From an uncultured Psychroserpens sp. (GTDB lineage Bacteria; Bacteroidota; Bacteroidia; Flavobacteriales; Flavobacteriaceae): DNA of 64,000 nucleotides. Below, in pieces: positions 1 to 64,000 of the stretch. The notes beneath the pieces were generated by a model. The model saw only the letters and a list, made by a program, of their open reading frames with translations, did not search any database and was not told the DNA's origin. Each line of letters opens with the position of its first letter. Position 1 is the first letter of the stretch. A program made the position numbers and the translations under genes. Location: assembly GCF_947500255.1 (NCBI RefSeq), contig NZ_CANMRL010000001.1:1178001-1242000 (forward strand). The letters run 5' to 3'.

Positions 1-699
1 AGGAATACCAGAGCCTGGTGTTTGTACTACTATTTCCCAGTTTGACTCAGTACTTCCAGCTTGCCAAGTTATATCAGCAGAATCTATAGTAACATTAGTA
101 GCGGTAAGACTGGTAATATTTGGACAAGGAGGAGGTGTTTGAGAACTTATCGTAGGTGATTGAAAACAAAATCCCCATCCCCATATGCCATTATCATCAT
201 ATGAAACTCTATATCTAAAGTTGCTTAACTGATTAGCACTAAACCCTGATATGTTTAGTGGCGCAGAGGTAAAGCTTTCATATGCTCCAGAGCAAAAGTC
301 ATCGTTTGGAGGGTTAGAAGTCCCCGTAAGAGGGTCGCCCCAAACAACCCAAACGCCTGCATCTGCATCCCAGTATTGTATTGTTAGTAATTCTCCAATG
401 TTATTAAACACATAGCTTGATCCAACTGAAATCCAATTTTCTCCTGCGGCATTAGCTGCTGTTAAATTTATAACTGGTGATTCAGCTGCGATGTCATCGT
501 CATGACCATTTTGTGCATCGTCATCGTCATATGCAAAACTATTCACTTGTGTAGGATTTGCTTCAAATACTGCTGAATCAAATAAGTAATTACCAGTAAT
601 AGACCAATTAGGGTTAGGCCAGTTTGCTGGTTGGTTCAAGGTTTGGGAAAAACTAAAAAAGGCACTTAATATAAAAAGTGTTAGCGTAATTTTTTTCAT
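1..699 (-). CDS. Secreted fibronectin type III domain protein, partial (C-terminus beyond window)
   Basis: Reading down from an ATG at 697-699 the frame stays open for 233 codons to the window edge, so the 3' part is missing. The N-terminus is a clear signal peptide (MKKITLTLFILSAFFSFSQ). The next ~165 residues look like a beta-rich extracellular domain with Asp-rich stretches (DDDD, HDDD). The last visible part (ITSLTATNVTIDSADITW) is the beginning of a fibronectin type III domain. Such proteins in Flavobacteriaceae usually end in a T9SS sorting domain, but that end is not visible. It lies downstream of the FG-GAP gene on the same strand, separated by a terminator-like hairpin, so it is probably transcribed separately. 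Function unknown; exported surface protein is the safe call. Confidence 0.75.
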   Translation of the reverse strand, partial: MKKITLTLFILSAFFSFSQTLNQPANWPNPNWSITGNYLFDSAVFEANPTQVNSFAYDDDDAQNGHDDDIAAESPVINLTAANAAGENWISVGSSYVFNNIGELLTIQYWDADAGVWVVWGDPLTGTSNPPNDDFCSGAYESFTSAPLNISGFSANQLSNFRYRVSYDDNGIWGWGFCFQSPTISSQTPPPCPNITSLTATNVTIDSADITWQAGSTESNWEIVVQTPGSGIP

Positions 700-740
700 A
701 GGTTTTCAAGATTAATTAAGAAAAGGTTATAAAAGTAAGG

Positions 741-776
741 AAAAAGCCTCTAAATTATTAGTTTAGAGGCTTTTTT
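741..776 (-). terminator. Intrinsic terminator after the FG-GAP gene
   Basis: A near-perfect inverted repeat (AAAAAGCCTCTAAA and its complement) with a short AT-rich loop and T-runs on both sides. It lies just past the stop of the 779-2779 gene and upstream of the partial FN3 gene, so it most likely ends the minus-strand transcript. Confidence 0.75.
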
Positions 777-778
777 GT

Positions 779-2779
779 TTAGCTTTTGATGAATTTTTGA
801 CTCTTTATTGAAGTCCCCGATACAATTCTTAGAATATAGTTTCCTGGACTTAATTTGGAAACATCTATTGTAGGAGACTCTAATTTAGAATTCATAATTC
901 TTTTACCAGTAATATCAAATATTGAGTAGATGGTAGAGTCGTTTAACTCTAGGGATTCAATATTTATAACATCTTTAGCTGGGCTAGGATATATTATTAG
1001 TTCATCAGTTAATGAGTTTTCTAGGCCTAATGTTGCGCCTTCTTCGACTTCTAAAGGGGTGTTTATCGATGGATTGGTAACCGTATCGATAATTCCAGAT
1101 GGCCAATAAATAACAACACTGTTAATAGTTGTATCTGAACCAATACCAATATGTGTGTTTAAAGAATTCATATATCTAAAGCCATCACCACTTTTCACAT
1201 CTCTTATTCTTATTCCTGACGCTGTGTGAACTTCAACACGAGCTCCAATACCATCTACATTACTTACCGTTCCTACAGTATGAATTTTGATCCAGTTGTT
1301 ATTGCTTTCAGCATTATTGATGTATAAGTTTCCTGAATTGAAGGCATCTATATAACCATCATCATTTAAATCACCATATGCACCCGAACCAGGGAAAACA
1401 GTTGTATAAACATCGAAGGTCATATCACCATTTCCAAATAAAATGTTACCGCCAGAAACGAGGTCTAAGTTACCATCATTATCGAAGTCAAAAGTAACAG
1501 TCTCGGTAGAGTTACTTGTAAGTACAGTTACACCAGAACCAGCAGTGATATCGGTAAACATACCACTATCATTTCTCATAAGCTTATGTGCTCCAGAGCT
1601 AGCTCCAACAAATACATCCATGTCACCATCACTATCAAAATCTCCCCAAGCGGCAGACCATGTTTGCATTGGATCTGCTAAACCAATTGCAGCGGCATTT
1701 TCTGTATAATTTTCATTTCCATCATTGGTATGCATTTGATTTGTTCTACGTGCAGTTTCGCCACCACACTTAGCAATAAACATATCTAAATCTCTATCAT
1801 TATCATAATCAATCCAAATAGACCCATAGTTTCCACCAGAGGCATAATCTCCTAATCCGCCTTGGTTAAAGGTCAAGTTTCCACTACCATCATTCATATA
1901 ATACACATTAGGAGCAACATCATGACAAACAAAAGCATCTAAATTTCCATCATTGTTTATGTCAACAAAATTAGAACGTTGAGAGAAAACATCTTCCGGA
2001 CCAGAAATTTCAGTAAAACCTGTTCCTGTAGAATTTGCTCTCATAAATGTAACACCACTACCAGCACCATATAATAAATCGGTATAACCATTTTCGTCAT
2101 AATCTGCTGCTGCTAAACTCCAAGTAGGAAGAAAATCAGCACTTGGTGTTGTGATATTTTTTGTGGTAAAACTACCATCAGAATTTTGTTCTCTAATATT
2201 GACATTAGTTTGTGAAATAGAAACCATATCGTCTAAGAAATCACCATTCATATCAACAACAGCGATTCTATAAGTTCCAGAAGACCCAGAAGCTTGCGAC
2301 GTAAATGTTACTGGCATTGGCGGAGGTGGGGTGTAATTGATAGCTTCTAGACAGAAAGCTACATCAGAAAGTCCTGTGCCTTGGAAATCATAGATTTGAA
2401 TGACTAGATCGTCTCCAATAGTCCAACCATTAATGCTTTCTACGGCAAATGTATCTGTACATGCAATTTCGGTTAATCCATCAGAACTCCATACTACGAT
2501 CCCAGGATTTCCAGGGTTTTCAGAAGAGAAAAATAATCCATTAGTTGTTGCTGTCCATGTAAAAAACTGATCTCTACCAGACGTTCTACAAGATCCTTGA
2601 ACACCACTATCTGTAGTGCCATCTGTAGAAAAAGGCAGATTAAAAGTAGGAGAGCCACACCCTGTACCTTCAGCAGAAGGTGTAATTGGAATTGCTCCAG
2701 CGAAATTATCATTTGCAGGCTGTCCAAAAGATAAACTGCAACAAGCAAAAATTGTTAATACTAGTAATTTTGATTTCAT
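779..2779 (-). CDS. CRTAC1-type FG-GAP/VCBS repeat protein with T9SS sorting domain
   Basis: A 666-residue exported protein. It has a signal peptide (ends CCSLSFGQ), then a beta-sandwich-like region to about residue 150. Next come several FG-GAP/VCBS repeats with Ca-binding patterns such as DMNGDFLDD, DYDENGYTD, DINNDGNLD and DFDSDGDMD, predicted to fold as a beta-propeller. An ASPIC/UnbV domain follows (about residues 490-580, with GIGARVEVH and VVIYWPSG). The last ~75 residues are a type A T9SS sorting domain (IIYPSPAKDVINIES ... GNYILRIVSG ... KSQKFIKS). The protein should be secreted by T9SS and anchored or released at the cell surface. Its start is 15 bases from the stop of the upstream diheme lipoprotein gene, so the two are probably co-transcribed. 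The substrate or partner is unknown. Confidence 0.85.
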   Translation of the reverse strand: MKSKLLVLTIFACCSLSFGQPANDNFAGAIPITPSAEGTGCGSPTFNLPFSTDGTTDSGVQGSCRTSGRDQFFTWTATTNGLFFSSENPGNPGIVVWSSDGLTEIACTDTFAVESINGWTIGDDLVIQIYDFQGTGLSDVAFCLEAINYTPPPPMPVTFTSQASGSSGTYRIAVVDMNGDFLDDMVSISQTNVNIREQNSDGSFTTKNITTPSADFLPTWSLAAADYDENGYTDLLYGAGSGVTFMRANSTGTGFTEISGPEDVFSQRSNFVDINNDGNLDAFVCHDVAPNVYYMNDGSGNLTFNQGGLGDYASGGNYGSIWIDYDNDRDLDMFIAKCGGETARRTNQMHTNDGNENYTENAAAIGLADPMQTWSAAWGDFDSDGDMDVFVGASSGAHKLMRNDSGMFTDITAGSGVTVLTSNSTETVTFDFDNDGNLDLVSGGNILFGNGDMTFDVYTTVFPGSGAYGDLNDDGYIDAFNSGNLYINNAESNNNWIKIHTVGTVSNVDGIGARVEVHTASGIRIRDVKSGDGFRYMNSLNTHIGIGSDTTINSVVIYWPSGIIDTVTNPSINTPLEVEEGATLGLENSLTDELIIYPSPAKDVINIESLELNDSTIYSIFDITGKRIMNSKLESPTIDVSKLSPGNYILRIVSGTSIKSQKFIKS

Positions 2780-2794
2780 AACTCTTTATTTAAT

Positions 2795-4162
2795 TTATTC
2801 ACATTCTCCGTTAAGAGAATTTATCCATTCTTCGATTAATCTAACACCTTCATCGTGTTTTAATGTTCTTCCTAAAAGTGGCATTCTGTTTTGTTCTTCG
2901 GTAGAGTTAATTCTAAATCGAAGTACAGAAGCATTTATATCTCCAGGAACTACGATATGTGTTGTTCCAGCAATTTGAGTATCTGGAGTAACACATAATC
3001 CTTTATTTGTATCATCATCATTTTCATTAAAAGCAAATCGCATAGGTCTATATTCGCAATAGCTTTCTTCAGAGTGACAATGTGCACAATTAATATCTAA
3101 GTAAGAGCGTACTCTTAATTCTAGGTCTAATGATTCATCATCCCATTTTACTGTAGAGACGATAGATGTTGGAAGATTATCTTCTAGATATCCAACATTA
3201 ATCCATTTTTGTAATTGATTAGAAACACCATCAGTATAGGCAAGGTCTCTATTTAGGTTTTGTGGTTTTGGCCCAATAGGTAATGGTGTTCCAAACTTGT
3301 TATGACATGTAAAACATTCATTCCTTGATGGAATTCGGTATGTTGCATTATAAGGCACTCCATTTTCGATCCATTCAACATCTGTAAAACTTCCAGCGTT
3401 GGTAAATGTTGCTTCAGTTTGATCATCATTCCAAACATACTTTGCAAAATCCCACCCTTCTTCAGTCATATACATCAATCGTGTTTCAATGATTCTAGTA
3501 GTATTGCTTGGTTGCACATTATCATAATAGAAATTCTTTATAAGTACAGCGCCCAGAGGGAAATCTAAAGGTGTAAAATCACTATTGTAATTTGCTTTTG
3601 TTCCGTCAGGCATCCACACAAAACGTTTTTTGTGAGCGTAATCTGTAAACAATGTAGAATTTAAATTATAAGGTAAAACGCCATATACTGGGTCTAAATC
3701 TTTCATTTCACCGTCAAAGAAATTGTATTCTGAAAGGGTTGCATAAGGAATCTCTCCTAAATCGAAATTAACTGGAGAAGTAGGTGTTACAGTAACCATA
3801 ACTGTTCCTGTTGCACAATTGTTATTGTCATTACAAATGGTGTATTGAAACGTATCATTTCCTACAAAGTCTGCATTTGGAGTGTACATAATAACATCAT
3901 CAGACGGGTTGTTGGGTGTTGAATTGGGGTCAAGAATTTGAGTTGTCCCATTTTGAGAATTTTGAGCAGAAAGTGTTCCAAGTTCTGGAACATTTGTGTC
4001 GTTTGATAATACGTCAATTATGATTGAATTATTTTGAGATACCTCTGCAGAATCTGCGTTAGCTTCAATAGCTATAGGCACATAATTATCATCCTCACTA
4101 CAAGAGTAGATTATTGTAATAAGTATAAATATGTTAAGTAATTTCAGGTGATTTTTTAACAT
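2795..4162 (-). CDS. Diheme c-type cytochrome-like lipoprotein (SO2930 type) with cadherin-like N-terminal domain
   Basis: 455 residues. The N-terminus is a lipoprotein signal with Cys at about residue 21 (IIYSCSEDD). Residues ~35-130 form a bacterial Ig/cadherin-like domain (VLSNDT, YTPNADFVGNDTFQYTICN). The C-terminal ~320 residues resemble the SO2930-type family of conserved diheme proteins, which begins LGEIPYATLSEYNFF and carries two heme c motifs, CFTCH (~282-286) and CAHCH (~357-361). Distal ligands would be later Met residues such as that in NRMPLLGR; this is inference. Covalent heme attachment implies a periplasmic or outer-membrane location and a redox role. It is the first gene of a likely two-gene unit with the CRTAC1-type protein. 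The substrate is unknown. Confidence 0.8.
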   Translation of the reverse strand: MLKNHLKLLNIFILITIIYSCSEDDNYVPIAIEANADSAEVSQNNSIIIDVLSNDTNVPELGTLSAQNSQNGTTQILDPNSTPNNPSDDVIMYTPNADFVGNDTFQYTICNDNNNCATGTVMVTVTPTSPVNFDLGEIPYATLSEYNFFDGEMKDLDPVYGVLPYNLNSTLFTDYAHKKRFVWMPDGTKANYNSDFTPLDFPLGAVLIKNFYYDNVQPSNTTRIIETRLMYMTEEGWDFAKYVWNDDQTEATFTNAGSFTDVEWIENGVPYNATYRIPSRNECFTCHNKFGTPLPIGPKPQNLNRDLAYTDGVSNQLQKWINVGYLEDNLPTSIVSTVKWDDESLDLELRVRSYLDINCAHCHSEESYCEYRPMRFAFNENDDDTNKGLCVTPDTQIAGTTHIVVPGDINASVLRFRINSTEEQNRMPLLGRTLKHDEGVRLIEEWINSLNGECE

Positions 4163-4392
4163 TTATAGTAAAATTTGGATAGTAAATATAGTTACAAAGC
4201 CATCAATCCTTACAATTAATTAGTTGTAATACACTTTTTATCAGACAACAAGAGTCCAAATGCTAAAAAAATCTGCAAATATTATTAGCTGGTTAGGAAC
4301 TTTGCAAAGTTTATACTAATTAAACAACTTAAAAGCAAAAAACCCTACTTTAATTTTAGAATTATTCATAATAACTTAATCGCTCAAGCTAC

Positions 4393-5160
4393 TTACTTTT
4401 TTTTGAGCATTGAACGCAGTTTTCTTAAATTGAAAAAACCAATGAGTTTTTCGGTAGTGTTGAGTCCAATAAGTTTTATGATTTCTAACCGAAGAACGTT
4501 AGAGAGTGAGAACCATGAATGGTTGTAATAATGAATGGTATACGTCTTTTTTGATTTTGAAATTTTACGCGTTTGATGATTTTTAGGACTGAAGTATTCG
4601 TAAGGGAATAAGAATAAGGAGCCTTCATTTTTAATCAGGTCACGAATGTTATCTACTTCATCAGATTTAAGATGTATAATTTTTCTCTTTTTCTCAATTT
4701 GAGTTTGCATGATAATCGGCAAAGTCTCTTGATCAAAACTACCGTCTTCTTTTATAAAAGATCTATCATCATAATAATTTAAACAGGTTTGAAGCCAATC
4801 GGTTCCTTTTTCAGCACCAAAAATAGCTGCTTCAACATCATTATCAAACTGAACTCCAATAAAGTAAGGTAGGTCAAGAAGATCGTCAAACTTTTTTAAA
4901 ACTTCAACATCCATATCTAAATAGATACCACCATGCGTATAAACAGCATGTAACCTAATATAATCTGCAGCAAAAGCGTATTGTTTAGCCTCAAAAGCTT
5001 GCTTGGTCCATGTTGTTGAATTAACATCAAAACGTTCGGTATTCCATAACCTCAATTCGTAATCTGGAAGTTTCTTTTTCCAAGAATCAAGATATTTTTT
5101 AATCGACTTTGGATACTCGTCATTACTTAGCCAGCAAAAGTGAATAATTTTTGGAATCAT
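4393..5160 (-). CDS. Glycosyltransferase family 32 (capsular polysaccharide-type sugar transferase)
   Basis: 255 residues, beginning MIPKIIHFCWL as is typical of GT32 enzymes. A DxD motif (LDMDVEV, D82 and D84) binds the metal and nucleotide sugar. It is preceded by the family signature AADYIRLHAVYTHGGIY. The enzyme would transfer a hexose from a nucleotide sugar to a glycan or lipid acceptor in the cytoplasm. It is not inside a polysaccharide cluster: the neighbours are asd and the diheme lipoprotein, so the acceptor cannot be inferred. The 230 bases between it and the upstream neighbour at 4162 contain no gene that I can see. Confidence 0.85.
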   Translation of the reverse strand: MIPKIIHFCWLSNDEYPKSIKKYLDSWKKKLPDYELRLWNTERFDVNSTTWTKQAFEAKQYAFAADYIRLHAVYTHGGIYLDMDVEVLKKFDDLLDLPYFIGVQFDNDVEAAIFGAEKGTDWLQTCLNYYDDRSFIKEDGSFDQETLPIIMQTQIEKKRKIIHLKSDEVDNIRDLIKNEGSLFLFPYEYFSPKNHQTRKISKSKKTYTIHYYNHSWFSLSNVLRLEIIKLIGLNTTEKLIGFFNLRKLRSMLKKK

Positions 5161-5209
5161 AATTGTATCTTTAGCAGTATTTTACTTACTAAAGTTACAA
5201 TATAATTAC

Positions 5210-6199
5210 TTAAACCAAGTTATTTGCAACTAAATGTTCGGCAATTTGGATGGTGTTGGTTGCAGCTCCTTTTCTAAGGTTGTCACTTACTATCCATAGG
5301 TTTAAAGAATTAGGTTGCGAAGAGTCACGACGAATTCTTCCAACAAATACATCATCTTTTCCATTAGCATAAATAGGCATTGGATATGTATTAACATCTA
5401 CATTATCTTGAACAACAACACCTGGTGTATCATTAAGTAACTGTCTTACTTCATGAACATTAAAGTCGTTTTCAAACTCAACGTTTACAGCCTCACTATG
5501 TCCACCAGCAGTTGGAATTCTTACGGCTGTTGCAGTTACAGCAATAGTGCGATCGTCTAATATTTTTTGAGTTTCACGAACCAATTTCATTTCTTCTTTA
5601 GTATACCCATTTTCTTCAAATACATCACAGTGCGGAATAGCATTCTGGTGAATAGGATATGGATAAGCCATCTCGCCTTTAACTCCCGCGAGTTCGTTTT
5701 CTAATTGCCTCACTGCTTTTACACCTGTTCCAGTTATGGATTGATATGTAGACACGACTATACGTTTGATCTTATATTTTTTGTGAAGCGGAGCTAAAGC
5801 CACAACCATTTGTATTGTAGAACAATTAGGGTTGGCAATAATCTTGTCTGTTGTTGTTAATTTATGAGCATTAATTTCTGGCACGACTAATTGTTTGGAA
5901 TGGTCCATTCGCCAAGCCGAAGAATTATCAATTACAGTAATACCTGCTTCTGCAAACTTTGGAGCCCATTCTAAAGAGGTGTTACCTCCAGCCGAAAATA
6001 AAGCCAGATTAGGTTTCATATTAATAGCATCTTGCATCCCAACTACTTTATAGTCGTTCCCTTTATATGAAATTAATTTACCAATTGATCGTTCTGAAGC
6101 AACAGGAATTAATTCTGAAACAGGAAAATTGCGTTCTTCTAGAACTTTGAGCATGACTTCGCCAACAAGACCTGTGGCACCAACAACAGCTACTCTCAT
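5210..6199 (-). CDS. asd: Aspartate-semialdehyde dehydrogenase
   Basis: 329 residues, full length. It reduces aspartyl-4-phosphate to aspartate semialdehyde with NADPH, the branch point to lysine/diaminopimelate, threonine and methionine. A nucleotide-binding glycine motif (GATGLVG, residues 7-13) starts the protein. The catalytic Cys is in NPNCST (C126) and the active-site His is in AGGHSEAV (H234). The start is the only sensible ATG for the Rossmann fold. mscL, alr and tdk follow in the upstream direction on the same strand; the asd/mscL gap contains a terminator, so asd probably has its own promoter. Nothing odd was seen. Confidence 0.97.
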   Translation of the reverse strand: MRVAVVGATGLVGEVMLKVLEERNFPVSELIPVASERSIGKLISYKGNDYKVVGMQDAINMKPNLALFSAGGNTSLEWAPKFAEAGITVIDNSSAWRMDHSKQLVVPEINAHKLTTTDKIIANPNCSTIQMVVALAPLHKKYKIKRIVVSTYQSITGTGVKAVRQLENELAGVKGEMAYPYPIHQNAIPHCDVFEENGYTKEEMKLVRETQKILDDRTIAVTATAVRIPTAGGHSEAVNVEFENDFNVHEVRQLLNDTPGVVVQDNVDVNTYPMPIYANGKDDVFVGRIRRDSSQPNSLNLWIVSDNLRKGAATNTIQIAEHLVANNLV

Positions 6200-6269
6200 A
6201 AGAAAAAAATTACGTGTTTTATAGAGGCAAATGTAGTTATTAAATCAATTTGAGTTCTAAAAAAAAGCA

Positions 6270-6301
6270 TAAAAAAACCGCTTCAATTTTGAAGCGGTTA
6301 A
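6270..6301 (-). terminator. Intrinsic terminator after mscL
   Basis: A 9-bp perfect stem (AACCGCTTC / GAAGCGGTT) with loop AATTTT. On the minus strand it is followed by seven T residues. It sits 35 bases past the mscL stop and ahead of asd. Confidence 0.8.
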
Positions 6302-6335
6302 AGTTAAAATATATAGTGTAGCGATTAGTTACATC

Positions 6336-6737
6336 TTATTTTTTCAATGAATCTCTGATTTCAGTTAATAAATCAATTTCAGATGGTCCTGCAGGAGCTT
6401 CTGGCTCAGCTGGTTTTTTAGTCTTATTATAAGCCTTAACAATCATAAACATTACAAGTCCAACAATTAATAAGTTGATGATTGTGTTAATCCATGCACC
6501 ATAGCGTATAGCGTTCTCAGGTGTAGTTACATTTCCATCTCCATCCATTACAGCTGGTGAAAGTACATGTTTCATACTTGCAAAGTCCATTCCTCCAGCA
6601 AAATTACCAACAATTGGCATTACAATGTCATTAACAAAGCCGTTAACAACAAGCCCTACTGCACCAGCCATAATTACAGCAACTGCAAAATCGATGACAT
6701 TTCCTGTCATGATAAAATTCTTAAATTCTTTCAACAT
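6336..6737 (-). CDS. mscL: Large-conductance mechanosensitive channel MscL
   Basis: 133 residues, the usual MscL size. The N-terminal amphipathic helix and TM1 (FKNFIMTGNVIDFAVAVIMA, residues 5-24) carry the hallmark pattern of the family. A periplasmic loop containing MKHVLSPAVMDGDGNVTTPENA separates it from TM2 (~85-105, INTIINLLIVGLVMFMIV). The C-terminal helix contains PAEPEAPAGPSEIDLLTEIRD. The channel opens under membrane tension to release solutes on hypo-osmotic shock. It lies 75 bases downstream of alr on the same strand and is followed by a strong terminator. Confidence 0.97.
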   Translation of the reverse strand: MLKEFKNFIMTGNVIDFAVAVIMAGAVGLVVNGFVNDIVMPIVGNFAGGMDFASMKHVLSPAVMDGDGNVTTPENAIRYGAWINTIINLLIVGLVMFMIVKAYNKTKKPAEPEAPAGPSEIDLLTEIRDSLKK

Positions 6738-6811
6738 AATTTATATATTAAGTTAGTTATTAGAACCCTAAAATAACTAAAAAAATAATATGTTAAAAAA
6801 AACCTAATGCT

Positions 6812-7918
6812 TTATTTTAAGATAATACGCTTAACACGTTGAGAAATGGCTGTAATTATTTCGTATGAAATGGTATCTGCTGTTTGTGCAAATTTTGAGG
6901 CGTCAGATTGTTTTCCGAAGATAATCACTTCATCTCCTTCTTGGCATTCTATATGGCTAATATTAACCATAATCATGTCCATACATACATTACCTATTAT
7001 TGGCGCTTTTTTGCCATTAACAATCACAAATCCTTTTTCATGTCCGTAGTGTCTTCCAATACCATCGGCATGACCAATAGGGATTGTGGCTGTTTTTTCA
7101 AAACCACTGCTTATATAAGCTCTATTATAGCCTACACTTTCTCCTTTTTCAATCCTATGAATTTGAGAAATAATAGATTTTAAAGTTGCAACAGGTTTAA
7201 GATTTTTATTTTCTTTTTCAGAATTCCCAAAACCATATAGACCAATTCCAGTTCTCACCATGTCGAGATGTGCATCGGGATAATTAATAATTCCAGAGGT
7301 ATTTGTCAAATGGGACATAGGTTGATATCCGATAGCTTTTGAAAAATTCTCTGCTATACTTTTAAAGCTTTTAATTTGTGTTTCTGTGAATTCTTTTTCG
7401 TTTAAATCCTCACTGGCAGCCAAATGAGAAAACAACGATTTTACTTTTATTGACGAGGTGTTTTCAAGTTTTGAAACGATATAATCAACATCATTTTCCC
7501 AAAAACCTAGACGATTCAAACCTGTATTGAATTTAATGTGTACAGGATAATTGGTTTGGTGTTCTTCTGTAGCAATAGCAATAAACTCATTTAAAACTTT
7601 TGCATTGTATAGGCTTGGTTCTAAACAGCGTTCAATTAAGGTTTTAAAATTTACTGCTTGAGGATGTAGTACTAAAATTGGTGTTGTAATTCCAGCATCA
7701 CGTAATGCAACACCTTCACTAACATAGGCAACAGCAAAATAATCGACCTCTAAATCCTGAAGATATTTTGCAATAACATTGGCGTCGCTACCATAAGCAA
7801 AGGCTTTAACAACAGCTAAAATTTTGGTATTACTTTTAAGTTTAGACTTGAGGTACTCGAAATTATGTTTGAGTGCTTTTAGGTCTATTTCTAAAACAGT
7901 TTCTTTAGCTTTGGGCAT
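6812..7918 (-). CDS. alr: Alanine racemase
   Basis: About 368 residues from the chosen ATG ([16 protein letters not shown]). A longer reading from 7957 would overlap tdk by ~50 bases and adds no family-like residues. The PLP lysine is K38 in [11 protein letters not shown]; the usual VKADAYG has F in place of D here. The second catalytic residue is the Tyr in SVGYNRAY (Y264). It interconverts L- and D-alanine for peptidoglycan. The start overlaps the 3' end of tdk by 14 bases, so translation is probably coupled. Confidence 0.95.
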
Positions 7919-8558
7919 TGGTTTTACTGTCTTTATTAGAAACTTCTTCAGCATCATTAACCTTCATATGTCGAATTTTATCGCGTAACATCGCTTTGTA
8001 AAAAGCAGCACGACTTAAAGGCTCATATTCATCAACTTCTCCTAGTAAAACGAGAGCATCACTAGTAGCTTTACGATAACTATATTGGGCTAAGTTTCCT
8101 GTTCTGGTACAAATAGCATGTACTTTAGTAACGTATTCTGCCGTAGCCATTAAATTAGGCATAGGACCAAATGGGTTGCCTTTAAAATCCATATCTAAAC
8201 CAGCTACAATAACACGAATACCTTTGTTGGCAAGGTCATTACAAACTCTTACAATCTCATCATCAAAAAATTGAGCTTCATCAATTCCAACTACATCGCA
8301 ACCATCTGCTAAAATGGGAATATTTGCAGCTGCAGGAACAGGTGTGGATCTAATTTCATTAGAATCATGAGAAACCACCATATCTTCATCGTAACGAACA
8401 TCAACAGCAGGTTTAAAGATTTCAACCTTTTGTCTTGCAAATTGCGCACGTTTGAGTCTGCGAATCAATTCTTCGGTTTTACCAGAGAACATTGAACCGC
8501 AAATGACTTCAATCCATCCAAATTGTTCTTTATGATTTACTGTATTTTCGAGAAACAT
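7905..8558 (-). CDS. tdk: Thymidine kinase
   Basis: 217 residues, type II (tetrameric) thymidine kinase. The Walker A loop is GSMFSGKT (residues 21-28). The DE motif is VGIDEAQFF, where Glu is the catalytic base. The lasso region contains [18 protein letters not shown]. Only one Cys of the usual structural zinc pair is visible in the lasso (CTRTG). It phosphorylates thymidine to dTMP in the salvage pathway. Its 3' end overlaps alr. The upstream gene is divergent, so the promoter lies in 8559-8661. Confidence 0.95.
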
Positions 8559-8661
8559 TTTGTAATTTTAACACTAAAACTCACCTTAAGTTCGTTTTGT
8601 ATAAAGGTGGCGTAAATTTATTAAAAAACAAAAACCTATTTGGGAATAAAAAATAAAAGTT

Positions 8662-9396
8662 ATGAAGAAGAAGCTGGAAGCAGATTTAATTAGTATTGCA
8701 CATAGAATTTTAAAGCTTAAAGGAAAGGAAGATGTTGTGAAATTGCATGCTGAGGTTTCTGCGTTGTATGAAAAATTAAGTGTTCTCAAGTTTGCAAATG
8801 AGAATTTTGAAGGTGACTTACCAACAATAGGAAGCAACTCTTCATTCTTCGGGATGTTAGATACAGCTTTCAATAACAAGGTGAGTGACAATATAGAAAT
8901 TGAGGATAAGATTTATGTTAATCTAGATGAAAAGGAAGACGACCATATCTATGAACCAGTCATGGAAAAAATTAAAGATATGGTGGCTCAAATGCCTCAA
9001 GAATCACAACAAGTTGATGAGATGGTTGAAACGGCAGTTGCAGAGCAACCTAAACATGAAACACATCTTGAAGATATCACGGCAGGTTTTGAAGATATTC
9101 CCGTTTTTGAGCCAGTATCGGAGTCCAACGAAAACCTAAGAAAATCATTAAATGATAAACTTAAAAATGGTGGACTAAATATTGGTCTTAATGACAAATT
9201 AGCGTTTATAAAACATCTTTTTAATGGCAAAATTGAAGATTATGAGCGTGTATTGTCTCAATTAAAAACAACTAATTCCTTTAAAGAAGCGTCTCACCTT
9301 ATAAAAGATATAGTTAAACCCGATTATAATAATTGGGAAGGAAAAGAAGAGTTTGAGGAACGCTTTTTATCTATTGTAGAGCGTAAGTTCGATTAA
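8662..9396 (+). CDS. Conserved flavobacterial protein of unknown function
   Basis: 244 residues, no signal peptide and no membrane segment, so probably cytoplasmic. Three parts are visible. An N-terminal helical region of ~50 residues (LISIAHRILKLKGKEDVVKLHAEVSALYEKL in part) is followed by a linker rich in Asp, Glu and Gln (~75-140). The C-terminal part (~165-244) looks like a compact helical domain (LNDKLAFIKHLFNGKIEDYE ... DYNNWEGKEEFEERF). I recognise it as a protein commonly found next to tdk/alr in Flavobacteriaceae but know no function for it. It diverges from tdk, and a DoxX-like gene follows 20 bases later. Confidence 0.8.
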   Translation: MKKKLEADLISIAHRILKLKGKEDVVKLHAEVSALYEKLSVLKFANENFEGDLPTIGSNSSFFGMLDTAFNNKVSDNIEIEDKIYVNLDEKEDDHIYEPVMEKIKDMVAQMPQESQQVDEMVETAVAEQPKHETHLEDITAGFEDIPVFEPVSESNENLRKSLNDKLKNGGLNIGLNDKLAFIKHLFNGKIEDYERVLSQLKTTNSFKEASHLIKDIVKPDYNNWEGKEEFEERFLSIVERKFD

Positions 9397-9416
9397 GGTT
9401 TTTCGACTACCATCAA

Positions 9417-9797
9417 ATGAAAACAACCAAAATTGTATATTGGATTTCCACAATCCTCTTATCGCTTATATTTTTATATTCTGCGCAGATGTATTTTTTT
9501 AATACCGAAATGGTAAAAGGTTATTTTGAAGCGCTTAGTTATCCCTCTTATATTGTGATTCCGTTAGCTATTATTAAAGTCTTAGGTGTCATTATGATAT
9601 TATGGCGAAAAAGTAATTGGCTTACTGAGTGGGCCTATGCAGGTTTTTTCTTTGATTTGATTTTAGCAACTGCAGCTCATCAAAATGCAGGACATGCAAT
9701 AGGACTTTCGGTAGCAGGAATCCCTATTTTATTAGTGTCATATTTTCTCGGAAAACGTGTACGTTCTAATAATTTAAATACACCCAGCCTAGGATAG
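9417..9797 (+). CDS. DoxX-like small membrane protein
   Basis: 126 residues with four predicted membrane helices (~8-28, 47-63, 71-87, 95-112). It has the DoxX-like pattern: a Y-F near the first helix (SAQMYFFNTEMVKGYFEAL), a central helix ending in WRKSNWLTEWAYAGFFFDL, and AAHQNAGH before the last helix. The family is often linked to redox or quinone-related membrane functions, but no specific activity can be assigned. It follows the unknown protein by 20 bases. Its last 32 bases overlap, tail to tail, the 3' end of the minus-strand DUF11 gene. Confidence 0.8.
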   Translation: MKTTKIVYWISTILLSLIFLYSAQMYFFNTEMVKGYFEALSYPSYIVIPLAIIKVLGVIMILWRKSNWLTEWAYAGFFFDLILATAAHQNAGHAIGLSVAGIPILLVSYFLGKRVRSNNLNTPSLG

Positions 9798-12700
9798 GTT
9801 TTTCTCCATTATTTAGGTCTAAAATATAAAAATAAGTGCCAACAGGAAGTAACCCTGAAGTTGTTGGTATACCCATATTTGGTGTTCCATCCCAATTACT
9901 TTCGTAATTCTTGCTTTCATAAACTTGTACACCCAATCTATTGTAGATCTTAATAAGATTATTAGGATATTCTTCGATACATTCTATAGAAAACAGATCA
10001 TTTAAGCCATCATCATTTGGTGACAACCCTTCAGGAATATACAGACAAAAGTCAACAGTGACTTCAGCATCGTCCATATTGTTAGTCTCATCTCTGTCAG
10101 GTTGCTCTAAGCTATTGAGCAAGGCCACGTTTAGTAAATCAGAACTTGAAGTAACTTGAGCAACAATAGTTAATATTTCAGATTGATTGCTATCTAATGC
10201 ATTAATAGACCAAATAAATGTTGAACTATTAAATGTTCCTGCTGAAGTAGATGCCGATATAAAACTCATTCCATTTGGAAACACATCGAGTATTTCTATT
10301 GCAGTACCTTGAGACGTTCCCAAGTTAGTAGCAGTAATTTGAAAAGTGACTTGATCTCCAATTGAAGCTTCTTCAGGAGAAACAGTTTTTAAAACTTGAA
10401 TATCCACATCAGAATTATCATCTAACACTGTTAATGTTGCATTCGTTTGAGACGTATCTATATTGTTTTGAGATTCAAAATTGTTGGTATCATTAAGATA
10501 GACTCCAGGTGTATTGGAAGTAACCACAACATCAAAAGTACATGAAGCTACGCCTTCAGGAAAAACCAAATTGGTAACACCTGCAAAATTATCTCCAGTA
10601 TTCCCAACAAATGTTGCTGTACAACCGTTGCTCATGACCCAATCTGGAGCCGAAACCAAAGTAATCTCTTGAGGAAACACATCAGTAAATGAAATATCGC
10701 TCTGAGATGGGTTTGACGGTAAATTAGTAATAGTAAATGTTAGTGTACTTTGTTCTCCAATAGTTATGGTATCAGGATTGTAGTTTTTGTCAAGAACAGG
10801 AGCTACAATTTGAACATTACTGATAGAAGTATTGGTCTCAGGGGAAATTTCAGAATTATCATTTTCATTTGGTGTTGCTACGGCAATATTATTATAAGCA
10901 CCTCCAAAACTAGGAGCTGTAACGGGAATTGTAATTCTTATCGTAGAACCTGCATCCATATTAGCAATAGTTCCTGTGACAATATTATTGGTTATAGTAA
11001 GATCTGTACTACATGTTGCATTTCCGTTGGTAACGACACAAGTAGGAGTACCATTGGTTATAAATACGTCATTAATAGTATTTTCAAAGTCAATATTGAT
11101 AGCATTTGAGCTGTTTTCACTATTAGTAATATCTACGATCCAATTAAAATTTTGATTGATATTTACTTGAGTAAATTCTGGAAATGTCTGAACCACTAAA
11201 TCAACGCAAGGTGCAATAAACGTTGTGACACTATCTTCGTTATTTGCTGGATTATTATCAAAAGAACTATTGGCATGGTTGATTTCTACAGAATTAAAAA
11301 CAGGTATAGCATTGACATCACAATCGGTTTCCCAAGCGACTGTAACATGAAACGTCACCGAGCTATTGGCAGGTAAAGTCCAATTATCAGCTTCGGTAAT
11401 TTCCCAAAAGATATCAGGTTCACCATTAAGAGAAATACCATCCAAAGGCACACCAATATTGGCTGTGTTTATAGCAAAACACTGAGCGTCACCTGTTGTT
11501 GATACACAGTCAACCGACACCAGTTCTCCTGTGTAACTTATGCTTCCTAAATTTTCGGTAAAGTCTATCAATTCAATTTCTGTATCTAAATCACTAAGAT
11601 TAGAAGCTGTAATTTCATAGGTCACATTTCCTGCTTGAATTGTATTATCAGGCGACTCACCAATAGGTAAAACAGGATCGATTTGCGTTTTTGTGACTTC
11701 TAAATTTATTGTAGGGCAAGCCTCAGTTGCAGGCAACATAACAAAATCGGTTTGCGAACTATTTTGAACGTTAGAATCTAATATATCGGCTTCAAGTACA
11801 TTTGTCCCACTTCTAATATTGGCCATACTTATATCGGTACTGAAAGAACATTCGGGCTCTAAAAATATAACGACTGTCGTAATCGTGATTGTAGCACCAA
11901 CTGGCATTAGAAAGGGGTCACTAACCCAAAATAGATCGTTGACATTTATATTGATATCATCACAACTTATATTTCCTGTGGTTTGTGTACAGTTTACTGA
12001 AATGATCTGCCATTCAATTGCTGGTGATAAATTTTGAAGAAAGAATGCAGCATTAGCATCCAATGGGCCATTGTTGCAAATGGTAGTTTCAAAAGTCACT
12101 TCCTCATTCCAATCGGCTACAGTTGCAGGATCTGGATCGATTTGAATAGTGTCAATACAGAGATCTGTTAACTGACATAGTTCAGCTTCTAGTAATGGTG
12201 TTATAACAGGATCTGATTCGCTTGGTGACACATTAGCGTGATCTAATTCTATCCGTATAATACTCGACACCGAAATAGGCATTTGCTCTACAGCACAAGA
12301 CGGATCAAGATACTCGTATACAATTTCAAAAGTAGCCGATCCTCCTGCGGTAAATATAAGCGGAGCTCCAATAGAAAACATATCTGTAGTGGCACTAATC
12401 AAATTAGGCGTTCCTGGAGCAAGTCCTGAAACATCTGGGCATTCTGTTCCATTAGTGGTGCCAATACATTCAATAGATTCTAATTTTACATTTGGTCGAC
12501 CATAGTCTAAATCTGAAAGTAAATTAAGCTCACCTACAATCTCAGTTAAAGGGAAGTCAATATCACTGTTATTAGTAATGGTAAATTGATAGGTCACAAA
12601 AGTATTCCATGAAGGAATAGGTGTGCCTTGAGTAGGAGAAATTTGAGAATGTTCTACAGTAAAATCTATAAGCACATCAATCACATCAATAGAGATTAGC

Positions 12701-13161
12701 GACTGGTTATTAGAGTCGTTTGTATCTGTTGTACCATTAGGCGGCGTGATTATCGCATTAATAGCAATACCTCCAACTTGAGCAGGAGCTGTGACTTCAA
12801 TTTTTAATTCCACACTAGAATCACTCGGTAAATTAGCAACGGTTCCAGTAAGAATACTTCCATTTAGATTAAGGTTTGATGCATCAGAGGCACCTCCAGA
12901 ATTATTTTGAGAACTAATGGCATCAATATCTAAATTTGCCAAATCATTGTCCATTGTAATTTCAAATGTCGCATCGTTTACAGTATTACCTGAGTTAATT
13001 ATGGTTACGATGTATTGAAAATCTTGAAAAATTTCTACTTGCGATACGGCACTACCACTTGTATTTTGAGCTTGAGCAACAATAGACAAATCTGTAGTTT
13101 GCCCATAAATTTGACTGCAAGCACATAGAAAGAAAATTAAGCGGAAAAATTTTCCAATCAT
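9766..13161 (-). CDS. Large DUF11-repeat surface protein with type B T9SS sorting domain
   Basis: 1131 residues. A signal peptide (ends CACSQIYGQ) is followed by at least seven DUF11-type Ig-like repeats. Each has a pattern of ITxxNxG, then INNAxVxD or similar, then an acidic/Asn-rich close. Late copies are clearest, for example VLKTVSPEEASIGDQVTFQI. The C-terminal ~90 residues are a gliding-motility/CHU_C type B sorting domain (IPEGLSPNDDGLND ... IKIYNRLGVQVYES ... GTYFYILDLNN ... GWVYLNY). T9SS would export it to the cell surface, where it probably acts as an adhesin or stalk. It is monocistronic and overlaps the DoxX-like gene tail to tail. Ligand unknown. Confidence 0.88.
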   Translation of the reverse strand: MIGKFFRLIFFLCACSQIYGQTTDLSIVAQAQNTSGSAVSQVEIFQDFQYIVTIINSGNTVNDATFEITMDNDLANLDIDAISSQNNSGGASDASNLNLNGSILTGTVANLPSDSSVELKIEVTAPAQVGGIAINAIITPPNGTTDTNDSNNQSLISIDVIDVLIDFTVEHSQISPTQGTPIPSWNTFVTYQFTITNNSDIDFPLTEIVGELNLLSDLDYGRPNVKLESIECIGTTNGTECPDVSGLAPGTPNLISATTDMFSIGAPLIFTAGGSATFEIVYEYLDPSCAVEQMPISVSSIIRIELDHANVSPSESDPVITPLLEAELCQLTDLCIDTIQIDPDPATVADWNEEVTFETTICNNGPLDANAAFFLQNLSPAIEWQIISVNCTQTTGNISCDDININVNDLFWVSDPFLMPVGATITITTVVIFLEPECSFSTDISMANIRSGTNVLEADILDSNVQNSSQTDFVMLPATEACPTINLEVTKTQIDPVLPIGESPDNTIQAGNVTYEITASNLSDLDTEIELIDFTENLGSISYTGELVSVDCVSTTGDAQCFAINTANIGVPLDGISLNGEPDIFWEITEADNWTLPANSSVTFHVTVAWETDCDVNAIPVFNSVEINHANSSFDNNPANNEDSVTTFIAPCVDLVVQTFPEFTQVNINQNFNWIVDITNSENSSNAINIDFENTINDVFITNGTPTCVVTNGNATCSTDLTITNNIVTGTIANMDAGSTIRITIPVTAPSFGGAYNNIAVATPNENDNSEISPETNTSISNVQIVAPVLDKNYNPDTITIGEQSTLTFTITNLPSNPSQSDISFTDVFPQEITLVSAPDWVMSNGCTATFVGNTGDNFAGVTNLVFPEGVASCTFDVVVTSNTPGVYLNDTNNFESQNNIDTSQTNATLTVLDDNSDVDIQVLKTVSPEEASIGDQVTFQITATNLGTSQGTAIEILDVFPNGMSFISASTSAGTFNSSTFIWSINALDSNQSEILTIVAQVTSSSDLLNVALLNSLEQPDRDETNNMDDAEVTVDFCLYIPEGLSPNDDGLNDLFSIECIEEYPNNLIKIYNRLGVQVYESKNYESNWDGTPNMGIPTTSGLLPVGTYFYILDLNNGEKPILGWVYLNY

Positions 13162-13201
13162 AAATGGTGGTTTAATACAAGACGCTAAATATTGCGAAAG
13201 G

Positions 13202-13235
13202 TTGCGTTAATATAGTCTAAAACATTGTAAATTTG
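13202..13235 (+). promoter_or_regulatory. Candidate Bacteroidota-type promoter of rsmI
   Basis: TTG at 13202-13204, 23 bases, then TAAATTTG at 13228-13235, which fits the flavobacterial TTG / TAnnTTTG consensus. The rsmI ATG is 18 bases further on. Confidence 0.5.
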
Positions 13236-13253
13236 AAAAGAAATCTCTTACAA

Positions 13254-13925
13254 ATGAGTAAACTTTATATTGTACCAACACCTATCGGAAATTTAAAAGA
13301 CATTACATTTAGAGCTATTGAAGTTCTAAATGATGTTGATTTGATTTTAGCTGAAGACACACGTACATCTGGAAAGCTTCTGAAACATTTTGAGATTGGA
13401 ACACCAATGCAAAGCCATCATATGCATAATGAGCATAAAATGGTAGATCAACTCGTACAAAAATTAAAAAGCGGAATGTCTATCGCACTCATTAGTGATG
13501 CTGGAACACCAGCAATTTCAGATCCTGGGTTTTTATTAACTAGAGCTTGTATTGAAAACAACATTGAAGTAGATTGTTTACCAGGAGCGACTGCATTTGT
13601 TCCTGCTTTAGTCAACTCAGGATTACCAAACGACAAATTTGTATTTGAAGGCTTTCTTCCGGTAAAAAAAGGAAGACAAACACGGTTAAAATTATTAGCT
13701 GAAGAAACCCGAACAATGGTGTTTTATGAGAGTCCGCACAAACTCATAAAAACGCTCACTAATTTTTGTGAATATTTTGGGGAAGATCGATTGGTTTCGG
13801 TGTCAAGAGAATTAACCAAGCTTTATGAAGAAACCATAAGAGGTACTGCAAAAGAAGTTTTGGAGCATTATACCAATAAGCCACCAAAAGGAGAGATAGT
13901 AATTATAGTAAGCGGCAATAAGTGA
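13254..13925 (+). CDS. rsmI: 16S rRNA (cytidine1402-2'-O)-methyltransferase
   Basis: 223 residues from ATG 13254 (MSKLYIVPTPIGNLKD). An upstream in-frame start at 13233 would put the promoter box inside the gene and adds residues foreign to the family. The tetrapyrrole-methylase fold is marked by VPTPIGN, LAEDTRTSGKLLKHF, ALISDAGTPAISDPG and LPGATAFVPALVNSGLP. It methylates the ribose of C1402 in 16S rRNA using S-adenosylmethionine. The TGA stop overlaps the ATG of the uracil-DNA glycosylase gene (TGATG), so the two are translationally coupled. Confidence 0.95.
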   Translation: MSKLYIVPTPIGNLKDITFRAIEVLNDVDLILAEDTRTSGKLLKHFEIGTPMQSHHMHNEHKMVDQLVQKLKSGMSIALISDAGTPAISDPGFLLTRACIENNIEVDCLPGATAFVPALVNSGLPNDKFVFEGFLPVKKGRQTRLKLLAEETRTMVFYESPHKLIKTLTNFCEYFGEDRLVSVSRELTKLYEETIRGTAKEVLEHYTNKPPKGEIVIIVSGNK

Positions 13926-14494
13926 TGCAAGATTTATTACATGATATTAGGCAATGCAGTATTTGCAAACAACATTTACCACTTGGTCCACGACCAATTG
14001 CGAGTGGACATCCAGATTCTAAAATCGTTATTATAGGTCAGGCGCCAGGAACAAAAGTACATGCTTCTGGAATTCCATGGGATGATGCTAGCGGAAAGCA
14101 ATTACGTAAATGGCTAGGTGTTTCTGATGACGACTTTTATGATGAGCGTAAATTTGCCATAATACCAATGGGGTTTTGTTATCCTGGAAAAGGAAAAAGT
14201 GGAGATTTACCACCAAGAACCGAATGTGCACCACAATGGCATCAGCCCTTATTTGACCATATGAAACAAGTGGAGTTGGTTATTTTAATTGGCATGTATG
14301 CACAAAAGTATTATTTAAAAGACCAAGCTAAACGTACGCTGACTGAAACGGTCGCTAACTACAAAGACTATTTGCCTCAATATTTTACTTTGCCACACCC
14401 TAGTCCGAGAAACCGTTTTTGGCTAGCTAAGAATCCATGGTTTGAAACGGAAGTGTTACCAGAGTTGAAAAAGAGAGTAACACATTTAGTTTAA
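13925..14494 (+). CDS. Uracil-DNA glycosylase family protein (4Fe-4S type)
   Basis: 189 residues. Motif A is GQAPG (38-42), which activates water, and motif B is HPSPRN near the C-terminus. Four cysteines (11, 14, 85, 101), arranged CxxC ... FCYPG ... ECAP, match the iron-sulfur ligand layout of family 4/5 enzymes, so a [4Fe-4S] cluster is likely. It would remove uracil from DNA in base excision repair. The start is ATG 13925, coupled to the rsmI stop. A GTG one codon earlier also exists but is less likely. The exact subfamily is uncertain. Confidence 0.85.
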   Translation: MQDLLHDIRQCSICKQHLPLGPRPIASGHPDSKIVIIGQAPGTKVHASGIPWDDASGKQLRKWLGVSDDDFYDERKFAIIPMGFCYPGKGKSGDLPPRTECAPQWHQPLFDHMKQVELVILIGMYAQKYYLKDQAKRTLTETVANYKDYLPQYFTLPHPSPRNRFWLAKNPWFETEVLPELKKRVTHLV

Positions 14495-14592
14495 AAGCCT
14501 CTCCATTTCTGAAGAGATTTCAATATAATTCAAAATGATTAATCTTCGATTGGCTGTATTATGAAGTTAGCAAATGTGCGTCAAATATTGAT

Positions 14593-14612
14593 ATTGCCAC
14601 TTTTTGTCACCT
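14593..14612 (+). promoter_or_regulatory. Candidate operator: CCACTTTTTGTCACCT upstream of the TPR-LuxR regulator
   Basis: The element sits 56-75 bases before the regulator's ATG. The 16-base core recurs exactly at 16401-16416, and nearly so at 16423-16438, upstream of the giant LRR gene. A TAATTTTG box (14655-14662) lies between the element and the start codon. A role as a binding site for the regulator is inference. Confidence 0.45.
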
Positions 14613-14667
14613 AAGCTAAACTAATGAGATGGTTAGATTTTGGTCTTAATTCAGTAATTTTGCATTC

Positions 14668-16341
14668 ATGAAATTATTGGTGCTCTCCCTATTAGTTTTT
14701 ATAAGTAATTTATCCTTTTCTCAAGAAGTAGATAGCACCCTAATGCGTCTGGAAAAAGCAATTGAAATAGCCACGACTGATACTGCAAAAATCAAGGCAA
14801 TGCTCAATTTAGGTGAGTATGAACTGGATCATAACTTTAGGAAAGCTGAAGATATTATTAATGAAGCCTATGCCTTTGTACAAGACGATAAAACGGACCT
14901 AGGGCAAAATTATGAGGCTTTAGTGCTTGTGGAGTTAGGTATCTTGAAGAGAAGAAAGGGAAAGCACACCGAAGCTTTGAATCATTATTTAAAGGCACTA
15001 GATATTTTTGAAAAAGAACAAGATTCGTCTAACATTGCAGATGTGTATCATAACATTGGTATGATTTATAAGTTTCAAAAAGCATACCCAAAAGCTTTTG
15101 ATTACTTTGGAAAGGCCGTAAAGATTAATGAGTCATTGAATAATGATGTGGATTTAGGCTTAGCATTATTGATGATTGGTAGTAGTTATAAATCATTAAA
15201 GGAATACGATTCTACAGAAATATACTATAATAAATCGAAAAAGATATTTACTACTCTTGATGACCCTATACATCTCCATCAAGTCAATAATTACTTGGTG
15301 ACGTTGTATCGTAGAACAGGGAGAGATGCTGAAGCCTTAAAATTAAGCAAGGATAATGTAGCTTATTCGAAAAAGAAAGACAGAAGATTAAACCTGGTAT
15401 CAAATTATTTGGCAACATCAAGTATTTATCATAAAAAGAAGGAATACAGAGAAGCAGGACGTTATGTCGATTCTGCTTTAAGGTTAGCAAAAAAAGAAGG
15501 ATTTAAAAAAAAGATTGCTGAAGCCTATGCAAAGAAAAGCATATTATGGTCTAAATTAAAAAACTATAAATCGGCATACGCAACCCATAAGACGTATAAA
15601 AAATATTCAGATTCTATTTACAATTCAGATAATGCAAAGAAGATTCAAGAATTAGAATTAACCTATCTATTTGAAAAAGAAAAATTAGCCGATAGTCTTG
15701 CTTTTGCTCAAGAAAAAAAAGAAGTTGAAGTATTAGCTCAAGCTGAAGCGTCTAAAAAGCAATCCTATTTCTTGTTATTCATACTCACATTAATTGCATC
15801 ACTAATTATTGGTCTTTTAGCACGTCGTGTCTTTAGAAGCAAATCTATTGTAAATGAAGAGAAACTAAAAAAAGAAGCGATTCAAAAAGAACTTTTAAAC
15901 CATAAAGTTCACTCTAAAGAAGAAGAAATTAAGCGTTTAGTTGCTGATAATAATATGCGATTAGCATTTAAAGAAGAGTTATTAGGTCAATTAAAAAAGG
16001 AACTTTCTAATGATAATGTTGATGGATTAAAAGATCGTATATCAACACTTACAACAGATTTACAAGCACAGATTTCAACAGAAAACAAACTCTCCTTTTT
16101 ACAACAAAGTATAAGTGAAGTTAATGAAGGATTTGAGGCTAAACTTCGTGATTTATATCCACAGTTAACTAAAACCGAACGTGAAGTGTGCTCTTTATTA
16201 CGATTAAATTTATCTATTAAAGAAATTATGAATATTAGAGGCGCTTCACAAGATGCTATAAAATCTGTTCGTTATCGTATTCGTAAAAAATTAGACCTTT
16301 CTCCCAAAGATGAATTAGAACAATTCATTCAAAACCTCTAA
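14668..16341 (+). CDS. TPR-repeat membrane regulator with LuxR-type HTH
   Basis: 557 residues. A signal peptide (ends ISNLSFSQ) is followed by about six tetratricopeptide repeats (~40-330; for example ADVYHNIGMIYKFQKAYPKA). One membrane helix (~366-386, YFLLFILTLIASLIIGLLA) leads to a coiled coil rich in Lys and Glu (~390-480). The C-terminal ~65 residues are a LuxR/GerE-type helix-turn-helix (LTKTEREVCSLLRLNLSIKE, then SVRYRIRKKL). The TPR part should face the periplasm and the HTH the cytoplasm, giving a one-component sensor-regulator common in Bacteroidota. Its upstream region and that of the next gene share a 16-base motif, which suggests it controls itself and the LRR operon. The signal it senses is unknown. 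Confidence 0.85.
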   Translation: MKLLVLSLLVFISNLSFSQEVDSTLMRLEKAIEIATTDTAKIKAMLNLGEYELDHNFRKAEDIINEAYAFVQDDKTDLGQNYEALVLVELGILKRRKGKHTEALNHYLKALDIFEKEQDSSNIADVYHNIGMIYKFQKAYPKAFDYFGKAVKINESLNNDVDLGLALLMIGSSYKSLKEYDSTEIYYNKSKKIFTTLDDPIHLHQVNNYLVTLYRRTGRDAEALKLSKDNVAYSKKKDRRLNLVSNYLATSSIYHKKKEYREAGRYVDSALRLAKKEGFKKKIAEAYAKKSILWSKLKNYKSAYATHKTYKKYSDSIYNSDNAKKIQELELTYLFEKEKLADSLAFAQEKKEVEVLAQAEASKKQSYFLLFILTLIASLIIGLLARRVFRSKSIVNEEKLKKEAIQKELLNHKVHSKEEEIKRLVADNNMRLAFKEELLGQLKKELSNDNVDGLKDRISTLTTDLQAQISTENKLSFLQQSISEVNEGFEAKLRDLYPQLTKTEREVCSLLRLNLSIKEIMNIRGASQDAIKSVRYRIRKKLDLSPKDELEQFIQNL

Positions 16342-16349
16342 GTTAATCG

Positions 16350-16381
16350 CCGTTTAAAAGCTTTAAAAAACCGTTTAAAAG
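16350..16381 (+). repeat. Paired CCGTTTAAAAG direct repeats, 21-base spacing
   Basis: CCGTTTAAAAG occurs at 16350-16360 and 16371-16381, two helical turns apart, just after the regulator's stop codon and before the 22-base-spaced operator pair. It could be a second regulator site or part of a degenerate terminator; no strong hairpin is visible. Confidence 0.5.
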
Positions 16382-16398
16382 TAGAAAAAAGTCCACGG

Positions 16399-16438
16399 CA
16401 CCACTTTTTGTCACCTCTATTGCCACTTTTTGTCACTT
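16399..16438 (+). promoter_or_regulatory. Tandem candidate operators upstream of the giant LRR gene
   Basis: Two copies of CCACTTTTTGTCAC(C/T)T begin at 16401 and 16423, 22 bases apart (same helical face). They match the single copy upstream of the TPR-LuxR gene. A weak box, TACCCTTG (16469-16476), lies downstream and the ATG is at 16505. The layout suits activator-dependent transcription, which is inference. Confidence 0.5.
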
Positions 16439-16504
16439 CAAAAACAGATAGATTTAGGTATTGATTCTTACCCTTGCAGTACTAATTATCAAAACCTACT
16501 AACA

Positions 16505-19500
16505 ATGAAACAGCAATACCTACTTGTTTTTACATTATTGATTACATTACATTTTCAAGCTCAAGAATGTTCCTCACTAATGGAACCGGTATCTCTTCAA
16601 GCCCGTACAAATGAAGCCACGCTTATCGTAGAAGGCGAAGTTATAAATAGTAATAGCTATTGGGATGTTGACCATAAAAACATTTATACCATTCACGAAG
16701 TTACCGTGTATAAAAATGCTAAAGGTACTAATGCAACTACTGTTTTTGTTGAAACTCAAGGAGGTCAAGTTGGCGATCTAATCCAAGAAGTTTCAAGTGC
16801 TGCAAGATTAAGAATAGGCTATGAAGGCATCTTCTTTCTTAAACCGTCTAATCATTCATTTAGTATACCGCAAACCACTTATAAAATGGTTGCTGCTGCC
16901 CAAGGTTATATTAAATATAATCGTATAGAGAACAATGCATCAGATGTATTTAACAACTATCTTTCAATAGAAAACGATTTGTACTCTAAACTAGAGCAAG
17001 CCACCAATAAAAGGCTTACTGTAATAAAAGGAAAGCAAAGACCAGCTATCACAAATTTGCGCAGAGCTACACCAGTAATTTCAAGCTTTTCACCAACAAC
17101 AATTACTGCGGGTACACAAAGTATATTAACGATAAATGGGAGTAATTTTGGCTCAACTCAAGGCGAAGTAAGTTTTAAATCTGCTAATAGTGGAGGTTCT
17201 AGTTATATCGCTGCCCAAGCTGCTGAAATTATATCTTGGTCTAATACCCAAATACAAATAGAAGTGCCATCTACAGCAGGTACAGGAACCATAAGAGTGA
17301 CCAATGCTACAAATGAAACTGTAACAAGTAGTGCTTCAGTTACTATTAGATACAGTCATCTTAATACTATAAATGCTGGAATTCCATTTCCTACTGTTCT
17401 ACAAGATGATAATGGCAGTGGTGGTTTTACTTTTGAATATCATACTGGTTTTGTGACCACACAGGCAGAAACATATTTTGAAGATGCATTAGCGCTTTGG
17501 AATTGTCAATCTGGGGTTAATTTTCAAATAGCAACAGAAACAACAACTATAGATGAGATTGCAAGTGATAACGTTAATGTGGTTCGATTTGATAATGGAG
17601 AACTACCTTCTGGCGTTTTAGGAGCTGTATCTAGATTTATGATCGCTTGTTCAAGTAGTAGTAAAGGTATTATAGTCGAGATGGATATTACCTGGAATGA
17701 AAGCGTCAGTTGGTATTATGGTTATGGGTCACCAGGACCACGCTATGATTTTAAAACAGTGGCATTACACGAAATAGGGCATGCACATCAATTAGGACAC
17801 GTTATTGACCCTAATGCAGTAATGCATTACAATTTAAGTATTAGTGATGTAAAATTTGAGCTAACCTCTGATGATATAGATGCTGCTAATTACACGATGG
17901 ATATTTTCGCAGAAGATCCAGGTTGTGGTTATTCTGTTAGTACAGCTAATAGTCAATGTACCTATGTGCCAGACGATAATTTTGAAGCCTATTTAGAAGC
18001 CAACGGTATGGGTAACGGTATAGCAAATGATGATTTGGTAACTAAGGCTAATATTTCTGGAGTTACATTTTTAAGTGTTATAGGACAGGGAATTTCAGAT
18101 TTTACTGGTATTGAAGATTTTATGGCACTAGAAACTTTATATGCTATGGAGAATCCAATGTCTAGTTTAGATGTAACAGCGAATATAAATTTAAAAGAAC
18201 TATGGTGTAGTTTTTCAACAGCATTAACAAGCTTGAATATTTCTACATTAACAGCTTTAGAAACTTTAGAAATTTCGAGTACAGGAATTACTGCTATAGA
18301 TCTAAGTAATAATACCGTATTAAACAGAATTTGGGCGGGAGCACCTGGATTAACGTCATTAGATGTGAGTAATAATCTGTTGTTAGATTTTTTACATATA
18401 TCCAATTCGTCAATAACTAACCTAGATCTAAGCCTTAATACTGTTTTAACACAATTTAGAGCTAACAATAGCGCATTAGAGAGTTTGAATATTAAAAACG
18501 GGAACAATGCCAATGTTACAACGTTTAGTACATCAGGAAGCAACAACCTAACCTGTGCAACTGTTGATAATGTGGCCTATTCAACAACCCATTGGACTAG
18601 TATTAATAATGCTGTTACTTTTTTTAGTGAAGATTGTAATGCTACTACCTATGTGCCAGATGATAATTTTGAAAATTATTTAGAAACACACGATGCCTCA
18701 GGAAACACAGTAAGTATGGGTGACGCATCTAGCATGGGTAATGGAATAGCCAATGATGATACTGTGTTTACTTACCGTATTTCGAATCTGACAGAATTAA
18801 CTTTAAATGATTTAGGAATTACAGATTTAACAGGAATTGAGGATTTTTTAGGTTTGGTAATATTTAAGTCTTGGAGAAATAATTTAACTTCAGTAGCATT
18901 TACAAACAATATTCATTTAGAAGACCTTCGTGTAACAGAAAATGAGGAATTAACGGCTGTTGATATTTCATCCTTAACCTTATTAAAAGAGTTTTGGTGT
19001 TATGATACTGGATTAACCACTTTAGATGTTTCTAACAATATTGCTTTAGAAACACTATTTGTTTTTAATGCAAATATTCCGGCTTTAGACATAAGTACAA
19101 ACACTACTTTAATTGATTTAAGATGTAATGGTAATCAATTAACAAGCCTAGATGTTAGTAATAACCCATTACTAGAAATTCTTGTTGCTGGCAACAATAG
19201 TATTTCTGCTATTACATTAAATAATTTGGTTGATTTAAGGTTATTAAATTTATCAAATAATAACTTGACAGCATTAGATCTTAAGGCGAACACGGACTTA
19301 GAGGAACTATTCATCACTGATAATGAACTTACAGCGTTAGATATACGTAATGGTAATAATACAGCTATAGTAGATAATAGCTTTAGAACCTCAGGAAATC
19401 CTAATTTAACCTGTATTAATGTAGATAATGAAGTTTTTGCGACACAAACCTGGACCACTCATGTAGATACTACTACTTCCTTTAATGAACATTGTGATGA

Positions 19501-22500
19501 AACCTATGTGCCAGATGATAATTTTGAAACCTATTTGGAAACTCACGATATCAATGGTGCTATTGTAAACCTTGGTGATGTTTCTAGCTTAGGAAATGGT
19601 GTTATGGATGATTATGTAACGACGGCTTCTATTAATGCCGTTACCGCACTAGGTATAAGTGGATTAAATATAAGTGACCTCACAGGTATCGAAGATTTTA
19701 TAGCATTAGAAGTACTACTTTGTAGTAATAATAATCTAGCCACTATAGACGTAAACTTTAATACAAGTTTAAGAGTATTAGTAGCTATGAGTAATGGATT
19801 AACGTCTGTTAATATAGAAAATATAACAGCATTACAATTTCTAAACTTACACGATAATGCATTAACCAGTCTTGATTTTACATCGTTTCCTAATTTAACA
19901 GGCTTAATTGTGTCTAATAATAATTTAACCAGTTTAGATATTAGAAATGGTGCCAATGCATTAATGGAGTCAAACTCAGATTTTAATGCTACAGGAAACC
20001 CTAATTTAACGTGTATTAATGTAGATGATGAAAATTTCTCAACCACAACCTGGGAAAATATCGATACTACAGCATTATTTAGTGAACATTGTGGACTAAC
20101 CTATGTACCCGATGATAATTTTGAAACTCGATTAATTGAATTAGGTTACGATTCAGGCCCTTTAGATGATTACGTCCCTACTGATTTAATTTCAGGAGTA
20201 ACCTTCTTAAACGTTAGTAGTAGAAGTATAGCCGATTTAACAGGAATTGAAGACTTCACAGCTTTAGAAACCATATTCTGTAATAACAATAACTTAACAA
20301 CAATAAATACAAGTCAAAACATAGCATTAATTAATCTTAGATGTTATGGAAATCAGATTTCAGCATTAGACCTTAGTGCAAATACGAATCTACAATATTT
20401 AAGTTCATCACCTAATAATCTAACCACTTTAGATTTACAGTTTAATACTGCTTTAATAGAAGCCTTTTTAAACAATAATGATTTAGTAGAATTAAATTTA
20501 GATAACTGCGTAGCTTTAGAAAGATTACAAATTAAAGGTAATAATTTAAGTGCATTAAGTCTTGCCAATGGAAATAATTTAAATGTTACCGAGTTTGATG
20601 CAGAAAATAACCCGAATTTAACATGTATTAATGTAGATGATGCCACCGCATCTTATTTATCTGGTCCTTCATGGCTAAAAGACGCAACAGCATCTTATAG
20701 TGAACATTGTAATGATACCTATATACCAGATGATAATTTTGAAAATTATTTAGAAACACATGATGCTTCCGGAAATACAGTAGCAGTTGGAGATCCAACT
20801 AGTATGGGTAATGGTATTGCTAATGACGATTATGTAACAACTGCCAAGGTTAATACTGTAACTAGTTTAGATGTATCAAGTAAGGCCATAGCAGATTTAA
20901 CTGGAATAGAGGATTTTGAGGCATTAACAGAGTTGTTTTGTAGAAGTAATTCATTAACCAGTTTAGATGTTACTAATAACACACAACTAGCAACTTTGAG
21001 CTGTCAAAATAACGCTTTAACAAGTATAGATGTTTCACAAAACCCTCTTTTAGTAACGCTTAGAATAGGCAATAATAATTTAGCTAATTTAGATGTTACG
21101 CAGAACCCTCTTTTGGTAACATTAACTACAAGTGATAATACTGTGTCAAGCATAGATGTTACACAGAACCCACTTTTAGAAATACTAAGTTGTCACAACA
21201 ATTTTCTTACGAATCTGGATGTGACACAAAATCCGCTTTTAGAAGATTTAGATTTAGCTGATAATAGCGTAATAAATATAGATGTTACCAGTAATCCTAA
21301 TCTTGTTTACTTGTTTTGTGATAAGAATGATTTAACAAGTATAGATGTCACACAAAACCCATTATTAAAAGAGTTCGATTTAGGAAATAATCAAATTACT
21401 AGTTTAGATCTTTCACAAAATATAGTATTAGAAGAGTTATATGCCGACGATAATAACTTAAGGATATTAAATGCGGCTAACGGTAATAATATGGCTATTA
21501 CAGATTTTGAGATAGATTTTAATCCCAATCTAACTTGTGTATTAGTTGATGACGCAGCATATTCTTTAGAGTACTGGGATATTAAAGACAATCAAACGAG
21601 TTATAATGATGTAAAATGCGAGACCTATGTGCCTGATGATAATTTTGAGAATTACTTAGAAACGCATAATGATATGGGTGATGTTGTTCCACTGGGCGAC
21701 TCTAGTAGTTTAGGTAATGGCATTGCAAATGATAATTATGTTACAACTGCTCATATAGATCAAGCACAAAGTTTAGATGTAAGTAATGAAAATATTGCCG
21801 ATTTAACTGGAATCGAAGATTTTGTTTTATTACTAGATTTAAATTGTAGTAACAATCAATTAACGGCTTTATATTTAAGTTCTAATACAGAACTCGATAA
21901 TTTATATGCTAACGATAACAATATAACAACGCTTAGCTTAGAGGCTAACGGTAGCTTAGACCAGATTTATGTACAGAATAACGATTTGAGCACGCTAAGT
22001 CTCGCGGATGGCACTAGTGAGGATAACTTAGGTTTTGATGCTACAGGTAATCCAAATCTGTATTGTATAAAAGTAGGTAATGTGGCATCAGCTAATGCTG
22101 TTTGGAGTGATTTTATTGATCCGCAAACGAGTTTTAGCGATACGACTTGCGAAACAGTTTTTATAGCGCCAAAAGTATTTTTACAAGGAGCAACACTTAA
22201 TCCAAATACAGGAGAAGAAAACCTTATGCGAGACGATTTACGTGTGGCTAATCTAATACCAACATTAACCCCTTATAATGATGAAGCAATTATAGATGCT
22301 GGAGTATTTCTTACAACTGGAGACAATGCTATTGTAGATTGGGTTTGGGTAGAAATAATAGATCAATTTGATGTTTTACAAATTGAAGATACACAATCTG
22401 CTCTTTTACAACGCGATGGTGATGTTGTAGGTCTAGACGGTGTATCTAACCTTAGATTTAATATAGCACCAGATAATTACTATGTGGTTATTAAGCACCG

Positions 22501-22933
22501 TAATCATTTAGGGATTATGACATCGAACACAATAGCATTATCAAGCACAGTAACAGCAATAGACTTTACAGATGCTAATAATCCAACAACCTATGGAACC
22601 AATGCACAGACTACTTTTGGCATGCCAAGCGGTGTTGTTGCCATGTGGGCTGGTGATGTAAATGGAGATGCTATTGTTCAATACTCAGGAACCAATCCTG
22701 ATGTACCAGATATTTTATCTTCTGTACTTAATGACGTAGGAAACTTCTTAAATCTTCCTACATATAGTATTTCAGGGTATTTAGTAGATGATGTAAACAT
22801 GGATGGAAATATACAGTATTCAGGAACCAATCCTGATACACCTTTCATTCTTCAAAATGTATTGGCACACCCAGGAAACTTCCTAAACTTTAGTACCTAT
22901 CAAATACAAGAACAAATACTTCAAGAAAACTAA
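16505..22933 (+). CDS. Giant secreted metzincin-like / leucine-rich-repeat protein
   Basis: 2142 residues from ATG 16505 (signal peptide MKQQYLLVFTLLITLHFQAQ). The frame is open further upstream, but that would precede the signal peptide and run into the operators. The order of parts is: N-terminal region (~25-185); IPT/TIG domain (~187-275); a metzincin-like protease domain with zinc motif HEIGHAHQLGH (422-432) and Met-turn DPNAVMHY; six leucine-rich modules (~486-1880), each opening with Y(V/I)PDDNFE and closing NPNLTCINVDD...C; a C-terminal domain (~1885-2142) with two Asp-rich DVNGDA/DVNMDG + QYSGTNPD units. No standard T9SS domain is seen, although the C-terminal domain resembles that of other flavobacterial surface proteins. 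The Gly usually found in the zinc motif is Gln here. A small T9SS protein follows 27 bases later. Confidence 0.85.
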   Translation: MKQQYLLVFTLLITLHFQAQECSSLMEPVSLQARTNEATLIVEGEVINSNSYWDVDHKNIYTIHEVTVYKNAKGTNATTVFVETQGGQVGDLIQEVSSAARLRIGYEGIFFLKPSNHSFSIPQTTYKMVAAAQGYIKYNRIENNASDVFNNYLSIENDLYSKLEQATNKRLTVIKGKQRPAITNLRRATPVISSFSPTTITAGTQSILTINGSNFGSTQGEVSFKSANSGGSSYIAAQAAEIISWSNTQIQIEVPSTAGTGTIRVTNATNETVTSSASVTIRYSHLNTINAGIPFPTVLQDDNGSGGFTFEYHTGFVTTQAETYFEDALALWNCQSGVNFQIATETTTIDEIASDNVNVVRFDNGELPSGVLGAVSRFMIACSSSSKGIIVEMDITWNESVSWYYGYGSPGPRYDFKTVALHEIGHAHQLGHVIDPNAVMHYNLSISDVKFELTSDDIDAANYTMDIFAEDPGCGYSVSTANSQCTYVPDDNFEAYLEANGMGNGIANDDLVTKANISGVTFLSVIGQGISDFTGIEDFMALETLYAMENPMSSLDVTANINLKELWCSFSTALTSLNISTLTALETLEISSTGITAIDLSNNTVLNRIWAGAPGLTSLDVSNNLLLDFLHISNSSITNLDLSLNTVLTQFRANNSALESLNIKNGNNANVTTFSTSGSNNLTCATVDNVAYSTTHWTSINNAVTFFSEDCNATTYVPDDNFENYLETHDASGNTVSMGDASSMGNGIANDDTVFTYRISNLTELTLNDLGITDLTGIEDFLGLVIFKSWRNNLTSVAFTNNIHLEDLRVTENEELTAVDISSLTLLKEFWCYDTGLTTLDVSNNIALETLFVFNANIPALDISTNTTLIDLRCNGNQLTSLDVSNNPLLEILVAGNNSISAITLNNLVDLRLLNLSNNNLTALDLKANTDLEELFITDNELTALDIRNGNNTAIVDNSFRTSGNPNLTCINVDNEVFATQTWTTHVDTTTSFNEHCDETYVPDDNFETYLETHDINGAIVNLGDVSSLGNGVMDDYVTTASINAVTALGISGLNISDLTGIEDFIALEVLLCSNNNLATIDVNFNTSLRVLVAMSNGLTSVNIENITALQFLNLHDNALTSLDFTSFPNLTGLIVSNNNLTSLDIRNGANALMESNSDFNATGNPNLTCINVDDENFSTTTWENIDTTALFSEHCGLTYVPDDNFETRLIELGYDSGPLDDYVPTDLISGVTFLNVSSRSIADLTGIEDFTALETIFCNNNNLTTINTSQNIALINLRCYGNQISALDLSANTNLQYLSSSPNNLTTLDLQFNTALIEAFLNNNDLVELNLDNCVALERLQIKGNNLSALSLANGNNLNVTEFDAENNPNLTCINVDDATASYLSGPSWLKDATASYSEHCNDTYIPDDNFENYLETHDASGNTVAVGDPTSMGNGIANDDYVTTAKVNTVTSLDVSSKAIADLTGIEDFEALTELFCRSNSLTSLDVTNNTQLATLSCQNNALTSIDVSQNPLLVTLRIGNNNLANLDVTQNPLLVTLTTSDNTVSSIDVTQNPLLEILSCHNNFLTNLDVTQNPLLEDLDLADNSVINIDVTSNPNLVYLFCDKNDLTSIDVTQNPLLKEFDLGNNQITSLDLSQNIVLEELYADDNNLRILNAANGNNMAITDFEIDFNPNLTCVLVDDAAYSLEYWDIKDNQTSYNDVKCETYVPDDNFENYLETHNDMGDVVPLGDSSSLGNGIANDNYVTTAHIDQAQSLDVSNENIADLTGIEDFVLLLDLNCSNNQLTALYLSSNTELDNLYANDNNITTLSLEANGSLDQIYVQNNDLSTLSLADGTSEDNLGFDATGNPNLYCIKVGNVASANAVWSDFIDPQTSFSDTTCETVFIAPKVFLQGATLNPNTGEENLMRDDLRVANLIPTLTPYNDEAIIDAGVFLTTGDNAIVDWVWVEIIDQFDVLQIEDTQSALLQRDGDVVGLDGVSNLRFNIAPDNYYVVIKHRNHLGIMTSNTIALSSTVTAIDFTDANNPTTYGTNAQTTFGMPSGVVAMWAGDVNGDAIVQYSGTNPDVPDILSSVLNDVGNFLNLPTYSISGYLVDDVNMDGNIQYSGTNPDTPFILQNVLAHPGNFLNFSTYQIQEQILQEN
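17960..22150 (+). repeat. Six tandem leucine-rich modules within the giant gene
   Basis: Modules start at about 17960, 18647, 19502, 20099, 20717 and 21623, each with codons for TY(V/I)PDDNFE. Lengths vary (roughly 687, 855, 597, 618, 906 and 530 bases) because the number of ~21-residue LRR units differs. The fifth module has the most uniform units, with repeated IDVTQNPLL, which suggests recent internal duplication. Confidence 0.85.
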
Positions 22934-22960
22934 ACATATAACCCTATTAAATTATTTATT

Positions 22961-23782
22961 ATGAACAAAATTATTTTATCTCGATTACTAATTTTAGTGC
23001 TTTGCTTTTTCTCAGGAGAATCAAATGCACAAGATGGATATACCTATACATTAGTAGACAACGGAAACTTTAATTATTCAGTTTCTGTAGTACCAAACGC
23101 AAGCGCTTCTAATTTTGCAACATCTGTACAGAGTTATGGATTTACAATTATTTTACCTAATGGAATTACGGCCACTGTAACATCTTCTCTTGGAAATGGA
23201 GCTGCTGCTACTTTCTTCGACGGAACCAATGTTGGGCAACCAACCATTGACGGTTACTTAATTACAGAAACACTAGGAAGTCCTATAGGATTACCAGCAC
23301 CATCAAGCGGAATAGTTTCTCCTATAGTTACGATTCAATTGAATAGTACACCAACTACAGGAACTATTAGCATCTTAGCAAATGATTCTGCCTTAGCTAG
23401 TGCAATAACACCTTTAAAATGCTTTATGTCTGCAGATATGATTGACGATGGAATGGCTTTATTTCCTCCAGTAGTTGATGCTATGGCTTCTGGTTTATCA
23501 GGAACAGTTTCATACGAATTTGATACATTGAGCGTTCCAACGACTAGTATAAGTGAACTGTCAGTATATCCAAATCCAGCACAGGATGAGGTTAGAATTC
23601 TAGCTAGTAATCTAATACTAGATAGAGCTGAGGTTTATAGCGTCACTGGACAACGCGTCATGGTTATAGAAGATATATTGGATAACAGATTAGATACAAG
23701 TCAATTAAAATCGGCAGTATATCTAGTAAAAATTTATAGTGATACAGGAGCAAATAAGACCTTCAAACTGATAAAAGAATAG
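22961..23782 (+). CDS. Small secreted protein with type A T9SS sorting domain
   Basis: 273 residues. It has a signal peptide (ends GESNAQ), then a beta-rich domain of ~170 residues (NYSVSVVPNAS ... TVTSSLGNG) that resembles a cohesin-like or Ig-like fold but is not recognised with certainty. A clear type A sorting domain follows (about 195-273: SELSVYPNPAQDEVRI ... VYLVKIYSDTG ... KTFKLIKE). It is 27 bases downstream of the giant LRR gene, which has no obvious sorting domain and ends in dockerin-like Asp-rich units. A cohesin/dockerin-like pairing of the two products is a possible but unproven reason for their linkage. A terminator follows. Confidence 0.82.
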   Translation: MNKIILSRLLILVLCFFSGESNAQDGYTYTLVDNGNFNYSVSVVPNASASNFATSVQSYGFTIILPNGITATVTSSLGNGAAATFFDGTNVGQPTIDGYLITETLGSPIGLPAPSSGIVSPIVTIQLNSTPTTGTISILANDSALASAITPLKCFMSADMIDDGMALFPPVVDAMASGLSGTVSYEFDTLSVPTTSISELSVYPNPAQDEVRILASNLILDRAEVYSVTGQRVMVIEDILDNRLDTSQLKSAVYLVKIYSDTGANKTFKLIKE

Positions 23783-23838
23783 CAATAGTGTTTATTGCAA
23801 GCTATTTGTATTATTTAAGGGATATCAATAGTTAAATT

Positions 23839-23876
23839 AGCCTCCTTGCTTAATAAACAAGGAGGTTTTGTTTTTA
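23839..23876 (+). terminator. Terminator of the LRR operon
   Basis: 8-bp stem CCTCCTTG / CAAGGAGG with a 9-base AT-rich loop, followed by a T-rich tract, 57 bases after the small T9SS gene. Confidence 0.8.
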
Positions 23877-23927
23877 AAAATCAGTAATATGTGAACATTT
23901 ACTTTTTGAATAGATGATTATCGTAAA

Positions 23928-23955
23928 TAAAAGCCTCTCCATTTCTGAAGAGGCC
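23928..23955 (-). terminator. Terminator of the barrel/A2M operon
   Basis: GCCTCT / AGAGGC stem, T-rich on the minus-strand exit side, ~30 bases past the A2M gene's stop. A 24-base segment of it is identical to 14493-14516, where the stem has lost its right arm. Confidence 0.6.
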
Positions 23956-23983
23956 TCATTCAACAACTAAAATATGACAACCA

Positions 23984-26900
23984 TCAATTCAAAATCTTAA
24001 TTGTATTTCCTTCAATCCAAGTTTTGAATTCATCACCATAATATAAGTAGGCTGTACTTGCTGGTGCTTGGTAGTCGCCTGCAATATCTGCTTTAAGGTC
24101 AAGCCTGATGGTTTTTGTTTCAGAAGGTTTGAGCGATCTCCAGTAAAACACCAGATAATTATCAAACACTTCATAATAGGCTACTTTTTCTTCTTCTAAT
24201 AATTCTTTTAATTGCCATGGTTGTGCTGTGGTTCCTGATGGAATACCAATAATAGATGTCACCATTCCTAAAGGCTCTTCTTTGGTATTAGATACATGTA
24301 TCGTCATACTTACATTATCACCAACGTTATACTTGTTTTCAAGAAGCTTTGTGTCTAATTTTAGTGGGCTCTCAGCAGACGAATCTGGAACATAACTATC
24401 CCAGTTTATACTTAAACAATATGGGAAGGTAACTTCATCATTAGCAAATTGTACTTGAACCTTTTGTTGTCCTTTTTTGAAATAAGTTTCTAAACTATCA
24501 ATAATAATCTTTCCTTGAGCGTTGATGCTCAGTCGTCTTTTTAGAGACTGTCCGTTAATTGTTAATTCTACAGTGTCATTAGCTTTGATAATGAGTTGTT
24601 TTTGCATTTTAGTGTAATTAATCAATGCTTTTAATGCCATAGCAGTAGATTGTGTAGAACCAAATCTGTTTTGCTTTCTTAGACCTACTAAGTACTCAAC
24701 ACCTTTAGCAATTAAAGCTTTATCTGCCTGAACTTCTCTCATTAAAGCCAACAAGGTAAAAGCGGTAGTTTCTATATGTTTTGCATTTCCGTAGGACCTT
24801 GTAATAGTATTTTCTACTGGTAAGCCTTTAAATTCGTTTTTAAAGATCTGATCTTTAAGTTTATTAATGAGTGTGCTTGCATTTTCTGGCATATCAAGAT
24901 TATAACTGGCCAAGGCCATCATTGCCATTTTATAGGCATCTTTACTTTTTAGAGCATCTTTAAATGCTGCTTCGTACTCTAAGCTGAGGTCTACATCAAT
25001 TCCAGCTTCACTGATCGCATAGACGATATAGGCATTGGCAACATCTGCTGGAGAGCTCGCAAAACTATCATAACCTTTAGTGCTTTTTTTAAAGCCACCT
25101 TTCCCGTCTTTTCTGCTCATTAGCCATTGTACGGTTCTATCGATCATGGCTTGATCTACATTACCATAGACCTGTTTCATCTCGGTGAATTCTAAAATCC
25201 CGTAAGCTGTTAAGGTTTCATGAGGCGGTGTTTTACCAAACCACTCAAAACCACCTTCCTTGGTTTCAAACCCGATGAGACGCTTATAACCTTTATCAAT
25301 AAAGTCTAAAGCTTTAGCTTCTATTTCAGGATTGCTTTTACCAGATTCTTTAAGGTACTGAAGTACCATAATGTTTGGATATGTAGATGATGAGGTTTGC
25401 TCAAAACAGCCGTAAGGTGCTCTTATTAAAGACTCTATTCCGTTCATCACATCACCAATAACATCTGTATAAATGTTGAAGTTGGCGCTTAAGCTTCCAT
25501 CAACAACACTATTAATATCAAATTGGTAGACTCCAGATTTAGATCCAGAAATTGAGGTTTCTGTTGGGAAGTACGGACTTAAAATCGTCACGTTCTTTTT
25601 AACCACATCACTTAGTGTTTCTGAGTTTATACGAACTTCAAGTGTTGCGTTCCCTGCTTTTTCAATAGGAACAACACGAACATTTCTCAATATCGAACTG
25701 TTGGCATTAACAGTGACTTGACGATCATAATTTTCGGCAAATTTTAATTGTTTTGGCAGTATAATTTCAATGTCAGTCGTAATGTCTTTTGCTGTTTCGT
25801 TTGTTATGGTTAATGGTAAAACCACATCATCTTTGAGCGCCATATAATTAGGTGACTTAAAATCGACATTCAATAATTTTTTTGTGGCATAAGTTTCTTC
25901 TTGACGTCCAATCATACCATTAAAGCCAACACCTTCAGTAGTAATTTTAAAAGATGTGATAGCATCGTTATTGTAAAACTCAACCTCTGCTTGCCCATTT
26001 GCATCAGTTTGTACTACAGGGTTCCAATAAATGGTTTGTCTAAAATCGGTTCTCTCACTTGTGGTGTTTTCACCTACATAAACAGGAACATAAAATTCCT
26101 TTACTCGAGAGAGGCGTGATGGTTTCGAGTTTTGAAAATAGGCGATACCGTAGTTATTAAACTTTGCGTTATTTAGTTTTTTCTTTGAACTGTTATTAAT
26201 GTAACCACCACTATTGGTTTGAATTACAATAACACCGTTAGAACCTCTACAACCATAAATAGCAGTAGCTCCAGCATCTTTTATCACGCTAACACTATAG
26301 AGGTCTGAAGGGTTAAGGTTTCTAAAAACACTGTCGTCTACAGGAACTCCATCAACTATAAACAAAGGCTCAATGTTTCCAGAGATACTTCCAACACCTC
26401 TCAGTTGAACGGTTGAGTTTGCGCCTGGCGCACCATTGGCTGTTGTGATATTAAGTCCTGCCACTTGCCCTTGTAATAATTGCGCTACAGAAGATGTATT
26501 TGAAAGAGTTTCTTCTGAGACTATTACTATAGAAGCAGTAGTAGCTTTGCTCTTACTTGTTGCTCGATATCCTACAACCACCACTTCATCAAGTTGACTA
26601 GAATCCTCAGTAAGTGCGATTTCAGCGGCTTTCACTTTTTTTAGGATTTTCTTTTTTAAAGGCTTTTCACGTTTGTCAAATGTTTTGACGCTCTCAGCAT
26701 TTTCTTTATAAGTAGCGTCTTTATGATATTGATAACGACCATTAATCAAGTTCGTTTTTTTGATAAATACAGATTTTCTGTCATCTCTGTAAGCCAATAG
26801 AACAAGGTGCTGACTATCTGTGAATTTAAATGTAAACGTCCCATCGTCTTCAGTATCAAATACAAGTATTTTATGACCAAATCTATCCATAAGGAGTAAA

Positions 26901-28561
26901 TGCGCTGTAATTGGTTTTCCTTTTTTATCTACAACAGTTCCAGATTGTATGGCATGTTGTTCTGGTAAAAACTCAGCATTTTCTAATGTCACTTGTGGAT
27001 TCACAATATAGTTTCTCCATCCATGGGTAAGCATCAAATAGTCTAAAGCTTCGGCAGATTTTTCTTCTTTAGGATTGAGATAAAAACTTGGCTTATGGAT
27101 TTTTCCTTTTAATTCTGAAGACACTAATAAGTACGACAGGATATGATCTTGCTTGTCATCTGCAAACGATAATAACTTGTTATCTGCAACAGCAATAGAT
27201 ACATTAGAAGGCAAAGGCTGACCTTTGGCATCTGTAGTATTGATCTTTAATTTTACTCTTTCACGAGTTTCGTAAACGGTTTTTTCTAAGTCTATAGCAA
27301 CATTTAACTGTTTATGTGCATTGACAAATACCAGACGTTCAGCTACAATTTGATTTGCTTTATTTTTTATACTGAATTTGGTAATTCCCATTGGAAAGTC
27401 TTTAGTGTTTATGCTAATAAAATTCTCGTTATTAGATATTTTTTTCTCAAGTAATACTTTGGAAGCACTTGAAACCTCTAATCGTAATGACTTTTTTTCA
27501 GTAGAAAACAGGATGATTTTAGCTCTAGATTTTTCAATCTCTACTGAAAATCGCGTTCCTTTATTTTGAACTTTTGGAAGTACAATATCACGTTCAGAAA
27601 CAAAAGGCGATTTTAATTTTGCCACATAGGTTTCACCTTGTTCTGCGGAAATAGCAACACGTCCCATACCGTCATGAAAACTCGAAAATGTGGCTACAGT
27701 GTTACCTTTGCTATCAATAATATCGCCGCTTACATCAACGGGTTTTGCAAATTCATTAAGGGCCTTGAATGCAATAGTGTTTGTAGTTCCTGCTATGATT
27801 TGTCCACTTTCAGGAAAAAACTGAAGATCAAGATTGTCTAAGACCACAGGAACACTTCGAGAAATAGATTCTGTTGATCCTTTATAAGGAATAAGAACAT
27901 TGAGAACCACATCTGTAGAGCTCAACGCTTTAGGAAGCGTAAATGATGGATTTATTTTTCCCTTAACATCTGTCACTGCGTTTTGAGTGATTATTTTTTG
28001 TCCTTTTACTGAGACTTCATACGTGACTTCTGTACTAGCAAGTGGGTTGTTCTTTAGGTCTTTAACTTCAAAATTGGCAATGACTTCACTGTTTTTTCCA
28101 TAGCCTTCTTTTTGAAAGTCCAATGTTAAAAGCAAATTAGGTTTCACAACTTTTTGAACTGTGATTTGTTTTGTAAAAAAGGAGTCTTCACCAAAATTGC
28201 GCATCCAATTCGTATAGACTTTTAATGTGTAAATACCGCCTACCCAATTAGCGTTAATATCAAAATCGCCATAGGCATAACCATCTTTGATAGATAGCTT
28301 TAGAGATTTAACTATAGCTCCTTTAGGGGAAATAAGTTCTGCATGTGCGACATCACTAAGATTGGAAACTGTATTGTTTTCGGTAACGACATAAGATTTA
28401 AACCACAGTGTCTCACCTGGAAAGTAAAATGGTCTATCAGTTTGTGTATATATTTTTTCTATTGGAGCTATTGTGTTTTGATACGCTTTGAAAGCCGTCA
28501 ATGATGTCATGACAATAACAGCTAAAAGAAAATAAGCACCTATGTTTTTTATAGTTTTCAT
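23984..28561 (-). CDS. Alpha-2-macroglobulin-like protein containing a SusC-type TonB plug domain
   Basis: 1525 residues. An N-terminal hydrophobic signal without a lipobox precedes an MG2-type domain (YTQTDRPFYFPGETLWFKSY, ~37-56) and further macroglobulin domains. At ~535-600 there is a carboxypeptidase-regulatory-like domain (SGTVVDKKGKPI ... DDGTFTF). At ~657-787 there is a SusC-type plug: LDEVVVVGY, LLQGQVAGLNIT, QLRGVGSISG, PLFIVDGVPVDD, IKDAGATAIYG, GSNGVIVIQT. A2M domains follow (~840). A thioester-type motif GCFEQT (Cys ~1051) lies in an alpha-alpha barrel, then the receptor-binding-like C-terminus. It begins 5 bases after a TonB-type barrel gene whose own plug seems missing. A protease trap tethered to that barrel through the plug is my inference. 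The usual partner gene pbpC is absent nearby. Confidence 0.9.
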   Translation of the reverse strand: MKTIKNIGAYFLLAVIVMTSLTAFKAYQNTIAPIEKIYTQTDRPFYFPGETLWFKSYVVTENNTVSNLSDVAHAELISPKGAIVKSLKLSIKDGYAYGDFDINANWVGGIYTLKVYTNWMRNFGEDSFFTKQITVQKVVKPNLLLTLDFQKEGYGKNSEVIANFEVKDLKNNPLASTEVTYEVSVKGQKIITQNAVTDVKGKINPSFTLPKALSSTDVVLNVLIPYKGSTESISRSVPVVLDNLDLQFFPESGQIIAGTTNTIAFKALNEFAKPVDVSGDIIDSKGNTVATFSSFHDGMGRVAISAEQGETYVAKLKSPFVSERDIVLPKVQNKGTRFSVEIEKSRAKIILFSTEKKSLRLEVSSASKVLLEKKISNNENFISINTKDFPMGITKFSIKNKANQIVAERLVFVNAHKQLNVAIDLEKTVYETRERVKLKINTTDAKGQPLPSNVSIAVADNKLLSFADDKQDHILSYLLVSSELKGKIHKPSFYLNPKEEKSAEALDYLMLTHGWRNYIVNPQVTLENAEFLPEQHAIQSGTVVDKKGKPITAHLLLMDRFGHKILVFDTEDDGTFTFKFTDSQHLVLLAYRDDRKSVFIKKTNLINGRYQYHKDATYKENAESVKTFDKREKPLKKKILKKVKAAEIALTEDSSQLDEVVVVGYRATSKSKATTASIVIVSEETLSNTSSVAQLLQGQVAGLNITTANGAPGANSTVQLRGVGSISGNIEPLFIVDGVPVDDSVFRNLNPSDLYSVSVIKDAGATAIYGCRGSNGVIVIQTNSGGYINNSSKKKLNNAKFNNYGIAYFQNSKPSRLSRVKEFYVPVYVGENTTSERTDFRQTIYWNPVVQTDANGQAEVEFYNNDAITSFKITTEGVGFNGMIGRQEETYATKKLLNVDFKSPNYMALKDDVVLPLTITNETAKDITTDIEIILPKQLKFAENYDRQVTVNANSSILRNVRVVPIEKAGNATLEVRINSETLSDVVKKNVTILSPYFPTETSISGSKSGVYQFDINSVVDGSLSANFNIYTDVIGDVMNGIESLIRAPYGCFEQTSSSTYPNIMVLQYLKESGKSNPEIEAKALDFIDKGYKRLIGFETKEGGFEWFGKTPPHETLTAYGILEFTEMKQVYGNVDQAMIDRTVQWLMSRKDGKGGFKKSTKGYDSFASSPADVANAYIVYAISEAGIDVDLSLEYEAAFKDALKSKDAYKMAMMALASYNLDMPENASTLINKLKDQIFKNEFKGLPVENTITRSYGNAKHIETTAFTLLALMREVQADKALIAKGVEYLVGLRKQNRFGSTQSTAMALKALINYTKMQKQLIIKANDTVELTINGQSLKRRLSINAQGKIIIDSLETYFKKGQQKVQVQFANDEVTFPYCLSINWDSYVPDSSAESPLKLDTKLLENKYNVGDNVSMTIHVSNTKEEPLGMVTSIIGIPSGTTAQPWQLKELLEEEKVAYYEVFDNYLVFYWRSLKPSETKTIRLDLKADIAGDYQAPASTAYLYYGDEFKTWIEGNTIKILN

Positions 28562-28566
28562 AACGA

Positions 28567-31413
28567 TTATATTTTAATGTTGAGCATAAAGCCAATCTCA
28601 CTAGTAATTGGCATATTAAAGAAGTTTAATCCAAGACTAGATGATGTATCGTAGAGACTACGATAAGGAGAGGCACCATCAAACTTGGTCCATGTGATAA
28701 GATTATTAGCGTACAAACCAAGAGTTAATTCTCTTATAAAAGTAGAACGGTCGTCGTCAAAATCGAAGTTATATGAGAGGTCGATTGATTTTATATTAAC
28801 ATAACTCCCATCTTGAATAGCAGCTTCGTCAACACCGGAAAACCCGTATCGTACAAATCTGTTTTGTGAAATATCATTTTGCGGATTATAGAAATCTACA
28901 GGAATTGTATTTTGTTGCCCTTGTTGATTGACGCCTGAAAATATAAAGTTGGTAATTGTTCTTTCATTAGCAGACTGTTGAGACCTCCCTAAATAGTTAA
29001 GGACATTTTGAGTGCCATTCCAAACATCTCCTCCTTTTTGGATATCTAAAACAACTTTTAGTTTTAAATCTTTCCATGTAAATGACTGACTGACTCCAAG
29101 ATTAAAATCAGGAATTGGATCACCAATAATTTGTGGTTGACTAGCCACTAAAGGAAACCCTTCATTATCAATGATTATGTTATTTTGACTATCTCTAGCA
29201 TAAGCAGATCCAACAATAGCTCCGGCAGATTCTCCTACAATAAGATTTTTGGATACCGATGAAAATCCAGCAATTGGAACACGTTCTTCGTCACTATTTA
29301 TACTAGTGACTTTTGCTCTGTTAGTGGAAAAAACAAAAGTTGGACTGTAGTAGAAATCATCTGTTATTCTAAGTCTTGAGTTGAGACTCATTTCAAGCCC
29401 TTTGTTTGTTATATCTGCAATGTTTTTTAATGCATAATTATTGTTCTCAAAAATTGGAAATACAGAACCTTTAATTTGAGTATTGAAATAATCCAGATCA
29501 AAACTGAAATAAATATTCCTGATATAAAAATCGAGATCTACACCAAACTGATAATTTATTTTTTCTTCTAAATCTAAGGCATTACTCAAAAACAAATCGT
29601 TGTTGGCGGTATATGCTAAACTTTGAGACGGTAATAATGCCAGACTGTTATGACTTTGATTGTTGTAAAATAATGATGGGTTATTAACATCAAAAGATGT
29701 TGAAGCATAAACATTAAAATTGCTAAAATTATAAATATCGAATATCCTCTCAAGGTCAACATTAAGTTGTAAAAATGGAAGTGCCCACTTATTGTTTTGA
29801 ACTGATGAGATATACGAATTATTTCCTATAGTGAACTCAACATCAGAATAGTTCAATCCGTACGTGAATTTGTTTAGAATTCTTAATGTGTTTCTGTTCA
29901 ATCGATTATTGATGGTATTGATCGTTTGTGGGTTTTCAAAGCTAAACGGATTAAACCCTATACCTTCATTGAGGTTATATGTTAAATCTTCAGAAGAAAA
30001 GTCGAGTTTAGAGAAGACTTGAATTTCATTTTTGCGATCGTCGCTTTCGTATTCAAAATCAAGTGCTGCATTGAATACATTCTTTTCAATAGTTTTATCA
30101 CTAGAATACCCATCTTCAAATCCAGCAGAATTAGCTACCAGTCCGAAATTTTGAGTATCAGTATTTCTTGTATAACTTAAACTATTATGAATATTAATGG
30201 TTTCAGATAGTTCCATCCCATTTTTAAGATAAGCGACAAAGAATTTGTTTTTTTCGGCGTTGCGGTTGTTGTCTAGCAACCAATTAGGATTATTGAAGTT
30301 TGCATTAAAACGACGCTGCGTATTATTGGCTAGAATAGAGTTTTGAGCATTGCTAAAACTAGCTGGAGTAGCCCAAGCATTTAACAACGTGTTATTTAAA
30401 AATCCATTTACATTGGGTTGATTGTCTCTGTTTTTTCCATATTTTAGATAAGCTTTCCATGACAATTTTTTTGAATTACGGTAGCTTTGATTAAAAGAGA
30501 TTTTCATATAATCACTAACACTTCTTTCTCTATTAAAGACATCTTTAAATTGGGTATTTGTATAGTTAAGTTCGATAATACTTCCATCTGTAGAAGCGCT
30601 AAAGGAAAGCGTATTATCTGTTTTGTATGTTGTTTGTAAAACGGCATTATCGTATAGGTTAGAAGCTATCCCATTTCCATTACCTAGGGCAACTAATTGT
30701 CCGTTAATATCATAATCATAAATGCTACCATTAAATTCTAGGTTGCTCAGTTTTGGGCCATAAGAAAATAAATTTCCTGTTTCAGCACCTAGAAAAGTAA
30801 GCTCATCATTGAGAGAAGCACCTTGAGCATAAACAGATTGTAACTTAGGTAGATTCTTATCTTTAAAAAATTGAGTTCCGAACCTACTATTGAATTTAAT
30901 TTCAAAATAGATATCCGAATTAAAATAGGTCATATCTACTTTGTTGTCCTTCACTTCAATCTCCTTAATTCTACTATATTGGTGATTATTTACTTTGTTA
31001 TATGTTTTATTAGAAAGGTCTAAACTAGGCACATTAAATGGAGTATCGCTAGTAGTTTTTATAGCATTCTTGTAGGCGTCATTTTCAATAGGTTTAATAG
31101 GAATTTGATCAACAAAAAAATCGTTGGAATCTAATCCTAACATTTTTGACGTGACCCTTACCTCTTTGGTTGTCATAGCTATATAAGTAAATACTAAAGT
31201 TTCTCCAACTTTGCATTTAATACTGTAATTACCATCAAAGTCGGTTTGAACACCTCTAGTGGTGCCTTTCACCATAACATTAACACCTGGAAGAGGAAGA
31301 CCATCTGCTTCAGAATTTATGGTACCACTCACAATACCTTCTTGGGCAAACAGGTTTGCCGAAACAAGTATGACCAACCCTATGCATAGTTTTTTAAGTA
31401 ATTGATTTTTCAT
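28567..31413 (-). CDS. SusC-type outer-membrane barrel apparently lacking its plug domain
   Basis: 948 residues. A signal peptide (ends VSANLFAQ) and a carboxypeptidase-regulatory-like domain (~25-90, GIVSGTINSEADGLPLPGVN) are followed by a ~60-residue linker. After the linker the strands of a TonB-dependent barrel begin directly (~155 on; LPKLQSVYAQG resembles the first barrel segment of SusC proteins) and run to FMLNIKI at the C-terminus. The expected ~110-residue plug (VVVGYG, RG.xS..., VIDGVP, KDASATAIYG) is not visible. A domain with exactly those motifs sits in the A2M gene 5 bases downstream. The two are clearly one operon. The transported substrate is unknown, and no SusD-type lipoprotein is adjacent. 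Confidence 0.85.
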   Translation of the reverse strand: MKNQLLKKLCIGLVILVSANLFAQEGIVSGTINSEADGLPLPGVNVMVKGTTRGVQTDFDGNYSIKCKVGETLVFTYIAMTTKEVRVTSKMLGLDSNDFFVDQIPIKPIENDAYKNAIKTTSDTPFNVPSLDLSNKTYNKVNNHQYSRIKEIEVKDNKVDMTYFNSDIYFEIKFNSRFGTQFFKDKNLPKLQSVYAQGASLNDELTFLGAETGNLFSYGPKLSNLEFNGSIYDYDINGQLVALGNGNGIASNLYDNAVLQTTYKTDNTLSFSASTDGSIIELNYTNTQFKDVFNRERSVSDYMKISFNQSYRNSKKLSWKAYLKYGKNRDNQPNVNGFLNNTLLNAWATPASFSNAQNSILANNTQRRFNANFNNPNWLLDNNRNAEKNKFFVAYLKNGMELSETINIHNSLSYTRNTDTQNFGLVANSAGFEDGYSSDKTIEKNVFNAALDFEYESDDRKNEIQVFSKLDFSSEDLTYNLNEGIGFNPFSFENPQTINTINNRLNRNTLRILNKFTYGLNYSDVEFTIGNNSYISSVQNNKWALPFLQLNVDLERIFDIYNFSNFNVYASTSFDVNNPSLFYNNQSHNSLALLPSQSLAYTANNDLFLSNALDLEEKINYQFGVDLDFYIRNIYFSFDLDYFNTQIKGSVFPIFENNNYALKNIADITNKGLEMSLNSRLRITDDFYYSPTFVFSTNRAKVTSINSDEERVPIAGFSSVSKNLIVGESAGAIVGSAYARDSQNNIIIDNEGFPLVASQPQIIGDPIPDFNLGVSQSFTWKDLKLKVVLDIQKGGDVWNGTQNVLNYLGRSQQSANERTITNFIFSGVNQQGQQNTIPVDFYNPQNDISQNRFVRYGFSGVDEAAIQDGSYVNIKSIDLSYNFDFDDDRSTFIRELTLGLYANNLITWTKFDGASPYRSLYDTSSSLGLNFFNMPITSEIGFMLNIKI

Positions 31414-31512
31414 AATACTGACGGTTTAATAGTTCAAATCTATTTCAGCATTAGAGATTTAGAAACTAAAAATGAGTGAATGCCACTTTTGATTGAGTGA
31501 AGTGTCCTAAAA

Positions 31513-31543
31513 CAAAAAACCTCTTCAATTTTGAAGAGGTTAA
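31513..31543 (-). terminator. Terminator after the AhpD-like gene
   Basis: 9-bp perfect stem AACCTCTTC / GAAGAGGTT with loop AATTTT and a T-run on the minus strand. It lies ~80 bases past the stop at 31622 and ahead of the barrel operon. Confidence 0.75.
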
Positions 31544-31621
31544 TATAAATTAAGGTATAGTTAAGCCTAAAGTCGGCTTAAATACTGTTGGTATTCCAAT
31601 ATTTTCTATAGGTTTTATGTG

Positions 31622-32224
31622 CTAATATTGAGAACCATCATGTTTACCACTTTCCCAGCCATGTTTACCTAGGTATTGATCTCCGCTTTCAACAGCGCCT
31701 TCTTCGATAGATGTTCCCATCGAGTCATTCCATCGGTTGAGGTAACCAAATAGAGATATCACACCAAGCATTTCAACAATTTCACCTTCATTCCAGTGTT
31801 CATATAAACGTTTTTTGATATCAGCATTTACGGCATTAGGCACTAGAGAGGCAGCTAAACTAAAATCTAAGGCAGCACGCTCGGCTTCTGAAAATGCAGG
31901 ATGTGTTCTATATTCCCAAATATTATCGAGTTGTTCTTGTTCGGCACCATAACGTTCTGCGGCACGAATAGCATGAGCTTGGCAATAGCGACAGCCAGTA
32001 GAATTACTACTTACCCAAGCAATCATACGCTTTAAGGCTGAGGTTACGCGACCTTCATTGGCCATAACTGCTTTATTTAAATTGATAAATGCTTTACTAA
32101 TAGCAGGACGACGTTGCATAGTTAATACTGAATTTGGACAAAACCCAAGAGTCTCGTTAAAAAATTCGGCAAGTTGTTTTGTTTCTGGATCGTGTTCTGC
32201 AGATAAAGGTGTAACTAATGGCAT
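31622..32224 (-). CDS. Carboxymuconolactone decarboxylase / AhpD-like peroxidase-related protein
   Basis: 200 residues, all-helical. The redox motif is CRYCQAHA (CxxC followed by His two residues later), typical of alkylhydroperoxidase AhpD-like enzymes, where the two Cys form the catalytic disulfide. It continues with AERYGAEQEQL and a second family segment, AERAALDFSLAAS. It probably reduces peroxides or acts in thiol redox; the physiological substrate is unknown. It diverges from an OsmC-family gene, another peroxide/thiol protein, across ~58 bases, so the two may share regulation. Confidence 0.85.
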   Translation of the reverse strand: MPLVTPLSAEHDPETKQLAEFFNETLGFCPNSVLTMQRRPAISKAFINLNKAVMANEGRVTSALKRMIAWVSSNSTGCRYCQAHAIRAAERYGAEQEQLDNIWEYRTHPAFSEAERAALDFSLAASLVPNAVNADIKKRLYEHWNEGEIVEMLGVISLFGYLNRWNDSMGTSIEEGAVESGDQYLGKHGWESGKHDGSQY

Positions 32225-32282
32225 ATTTTTGATTTTTTTAGTGGTATTTTTGAGATAACAATAAACGAAAAATTCTTCAGAT

Positions 32283-32705
32283 ATGTCTCATAAAGTTATC
32301 ACGCATTGGAAAGGAAATTTACAATTTGAATCTGATAATCCTAATGGTAAACTAGTTACCATGGATACAACACCAGAACACGGAGGTCATAATTCTGGAT
32401 TAGGCCCCAAAGCGATGATGTTATCGTCGCTAGCAGGCTGCTCTGGATTGGATGTTGTTTCTATTCTTAAGAAAATGAAAGTACCTTTTTCAGATTTTAG
32501 AATTGACACTTATGGCGAGCTTACCGATGAACATCCAAAATATTACCATACTGTTTCGGTAGAGTACCACATGTATGGTAAAGATCTTGATGAAGAGAAG
32601 ATCAAAAAAGCTGTTGACCTTTCCATAGAGAAATATTGTGGTGTCATGGAAATGTTCCGCAAATTTGCAGATGTAAAAACATCTATTCATTATCACAACG
32701 TATAG
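32283..32705 (+). CDS. OsmC family peroxiredoxin-like protein
   Basis: 140 residues with the OsmC/Ohr fold. The first reactive Cys is in SSLAGCSGLDVVSIL (~60) and the second in SIEKYCGVMEMF (~120). The family reduces organic hydroperoxides or moves persulfide sulfur; this is the YhfA-like short form. It is preceded by a TATTTTTG box (32245-32252) and diverges from the AhpD-like gene. recJ follows 22 bases later on the same strand, possibly in one transcript. Confidence 0.9.
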   Translation: MSHKVITHWKGNLQFESDNPNGKLVTMDTTPEHGGHNSGLGPKAMMLSSLAGCSGLDVVSILKKMKVPFSDFRIDTYGELTDEHPKYYHTVSVEYHMYGKDLDEEKIKKAVDLSIEKYCGVMEMFRKFADVKTSIHYHNV

Positions 32706-32727
32706 CGAAAATTTTCTATATTAGTAT

Positions 32728-34416
32728 ATGCGTTGGACTTTAAAACCAAAACCTGACCCTCAAACGGTAGATACTTTACAAAAAGCATTACAAGTAGATA
32801 TATCTATTGCGTCTTTATTAGTACAAAGAGGCATAGAGACCTATGAAGATGCCAAAACATTTTTTCGCCCAAGTTTTCATGATTTGCATGACCCTTTTCT
32901 TATGAAAGATATGGATAAAGCTGTAGCACGTATTGAAGCTGCGCTTCTTCAAGACGAGAATATTTTGGTTTATGGTGATTATGATGTTGATGGTACAACT
33001 TCGGTTGCGTTAATGTCGTCGTATTTGAAAACCAAATCGGATCAAATCGCAACCTACATACCAGATCGTTATGATGAAGGCTATGGAATCTCTTTTAAAG
33101 GAATTGACTTTGCTCACGATAATGGGTTTTCACTTATCATTGCTTTGGATTGCGGTGTAAAAGCTATTGACAAGATCAATTATGCTTCGGAAAAAGGCAT
33201 TGATTTTATTATTTGTGATCATCATAGACCAGGTGCTGAATTGCCAAAAGCTATTGCTGTTTTAGACCCTAAACGAGACGACTGCGAGTACCCTTTTAAA
33301 GAACTTTGTGGTTGTGGTGTTGGATTTAAACTTATTCAAGCATTAGCTTCAAAAGAGGGAAAAACGACCGATGACCTTGTAGAATATTTAGACCTCGTCG
33401 CAACTGCAATTGGAGCAGATATTGTACCAATTGTAGGTGAAAATCGGGCTTTGGCTTATTTCGGATTGCAAGTGATTAATACACAACCAAGACCAGGAAT
33501 AAAAGCCATCATAGAGCAAGTAAAAAAAGACCAACTCACAATTACAGACGTCGTGTTTATTGTAGCTCCTAGAATTAATGCTGCCGGACGTATGAAGCAT
33601 GGAAATTATGCTGTTAGCTTATTAACTGAAACAAATGAAACCCTCGCTCAAGAGCATGCTCAAGAGATCAATACCTTTAATCAAGACAGGAGAGAAGCCG
33701 ACAAACGTATTACAGAAGAAGCGTTACTTCAAATTAAAGAACATAAGGAAGAAGAGCGATTTACAACTGTTGTTTATGACAAAACATGGCATAAAGGTGT
33801 GATTGGAATCGTTGCTTCTAGACTTACCGAAACCTACTATAGACCAACACTAGTCTTTACCAAAAGTGGTAATAAGTTAGCGGCTTCGGCACGATCGGTT
33901 TCTGGTTTTGATGTGTACAATGCTTTACAGGCTTGTAGTGAACATATTGAGCAATTTGGCGGACACAAATATGCGGCTGGATTAACGCTTAAGGAGGAAA
34001 ATTATGAAGCGTTTAAGCAAGCCTTTGAAGATGAGGTTACCAAAACCATTGATAGAAGTTTACTCACTCCAGAAATTAAAATCGATAGGCAAATAGAGTT
34101 ACGTGATATTACGCCAAAATTCTATAGAATTATTAGTCAGTTTGCACCTTTTGGACCAGGAAATATGACACCTATTTTCATGACAGAACATTTAAAAGAT
34201 ACTGGTTATGGTAAATGTGTAGGAGAAGATGATAAGCATTTGCGACTAACAGCTACTCAAGACCATAATAAACTTGTGGGTATTGGATTTAATTTAGGAG
34301 ACAAACTAAACCTTATTAAAAACCAAAAACTATTTAATGCCGTGTATTCTATTGATGAAAATCATTGGCAAGGTCATGTGAGTTTGCAATTGAAATTACG
34401 CGATATTAAAGCATAA
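32728..34416 (+). CDS. recJ: Single-stranded-DNA-specific exonuclease RecJ
   Basis: 562 residues, full length for the family. The DHH domain carries YGDYDVDGTTS (catalytic Asp residues) and ICDHHRPG. The DHHA1 domain carries SARSVSGFDVYNAL and GGHKYAAGLTL. A C-terminal OB-like domain ends the protein. It degrades single-stranded DNA 5' to 3' in recombination, mismatch and base-excision repair. An MFS transporter gene begins 2 bases after the stop. Confidence 0.96.
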   Translation: MRWTLKPKPDPQTVDTLQKALQVDISIASLLVQRGIETYEDAKTFFRPSFHDLHDPFLMKDMDKAVARIEAALLQDENILVYGDYDVDGTTSVALMSSYLKTKSDQIATYIPDRYDEGYGISFKGIDFAHDNGFSLIIALDCGVKAIDKINYASEKGIDFIICDHHRPGAELPKAIAVLDPKRDDCEYPFKELCGCGVGFKLIQALASKEGKTTDDLVEYLDLVATAIGADIVPIVGENRALAYFGLQVINTQPRPGIKAIIEQVKKDQLTITDVVFIVAPRINAAGRMKHGNYAVSLLTETNETLAQEHAQEINTFNQDRREADKRITEEALLQIKEHKEEERFTTVVYDKTWHKGVIGIVASRLTETYYRPTLVFTKSGNKLAASARSVSGFDVYNALQACSEHIEQFGGHKYAAGLTLKEENYEAFKQAFEDEVTKTIDRSLLTPEIKIDRQIELRDITPKFYRIISQFAPFGPGNMTPIFMTEHLKDTGYGKCVGEDDKHLRLTATQDHNKLVGIGFNLGDKLNLIKNQKLFNAVYSIDENHWQGHVSLQLKLRDIKA

Positions 34417-34418
34417 GC

Positions 34419-35708
34419 ATGGAAAAAAAAGATCCATATGCAGCCTTGCGTTATAAAGAATTCAACATCTTTATATTGGTGCGATTTGCTTTGGTTTTTG
34501 CATGGTCTATGCAATTTATTATTATTGAATGGCAAGTCTATGCATTAACAGGAGATCCATTATACATAGGGATTATTGGTTTAATGGAGATTATTCCTGC
34601 GCTAACAATGGCTTTATTTGCAGGACATATTGTAGACCAAAAAGAGAAACGAAACTTATTAGCTGTTTGTATCGCTCTGTTTTCATTAATTAGTTTTGGA
34701 TTGTTTTGGGTCACGTCCCAAGAAGTTACAGATACATGGCCAGTTAATAGGATATTGTACGTTATTTATGCCTTTGTGTTTTTTGGAGGGCTTTTGCGTT
34801 CATTTTTTGGGCCTTCTATTTTTTCTTTAGTTGCATTAATTGTACCTAAAAAAGTATACCCGAATGCAGCAACATGGAACAGTTCTACCTGGCAAATGGC
34901 TCGAGTTTTGGGTGTAAGTTTTGCTGGATTTTCTATAGGATGGTTAGGAGAGAATGAGCAAATGGGTGTGCATTGGTCACTTTGTATTGTCTTTGGACTT
35001 GTCCTGTTTTCTTTGATTATGTTATTTCAGATAAAAAAGAAACCAATTCTTAATCCAAATATAGGCGAACCCATAGGGCGAAGTTTAAAGGAAGGCGTTA
35101 ATTTCGTTTTTAAAACCAAGGCAATTTTAGGAGCATTAACTTTAGATATGGTCTCTGTATTATTTGGAGGAGCGATAGCTTTAGCTGCTGTTTTTGCCGA
35201 AGATATTTTAAAAGTTGGACCTCAAGGTTTTGGGATTTTAGTAGCCGCTCCAAATGTTGGATCATTCTTGACGATGTTAGTTACGGCTTATATTCCTATT
35301 GTTAAAAAAGCAGGAATGAAGCTGTTGATCGCTGTTTTCGGATTTGGTTTAAGTATTATTGCTTTTGGGCTTTCTTCTATATTTTGGATCTCTGTGGTAG
35401 CTTTGTTCTTTAGTGGAGTTTTCGATGGTGTGTCTATGGTGATTCGTCAAACTATTCTTCAATTAAAAACACCAGATCATATGAGAGGTCGCGTCTCTTC
35501 TGTAAATTCTATGTTTGTTGGGTCGTCGAACGAATTAGGTGCTTTTGAAAGCGGACTTACAGCCAAACTCATGGGAACCGCTAGCGCTGTTGTTTTTGGA
35601 GGCACCATGACTTTGTACACCGTTCTTATGACTGGAGTTGTATTGCCATCATTTCCTAAATTGGATCTGACTAAAGATATGGAAGACCATGAAAAAGAAG
35701 AGAACTAA
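34419..35708 (+). CDS. MFS transporter (EntS/MFS_3-like exporter)
   Basis: 429 residues with about 12 membrane helices. The loop after TM2 reads GHIVDQKEKRNLL, a version of the MFS motif A. Another characteristic segment is GVSMVIRQTILQLKTPDHMRGRVSSVNSMF, in part typical of MFS_3 / enterobactin exporter-like proteins. Export of a small molecule is likely, but the substrate cannot be told. It is co-transcribed with recJ (2-base gap). Its 3' end faces the LpxH-like gene across one base. Confidence 0.88.
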   Translation: MEKKDPYAALRYKEFNIFILVRFALVFAWSMQFIIIEWQVYALTGDPLYIGIIGLMEIIPALTMALFAGHIVDQKEKRNLLAVCIALFSLISFGLFWVTSQEVTDTWPVNRILYVIYAFVFFGGLLRSFFGPSIFSLVALIVPKKVYPNAATWNSSTWQMARVLGVSFAGFSIGWLGENEQMGVHWSLCIVFGLVLFSLIMLFQIKKKPILNPNIGEPIGRSLKEGVNFVFKTKAILGALTLDMVSVLFGGAIALAAVFAEDILKVGPQGFGILVAAPNVGSFLTMLVTAYIPIVKKAGMKLLIAVFGFGLSIIAFGLSSIFWISVVALFFSGVFDGVSMVIRQTILQLKTPDHMRGRVSSVNSMFVGSSNELGAFESGLTAKLMGTASAVVFGGTMTLYTVLMTGVVLPSFPKLDLTKDMEDHEKEEN

Positions 35709-35709
35709 A

Positions 35710-36486
35710 CTACTTAAACGTTTTTAGTTCCATATGCTGACCATCAAAAACACCATAGGTATAATAACTAATCCAATCACCAAGATTGATGTATTTTGAT
35801 TGCTCATTCAGTTCAATGTCAAGAGGCAGATGTCTGTGTCCAAATACAAAAAAATCGCGATGTTTAGTTTCTAATTTTCGTTTGCAATATTGTACAAGCC
35901 ACTCATTATCTTCACCTAAAAATTTAGCGTCTTCATCACCAGAAATCATTTTGTTCTTTACAGACATATAATGTCCTATGCGAATTCCAAAATCGGGATG
36001 CAATAAGCGTTTAAATAACCATTTACAAATAGGATTGGTAAATACTTTTTTCATCCGTTTGTAACCCTTATCTCCAGGGCCTAAACCATCACCATGTCCA
36101 ATAAAAAAATGTTTGTCATTAAACACAAATTCTTTGGGTTTATGAAATACAGGGATATTAAGTTCTTCTTCAAAATAACCATTCATCCATAGATCGTGGT
36201 TACCAACAAAGTAATAAATAGGAATTCCAGAGTCGCTAATTTCAGCAAGTTTTCCTAAGGTTCTTGTAAACCCTTTAGGAACTACCCGACGGTATTCCAT
36301 CCAAAAATCGAATAGATCACCTAGTAAGAAAATTGCAGCAGCATCTTTTTTTACTTCATCAAGCCAAGCCACAAACTTTTTTTCACGTGGTAAAGACGCT
36401 TTCTTATTTGGAGCACCCAAATGGTTATCTGATGAAAAGTAAATTTTCTTGCCTTCAGGAATTTTTATGTGCGTTGGCTTAGTCAT
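35710..36486 (-). CDS. lpxH: UDP-2,3-diacylglucosamine diphosphatase (LpxH-like metallophosphoesterase)
   Basis: 258 residues from ATG 36486 (MTKPTHIKIPEGKKIYFSSD). A further ATG at 36498 is in frame but overlaps queD more deeply. Calcineurin-like metal-binding motifs are SSDNHLG (D-x-H), GDLFDF, GNHD, GHGDG and FGHRH. In lipid A synthesis the enzyme removes UMP from UDP-2,3-diacylglucosamine; the DNH motif and length fit the LpxH group. The start overlaps the queD stop by 8 bases, which suggests coupling. Confidence 0.85.
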   Translation of the reverse strand: MTKPTHIKIPEGKKIYFSSDNHLGAPNKKASLPREKKFVAWLDEVKKDAAAIFLLGDLFDFWMEYRRVVPKGFTRTLGKLAEISDSGIPIYYFVGNHDLWMNGYFEEELNIPVFHKPKEFVFNDKHFFIGHGDGLGPGDKGYKRMKKVFTNPICKWLFKRLLHPDFGIRIGHYMSVKNKMISGDEDAKFLGEDNEWLVQYCKRKLETKHRDFFVFGHRHLPLDIELNEQSKYINLGDWISYYTYGVFDGQHMELKTFK

Positions 36487-36931
36487 TATCAGAAGCATAC
36501 CACTCTGCGTAAGAGGTTGCTGTTTCTTGAAGTTTTAAGGAGTGTAATTTTATAGTATTTGGTAAACGTTGCGTGATTTTTTCAGCAAAATCAATAACCA
36601 TCATCTCACTGGTAGGCTGATAATTTACGAGCAATACATTATGCCCACGATCTTTCAGTTCTTTTGCTAATTCAACATGAGGTGTGTTTTTATTAAACAC
36701 AGTCGCGTGATCAAAGACATCTACAATTTCTTCTTTAACAATCTTTTTTAGGTCACCAAAGTCAATAACCATCCCATATTTTACATTGGTATTATCTGAA
36801 ATAGGTTGTCCTATAACAGTTACATCCAAGCGGTAACTGTGACCGTGAACATTTTTACACTTTCCGTCATAACCATAAAGGGCGTGACCGGTTTCAAAAG
36901 AAAATTGCTTTGTGATTCGAATGTTACTCAT
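36479..36931 (-). CDS. queD: 6-carboxytetrahydropterin synthase QueD
   Basis: 150 residues. Zinc ligands are His in FETGHALYG and the HGH of CKNVHGHSYRLDV; the catalytic Cys is in KCKNVHGH. A downstream His is in FDHATVF and a Glu in LQETATSY. It converts dihydroneopterin triphosphate to carboxytetrahydropterin, the second step toward queuosine. Its ATG overlaps the stop of a 32-codon membrane-peptide gene (TAATG), and its own 3' end overlaps lpxH, so three genes form a tight unit. Confidence 0.95.
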   Translation of the reverse strand: MSNIRITKQFSFETGHALYGYDGKCKNVHGHSYRLDVTVIGQPISDNTNVKYGMVIDFGDLKKIVKEEIVDVFDHATVFNKNTPHVELAKELKDRGHNVLLVNYQPTSEMMVIDFAEKITQRLPNTIKLHSLKLQETATSYAEWYASDND

Positions 36932-37029
36932 TATCGTCTTTTGTTACGGTTATAGAAATAAACAATAACCAAAACTATCCCCAAAATAAGGAATAAACCG
37001 TTTCCGCTTACAAATGACATGATATCCAT
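36931..37029 (-). CDS. 32-residue single-pass membrane peptide
   Basis: Reading down from ATG 37029: MDIMSFVSGNGLF, then a hydrophobic stretch LILGIVLVIVYFY, then NRNKRR and TAA. The positive C-terminus suggests an N-out/C-in single membrane helix. The TAA overlaps the queD ATG (TAATG), the same type of stop-start coupling seen elsewhere in this window, which supports real translation. I know no family for it. The overlap may simply serve to couple queD translation. It is too short for most gene finders. Confidence 0.6.
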   Translation of the reverse strand: MDIMSFVSGNGLFLILGIVLVIVYFYNRNKRR

Positions 37030-37081
37030 AGACTATATTTTGAACTATTAAACTAAGTTTAATATGTATTATGCGCCAAAG

Positions 37082-38416
37082 TTACGTCTTTTGGGAAAGC
37101 GATAAAAATAGTTGTCTGAATTTTATGATTAGAGGGACGCCTCTGGCAATAATCCAAACCGTTAATGCAATAAACACTGCATATAATTTAAGGTCATAAC
37201 TGTCAAGCAATAATAGAACAGGGATAAATACCAAACCAGTGGATAGTAGCAATAGGTTTCTAAGAAATTTCATTTTCCCCATACCTTTAAACATTCCATC
37301 AAAAATAAAGGCTAAAGCACATAAGGGTTGCATAGCTAAAACGATCCAATAAATCTTGTAAAACTCATTAAGGACCTCTTGATCTTTAGTGAAAATAGAG
37401 CCAACAAAGCTGTAACTAACTAATCCAATTACGGCTAAAATAATACCTACACCTATACCGCATTTGATTAAAAATCGACTTAATTCTACCAATTTTTTAT
37501 AGTCTTTTGCACCTAATAGTTTTCCAGAAAGAATATTTCCAGCACTCGCATAGCCATCTATAATAAAAGCGCCTAAAAACCATAGGTTAATGGCGATCGT
37601 ATATGCCGCAATATACTGTGTCCCATATAAAGTAGAATAACTTGTTGCAAAGTACAGTGTGGCATTTAAGGCTAAAGTTCTCACAAACAGATTGAGTACC
37701 ATGATAGAGAAGGTCTTAATTTGCTTATTAAACGGAAATGTAACTCGTAAGGAGATATCGGTTTTTTTCAGAAGAAAATAGGCCGAACAAAGCGCCATGA
37801 TAATCTGAGCAATAACACTTGCATAAGCTGCGCCTTGGATATGCATTGGATTGACAACTCCATCAATACCATATACGAAAACAACATCTAAAACGATGTT
37901 AACTATGGTTCCAACTATAGCAATAATCATTGGGTAAAAAGTGTTTTGTAACCCTCTAAATGTGCCAAAAACAGCAATGGTAAAGAGTGTAAAAGGAAAC
38001 CCAAAAACACGAATATTATAGTATTCAACACTATAATCCAGTATTTGACCAGATGCATTATAGAAATTAAAAATTTGAGATGAGAACGGTAATGTTATAG
38101 CTATAATAACAATACTAATAGAAGTGATTAAAAAGATAGCCTGAGCTGGAAGACTTTTAACCTGATCTAATTGATTTGCACCTAAATGTTGCGATACAAT
38201 TGATGAAATAGCACTTCTGGTTTGTCCAAATACCCAAATAAGCATTGAAATAAATGCACCAACAATTCCAACAGCAGCTAAAGCTTCGGCAGCATTGTAA
38301 TCAACGTTACCAATAATAGCAGTATCTGTAAGCGATAGGATAGGCTCAGCAACCCCAGAGATTAATGCGGGAATAGCAAGTTTGTTGATGTTTTTTAATG
38401 TAATAGCTGTTTTCAA
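37082..38416 (-). CDS. MATE family efflux transporter
   Basis: About 445 residues with 12 membrane helices and the two-fold MATE pattern (LAIPALISGVAEPILSLTDTAIIG at the N-terminus in part; IDGYASAGNILSGKLLGAKD in the second half). It resembles the DinF/NorM-type Na+ or H+ antiporters that export cationic compounds. No ATG fits; a TTG at 38416 overlaps the TGA of the upstream GNAT gene (TTGA) and gives MKTAITLKNINKLAIP. A TTG 18 bases earlier is the alternative. Likely co-translated with the acetyltransferase. Substrate unknown. Confidence 0.88.
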   Translation of the reverse strand: MKTAITLKNINKLAIPALISGVAEPILSLTDTAIIGNVDYNAAEALAAVGIVGAFISMLIWVFGQTRSAISSIVSQHLGANQLDQVKSLPAQAIFLITSISIVIIAITLPFSSQIFNFYNASGQILDYSVEYYNIRVFGFPFTLFTIAVFGTFRGLQNTFYPMIIAIVGTIVNIVLDVVFVYGIDGVVNPMHIQGAAYASVIAQIIMALCSAYFLLKKTDISLRVTFPFNKQIKTFSIMVLNLFVRTLALNATLYFATSYSTLYGTQYIAAYTIAINLWFLGAFIIDGYASAGNILSGKLLGAKDYKKLVELSRFLIKCGIGVGIILAVIGLVSYSFVGSIFTKDQEVLNEFYKIYWIVLAMQPLCALAFIFDGMFKGMGKMKFLRNLLLLSTGLVFIPVLLLLDSYDLKLYAVFIALTVWIIARGVPLIIKFRQLFLSLSQKT

Positions 38417-38913
38417 AAAATACGTTCGTAACAATAAAAAGGAAAAATACTTTGCTTCGGAAAATAAATATTACCCAAGCGTTGATAGCCACGAAGTTCG
38501 TAAAATTTTTGGTTTCTTTTGTTCTGAGAGAAGGTGTCTAATCGAATAGAAGTATAGTTATTTTCTATGGCATAAGTTTCGGCAAAGTCCATTAATTGTT
38601 GTGCATAACCTTGTCCTTGATACTTTGGATCAACCGCTAAGCGATGGATATAAATGTTATTGTTATTTGGAGTTAACCATGTCATTGGTACATATTCTTC
38701 ATCCATGAATGTAGATATGACAATGCAGCCTCTAATACTGTTGTCGATATCTAATACATAAAGCTCATCTCGATTAATGTCATTTTCAAAAGCAGTTCTA
38801 TTAGGATAATGTTCATTCCATTGAAATATGTTTTGATCAATCATATGCACGGCACATGCTTTTGTTATGTTCATGATTGCATCTATATCGGCTAGAGTTG
38901 CTTTACGTATCAT
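38413..38913 (-). CDS. GNAT family N-acetyltransferase
   Basis: 166 residues. It starts MIRKATLADIDAIMNI, a standard GNAT opening. The acetyl-CoA-binding motif A reads IHRLAVDPKYQGQGYAQQLMDFAE (V-x-x-x-x-Q-G-x-G). Motif B follows (SIRLDTFSQNKRNQKFYELRGY). It transfers an acetyl group to an amine; acceptor unknown. The MATE gene overlaps its stop codon. It diverges from the universal stress gene, and a TAACTTTG box on the minus strand (38943-38950) may serve it. Confidence 0.88.
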   Translation of the reverse strand: MIRKATLADIDAIMNITKACAVHMIDQNIFQWNEHYPNRTAFENDINRDELYVLDIDNSIRGCIVISTFMDEEYVPMTWLTPNNNNIYIHRLAVDPKYQGQGYAQQLMDFAETYAIENNYTSIRLDTFSQNKRNQKFYELRGYQRLGNIYFPKQSIFPFYCYERIF

Positions 38914-38930
38914 ATTAATAGTTACCTTTG
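38898..38930 (+). promoter_or_regulatory. Candidate promoter of the universal stress protein gene
   Basis: TTG (38898-38900), 22 bases, then TACCTTTG (38923-38930), matching TTG / TAnnTTTG. The ATG is at 38968. The box overlaps the 5' end of the divergent GNAT gene. Confidence 0.45.
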
Positions 38931-38967
38931 CAAAAATTTATACAAAGTTACTTTTAAATATTTGATT

Positions 38968-39762
38968 ATGAAGTCTATTCTTGTTCCAGTCGGTTCCTCT
39001 AAAAATGCAGAAAGTCATTTACAGTACGCCGTAGATTTTGCTAGAGCTTTTGGTGCTAAATTATATGTGGCACAAATTTATAATGTATACACAAAAGCTG
39101 GAACGATGATAAAAGTTGACCATATTTTAGAACGTGAAAGTTTAGAGTTTTTAAAAGGCCATGTATCTAAAATAGACACAAAGGGTGTTGATATTGTGGT
39201 TAAAACGTTTAAAGGGAAACTTGTAGATACCATAGAGTTGGCTTGTGAAGCATTAAATGTTGACCTCATTTTATTAGAGCCACGAACGAACTCTATCAAA
39301 GATGAGGTGTATTTGGGAAAAACTTCGGGAAAGATTGTTAAGCAAACTAATATTCCTGCATTGATTGTTCCTGAAGGTTATGTTTATAAACCAATTGTAA
39401 AAATCTTACTTGCGGTTAAATCTGCAGTAATTAGAAAAGAAGATGCTTTAGATCCGTTAAAAGCTATAAAAAATCAATTTAAAGCAGTGGTTAACTTACT
39501 TTTGGTAAAAACACCATTTTACAATGAAGGCGATTTAGATGTTGATGAAGATTTAGCTAGTTTGATTACAAACACGACAACTAGTGAAAACGCTACGACC
39601 TATCAAGGTGTTTTAGAGCACTATAAAAATAATAATCCAGACTTATTATGTGTTGTGCGACGTAAGCGTGGATTTTTTGTAAAGAAATGGGAAAAGAGTA
39701 CCATTTTTAAGAAAGACTTTAGTAGCGCTCTACCCGTATTGGTTTTAAGAGGTTTAAAATAA
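38968..39762 (+). CDS. Universal stress protein family protein
   Basis: 264 residues from ATG 38968 (MKSILVPVGSSKNAESHLQYAVDFA). The N-terminal half is a typical Usp domain. The second half (from ~YVYKPIVKILLAV) looks like a degenerate second Usp domain, without the ATP-binding G-2x-G-9x-G-(S/T) pattern. Tandem Usp proteins of ~270 residues are common in Flavobacteriaceae and are linked to stress survival, without a defined reaction. Its ORF could be read from a TTG two codons earlier. The tRNA-Ala gene follows 5 bases after the stop. Confidence 0.88.
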   Translation: MKSILVPVGSSKNAESHLQYAVDFARAFGAKLYVAQIYNVYTKAGTMIKVDHILERESLEFLKGHVSKIDTKGVDIVVKTFKGKLVDTIELACEALNVDLILLEPRTNSIKDEVYLGKTSGKIVKQTNIPALIVPEGYVYKPIVKILLAVKSAVIRKEDALDPLKAIKNQFKAVVNLLLVKTPFYNEGDLDVDEDLASLITNTTTSENATTYQGVLEHYKNNNPDLLCVVRRKRGFFVKKWEKSTIFKKDFSSALPVLVLRGLK

Positions 39763-39767
39763 TTAAT

Positions 39768-39841
39768 GGGGATGTAGCTCAGTTGGCTAGAGTGCTTGAC
39801 TGGCAGTCAAGAGGTCACGGGTTCGAATCCCGTCTTCTCCA
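39768..39841 (+). tRNA. tRNA-Ala (anticodon GGC)
   Basis: 74 bases folding as a cloverleaf. The acceptor is GGGGATG with CTTCTCC, including the G3-U70 pair that identifies alanine tRNAs; there is one T-T mismatch at the sixth pair. The D arm contains AGCTCAGTTGG. The anticodon arm is CTTGA-CTGGCAG-TCAAG (anticodon GGC). The T arm is CGGG-TTCGAAT-CCCG. The discriminator is A and no full CCA is encoded. Confidence 0.95.
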
Positions 39842-39867
39842 CATCAAGCGCAGCTTGTAATGCATTG

Positions 39868-39911
39868 AAACTAAAAATCTGACAAGTTTACTTGATCAGA
39901 TTTTTAGTTTT
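39868..39911 (+). terminator. Terminator after tRNA-Ala
   Basis: Perfect 15-bp stem (AAACTAAAAATCTGA and its complement) with an inner CAAG/CTTG pairing, followed by T-rich DNA. Confidence 0.75.
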
Positions 39912-39962
39912 GATTTATTATTTCTTATCGGAAACGACGTTGCATTTGCAGTAGTGGATCAT

Positions 39963-39995
39963 AGAGGAACTGCCGGGCTAATCCCGTCTTCTCCA
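39963..39995 (+). pseudogene. Decayed tRNA-Ala 3' remnant
   Basis: Contains CGGGCTAATCCCG followed by TCTTCTCCA, which copies the T arm and acceptor 3' strand of the adjacent tRNA with two bases lost from the T loop. The repeat extends past the tRNA end: 25-base segments 39826-39850 and 39980-40004 differ at one position. The 5' half is not recognisable, so it cannot be a working tRNA. Confidence 0.6.
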
Positions 39996-40018
39996 CACCA
40001 AGCGTAATTTAAAAACAA

Positions 40019-40046
40019 AAAGCCCAACTGTAAAATGTAGGGCTTT
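40019..40046. terminator. Terminator-like hairpin in the gene-less stretch
   Basis: AAAGCCC / GGGCTTT 7-bp stem with a 14-base loop, A-run before and T-run after, so it could work in either direction. The transcript it would end is unclear. Confidence 0.4.
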
Positions 40047-40561
40047 ATTGCTTAAAACCTTAAACAAGAGGTTCAAGTCAAGGTTCTAACTAACTACATC
40101 GTATAGCATATCTATTTAATTCGACATAAATATTCCTATTAATATAAATGTGTAAAATAAAATCAAGAATAGTATTATTTTTCTTTGTTCTGAAACTGTT
40201 CTTTTCACCATCATAGAAGTAATTAATATGTTATTTTGATCTAAGAGGAAAGAACCCATAGTATAGCACTACAACTATGGGCTCTGAAAAACCTCTTGTC
40301 GCAAATCAGAGATTATTGTTATTAATCTAAGATTCTACTATTAACCAAATATTATGCTACTAATACAATAATTTAAAAGAGGTTATTATATGTTTATTCC
40401 TTTTCATTTCTTAATACTTATTATCAATGATGATTTGATAAACCAAAAGTATTGGTTTTTATACAAACCTGAAATAAGTACCAGCGCGTAATATATGCAT
40501 ACTGGTGCTTATAAGTTTCTCTAGAGGTAAATGATATAAAGAGATATAACACATGATAAAA

Positions 40562-40592
40562 AAACCCAAAACTTTCGTTCTGGGTTTAATTT
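40562..40592 (-). terminator. Terminator after the LamG gene
   Basis: AAACCCA / TGGGTTT stem followed on the minus strand by an eight-base T-rich run, 55 bases past the LamG stop. Confidence 0.6.
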
Positions 40593-40646
40593 TGAACTAA
40601 ATCGAATCTAGTTCTCCCTTATTTAAACGTTTAAGATTGCTTTAAA

Positions 40647-41714
40647 TTAATCTTTAATAAGCTTTTTGGTAAGTGTACCTACAGCGTATTTGACTTCTAT
40701 TAAATACAATCCTGATGCAAATTCTGAAATATCAAAACGTAGCCCTTCAATCATATTTGCGTGTTCCTTTATCAATTTTCCTGAAATATTATAAATAGAT
40801 ACTTTTTCTATTTTGGAATTACCTGAATGCTCAATTCTAAATGTCCCATTAGTTGTAGGGTTAGGCACTAGAGCAATATTGTTTTCTGTAAAGTCTGATT
40901 CATTAACAGATAAGGTATCGCAAGATCCTGAAACACCATTAGCTGAGGTATCTCTAAAATTACCTTCTACACTCATGAGTTCAAACCCAACTAAATTACC
41001 GTCTAAGTTATTTGAGGATTTGTCGGTAACACTAGTAATCGTTGTATTATCTGTATTCACCGTACCTTGATTTAGATCAAAGTTTAGGATTAACCCTGTT
41101 TCATCTCCAATTAACTGACAATCCATTGATGCATTAATTTCGGCCTCAGTCCTTGCATAACTCCATAAACGAACTTCATCCATCATACCTTGTAACGGAT
41201 ATGGGTCACCTCCAGCAGTAGTACCTGCGCCAATTCTAAGCGGGTTATTATTAGGTGTTAAGCTTCCTGATCCGGCTTGAGTTCGAACATTTATACCATC
41301 AATGTAAAACTTTACTTCGGTACTGCTTAAAGTTACAGCTATGTGATACCATTGATTTGTAGTTACCGAGTTCCATATATAATCGGTAAAATTACCTCCA
41401 AATCCAGAGTGATAAAAACGAAAAATCTTATTACCTCCATCTGTTAACAGCATAAGTCCATAAGATTCAGTGTACCTAGACTTAGCAAAAACACATTCCC
41501 AATCCCATCCGTCTGTTGTTCTATTTACTTGGTCAAAATTTACCCAAGCTTCAAACGTAAAACTTGTGGTGAAATCTAATGAATTATTATCAGGGACTTC
41601 TATGTAATCCCATGAAGCGACTTGCCCATCAAAGTCTAGTCCTGTAGCAGTCTGGGCCGTTGAAATTTGACATAAAAATACCAATGTAAGTAAAAAAAGT
41701 AGTTGTTTTTTCAT
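40647..41714 (-). CDS. LamG/concanavalin-like domain protein with type A T9SS sorting domain
   Basis: 355 residues. A signal peptide (ends CQISTAQ) is followed by a LamG/laminin-G-type jellyroll (~25-200: FTFEAWVNFDQVN ... WYHIAVTLSSTEVKFYIDG ... GMMDEVRLWSYARTEAEI). A linker and a type A sorting domain (~285-355: NIALVPNPTTNGTFRIEHSG ... SGLYLIEVKYAVGTLTKKLIKD) complete it. T9SS would place it on the surface; it may bind or act on a glycan, and no catalytic residues are visible. It is divergent from fecI and so may respond to the same signalling cassette; this is inference. Confidence 0.88.
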   Translation of the reverse strand: MKKQLLFLLTLVFLCQISTAQTATGLDFDGQVASWDYIEVPDNNSLDFTTSFTFEAWVNFDQVNRTTDGWDWECVFAKSRYTESYGLMLLTDGGNKIFRFYHSGFGGNFTDYIWNSVTTNQWYHIAVTLSSTEVKFYIDGINVRTQAGSGSLTPNNNPLRIGAGTTAGGDPYPLQGMMDEVRLWSYARTEAEINASMDCQLIGDETGLILNFDLNQGTVNTDNTTITSVTDKSSNNLDGNLVGFELMSVEGNFRDTSANGVSGSCDTLSVNESDFTENNIALVPNPTTNGTFRIEHSGNSKIEKVSIYNISGKLIKEHANMIEGLRFDISEFASGLYLIEVKYAVGTLTKKLIKD

Positions 41715-41903
41715 AATTAAATAGGTTAAATAGTGTTTGTTACTCTTATGACATGTAATTCGTGACCTACCCTATTTTTTTTTCATTTTTTTTGCTTTTT
41801 AACATTTATACGGCCAAAGCGAATATTAATTCTCAATAAAAAATATTGAATTTAAGTCCATTACCATACCTAATAAATGCGATAAGAATTTCGTTTTATT
41901 TTT

Positions 41904-41936
41904 TTGTGATATATTTTAGTGCTTTGAGTATTTTTG
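41904..41936 (+). promoter_or_regulatory. Candidate promoter of the FecI-type sigma factor gene
   Basis: TTG at 41904-41906, 22 bases, then TATTTTTG at 41929-41936. The ATG follows at 41952. Good match to the flavobacterial housekeeping consensus. Confidence 0.5.
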
Positions 41937-41951
41937 AACCCTCATTAGAAA

Positions 41952-42476
41952 ATGATGCAAGACAAAGAACCTTCTATTTGCGAAGAAAAAGTGTATAACG
42001 AATTGTTTCGGAAGTACTATGAACCGGTAACGAAGTACATTTATTATAAATGTGGAAATTTGCATCAAGCTGAGGACATTGTTCAGAATGTATTTATTAA
42101 AATCTGGAAACTTTGTGCTACTATTATGTATTCAAAAGCAAAGGCTTATATATACTCAGCCTCAAAACATTCCTTTTTAAATGAAGTTGCACATGAAAAA
42201 GTGGTTTTAAAACACCAAAAGACCATTGAGGAAAATACAGATTATGAAAGCCCTGATTTTTTGATTGAAATAGATGAATTTAGAGTTAAGTTAAAGCAAG
42301 CTATTAATACCTTAAACCCAAAGGAAAAAGAAGTTTTTTTATTGAGTAGGGTAGAAGATAAAACCTATAAAGAAATTGCCGAAATAACAGGCTTAACGGT
42401 TAAGGCTATAGAACGCAGAATGAGTAAAGCACTAAAGGAATTACGTGAGATACTTGGCGCACATATCAAAGTATAA
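41952..42476 (+). CDS. FecI-type ECF RNA polymerase sigma factor
   Basis: 174 residues. Region 2 contains YYEPVTKYIYYKCGNLHQAEDIVQNVFIKIWK in parts that bind the -10 element and core polymerase. Region 4 contains LNPKEKEVFLLSRVEDKTYKEIAEITGLTVKAIERRMSKAL in part, the -35 helix-turn-helix. It should be held by the FecR-type protein encoded next and released when the TonB receptor is occupied. Two start codons (41952, 41955) are possible. It is the first gene of a three-gene cassette. Confidence 0.93.
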   Translation: MMQDKEPSICEEKVYNELFRKYYEPVTKYIYYKCGNLHQAEDIVQNVFIKIWKLCATIMYSKAKAYIYSASKHSFLNEVAHEKVVLKHQKTIEENTDYESPDFLIEIDEFRVKLKQAINTLNPKEKEVFLLSRVEDKTYKEIAEITGLTVKAIERRMSKALKELREILGAHIKV

Positions 42477-42526
42477 AATAGGGTGAAGCTTAATTTAAAT
42501 GTCTTATAGTTAGAAGCTTAAAACAG

Positions 42527-43432
42527 ATGATGAACAATTACGATACAGATGATACTTTTTTAGGACGCTGGATAGCTGGGGAACTGTCTGAAGAGGAGCT
42601 TATCGCTTTTAAAAGCACAAAAACATACAAGCAGTTTAAACTCATTAATATAGAGTCTCAATTATTAAGTGGTCCTGATATTGATGTAGAGAGGGCATTA
42701 CGTGAGGTAAAGCAGAAATTAAAACAAAACAAAGCTAAGACTAAAACAATTCGTCTTTGGCAAACAATTACTGTCGCTGCTATGTTAATTATAGCATTAG
42801 GCGTATTTTTTAATTCATCTAAAACCTACACAAATGCAATTGGCGAAACTCAAACTATTCTTTTAGAAGATGGTTCAAAAGTATATTTAAATGCGAATTC
42901 TAGTCTGTCGTTAAAACGTTTCTTTTGGTCAAGCGATAAAACAGTAAACTTGAATGGTGAAGCTTATTTTGTGATTACTAAGAGCAATGATTTTAAAGTA
43001 GAGACATCGAAAGGTCAAGTAAAGGTATTAGGTACTAAATTTAATATAAAAGACCGATCATACTTTGAGTTGAAATGTTACGAAGGGAAAGTAGAGTTTG
43101 CTCAATTGAATGATTCATCTTTTTCGAAGATTTTGACTCAAGGAATGCAAATAATAATTGATAACGATCGTATTGAAGATCTAAGTTTTAATGAAGAATC
43201 ACCTTTGTGGCAAAAAGGTATTTCTAAATTTGATGAGCAACCCTTACATCTAGTATTAGAGGAATTAACCCAATATTTTGATATCAATTTTGATGATCAA
43301 AACATTGACACTGGAAGATTGTTTTCAGGAAGTTTCGATCATAAGGATTTAAATCTTGCATTAAAAGCTACATTGGTTCCAATGGGCATAAATTACAAAG
43401 CTGAGCAGCGAACTATTATACTTTCAGAATAA
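42527..43432 (+). CDS. FecR family anti-sigma factor
   Basis: 301 residues. A short cytoplasmic N-terminus (DDTFLGRWIAGELSEEEL) binds the sigma factor. One membrane helix (~83-101, ITVAAMLIIALGVFF) crosses the inner membrane. The periplasmic FecR domain (TQTILLEDGSKVYLNANSSL ... LNGEAYFVI ... VKVLGTKFNIKD) is followed by a DUF4974 C-terminus (QPLHLVLEELTQYFDINF ... LNLALKATL). It transmits the signal from the STN domain of the receptor encoded downstream. Confidence 0.93.
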   Translation: MMNNYDTDDTFLGRWIAGELSEEELIAFKSTKTYKQFKLINIESQLLSGPDIDVERALREVKQKLKQNKAKTKTIRLWQTITVAAMLIIALGVFFNSSKTYTNAIGETQTILLEDGSKVYLNANSSLSLKRFFWSSDKTVNLNGEAYFVITKSNDFKVETSKGQVKVLGTKFNIKDRSYFELKCYEGKVEFAQLNDSSFSKILTQGMQIIIDNDRIEDLSFNEESPLWQKGISKFDEQPLHLVLEELTQYFDINFDDQNIDTGRLFSGSFDHKDLNLALKATLVPMGINYKAEQRTIILSE

Positions 43433-43470
43433 CTGAAAAGTCTAAATTTGCATTTCCAAATCAAACAAGT

Positions 43471-45915
43471 ATGAAGCATTATTTTTTCGTTTTAGTGTTC
43501 TTTTTTTCTATGACGATTGTAGCGCAGCAAAAACAGGATTTTAAGTACACGCAAACCTCTTTATCCCAAGTATTAAAAGAGCTTCAAGAACGAAACAATA
43601 TATCCATTTCATTTGCGTCTGATGCTATCAAAGACATCTTTGTTACTATTGATATAAAGCAAATTACTTGGGTTGAATTTTTATCAGTTTTAGAAAGTGA
43701 AACGGGTTTAACTTTTGAAAAAATATCTGAAAATCAAATTATAGTCACACCTCATACAGATAATAATATAATAGTCCCTATTGAAGCCTTAAATGATATA
43801 ATTATTTTGGGATATGTTACAAATGGGATAGATAAGAACAAAGATGGTTCTATAGCTGTAGATACTGAAAGATTAGGGATTTTACCTGGAATGGTAAATA
43901 CTGATATCGCACAAAGTATTCAATTAATTCCTGGGATTTCAACTTTAGACGAATCGGCGACAGGAATACAGGTTAGAGGTGGTTCTCCTGATCAAAACTT
44001 AATATTATACGATAACATCAAACTGTTTAATACGGGTTATTTCTACGGCATGTTTTCGTTATTTAATCCTTTTGCCACTCAAAAAGCAACTATTTATAGA
44101 TCTGGAACAAGCGCTAGCTATGGTGATCGTATTTCTGGTATTATAGATATTTCTAGTGGTAATAAAATTCATGAAAACACTAAAGGGGGATTTGAAATCG
44201 ATGGTTTATCTATAAATGGTTATGTAAAAACACCACTGTCAAGTAAGATAGGGTTGTATCTATTTGCAAGACGGTCATATTCAGACCTATTAAAAACGCC
44301 TACTTATAATAGTTATGTCGATAAAATTTTTACAAATTTCGGTGTTGCAAGAGATGTTAATGGGAATATTCTTGAATTAGAAACGGATGATGATTTTAGT
44401 CCAGAAACTAGCAATAACACATTTAATTTTGCTGACATCAGTACCAAACTGATTATAAAACCAAATGAGAAAAATGATATAGAATTTAGTGCATTATACA
44501 CTAGAAATCGTTTAGATTTTGATTTCAAAGGAGGAGATGAGGTCCTTGTAGATTCACTAATCACACAAAATAAAGGGATAAGTTTTAACTGGAAGCATCA
44601 AAGTAGTGAAAAGCAGCAAGAAGAACTTACAGCTTACTTTTCTGAGTATAATTCTTTTTATCAGAATGATGAGATAAAAGATGAAACAGGAGATGGTATT
44701 TTAGATCTAAGCGAAGTCAATATTAGAGAGAACAATATTACAGAAATTGGAGCAAATTTCACATCATTTACGCAAATTAGAGAATCTCAAAAACTAACAC
44801 TTGGTTATCAGTTGTCTTTTACCGATTTGGACGTCACCATAAGTAAAGAAAAGCCTATTGAATCTGAAAGAGAAGTCTTAGTGCAAGATGATAGTAATCT
44901 AAAAAACGCATTATTTGGAGAATATACCATAAATCTAAACAATAAAGGTTTAATTAATGCTGGTGTGCGATTTTCGCATTATAGTAGTTTAAATGAATTT
45001 TTAATTGAGCCACGAGTTAATTTTGAATATGCTTTAAGCAAACGCCTAAGATCAAAAATCGCCATTGAAAGAAGAAACCAACCTATTTCACAATTAATAG
45101 AATTCAACCATACCGAATTGCGCTTAGAGAACAATTTATGGCGATTGTCGGATGATAAACAGTATCCATTACTATCGAGTAATCAAATTTCAGGAGGTCT
45201 ATTATATCATCATAAGAGTTTAAACATTGATGCTGATTTTTATTACAAAGAACTAAAAGGGCTAACAACATTTACTAATGGTTTTAGTAATCCTTTAGAA
45301 AACTTAGAACAAGGTGAAAGCACAATAAAGGGTGTTGATATTTTATTAAAATATAAACGAAACAATTATAAAGTTTGGCTAGGGTATACCTTTAATGATA
45401 TAACGTTTCAGTTTCTAAATTTAGAAGACACACCATCTAAATTTAATGGTAATAATGACATTACACATCAATTTAGAATTTCCAACTCGTTTAAACTAAA
45501 CAATTGGCAATTTGCTTTAGGATGGCAAATTAGAACAGGTAAACCAATAACTCCTGTAAATAGTTATACTATAGAAATTGATGCTGACGGTGAAAATGCT
45601 GGTGTTGTAAACTTTGGCGCTATAAATAGTGATAGACTACCGAGTTTTCATCGATTGGATGCTTCGGTTTTATATGATTTCAAGATTAAAAAAACAGATG
45701 CTCAGTTAGGGATATCACTCTTAAACATTTACAACAGAATAAAACCATTAAATTTAATTTACAAGGCCGAACGCAAACCTCTAGATGATGGCGGTATTGC
45801 TATTGAAGGTACGACGGGTGAAACACCTGAAGAACGGGAAATTATATTGGAGCAGGTGATTCAACGATTCTCATTAGGGTTTACACCTAATATATCATTT
45901 AAGCTATTTATTTAA
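43471..45915 (+). CDS. TonB-dependent receptor with STN signalling domain (FecA-like)
   Basis: 814 residues. It has a signal peptide (ends MTIVAQ), then an STN domain (~23-90: QTSLSQVLKELQERNNISIS ... LSVLESETGLTFEKI). A plug domain (~130-230: SIQLIPGISTLDESATGIQVRGGSPDQNLIL in part, TIYRSGTSASYGDRISGIIDI) and a 22-strand barrel follow, ending in ISFKLFI. STN plus upstream sigma/anti-sigma marks a transducer: substrate binding at the surface signals through FecR to FecI. The ligand is unknown; no SusD partner is present, so a small chelate or peptide is as likely as a glycan. Confidence 0.93.
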   Translation: MKHYFFVLVFFFSMTIVAQQKQDFKYTQTSLSQVLKELQERNNISISFASDAIKDIFVTIDIKQITWVEFLSVLESETGLTFEKISENQIIVTPHTDNNIIVPIEALNDIIILGYVTNGIDKNKDGSIAVDTERLGILPGMVNTDIAQSIQLIPGISTLDESATGIQVRGGSPDQNLILYDNIKLFNTGYFYGMFSLFNPFATQKATIYRSGTSASYGDRISGIIDISSGNKIHENTKGGFEIDGLSINGYVKTPLSSKIGLYLFARRSYSDLLKTPTYNSYVDKIFTNFGVARDVNGNILELETDDDFSPETSNNTFNFADISTKLIIKPNEKNDIEFSALYTRNRLDFDFKGGDEVLVDSLITQNKGISFNWKHQSSEKQQEELTAYFSEYNSFYQNDEIKDETGDGILDLSEVNIRENNITEIGANFTSFTQIRESQKLTLGYQLSFTDLDVTISKEKPIESEREVLVQDDSNLKNALFGEYTINLNNKGLINAGVRFSHYSSLNEFLIEPRVNFEYALSKRLRSKIAIERRNQPISQLIEFNHTELRLENNLWRLSDDKQYPLLSSNQISGGLLYHHKSLNIDADFYYKELKGLTTFTNGFSNPLENLEQGESTIKGVDILLKYKRNNYKVWLGYTFNDITFQFLNLEDTPSKFNGNNDITHQFRISNSFKLNNWQFALGWQIRTGKPITPVNSYTIEIDADGENAGVVNFGAINSDRLPSFHRLDASVLYDFKIKKTDAQLGISLLNIYNRIKPLNLIYKAERKPLDDGGIAIEGTTGETPEEREIILEQVIQRFSLGFTPNISFKLFI

Positions 45916-45928
45916 GTAGCGATTAATT

Positions 45929-46771
45929 TTATGAAGTTATAAAAGCAATCGTTTCATGAACTACAATTTCTAATGCCTTAGGTAAATGATTTTCGTTCCA
46001 AGGATGACGTGCTCCAAAGACATGGTTGGAGTTTTCAATAGAAATGAGTTGATTGATGGAACACCAAGAATCTAAAGCTTCAGCTTCCTCAAATTTTACC
46101 GATGGATCATCTTGAGCATGAATAATCAAAACTGGGCTAGTAATTCGTTGTATAGCAGATTCTATATGAAAGCGCTCTTCATTGGCTTTAAAATCTTCAT
46201 AGAACTGATAGTTGTGTGGCATTTGTTGTTTGGTTCTTCCATTTAACACATACTTTACACCATCTTTTCGCCATTGTTCCAAATCACCTGTAGTGGAGGT
46301 CCTCTTGCCAAAACTACTTACACTTGCCCAAGTGATCAATTTTGAGATGCGATTGTCTTCAGACGTTTTGATGATAGAAATTCCTCCACCTCTTGAATGA
46401 CCAATTAAAGTAATCTCTCTTTTATTAATCTCGTTTTTATATTCAAATGCTTCAGAAGTTGTGAAATTTAAAAGATCGTTTAGATCATCAAGTTCTTTTG
46501 TATAATTGTTTTGGGCAAAGGCTTCCAAATCTGGGAAATCAATAGGATTTTCAACGGTTCCACCATTATGGGAAAAGTTGAATTTTATAAAAAACAGTCC
46601 ATGATCACTAAACTGTTGTGCGACCAGATCCCAAGCACCCCAATCTTTAAAGCCTTTATATCCATGACAAAAAATGACTACTGTTTTTTTCTTTCCGTTA
46701 GGATTAAAAAAAGCATCCCAAACTATCGGTTTTTTCTCTTCTCGATATAAGACTTGATTTTTAACGATCAT
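45929..46771 (-). CDS. Alpha/beta hydrolase (dienelactone hydrolase-like)
   Basis: 280 residues. The nucleophile elbow is GHSRGGG (Ser ~122), an oxyanion segment is IFCHGYKGFKDWG, and the catalytic acid/His are likely in IIHAQDDPSV and SNHVFGARHPW. The fold matches carboxylesterases of the alpha/beta hydrolase family; the substrate is unknown. The start is one base after the stop of the AddB-like gene (TAATATG), so it is co-translated with it. Conserved linkage to DNA repair is probably only operon organisation. Confidence 0.85.
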   Translation of the reverse strand: MIVKNQVLYREEKKPIVWDAFFNPNGKKKTVVIFCHGYKGFKDWGAWDLVAQQFSDHGLFFIKFNFSHNGGTVENPIDFPDLEAFAQNNYTKELDDLNDLLNFTTSEAFEYKNEINKREITLIGHSRGGGISIIKTSEDNRISKLITWASVSSFGKRTSTTGDLEQWRKDGVKYVLNGRTKQQMPHNYQFYEDFKANEERFHIESAIQRITSPVLIIHAQDDPSVKFEEAEALDSWCSINQLISIENSNHVFGARHPWNENHLPKALEIVVHETIAFITS

Positions 46772-46772
46772 A

Positions 46773-49535
46773 TTACACCTCTTTTTCTATAAAATCTATA
46801 TCTAAATTATAAATTTCAGTAATTAATTTTTTAAGCTCAATTTCGAAAGCATTCAACGTTTCTTCGGTAATTGAATGAGCTTTAGTTCTGCTATTTGAAG
46901 ATGGTTTTGTGGCAAACTTTAATAAGCCAGAACTTAAATTTTTAAATGAAATAATTCCAGCTTCTACTGGAAGGCTAATCTTTGATGATTTTTGCATCAT
47001 AAAAGCGTACATCAATATTTGAAAGCTTTTACTATACTTATCGTAATCTGTTGAAATCGCTTCCCAATCAACGATTTCTACTTTGCTAGATTCTACTCGA
47101 CCAGTTTTGTAATCTATTATTCTTATGGTTCCATTATAGGCATCAACACGATCTACTTTACCAGTTAGCATTACAGTTTTTGAAAGATTCTCTAGGTATA
47201 ATGGCACTTTGTTTTCGGTTTCAATAGCAATGATTTTGATTTCATTTCCTTGCCTTATGTCCTCAATTTCCAAATTTAAAAAATTCAATATATAACGTTG
47301 TGCTATTTCAAAAATGATGAGGTTTTTGCCAGAGGTGATGTCTCCTTCTTTAAATTCAGCTTTGAAATGGTGATGTACTGTCGAGCTAATCTTAGATTTC
47401 ATTGTTTTGATAGCCTCTATTGTCAAAACCTGATTTTCAAATGGCTTATAAAAATCTTCAAGTGTATTATGGATGACAGTTCCCAATGTATTGTAGGCAA
47501 CGCTTTCTTCAACGTCTTCATATTGCTTAATACCGAGTACCTTGTCATAATAGAAATCAATTGGATTACGAATATAATTGGTCAATGACGATGGAGAAAA
47601 ACCTTTTTGAGCCACCTTATCTAATTTTTCTATTATGTCTGAAGTCTTTTGAATGTGTTGTAATTGCTGTTCTATTGTAGGCACTTGAGCCGAAATTAGA
47701 TACTGTTTTATATCATGTGTTTTATCAACTTCCAATTGTGTGATGAACCTGCTTTTTTCACCACCATTAAGAACATCAGGTTCTGTGTTGTATAATATAT
47801 AAGCTGTTTTAGCACGTTGTAATAAGCGATAAAAATGATAAGTGTAAACCGCATCTTTTTCTTTGTAGGTTGGTAGCTCGTTTTCTATTTTAACATCAAA
47901 AGGGATAAACGAATTATAGCTTTTCCCTGCTGGTAAAATGCCTTCATTGACAGATGTTATGATAACAGTTTCGAAATCTAAAACACGAGACTCTAGCATT
48001 CCCATAATTTGTAAACCTTTTAAAGGTTCTCCTTTAAAGTCTAATGTTTCACTCTTAATGAGCTCTCGATATAAGCTAAATAGTGTGACAATGGCTTTAA
48101 TATGAGAAAAAGAGCTATTTAAAGTATCTAGACTATTGAATACCTGATGAAAACGATAGAGATATTCTAGAGCTAATAAGTTGTTTGATTTGTCTTGATC
48201 TAGGTTGATTTTGATCTTAGCGATAAGCTTAATGCAACAGCTTATGGCGGTTTTAGGGTTATCATTCCAAGAATCGAACAACAGGTGTAAAAGTGCTTTG
48301 TGATTAGGTGCTATATCGCTCAAATCTTCGACAGTAAGCAATACTTTATTATTGAGTTGTATTTGGTTTATAATGTGTTCAGCTACATTAGCTGTTTCAG
48401 TTTGAAATAAAGGTGTAACAAATTGATTGGATAAGATATCGATCACGTTCTTATAATACAAAGCCTCCGAAAGTGATTTATGTAAACCGAATAGTGCCTC
48501 AAATAATGAAGCTAATGGAATAACTTTTAAAGGTAATCCCATCGTGACGTTTATCGTAGTTATTGATTTTGGAATGGAGTTAAGTAATGGCAACAGCAAA
48601 GTTTCATCACCTAATACAACAGCTGTATTTTGAAGATGACCTTTCTCATTATAAATGCGTTCTAGGAGTTCTCCAACATATTTTACCTGACTGATATTTT
48701 TTGGAGCTCCAATAACATGAATGTCTTTTTTTTCAGTATAGGATTCTCCAACCCAATTAAAATTATGTTTATTAAAGTATTTCCAGTTTTGTTTATGGTA
48801 TCTCGTAAATAATCCCGCATCATGAATAGGATCATTTATAAATGTTTTATCTATATCCCAATAGATCAATGCCATTTCTTGTTGTAAGAGCTCCTGAATT
48901 ATGATCTCCTCAGCTTTATTGAGTGCATTAAAGCCAACAAATACAAATGTTTTATTTGTATGTAATGCGATGTATTGTTCAATATTGTTTACGGCTTCTC
49001 TATAAACGAGACCTTGATAGGCTTTTTTCTTATGTTTAAGTTGTTTCTGAAATTGGGCATAGTATATTTTTAAACGATTCCAAAAGAGCAAATAGTTCTT
49101 AATGTATTGTGTAGGCTGTTCATCCAAAGACCAATGCTTATGTTCTATTTCTTTTATGGCAGATAAATAGTCAAAGACATGGTTTGGTGGTATTAGATAA
49201 CGATCAATTTCATTGAAATCTTGAAGTAACAATTGAGCCCATTTAGAAAATTGATCAAAAGACTCTATATTTTGTTTTGGAGTGTGTTTGAGGTAGACAT
49301 CATAAAATTCAAATAAGAGTTCTGCATTAGTAGCGTATTGAAAATCTGAAAGTGTTTCTACAAACTCTTCAATAGATAGTATTTCGGGCGAGAAAATGGT
49401 TTTGTTAACATGACGTGATATGGCTTCCTTTAGAAATGTACCAGCACGTTTACTAGGCAAAACAAAGGTCAATTGAGAAATATCATGATCGGTTTCTAAT
49501 AAATTTACAATAACGTCGTCTATGAATGTTCTCAT
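46773..49535 (-). CDS. AddB/RexB-like PD-(D/E)XK nuclease subunit
   Basis: 920 residues. The N-terminal two-thirds is an inactivated helicase-like region (LTFVLPSKRAGTFLKEAI near the start). The C-terminus is a PD-(D/E)XK nuclease: HNTLEDFY as the first His/Glu, VDRVDAYNGTIRIIDYKTG as the Asp-x-Lys core (~845-863). The Bacteroidota form partners the AddA-like helicase encoded at 52306-55461 to process double-strand breaks. The two are separated by kbl and an OmpA gene instead of being adjacent. The C-terminal iron-sulfur Cys set of firmicute AddB is not visible. Confidence 0.82.
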   Translation of the reverse strand: MRTFIDDVIVNLLETDHDISQLTFVLPSKRAGTFLKEAISRHVNKTIFSPEILSIEEFVETLSDFQYATNAELLFEFYDVYLKHTPKQNIESFDQFSKWAQLLLQDFNEIDRYLIPPNHVFDYLSAIKEIEHKHWSLDEQPTQYIKNYLLFWNRLKIYYAQFQKQLKHKKKAYQGLVYREAVNNIEQYIALHTNKTFVFVGFNALNKAEEIIIQELLQQEMALIYWDIDKTFINDPIHDAGLFTRYHKQNWKYFNKHNFNWVGESYTEKKDIHVIGAPKNISQVKYVGELLERIYNEKGHLQNTAVVLGDETLLLPLLNSIPKSITTINVTMGLPLKVIPLASLFEALFGLHKSLSEALYYKNVIDILSNQFVTPLFQTETANVAEHIINQIQLNNKVLLTVEDLSDIAPNHKALLHLLFDSWNDNPKTAISCCIKLIAKIKINLDQDKSNNLLALEYLYRFHQVFNSLDTLNSSFSHIKAIVTLFSLYRELIKSETLDFKGEPLKGLQIMGMLESRVLDFETVIITSVNEGILPAGKSYNSFIPFDVKIENELPTYKEKDAVYTYHFYRLLQRAKTAYILYNTEPDVLNGGEKSRFITQLEVDKTHDIKQYLISAQVPTIEQQLQHIQKTSDIIEKLDKVAQKGFSPSSLTNYIRNPIDFYYDKVLGIKQYEDVEESVAYNTLGTVIHNTLEDFYKPFENQVLTIEAIKTMKSKISSTVHHHFKAEFKEGDITSGKNLIIFEIAQRYILNFLNLEIEDIRQGNEIKIIAIETENKVPLYLENLSKTVMLTGKVDRVDAYNGTIRIIDYKTGRVESSKVEIVDWEAISTDYDKYSKSFQILMYAFMMQKSSKISLPVEAGIISFKNLSSGLLKFATKPSSNSRTKAHSITEETLNAFEIELKKLITEIYNLDIDFIEKEV

Positions 49536-49545
49536 TATATAAAAA

Positions 49546-49578
49546 TAAAAAACGCTCCGATATTCGGAGCGTTTTTTT
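49546..49578 (-). terminator. Terminator after the OmpA gene
   Basis: 13-bp stem AAAAACGCTCCGA / TCGGAGCGTTTTT with a 3-base loop and T-runs on both strands, between ompA and addB. Confidence 0.85.
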
Positions 49579-49605
49579 ACTTATTTATGTTTGTAGTGAA
49601 ACTTA

Positions 49606-50964
49606 TTACTTAAGTTTTACTTCTACACGTCTGTTTTCTTTTCTACCAGCTCTAGTCTTGTTAGTAGCGATAGGATAATCTTCACCGTAACCGTTAGCAG
49701 TTAATCTGTCTGCACTAATTCCGTTTGCGATTAAGTAATCTCTAACAGCGTTAGCTCTTCTTTCAGATAAAGCTTGGTTAGTTGTTTTAGAACCTACACT
49801 ATCAGTATGACCGTCGATAGAGAAATCTGCTCTTGGGTATTCTTTAAAGATAGCTACCATTGCTTGTAATACAGCATCAGTTTCTTTTTTGAAAGACGCT
49901 TTTCCTGAATCAAACAAGATAGATCTTGCGTAGTCATTTAATTGCTTTAATACAGGCTCAGTTGGCTTAACTTCTGGACAACCGTTGTTAGCAACAGTAC
50001 CAGCTTCGTTAGGACATTGATCATCTTTATCTAAGATTCCGTCACCATCAGTATCAGGCCAAGGACATCCTTTGTTAGCAGAAGGACCTTTTTCGTTAGG
50101 ACAGTTATCATCTTTATCAGCAACACCATCAGAATCAGCATCAGGACAACCATTTAAGGCTTTTAAACCAGCAACTGTAGGACAATCATCATCTTTATCA
50201 GCAACACCATCAGAATCTGAATCTGGACATCCGTTAAACTCAGCTAAACCAGCTTCGTTAGGACAATCATCTTTAGAATCTTCGATACCATCGTTATCAG
50301 AATCTGGACATCCATTGAATGCTTCTAAACCAGGAACGTCTGGACAAGCATCATCTTTGTCGTAGATACCATCACCATCAGTATCTTTTCCACCAAATCT
50401 GATAGAGATACCAGCAGAATGTTGCCAGTGCTTAGGAAGGTAATCTTCGAAAGCGTGCTTATATGAAGTTTGAACGTTGAAACCTAAGTTATCGTTAAAC
50501 CAAACATTAAGACCTAAAGTACCATTTAATGTACCAGCACCAATTTCATCTACCCAAGTGTAACCACCACCAACACCTAAATAAGGGTCAACAGTTGATG
50601 AGTTAATGATATCAGCAAAGCTGTAAGAAATGGTTCCATCAGCAGCATAGTAAGATAAGTCGTCTGCTCTAGAATCTCCAATTTTCTTAATTTGGTTAAG
50701 AGAACCTGCTACAGAAATACTAAACCCATCACTTAAATATCTCGATACAGAGAATCTAGATAAAGAAGGTAAAAAGTTGTAGTGATCGTTTGCGTTAAAG
50801 AATTCGTCAAAGTAGTCACCTAATGGCGCTTCTTCTCCAACAGGATAAAGGTCAACAGCATTGACACCGATATCAAATTTCCACGGGTTGTTTTGATCTT
50901 GCGCATTAGCACTGAAGCTTAATGATAATAACAAAACGAATAATAATCTGCTAAGATTTTTCAT
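49606..50964 (-). CDS. OmpA family protein with thrombospondin type 3 repeats
   Basis: 452 residues. A signal peptide (ends SFSANAQ) precedes an eight-strand barrel (~30-205, ISIRFGGK at its end). Five TSP3-type calcium-binding repeats (~207-345: [34 protein letters not shown], ...) form a stiff acidic stalk. The C-terminal OmpA peptidoglycan-binding domain (~350-450: [18 protein letters not shown] ... [23 protein letters not shown] ... NRRVEVKLK) completes it. It links the outer membrane to peptidoglycan and is expected to be abundant. A strong terminator follows. Confidence 0.95.
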
Positions 50965-51089
50965 ATTCTAAATAATTTTAATTTTAAGTGTTAATTAAAG
51001 GCAAAAGTAAGTTGTTAAATTTTATTAACAAAGACAAATATATAAAAATATTGATTATTGGTACTAAAAATAAGGAGTTTGGACTGATT

Positions 51090-52283
51090 TTAAATAATTT
51101 CAAGTTTTTCTCCAACCTTAATAAATGCTTCAATAGCCTTATCTAAATGTGCTTTTGTATGAGCTGCTGAGAGTTGTACGCGTATTCTAGCTTTCTCTCG
51201 CGGTACTACTGGGAAAAAGAAGCCAATGACATAAATACCTTCATCCAACAGCATTTTTGCCATAGTTTGCGATAGTTTCGCGTCATATAACATAACAGGC
51301 ACAATTGCCGAGTCTCCATCAATAATATCAAAACCTGCTTCTTTCATTCCTTTTTTAAAGTAATTAGTATTGCTTTCTAGAGTGTCTCTTAAGGTTGTGT
51401 CGTTTGCTAGCATATCAAAAACCTTAATTGACGCGCCAACTATTGCTGGAGCTAAAGAATTAGAGAATAAATAAGGCCTAGAGCGTTGTCGTAATATCTC
51501 AATTACTTCTTTTTTTGCGGTTGTATAGCCACCCATAGCGCCACCCATTGCCTTTCCTAATGTTCCAGTAATAATATCTATTCGTCCTAAAACACCTTTT
51601 TCTTCTAAAGTTCCTCTTCCAGTTTCGCCAATAAAGCCAGTAGCGTGACATTCATCAATCATTACAAGTGCATCATATTTATCAGCTAAATCACATATTT
51701 TGTCTAATGGGGCAACTAACCCGTCCATAGAAAACACACCATCGGTAACAATAATTTTAAAACGTGCGCCATTCTCATTAGCAGCAATAAGTTGCTGCTC
51801 TAGGTCTGCCATATTATTATTAGCATAGCGGTATCTGGCTGCTTTACATAAACGCACTCCGTCGATGATAGAAGCGTGATTCAAAGAATCTGAAATAATA
51901 GCATCTTCTTTTCCCAATAGCGGTTCAAATACACCACCATTAGCATCAAAGGCAGCAGCATACAAGATTGTGTCTTCGGTTCCGTAGAAATCGGCAATCT
52001 TTTGTTCAAGTTCTTTATGAATGTCTTGCGTTCCACAGATAAAACGTACAGAAGACATTCCAAAACCATGAGAGTCCATAGTGTCTTTTGCGGCTTGAAT
52101 AACCTCTGGATGTGACGACAATCCTAAATAATTGTTAGCACAAAAATTTAAAACAGTTTGTCCCGTGCTCAGCGTAATTTCTGCACCTTGAGGGGATGTA
52201 ATAATGCGTTCTTCTTTGAAAAGTCCGTCATTTTTTATGGTTGCTATTTCATTTTGTAAGTGTTCTTGTATTTTTCCGTACAT
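51090..52283 (-). CDS. kbl: Glycine C-acetyltransferase (2-amino-3-ketobutyrate CoA ligase)
   Basis: 397 residues. PLP-dependent alpha-oxoamine synthase. Close to E. coli Kbl throughout: [51 protein letters not shown], and the PLP Lys in [10 protein letters not shown]. It cleaves 2-amino-3-oxobutanoate with CoA to glycine and acetyl-CoA in threonine degradation. No tdh gene is adjacent, so the threonine dehydrogenase partner must lie elsewhere. It follows the AddA-like gene by 22 bases, in the same direction. Confidence 0.95.
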
Positions 52284-52305
52284 GATTGATTGATTTTTTA
52301 CAAAT

Positions 52306-55300
52306 TTAGAATTCTTTTATGGTAATATCATCATTAATATAAATTAGAATTTTTTTTATGACTTCGAAGTCCATTTCTTCTAAAACAAATTGATAATCGT
52401 AGAGTTGTTCTTTATGACTAGAATCTTGTAAACCTGTTTTGTAGTCTACTATAACGGCTTGATTGCTAGAATTGATGACAATCCTATCTGGTCGTAATAA
52501 TTTCCCTTTTTTTGAAATAATATCTTTCTCATTATATACTGTTAGATGATCTTCGAAGAGTGTTTTTAGATCTTTGTGATTTACAAGATTATGTATAATA
52601 TCCTTGAGGGTTTTAGATTGCTCCGAATTAATAAACCCAGAGCTTAAAAAGTGATCTATGGCAAAATCAACATCGTGTTTTGTTTTAATAAGTGCCATAA
52701 TTTGATGAACCAAATTACCGCGCTCTATTGCTTGTTCTTGAGCAGTATCCCATAAATAGCCAGAACTTGTAATGATATTAAGGTTAAGCTCTTCTTTTTT
52801 GGTTGAAATAAATTGGTGTTGTTCAATGGTATCTAGATTAATGTCTTCAGCTTCTTCCAAAACTTTTTTAGCCTCACCAAAAGCATATTGCCTTTGTTGG
52901 TCATTCCATATACCAATTGTTTTTAAATAATTAATAAATAACCCTGAATAATGTGTTAGCTTTTCTATTTGACTTTTATCAACATCATATTCTGATATGA
53001 TATAGAGTTGACCAATGGCTCTGGTTAAAACTACGTAGAGTAAATTAAGACTATCTAATTCTAATTGTGCTCGATAATCACTGTAAATTTGAGCGCCCAA
53101 ATCATTAAATTCTTCAAGATCTTTATTTAAATTGACATATAAATTTGAAAAGCCTTCAAAAAGAGTTTCGTCCACAGGAAACCACACTTTAGGGCTCATA
53201 TCAAAATAAATATCCTGATTGGCATAAGGGAAAATCACCACCGGAAATTCTAAACCTTTAGACTTATGAATGGTCATAATTTGAATGGCATTATCACTTT
53301 CAGGAGAAACAATACTTAATTTATCTTTTTTACGATCCCAATAGTCTAAAAAGCCCGAAAAACTTGCATTGTATTTTTGTGAATAATCAAATACTTCATC
53401 TAAATAAAATTGAATGTAAGCATTAGAGGTTTCATTTAAATGGAATCCTCTAATAATGCTTTCTACGGCTTCATATATAGGTAATTGTAAAAACTCACTG
53501 TAATTAAACTGAAAACCAAAACCATTTAACGCTTCAAATAAAGCCATTGGTTTTAAATGGATGAGACGACTAAAGAACTCATGTTTATTAATCGACTTGA
53601 GTTTTTCTGCTGCAATAAAATTGAGAAGTTTGATTTTGATTTCATCATTTTGAGCCTGTAAGCTTAAGGTGATGAGGTGATTTATAAATTGAATTTCGGG
53701 AGCGTTTTTAAGTAGTAAAGTTTCCGAAGAAATAATATCAATATCTAAATCGCTAAGATACTCAGCAATGGCGATTGCTTCTTTCGTTTTTCTAACTATT
53801 ATACATATATCTTTTCTTTTAAAACCTTGACGTTCTACTTTTTTAATGGTGTTTAAAACGGCTTCGCAGTATCGTTCATTTTTGTCTTCGCTTTTAGTAT
53901 CTAAAAACGATAATTCAACATAACCAGTTGCTTCTAAGAACACATCTTGTTGTGCATTTTTATAGATGAATTGGTGGTCAGGATTAGAGAATGCAAAATT
54001 TGAAATGTGATCAAAAAAAGCATTGTTGAACTCCACTATTGTTTTGTGGCTTCTGTAATTGAATGTTAAATCTCTCACATCTTGATCTATGGCCAATGGC
54101 TTCTCTTTTTCAGAATACAAATCAATGAACTGTTCTGCTCGTCCTCCTCGCCACCTGTAAATTGCTTGTTTAGCATCACCAACCAACATCGCTGTTCCTA
54201 TTTCTCCTTTTAGGTTTTCACCAGATACAGCATTGTTGACCAATGGAATTAAATTACTCCATTGTAAGCCAGAAGTGTCCTGAAACTCATCAATAAAATA
54301 GTGCTTAAATTTTTCGCCTATTCGTTCATAAATAAAAGGTGCAGGTTGTTCTTTTATTTCATTATTAATAAGGTTGTTAAATTCTGAAATAAGCAATAAG
54401 TCATCTTCATCTTTGATCTCTTGGAGTGTCTTGCCTATTGCGCTTAAAACCGATAATGGTATAATGTTTTTCAAAGCATTTTTTAAAAATTTTGAAGTGT
54501 AAACGAGTCTTTTAATAGTTAAATAGTTAGTTTCTATTTCTGGAAGCAAACGATCAATTGTTGTTGCCTTTTCAATATCAAGCGTTTTGTTGTAGATTGA
54601 AGTATTAGATGCTAAATTGTCTTGCAGCTTATTGCTGTAAAGTCCAGAAAAATTTAGACTTTGAGCTTTTTTAAAATGATTTGGTAATGTTTTTCTGGTG
54701 AAGTCTTCAACATCCAAACCATTAGATTCTATAAGATTTAATGTGGCTTGAGCTACATTTATAATTTGATATTCAACTTCGGTTTTCTGTTTTTGTAGTT
54801 TGGATTTTAAGGCTTTAAAATCATCAAAACTTTTATCTTTTAACTTGTCTAGATATGGGATTTCATTTTCATTAACTAATAGTGGTGCAATGGCATTTAA
54901 GTCATAAGAGATATCCCAACTTTTATCGTCATCCATTTTTTCAAAAGCAAAATCAACCAATACCTTAGTTAGCTCTTGGTCGCTTCCGGCTTTATCAATG
55001 AGTTTATCAACTGCTTTTCCGAGCAGTGTTGCAGCGTCTAATTCTACTTCAAAATTTATTGGAAGTTTGAGGTCGTAAGCAAAGGTTCTAATGAGCTTAT
55101 GATTAAACTTGTCAATAGTAGAGATATCAAAAGCAGCATAATTATGTACAATACGCTGCAATACTATTTTTGATCTATTGTGAAGTTCTTGTAAATCAAT
55201 ATCAAGTTCTTCAACCAATACTTTAGACATACTATTTGGTGATTCTATAATGTCTGCTTCGGAAAATAGTTTGAGCATATCTATAACACGCTCTTTCATT

Positions 55301-55461
55301 TCACTAACAGCTTTGTTTGTAAAGGTGAGTGCTAGAATGTTTCTAAATGCTAATTTACTCTTAGATTGAAATAAAATTTTAAGATAATCTTTTACTAACG
55401 TGAAGGTTTTTCCGCTTCCAGCTGAGGCATTGTATATAGTAAAAGGTGATTGATTTTGCAC
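52306..55461 (-). CDS. AddA/RecB-like UvrD-family helicase-nuclease
   Basis: 1051 residues from a GTG start at 55461 (reads [20 protein letters not shown]). Walker A is [10 protein letters not shown] (~10-19). Further helicase motifs are [42 protein letters not shown] and [16 protein letters not shown]. The C-terminus is a PD-(D/E)XK nuclease ([23 protein letters not shown]). It unwinds and degrades double-strand ends with the AddB-like partner encoded downstream. Its 5' region overlaps no gene; the divergent SOD start is ~110 bases away. Confidence 0.88.
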
Positions 55462-55574
55462 GCTTAAAATTATAAAAACTATCTATGAGTTCATAGGTAT
55501 TTAATATTTTTAATTGCGCTGTTTTATGCGTAAATTTGATGGAATTAAATATTAACAATAAAACCAATAATATT

Positions 55575-56183
55575 ATGGCTTTCGAATTACCGAAATTAAA
55601 ATATGCATATGACGCATTAGAACCACATATTGATGCGCGTACCATGGAAATACATCACTCAAAACATCATAACGGATACACTACTAAACTAAATGCTGCT
55701 ATAGAAGGCACAGATTTAGAAGGGAAATCTATTGAGAATATCTTAGGTAATCTCGATATGAATAATAAAGGAGTTAGAAATAATGGAGGTGGATTTTACA
55801 ATCATTCGTTATTTTGGGATGTGATGAATCCAGAAGATAGAGGTTATCTTTCTGGAGAGTTGAAAGATGCCATTGACGCTGAGTTTGGTTCAAAAGATGC
55901 TTTTGTTGAAGCATTTAGTAAAGCAGCAGCAACACAATTTGGGTCTGGATGGGCTTGGTTATGTGTTCATAAAGGCGGAAAAGTTGAGGTGTGTTCTACG
56001 CCAAATCAAGATAATCCATTAATGCCAGGAGTATCATGTGGAGGTACACCAATTTTAGGATTAGATGTATGGGAACATGCGTATTACCTGAACTATCAAA
56101 ATAGAAGACCAGATTATATTGACGCATTTTTTAAAGTAATCAACTGGAACGAAGTTGAGAGACGTTATGCTGAAGCTAAATAA
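55575..56183 (+). CDS. sodA: Superoxide dismutase, Mn type by sequence
   Basis: 202 residues from ATG 55575 ([20 protein letters not shown]). An upstream in-frame ATG at 55536 adds 13 residues foreign to the family and overlaps a TAAATTTG box (55531-55538). Metal ligands are His in EIHHSKHH, His in YNHSLFW, Asp and His in [13 protein letters not shown] before the second ligand and Q in TPNQDNPL point to the Mn form (Fe-type normally has Ala there), but dual-metal use cannot be excluded. It dismutes superoxide in the cytoplasm. Confidence 0.93.
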
Positions 56184-56203
56184 TTAACGTCTTACAAATA
56201 GAA

Positions 56204-56237
56204 ATAAGGCAAACTCATTTTGGGTTTGCTTTTTTTA
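56204..56237 (+). terminator. Terminator of the SOD gene
   Basis: GCAAAC / GTTTGC pairing followed by a run of seven T residues, about 25 bases after the SOD stop codon. Confidence 0.65.
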
Positions 56238-56280
56238 TGCTTTGGCAATAAAAACTAATTTAAGAACCGACTAAAAATGA

Positions 56281-56352
56281 AAAAAGGTGAACGAGAGTTC
56301 ACCTTTTTTGCCCCAAATCTACCATAAACTTAACCTACTTATGTTATGGTGA
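56281..56352 (-). ncRNA. Candidate structured small RNA, copy 1
   Basis: On the minus strand the element begins with CACCATAACA, folds a first hairpin (ACCATAAC with GTTTATGGT), passes GATTTGGGGC and ends in a terminator hairpin (AAGGTGAAC / GTTCACCTT) with a T-run. A TATATTTG box (positions 56355-56362, minus strand) lies just before it, matching TAnnTTTG. A second copy lies ~298 bases away. The strand and function are inferred. Confidence 0.45.
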
Positions 56353-56578
56353 AACAAATATAACAGCACTTTTATTTAATATTTTAATTTTTTAGACCAA
56401 CGACGAATAAATTGGCTTAAACGGAAAAATCACTGTTTCTGATGGTTTTAGAACCTTGAATAAAGTTGAACTTTAAGTGATGAAACGAACAAATTGATTA
56501 ACAACGGTTTAATAAAAACTTGAAAGAAATGTGTTTTTAAGACTTAACTTATTGAAGGTCTATAAGTTATATTAATAA

Positions 56579-56651
56579 AAAAAGGTGAACAGAAGTTCAC
56601 CTTTTTTTGCCCCAAATCTACCATGAACTTAACCTACTTATGTTATGGTGA
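56579..56651 (-). ncRNA. Candidate structured small RNA, copy 2
   Basis: Same element as copy 1; it differs only in the terminator loop, one extra T in the run after the hairpin, and one A-to-G change in the other stem. The upstream box is weaker here (TACATTGG at 56654-56661, minus strand). It lies between the PurF stop and copy 1. Confidence 0.4.
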
Positions 56652-56764
56652 TACCAATGTATGTGTTTATTGGGTAAGGATGATTAAATATTAGACGAAA
56701 TGCATTTTTTTCTGGTAAAAAGCACTTTTTTTAGGATAAAGTGCAAAAAAAACTAACTGTTTAT

Positions 56765-58663
56765 CTAGTAAGCTCTTTCTTTATTTCCTTCATAAAAATT
56801 CACAAAAGCTCTGTTAACCACACGATTACCTCCAGCTGTTGGATAGTTACCTGTAAAGTACCAATCGCCTAAATTTTTCGGACAAGCCTTATGTAAATTC
56901 TCTATAGGTTGGAAAATGGTTTTTACTTTAGCTTTTACAGTATCATCAGAAATAAGCTCAGCAATTTTATCTGAAATCTCATCAGCAGTAAACTCATTAT
57001 ATAAGTCCTTAACGAAATTTTTAACTTCTGTATCTTTTAATTCAAGTTGAGCTTTACATTTATGATAAACCTCTTCGACCATATGATATTTATTTGCCTC
57101 TTTTAATAATTCTAACATTGCTCTAAAGGCAATAAGGCTCTCAAGGTTGGCCATATCAATACCATAACAATCTGGGTATCTAATTTGTGGCGCAGATGAA
57201 ACAACAATAATTTGCTTTGGGCTTAATCGGTCCATCATTTTGATAATACTCTTTTTAAGCGTTGTACCTCTAACAATACTGTCGTCGATAATAACTAAAT
57301 TATCTGTGGGTTGAATCACACCATAAGTCACGTCATAGACATGGGCTACCAAATCATCACGACTACTGTCTTCAGTAATAAAGGTTCTAAGCTTTACATC
57401 TTTAATAGCAATTTTTTCAATTCGAGGTCTTTCAGAAAGAATATCGATAACACTTTCTGCTGAAAGTTTACCATTACCATCTAATATGGCTTTAGTTTTT
57501 CGTTCGTTAAGGTATTCTTCAACAGTTTCTATCATTCCGAAGAAAGATGTTTCTGCAGTATTTGGGATATAAGAGAATACAGAATTTTTAGTATCGTTTT
57601 CAATAGCTTCAAGAACTTTTGGCATTAATAGCTTTCCTAGATTTTTACGTTCTTGATAAATTTCGGCATCACTTCCTCGAGAAAAATAAATACGCTCAAA
57701 TGAACACGCTTTACGTTCTAGTGGTTCTATGATTTGCTCAATAAAAACATCTCCAGATTTTTTGGTGATAATGGCATGACCTGGCGCTAATTCTTTAACA
57801 TCGTCGAAATCAATATTAAAAACGGTTTGAATTACAGGACGTTCAGAAGCGACAACGACAATCTCATCATCTTGATAATAATAAGTAGGACGAATACCAG
57901 CTGGATCTCTTAATACAAATGAATCACCATGACCTAATAGTCCGGCCATGGCATAACCACCATCCCAGTTTTTAGATGCTTTCTTTAAAATTTTCGCAAC
58001 GTTCAGACGCTCGGCGATCAAAGGAGAACATTCATTTTTATTATAGCCTTCCTTTTTAAGTTTCTTATAAATTTTTGCAACGGCATCATCCAAGAAATGA
58101 CCGATTTTTTCCATAATGGTAATCGTATCTGCTTTCTCTTTTGGGTGTTGACCAAGTTTTACCAATCCGTCAAATAACTGATTAACATTTGTCATATTAA
58201 AGTTACCTGCTACGATAAGGTTTCTATGCATCCAGTTATTCTGTCTTAAAAAAGGATGGACGCTCTCCACACTATTTTTACCAAAAGTACCGTAACGTAC
58301 ATGACCTAAAAGTAATTCACCAACATAAGGAATATGTTTTTTTTGAAGTGCAACATCATTTTGATATTCTGGATGTTCAGTTAATTCTTCGTTGATGCGT
58401 TCGTTAATTTGAGCAAAAATATCTTGTATGGGCTGTTGAGCAATAGAACGTACGCGGCTTATATATCGTTCTCCAGGTTGAGTATCTAATTTAATACTTG
58501 CAAAGCCTGCACCATCTTGTCCACGATTATGCTGCTTTTCCATCATGAGGTACATTTTGTTTACACCATAAAATGCACTTCCATATTTTTCTTTGTAATA
58601 CTCTAATGGTTTTTTAAGTCTAATGAGTGCAATTCCGCATTCATGTTTTAAAGCATCGCTCAT
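56765..58663 (-). CDS. purF: Amidophosphoribosyltransferase (long Bacteroidota form)
   Basis: 632 residues, longer than the ~500 of E. coli PurF. The glutaminase domain begins at Cys9 (HECGIALIRL); residues 1-8 would be removed so that Cys becomes the N-terminal nucleophile, as in B. subtilis. QHNRGQDGAGFA and RYGTFGKNS follow. The phosphoribosyltransferase domain has the PRPP motif VIIDDSIVRGTTL. It makes 5-phosphoribosylamine, the first committed purine step. The extra C-terminal ~80 residues (FQPIENLHKACPKNLGDWYF region) are characteristic of the long form. purN is in the same cluster. Confidence 0.85.
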   Translation of the reverse strand: MSDALKHECGIALIRLKKPLEYYKEKYGSAFYGVNKMYLMMEKQHNRGQDGAGFASIKLDTQPGERYISRVRSIAQQPIQDIFAQINERINEELTEHPEYQNDVALQKKHIPYVGELLLGHVRYGTFGKNSVESVHPFLRQNNWMHRNLIVAGNFNMTNVNQLFDGLVKLGQHPKEKADTITIMEKIGHFLDDAVAKIYKKLKKEGYNKNECSPLIAERLNVAKILKKASKNWDGGYAMAGLLGHGDSFVLRDPAGIRPTYYYQDDEIVVVASERPVIQTVFNIDFDDVKELAPGHAIITKKSGDVFIEQIIEPLERKACSFERIYFSRGSDAEIYQERKNLGKLLMPKVLEAIENDTKNSVFSYIPNTAETSFFGMIETVEEYLNERKTKAILDGNGKLSAESVIDILSERPRIEKIAIKDVKLRTFITEDSSRDDLVAHVYDVTYGVIQPTDNLVIIDDSIVRGTTLKKSIIKMMDRLSPKQIIVVSSAPQIRYPDCYGIDMANLESLIAFRAMLELLKEANKYHMVEEVYHKCKAQLELKDTEVKNFVKDLYNEFTADEISDKIAELISDDTVKAKVKTIFQPIENLHKACPKNLGDWYFTGNYPTAGGNRVVNRAFVNFYEGNKERAY

Positions 58664-58720
58664 TGTTGTGTTGTTGTTTTTGAGTACACCAAAATTATAA
58701 ATTTTGGATTTAGTTTTAAA

Positions 58721-58750
58721 TAAAAAACGCGCTCAATTTTGAGCGCGTTG
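58721..58750 (-). terminator. Terminator after the PfkB gene
   Basis: 9-bp stem AACGCGCTC / GAGCGCGTT, loop AATTTT, T-run on the minus strand, directly after the PfkB stop and before purF. Confidence 0.8.
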
Positions 58751-58752
58751 GT

Positions 58753-59679
58753 TTATGATAATTCAATATTAAATTGCGTGAGTTGTTTAAACTGCTGCAT
58801 GCGTTTATGCACTTCACTATTTTCTAAATCAACCATACGTTCGGTTCCAAATTTTTCAACACAGAACGAGGCTAATGTAGACCCATAGATCACAGCGTTT
58901 TTCATGTTCTCGAACGAGTAATCTTCTGTTTTAGCTAGATAACCAGCGAAACCACCTGCAAATGTATCACCTGCTCCTGTAGGGTCAAATACTTCTTCTA
59001 AAGGTAAGGCTGGTGCATAGAACATATGATCATCATGAAACAATAAAGCACCGTGTTCTCCTTTTTTGATGACTACATATTTTGGTCCCATCTCATGAAT
59101 TTTACGTGCAGCTACAACTAAAGAATATTCCCCTGTTAATTGTCTAGCTTCCTCATCATTAATAGTAATAACATCAATTTTTTTCATCACATTATGCAAA
59201 TCGTCAAGAGCACAATCCATCCAAAAATTCATTGTATCTAAAATGGCTAATTTTGGTTTGGTTGTCATTTGATTTAAAACACCCATTTGTACAATTGGAT
59301 GTAAGTTTCCTAACATGACAACTTCAGCATTTTTATAAGCTTCAGGTACAACAGGGTTAAAATCTGCTAATACATTAAGCTCTGTGGCTAGAGTATCACG
59401 AGAATTCATATCATTGTGATATCTCCCACTCCAGAAGAATGTCTTTCCTTCTTTTACAATCTCGACACCGTCTATATTAATATTTCTATTTGATAAGAGG
59501 TCTAAATATTTCTGTGGAAAGTCACCACCAACAACAGATACTGCTGCAGAATCGACATTAAAATGAGATGCAGCTAAGCCAATAAAGGTTGCAGCACCAC
59601 CAAGAATTTTATCTGTTTTACCGAAAGGTGTTTCAATAGCATCAAAAGCTACTGTACCAACTATAACTAATTTGCTCAT
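58753..59679 (-). CDS. PfkB family carbohydrate kinase
   Basis: 308 residues from ATG 59679 (MSKLVIVGTVAFDAIETPFGK). A longer frame from 59730 adds 17 atypical residues. The N-terminal signature is GGAATFIGLAASHFNVDSA and the C-terminal PfkB signature is DPTGAGDTFAGGFAGYL, where the last Asp is the catalytic base. It phosphorylates a sugar or nucleoside; similar Bacteroidota proteins are annotated as sugar or adenosine-type kinases but the substrate cannot be read here. The position in a purine cluster (purF, purN) makes a nucleoside or ribose-type substrate plausible. Confidence 0.88.
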   Translation of the reverse strand: MSKLVIVGTVAFDAIETPFGKTDKILGGAATFIGLAASHFNVDSAAVSVVGGDFPQKYLDLLSNRNINIDGVEIVKEGKTFFWSGRYHNDMNSRDTLATELNVLADFNPVVPEAYKNAEVVMLGNLHPIVQMGVLNQMTTKPKLAILDTMNFWMDCALDDLHNVMKKIDVITINDEEARQLTGEYSLVVAARKIHEMGPKYVVIKKGEHGALLFHDDHMFYAPALPLEEVFDPTGAGDTFAGGFAGYLAKTEDYSFENMKNAVIYGSTLASFCVEKFGTERMVDLENSEVHKRMQQFKQLTQFNIELS

Positions 59680-59751
59680 AAAGCGTTTTAAAATTTGCTG
59701 CAAATATACAGCGATTAATTTCAAACTCAATTTTTTTTATGAGGAATGCAT

Positions 59752-60348
59752 CTATTTACTTTGAGCGACTGTTTTATGAAGATCTTTAAAGGTTTTGTAA
59801 GGCCCTTTAATGAGCAAGCTATTTACTACAAAAGGAGGTAAGCTTCCTTCAGGGTTTAAAAAAAGTTGTTGAGTGACTCTGGTTTTTCCATCGATCTCTT
59901 CTAATAACCAATGACCCATTAACTTTTTTACACGTATGGTCTTGTCTTTTTTTGGAAGTTCGTCAGGAAGACTTTCTAATGTTAATTTGATTGTGGTTGA
60001 ATCTATTATCTTAACTGTAAGTAAAGTGACTATATCTCTATCTTTAATTGGCCATGGTAAATCTTTGTGCGCGTAGAATACATGTTGATTTTTATCCAGT
60101 TCCTTTACATAATAACTTGTGTTAGGCTTACAGTTCTCATAGTATTCTGGAGCTGTTAGCAATTCTTCCAAAATATGTTTTGAAGCTGTGTTTATAGTTG
60201 TAACTGCTTTAAACTCTTTTAAATCAGAATTGGAAGCATCTCGTGTATATATTTTAATGTTATTATCTTCTTTTTTGAGATGCCATTCATTTTGAGAAAA
60301 GCCTAAAATAGGTAAACAGAAAAGTAGTATGATTATATTCTTTTGCAT
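59752..60348 (-). CDS. Secreted START/SRPBCC domain protein
   Basis: 198 residues. A signal peptide (ends PILGFSQ) places it in the periplasm or outer membrane. The rest is one START-type lipid-binding fold (WHLKKEDNNIKIYTRDASNS, ... DLPWPIKDRDIVTLLTV, ... GHWLLEEIDGKTRVTQQLFLNPEGSLPPFVVNSLL in part). The DLPWPxxDRD motif is typical of the bacterial START group. It may bind a lipid or other hydrophobic ligand; none is known. It lies between the PfkB gene and RNase H. Confidence 0.88.
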   Translation of the reverse strand: MQKNIIILLFCLPILGFSQNEWHLKKEDNNIKIYTRDASNSDLKEFKAVTTINTASKHILEELLTAPEYYENCKPNTSYYVKELDKNQHVFYAHKDLPWPIKDRDIVTLLTVKIIDSTTIKLTLESLPDELPKKDKTIRVKKLMGHWLLEEIDGKTRVTQQLFLNPEGSLPPFVVNSLLIKGPYKTFKDLHKTVAQSK

Positions 60349-60416
60349 AACACTATTAATTTAAACCTTAGTAGGTAAATTGTGTAATGCATTACAAAAG
60401 CAATAAAAATTTAAGA

Positions 60417-61058
60417 TTATTTTCTACCAAAATCTGCAGGAATTTCTCCCCAAGCTTTGGTTTCCCATTTTACAATGGTAGTAGTGTAAGTATTGTTTTT
60501 TAACCAATTCACAGCGCGATCTACTAATTCAAATAAAGCTTCGTTTTTTTTATTTCGCTTTAATTTAGTGTTGCATGTTTTTTTTCTCACCCAGCTCATT
60601 GCTGTTTTTGAGTCTGTATATATAATTAGGTCACTATTTTTCTTTTTCAATAATGCTAGTCCGTGAACAATAGCCAAAAACTCACCAATATTATTAGTTC
60701 CTTCTTCAAAAGGGCCTTGTATAAATAATTGTTTTTTGCTTTTAGTATCTACACCTCGATATTCCATTTTTCCAGGATTACCAGATGAGGCGGCATCAAC
60801 TGATATGGATTTATAATTAGGTTGACCAATTTTTTTGAGTTGTGCATCAGAAAGTTCACTAGTAAACTTTTTACTTTTGCCAATGTAATCTTTATAGTTG
60901 CCTTTTAATGCTTTTTTTGCAGCATCAAACGTTGCAAAGGATTTGTATTGCGCGCCTTGAAAATCCTTAATTTGTGCTTTACAATCATCCCAAGATTCAA
61001 AAACACCTGTATGATGTCCTTTCCAAACGGTGTAATATTTTTTTTTCTTTTTACTCAT
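60417..61058 (-). CDS. rnhA: Ribonuclease H (type HI with viroplasmin-like N-terminal domain)
   Basis: 213 residues. The N-terminal ~50 residues are a viroplasmin/hybrid-binding domain (KYYTVWKGHHTGVFESWDDC). The RNase H domain has the four acidic residues in SVDAASSGNPG, NIGEFLAIV, IIYTDSKTA and IPADFGRK. It cuts the RNA of RNA-DNA hybrids. Its ATG overlaps the purN stop by 8 bases. Confidence 0.92.
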   Translation of the reverse strand: MSKKKKKYYTVWKGHHTGVFESWDDCKAQIKDFQGAQYKSFATFDAAKKALKGNYKDYIGKSKKFTSELSDAQLKKIGQPNYKSISVDAASSGNPGKMEYRGVDTKSKKQLFIQGPFEEGTNNIGEFLAIVHGLALLKKKNSDLIIYTDSKTAMSWVRKKTCNTKLKRNKKNEALFELVDRAVNWLKNNTYTTTIVKWETKAWGEIPADFGRK

Positions 61059-61617
61059 TAAGAAGTTTTTCTACCACCTTCGGAAAGTGTTCCATCTCCA
61101 ATTCATGGATTTTATGTGCAACATCTTGAGCCGAATCGGAAGCCTCGACGTCACATTTCGCTTGAAAAATGATTGCGCCTTCATCATAATGCTCATTAAC
61201 GTAATGAATGGTGATGCCAGTTTCTTTTTCTTTATTAGCAATTATAGCTTCATGAACGTGCATTCCATACATGCCTTTTCCACCATATTTTGGCAGTAAA
61301 GCAGGATGAATATTAATAACTTTATTAGGAAATTCCTTAAGGATATGCTCAGGAAATTTCCATAGAAAACCAGCTAAAATAATTAAGTCTGGTTGTGCCG
61401 ATTTCAAAATATGAAGCACATCATTAGTTCCAGTGAAAGCCGTCTTATTGAATGATAAAGCACTAATTTTCAATTTTTTAGCGCGATCCAGAACTTTGGC
61501 ATGAGGATTGTTAGTGAGTACCTGAATGACAGAAGCATTTTCTCTGTTGTGAAAAAACTTAATTAAATTTTCAGCATTAGTGCCACTTCCGGACGCAAAG
61601 ATTACAATACGTTTCAT
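61051..61617 (-). CDS. purN: Phosphoribosylglycinamide formyltransferase
   Basis: 188 residues. GSGTNAENLIKFF binds the phosphoribosyl substrate. NIHPALLPKYGGKGMYG holds the catalytic His, and HYVNEHYDEGAIIFQ the catalytic Asp. It formylates GAR using 10-formyl-THF, the third purine step. Genes below it in the cluster include purF. rnhA overlaps its 3' end, so translation is coupled. It diverges from acpP. Confidence 0.95.
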   Translation of the reverse strand: MKRIVIFASGSGTNAENLIKFFHNRENASVIQVLTNNPHAKVLDRAKKLKISALSFNKTAFTGTNDVLHILKSAQPDLIILAGFLWKFPEHILKEFPNKVINIHPALLPKYGGKGMYGMHVHEAIIANKEKETGITIHYVNEHYDEGAIIFQAKCDVEASDSAQDVAHKIHELEMEHFPKVVEKLLNE

Positions 61618-61802
61618 TTACAGACAAACAGTTAGTGTTATTCAAAACAAAAAAAAGAATAATAATTAACAATTAGACCGTAAAAGATAAATTCTTCAAA
61701 GTAATTTTAGTAAATTACAAACACATTTTTAATGTAAAGGTGTGTATTGAAATAAAGTTTTTTTATTTTTGCGACCTAATTAAAACTTAAAATTAAAAAA
61801 TT

Positions 61803-62036
61803 ATGTCAGACATTGCATCAAGAGTAAAAGCGATTATCGTAGACAAATTAGGAGTTGATGAAAACGAAGTTGTAACTGAAGCAAGCTTCACTAACGATTT
61901 AGGAGCAGATTCATTAGACACTGTTGAGTTAATCATGGAATTCGAAAAAGAATTCGATATTCAAATCCCAGACGATCAAGCTGAAAATATCGCAACAGTT
62001 GGTCAAGCTGTATCTTATATAGAAGAAGCAAAATAA
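61803..62036 (+). CDS. acpP: Acyl carrier protein
   Basis: 77 residues with the phosphopantetheine serine in [12 protein letters not shown] (Ser ~39). Acidic, four-helix protein that carries acyl chains in fatty acid synthesis. A TATTTTTG box at 61764-61771 precedes it, with a TTG 14 bases upstream, which is shorter than the usual spacing. The next gene, fabF, starts 13 bases after the stop, so the two are one operon. Confidence 0.97.
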
Positions 62037-62049
62037 GAACTTTATTTTT

Positions 62050-63300
62050 ATGGAATTAAAGCGAGTAGTAGTTACCGGTTTAGGAGCACTTACACCAATT
62101 GGCAATACCAAAGATGAATATTGGGATGCGCTAGTTAGTGGAAAAAGTGGTGCTGCACCAATAACGCATTTTGATGCTGAAAAGTTCAAAACGCAATTCG
62201 CTTGTGAAGTAAAAAACTTTGAAGTTACTGACTTTATTGATAGAAAATTAGCAAAGCGAATGGATAAGTTTTCGCAGTATGCAATGGTCGCTTCAGATGA
62301 AGCAATTGCAGACTCAAAACTTGATCTAGACGCTGTAAACAAGTTAAGAGTAGGTGTTATTTGGGGAGCTGGTATCGGTGGTTTAGAAACATTTCAAGAA
62401 GAAGTGTTAAACTATGCTGCTGGAGATGGTACTCCACGTTTTAACCCATTCTTTATTCCAAAAATGATTGCCGATATAGCGCCAGGAAACATATCTATAA
62501 AATATGGTTTTATGGGTCCTAATTATACCACGGTTTCTGCTTGTGCGTCTTCTGCCAATTCAATGATCGATGCTTTAAACAATATTCGTTTAGGTCATTG
62601 TGATGTTGTAATTACAGGAGGAAGTGAAGCTGCAGTAACCATTGCTGGTATGGGAGGTTTTAATGCTATGCACGCTATGTCTACTCGTAATGACAATCCA
62701 GAATCAGCTTCTAGACCTTTTGACGCTAACCGTGATGGTTTTGTGTTAGGAGAAGGAGCAGGAGCTATTGTTTTAGAAGAGTATGAACATGCAAAAGCTA
62801 GAGGTGCTAAAATCTATGCTGAAGTAGTAGGTGGAGGATTATCTTCTGATGCTTACCACATGACAGCACCACATCCGGATGGTATAGGTGTTGTTGCAGT
62901 AATGAGGAATTGTTTACAGAATGCTGGTTTAAATCCCGAAGATGTAGATCATATTAATACACACGGAACATCAACACCTTTAGGAGATGTTGCCGAATTG
63001 AAAGCTATATCTGAAGTATTTGGCAGTCACGCTAAAAGCATTAATATTAATTCTACTAAATCTATGACAGGACATTTGTTGGGTGCTGCAGGTGCCATTG
63101 AAGCTATTGCTTCAATAATGGCTATCGAGCATGGTATAATACCTCCTACGATCAATCATGAAACGGTTGACGAAAACATAGATCCAGAATTAAATTTAAC
63201 ACTCAATAAAGCTCAGAAAAGAGATATTAAAGTTGCAATGAGTAATACCTTTGGATTTGGCGGTCATAACGCTTGCGTATTATTCAAAAAAATAGACTAA
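62050..63300 (+). CDS. fabF: 3-oxoacyl-[acyl-carrier-protein] synthase II
   Basis: 416 residues. The catalytic triad is Cys in SACASSANSM (~165), His in NTHGTSTPLGD (~305) and His in NTFGFGGHNA (~340s region upstream of the C-terminus). It condenses malonyl-ACP with acyl-ACP in chain elongation. It lies between acpP and rnc, the order known from many bacteria. The stop is 7 bases before the rnc ATG. Confidence 0.97.
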   Translation: MELKRVVVTGLGALTPIGNTKDEYWDALVSGKSGAAPITHFDAEKFKTQFACEVKNFEVTDFIDRKLAKRMDKFSQYAMVASDEAIADSKLDLDAVNKLRVGVIWGAGIGGLETFQEEVLNYAAGDGTPRFNPFFIPKMIADIAPGNISIKYGFMGPNYTTVSACASSANSMIDALNNIRLGHCDVVITGGSEAAVTIAGMGGFNAMHAMSTRNDNPESASRPFDANRDGFVLGEGAGAIVLEEYEHAKARGAKIYAEVVGGGLSSDAYHMTAPHPDGIGVVAVMRNCLQNAGLNPEDVDHINTHGTSTPLGDVAELKAISEVFGSHAKSININSTKSMTGHLLGAAGAIEAIASIMAIEHGIIPPTINHETVDENIDPELNLTLNKAQKRDIKVAMSNTFGFGGHNACVLFKKID

Positions 63301-63307
63301 ATCCCGA

Positions 63308-64000
63308 ATGAGCTTCATTCGTAACATACTAAAAAATTCCCGTTTCCATAAGGACGGGAATTTTTTTTTACAACTCAACGATATTGTTGGTTATAAGGTC
63401 AAGAAAAAATCGTTATACATCAAAGCATTTACGCATCGTTCTATGAATATAAAGGACAAAGACGGCAATGCTATTAATTACGAACGACTGGAATTTGTTG
63501 GAGATGCAATGCTAGGCGCTGTTATTGCATCTTATTTATTTGAGGAAGTGCCTCATGGAGATGAAGGATACCTCACTAAAATGCGTTCTAAGATTGTAAG
63601 TAGAGAACACCTCAATGAATTGGGAAAAGAGCTCAACTTAATTGATTTGGTGGAAAGTAAAATCCCTAAATCAAACTTTGGAAACAATATTCATGGTAAC
63701 CTCTTCGAAGCTATAGTAGGCGCTATTTACCTTGACAAAGGGTATAAATATTGTGAAAAATTCATTCATAAACGTGTGATCAAGCCTCATGTTGATATTG
63801 AAACATTAGAAGGTCGAGTGATTAGTTATAAGAGTTTATTGATTGAATGGTGCCAGAAAGAAAAGAAAACCTTTGATTATAATGTCTATGAAGATACAGG
63901 TAATGATGACTTAAAACATTTCTCTGTAAAGTTATCGATAGACGAAAAAGTTATATCAAAAGCCAGAGCAACTTCAAAAAAGAAAGCTGAAGAAAAAGCG
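63308..64000 (+). CDS. rnc: Ribonuclease III, partial (C-terminus beyond window)
   Basis: Open for 231 codons from ATG 63308 to the window edge. Nothing is frameshifted: the run of nine T residues near 63361 is in frame (NFFLQL). The catalytic signature is ERLEFVGDAMLGAVI. KIVSREHLNELG and NLFEAIVGAIYLDKG are conserved, and the dsRNA-binding domain begins at ~SYKSLLIEWCQKEKK. It processes rRNA precursors and cuts structured mRNA. The first codons contain a perfect hairpin followed by a T-run, described separately. Confidence 0.93.
   Translation, partial: MSFIRNILKNSRFHKDGNFFLQLNDIVGYKVKKKSLYIKAFTHRSMNIKDKDGNAINYERLEFVGDAMLGAVIASYLFEEVPHGDEGYLTKMRSKIVSREHLNELGKELNLIDLVESKIPKSNFGNNIHGNLFEAIVGAIYLDKGYKYCEKFIHKRVIKPHVDIETLEGRVISYKSLLIEWCQKEKKTFDYNVYEDTGNDDLKHFSVKLSIDEKVISKARATSKKKAEEKA
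63331..63369 (+). promoter_or_regulatory. Terminator-like hairpin inside the 5' coding region of rnc
   Basis: A perfect 13-bp stem (AAAAAATTCCCGT and its complement, 63331-63343 and 63354-63366) with a 10-base loop, followed by a T-run. It spans rnc codons 8-21. It looks like an intrinsic terminator of acpP-fabF placed inside rnc, or an RNase III target in its own mRNA. Confidence 0.6.

Follow-up and report, generated by a model that had tools for sequence, protein, structure and literature searches.

A plugless SusC-type barrel and a plug-bearing alpha-2-macroglobulin encoded side by side suggest a trap built into an outer-membrane gate in Psychroserpens and many of its relatives

The closest described systems come from two protein families. 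In SusC/RagA transporters (TIGR04056; BT2264, BT1763, and RagA), the barrel chain has its own plug and TonB box alongside an NTE. To our knowledge, all natural TonB-dependent transporters combine plug and barrel in a single polypeptide. Braun and colleagues reportedly split FhuA artificially in 2003 and expressed plug and barrel apart, and the separately supplied plug is said to work with the plugless barrel; this is a laboratory construct and not a natural two-gene system. For Bt1763, a SusC, closed and empty particles without the plug are described, which the authors think likely nonphysiological; they raise the possibility that TonB pulls the plug out entirely, mention loss of the plug to proteolysis in an earlier preparation, and give the TonB box as VDEVVV (PMC7782687). 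The second family is the A2M/C3/C5/CD109 superfamily, which includes the type I bacterial alpha-2-macroglobulins (A2Ms) such as ECAM/YfhM. The presumed role of bacterial A2Ms is inhibition of proteases that have got into the periplasm (PMC4498604). The bait region of A2M and the anaphylatoxin (ANA) domain are treated as equivalent, and in human A2M the C-terminal end of the bait threads a channel, with its retraction after cleavage triggering the trap (PMC9352918).

We analyzed a 64,000-nt window, meaning the whole stretch of DNA under study, from an uncultured Psychroserpens sp. (GCF_947500255.1, NZ_CANMRL010000001.1:1,178,001-1,242,000, forward strand). The window contains a gene pair in which an A2M-like gene lies 5 nt downstream of a barrel gene on the same strand and in a different reading frame. 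The features of the pair, in window coordinates, are as follows.

28567..31413, minus strand: first gene of the pair, encoding a SusC-type barrel protein of 948 aa that lacks a plug
31144..31332, minus strand: carboxypeptidase-regulatory-like domain (SusC NTE), barrel protein residues 28-90 (Pfam PF13715, 7e-15)
30916..31143, minus strand: mostly disordered linker at the position of SusC's TonB box and plug, residues 91-166 (model)
28570..30915, minus strand: barrel domain, residues 167-948 (AlphaFold model; VIA; TIGR04056 212-980)
23984..28561, minus strand: second gene of the pair, encoding an A2M-like protein of 1525 aa into which a SusC plug is inserted
28208..28456, minus strand: MG2 domain, A2M residues 36-118 (Pfam PF01835, 1e-11)
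26762..26944, minus strand: weak carboxypeptidase-regulatory-like domain ahead of the plug, residues about 540-600 (subthreshold Pfam, E 0.15)
26204..26641, minus strand: bait-region slot occupied by a TonB box (residues 657-665) and a SusC-type plug, together residues 641-786 (Pfam Plug; TIGR04056 62-206)
26078..26104, minus strand: VKEFYVPVY, possible counterpart of the alpha'NT segment (alignment)
25766..26035, minus strand: PF00207 (MG7-like) domain, residues 843-932 (Pfam)
24614..25474, minus strand: thioester domain (TED), residues 1030-1316 (Pfam PF07678, 1e-32)
25397..25411, minus strand: GCFEQ thioester motif, residues 1051-1055 (motif position)
24029..24334, minus strand: C-terminal MG domain (bMG10/A2M_recep-like), residues 1410-1511 (subthreshold Pfam)

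The closest named proteins are from Psychroserpens, with 98% identity for the barrel protein and 94% for the A2M. Many family members carry the database names "TonB-dependent receptor plug domain-containing protein" or "carboxypeptidase-like regulatory domain-containing protein," each singly. The whole genome has 32 matches to PF07715 (plug), one of which is the A2M gene (open frame of 1529 residues). The pair is flanked in the window by a CMD-family protein upstream and a type IX-sorted (Por_Secre_tail) protein downstream. At 16430-22933, beside a type IX-sorted protein, is a large protein with a matrixin-type metalloprotease domain, TIG, and leucine-rich repeats. Elsewhere in the window, 43471-45915 encodes an 814-aa TonB-dependent receptor that has its own plug and matches FecR_C at the N terminus.

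The initial annotation had described a 948-residue barrel lacking a plug and, 5 bases away, an A2M-like neighbor holding a complete SusC-type plug, and our analysis bore out both. The 948-aa protein has a SusC-type beta-barrel that matches SusC chains from past their plug onward (VIA) and aligns with BT2264 over 711 residues, with a TIGR04056 score of 165 bits, below the cut-off of 368 bits. In a check set beforehand, Pfam Plug did not match this protein at E<=1, its TIGR04056 match began no earlier than position 212, and its AlphaFold model showed no plug. The linker in the place of the plug has pLDDT blocks of 36 to 47 over model residues 71-120 and two short strands at model residues 127-141. 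A plug hidden in the N terminus of the barrel protein was considered and is ruled out by the HMM searches and the model.

The A2M protein has the MG-domain ring fold of the alpha-2-macroglobulin superfamily and a TED with the CxEQ thioester motif, and GCxEQ is kept in all 129 plug-bearing and all 60 plug-less homologues. Its plug portion matches Pfam Plug and scores 167.6 bits against TIGR04056. In the predicted structure of A2M residues 22-1005, the plug part is of low confidence, as are residues 627-678 around the TonB box, which are probably disordered. The weak domain ahead of the plug has strands in this model and a counterpart above the cut-off in two relatives (L242 and L243). The alpha'NT segment threads the A2M channel, and segments like its possible counterpart here, VKEFYVPVY, occur in most alignment rows with and without a plug (strict regular expression, 70/109 and 36/60, respectively). 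Type I A2Ms of the ECAM kind have a lipobox or membrane anchor and an adjacent PBP1C gene; in the window A2M we found no lipobox by inspection (a lipobox regular expression matched 2/129 plug-bearing homologues), and among its immediate neighbors there is no gene for PBP1C or another penicillin-binding protein. Pfam gave no type IX sorting domain on the A2M.

Together, the two proteins cover one SusC model in two complementary pieces: the A2M matches TIGR04056 62-206 and the barrel protein 212-980. The NTE, TonB box, plug, and barrel of SusC/RagA are all present in the pair, but the TonB box and plug are on the other protein instead of in the N-terminal part of the barrel's own chain. Unlike in SusC/RagA loci, neither gene that directly flanks the pair codes for a SusD-like protein. 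We also considered whether the pair is one gene split by sequencing. This is ruled out, since the frames differ in the window and all paired loci have the barrel gene ahead of the A2M gene.

We searched for relatives with the C-terminal part of the A2M, which is free of the plug, in order to avoid bias toward SusC. Homologues were found in 15/397 genomes of the window's own family (E<=1e-20), in 42/226 genomes of family f5, probably Weeksellaceae (E<=1e-50), in 31/395 genomes of an order sample (E<=1e-10, partial matches included), and in 119/395 genomes of a class sample (E<=1e-10, partial matches and other A2Ms included); species-level genome contigs gave 139 relatives, of which 80 were kept. 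Neighborhoods were taken for the kept contig loci (80), for the remaining own-family genomes (14), for 80 places selected in the order and class samples, and for 20 f5 loci. Among the first 94 loci, five end before the barrel (L108, L114, L115, L118, and L142), and in each of the 89 that reach upstream, a plugless barrel frame lies immediately upstream on the same strand. The next 80 loci include 19 plug-bearing A2Ms, with the barrel beside 18 of them, and all 20 f5 loci have it (in L288, broken into several frames). A plugless barrel is therefore immediately beside 127 of the 128 testable plug-bearing A2Ms, or 119/120 distinct ones when eight second copies from genomes already sampled, all plug-bearing, are removed (169 rows reduced to 161); two loci with an A2M split by a frameshift (L080 and L123) were scored as paired. 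The one exception to this otherwise obligate pairing, L244, has no barrel in 2.7 kb upstream, where the frame reads as a putative ABC-permease-like protein, and is cut downstream by the contig end.

Barrels of the paired family were found beside none of the 59 testable A2M homologues without a SusC-type plug, by an HMM that is tuned to this barrel family and would miss a very different plugless barrel. The plug-less set holds 60 proteins, of which L228, with 197 bases upstream, was not testable; L248 was left out for a TED of 26 bits, and L243 (969 bases upstream) was scored plug-less by HMM, though Pfam gives it a plug of another type and TonB_C. The neighbors of the plug-less A2Ms that we classified by Pfam, six large ones and seven others, are unrelated proteins. 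In the second check proposed by the initial annotation, the co-occurrence of plugless barrels with A2M-plug genes is therefore near-perfect. Other genes near the pair vary: among 65 paired loci, another homologous gene within 4 kb is common to 254 of 2080 locus pairs (12%). An A2M tree from which the plug columns were left out needs just two changes of plug state, so the linkage is deep and conserved instead of reflecting many independent co-gains. The plug/barrel association is thus essentially phylogenetic.

The place of the plug within the A2M was compared between homologues with and without it. In the plug-less homologues, a variable, charged stretch of low complexity lies between the carboxypeptidase-regulatory-like domain and the "DFRxTIYWN" with which the MG7-like domain begins, as seen in nine inspected alignment rows and in others. 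In plug-bearing homologues, the TonB box and plug replace this stretch just before the MG7-like domain. By domain order, we take this slot to be that of the bait region of A2M and the anaphylatoxin domain of C3/C5. The window A2M has no disordered bait region or ANA domain before MG7; its slot holds the TonB box and SusC plug with low-pLDDT linkers, a difference that sets it apart from ECAM/YfhM and the rest of the superfamily. In the alignment, the P+E+K+A+Q+N fraction of the slot is 0.49 in 60 plug-less rows and 0.38 in 102 plug-bearing rows. Since this difference is modest, calling the slot bait-like depends mainly on its position and on the low complexity of the inspected rows. Because the plug sits in the bait-region slot, it is a candidate trigger as well as a tether, a role that we add to the initial annotation.

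Both ends of a seated SusC plug face the periplasm. With neither a type IX sorting domain nor a lipobox on the A2M, the simplest arrangement is therefore a periplasmic A2M that reaches up into the barrel, and the surface-tethered trap of the initial annotation fits less well. The plug keeps a TonB-box-like motif, LDEVVVVGY, close to the VDEVVV of Bt1763, as well as SusC-type sequence, and the topology permits insertion from the periplasm. We lean toward the view that the pair forms a two-chain TonB-dependent outer-membrane complex, in which a periplasmic A2M plugs the barrel in trans and cleavage of the plug or pulling by TonB springs the trap. The 948-aa protein would provide a SusC-type barrel with an empty lumen, and the A2M, exported to the periplasm, would fill this lumen with its built-in plug while the macroglobulin ring and thioester domain hang below the pore. 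Sitting in the bait slot, the plug would be stopper, tether, and trigger together. A protease entering through the gate would cut the plug, or TonB would pull it by the TonB box; the chain would then leave the macroglobulin channel, the thioester would become exposed, and the intruder would be covalently caught at its point of entry. The periplasmic location, the plug inside the barrel, and the trigger are the parts that we infer, and the trigger is the weakest step. In the work of Harwood et al., human A2M was not triggered when its bait was made longer but left unbroken (PMC9352918). Pulling alone may therefore not suffice, so that plug cleavage is the better supported trigger and a TonB pull the bolder proposal.

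Tentatively, and with more doubt than belief, we extend this to a natural split transporter in which the bait region of a complement-like thioester protein has turned into the barrel plug, so that forcing or cutting the gate, or a TonB pull, would spring a covalent periplasmic trap. This would be one case of a broader pattern in Bacteroidota, with A2M, VIT/VWA, and YfbK-like proteins exchanging plugs and TonB C-terminal domains. We found no description of an A2M with a TonB plug or of a natural plug/barrel split in the PMC open literature searched by title and abstract start. If the two-chain reading is true, the pair would offer a convenient way to ask whether transport takes the plug out of the barrel, and a complement-like defense fold would be linked directly to an outer-membrane gate. 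Harwood et al. raise the question of whether A2M proteins have triggers besides a free bait loop (PMC9352918), and the pair would supply one.

Several results count against the two-chain complex: the coevolution data and the signs of plug exchange in the plug tree, both described below, the exception L244, the low-confidence plug model, the finding of Harwood et al. on the unbroken bait, and the phylogenetic nature of the association. One alternative accepts docking in trans but makes the plug only an anchor and stopper, with the barrel as a gated importer and the A2M as a periplasmic inhibitor triggered elsewhere or by the linkers flanking the plug. The linkage and the split fit it equally well, the TonB-box-like motif is conserved, the probably disordered residues 627-678 could act as bait, and ECAM is itself a membrane-anchored periplasmic A2M (PMC4498604). 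We nevertheless judge it unlikely, given that the simplest position for a mere anchor is terminal, whereas the plug occupies the bait slot of the A2M, where plug-less homologues have a variable charged segment.

A less probable alternative, to which we give little credence, is that the A2M plug stays out of this barrel and competes for TonB or enters other SusC barrels; the barrel would then be a pore for secretion or import that gets its plug from a different protein, and the pair would share only an operon. Mutual information with APC was computed on 97 deduplicated pairs of 106 (20 f5 pairs left out), and with an Neff of 74 at 70% identity its power is small. Inter-protein signal was depleted in the plug at every cut, with 2 plug pairs against 10.2 expected in the top 100, 11 against 30.5 in the top 300, and 178 against 304.7 in the top 3000, so no coevolution signal for the plug was found in this set. 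Plug distances tracked barrel distances less closely than did those of the other A2M domains before correction (r of 0.68, the lowest, versus 0.81 to 0.96), and the partial r of 0.25 was positive and not the lowest. In a poorly resolved plug tree (367 sequences, 155 columns), the A2M label took 13 changes, at least 4 of them forced, and A2M plugs were intermixed with those of other receptors, which may mean that plug domains are exchanged; counts for the "otherTBDT" group are rough, as it takes in some split A2M fragments (e.g., L080). In addition, some f5 loci carry a third gene just upstream of the barrel, encoding a second protein with a plug and a VWA/YfbK-type domain. Against this alternative stand the near-perfect pairing across families while other neighbors change and the absence of the barrel beside all 59 testable homologues without a SusC-type plug.

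Very improbable, finally, is a secretion or surface-display variant. Here the barrel would serve to export or display something, with the A2M either passing out through it or shielding a protease that is exported. Against it, the A2M lacks a type IX sorting domain and a lipobox, a seated plug's ends face the periplasm, and the flanks of the 65 compared loci share so little that no protease gene is a constant third partner there. Its precedent is the TonB-dependent transporter Oar, reportedly needed for secretion of the protease PopC in Myxococcus (PMC6434023).

The relatives of the pair place the proposed two-chain complex in a broader setting. A barrel-family search of 30 genomes gave a match in 24, with the plug-less form in five (G000, G036, G127, G424, and G1098), all of which also have a plug-bearing A2M; the remaining matches are open frames of at least 986 residues, as known by frame length and for part of them by plug check. 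In a FastTree of 282 barrels, the plug-less ones form one clade (174 rows, including database proteins without known neighbors; SH-like support, 98), and VIT-fused barrels fall between this clade and ordinary SusC, with long-branch warnings. The Dysgonomonas genome (G1098) encodes a single chain of NTE-VIT-VWA-plug-barrel, and similar proteins top the homologue list. Like the A2M, these proteins (Dysgonomonas and others, about 1600 aa) and a VIT-VWA-plug form (about 935 aa) fuse a large extracytoplasmic module to a TonB box and plug. The long form differs in that plug and barrel are one chain and that an ITIH-like VIT/VWA takes the place of the A2M. Together with the YfbK-type and TonB_C cases, the VIT/VWA proteins suggest that plugs may serve as modular adaptors in Bacteroidota.

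The single-chain NTE-VIT-VWA-plug-barrel form is seen at L299:5408-10279 and in P0241-P0335; VIT-VWA-plug proteins without a barrel are P0310-P0313, and VIT-VWA with TonB_C is seen in, e.g., P0337. In the f5 loci L171 and L282, a plug-bearing protein with vWF_A, VWA, and YfbK_C domains (Pfam) lies directly upstream of the plugless barrel, and L176 has a VWA/YfbK protein of that kind without a plug. Also upstream of a plugless barrel, the protein at L179:8835-11168 has a type IX secretion sorting domain in addition to a plug and VWA. Three A2Ms of family f17 (L242, L243, and L245) have a TonB C-terminal domain (PF03544) in the same slot as the plug. In L243 it is accompanied by the plug of another type noted above, whereas L242 also shows a TonB-box-like motif and what remains of a plug.

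Within the A2M family, we also found "half" proteins of 830 to 1350 aa with N-terminal macroglobulin domains (MG2) and a plug-like remnant in the same order as in the A2M. They differ from it in having no thioester domain and a plug HMM match that is absent or scores at most 63 bits, versus 86 to 190 bits in paired A2Ms; a barrel of the paired family was found in none of their 19 regions. These MG2 orphans are at L149-L167 and sometimes stand in tandem (L153); their plug is either degenerate or escapes detection. Lastly, L168:5518-12177 is an open frame of 2219 residues with a SusC-type plug at residues 1291-1421.
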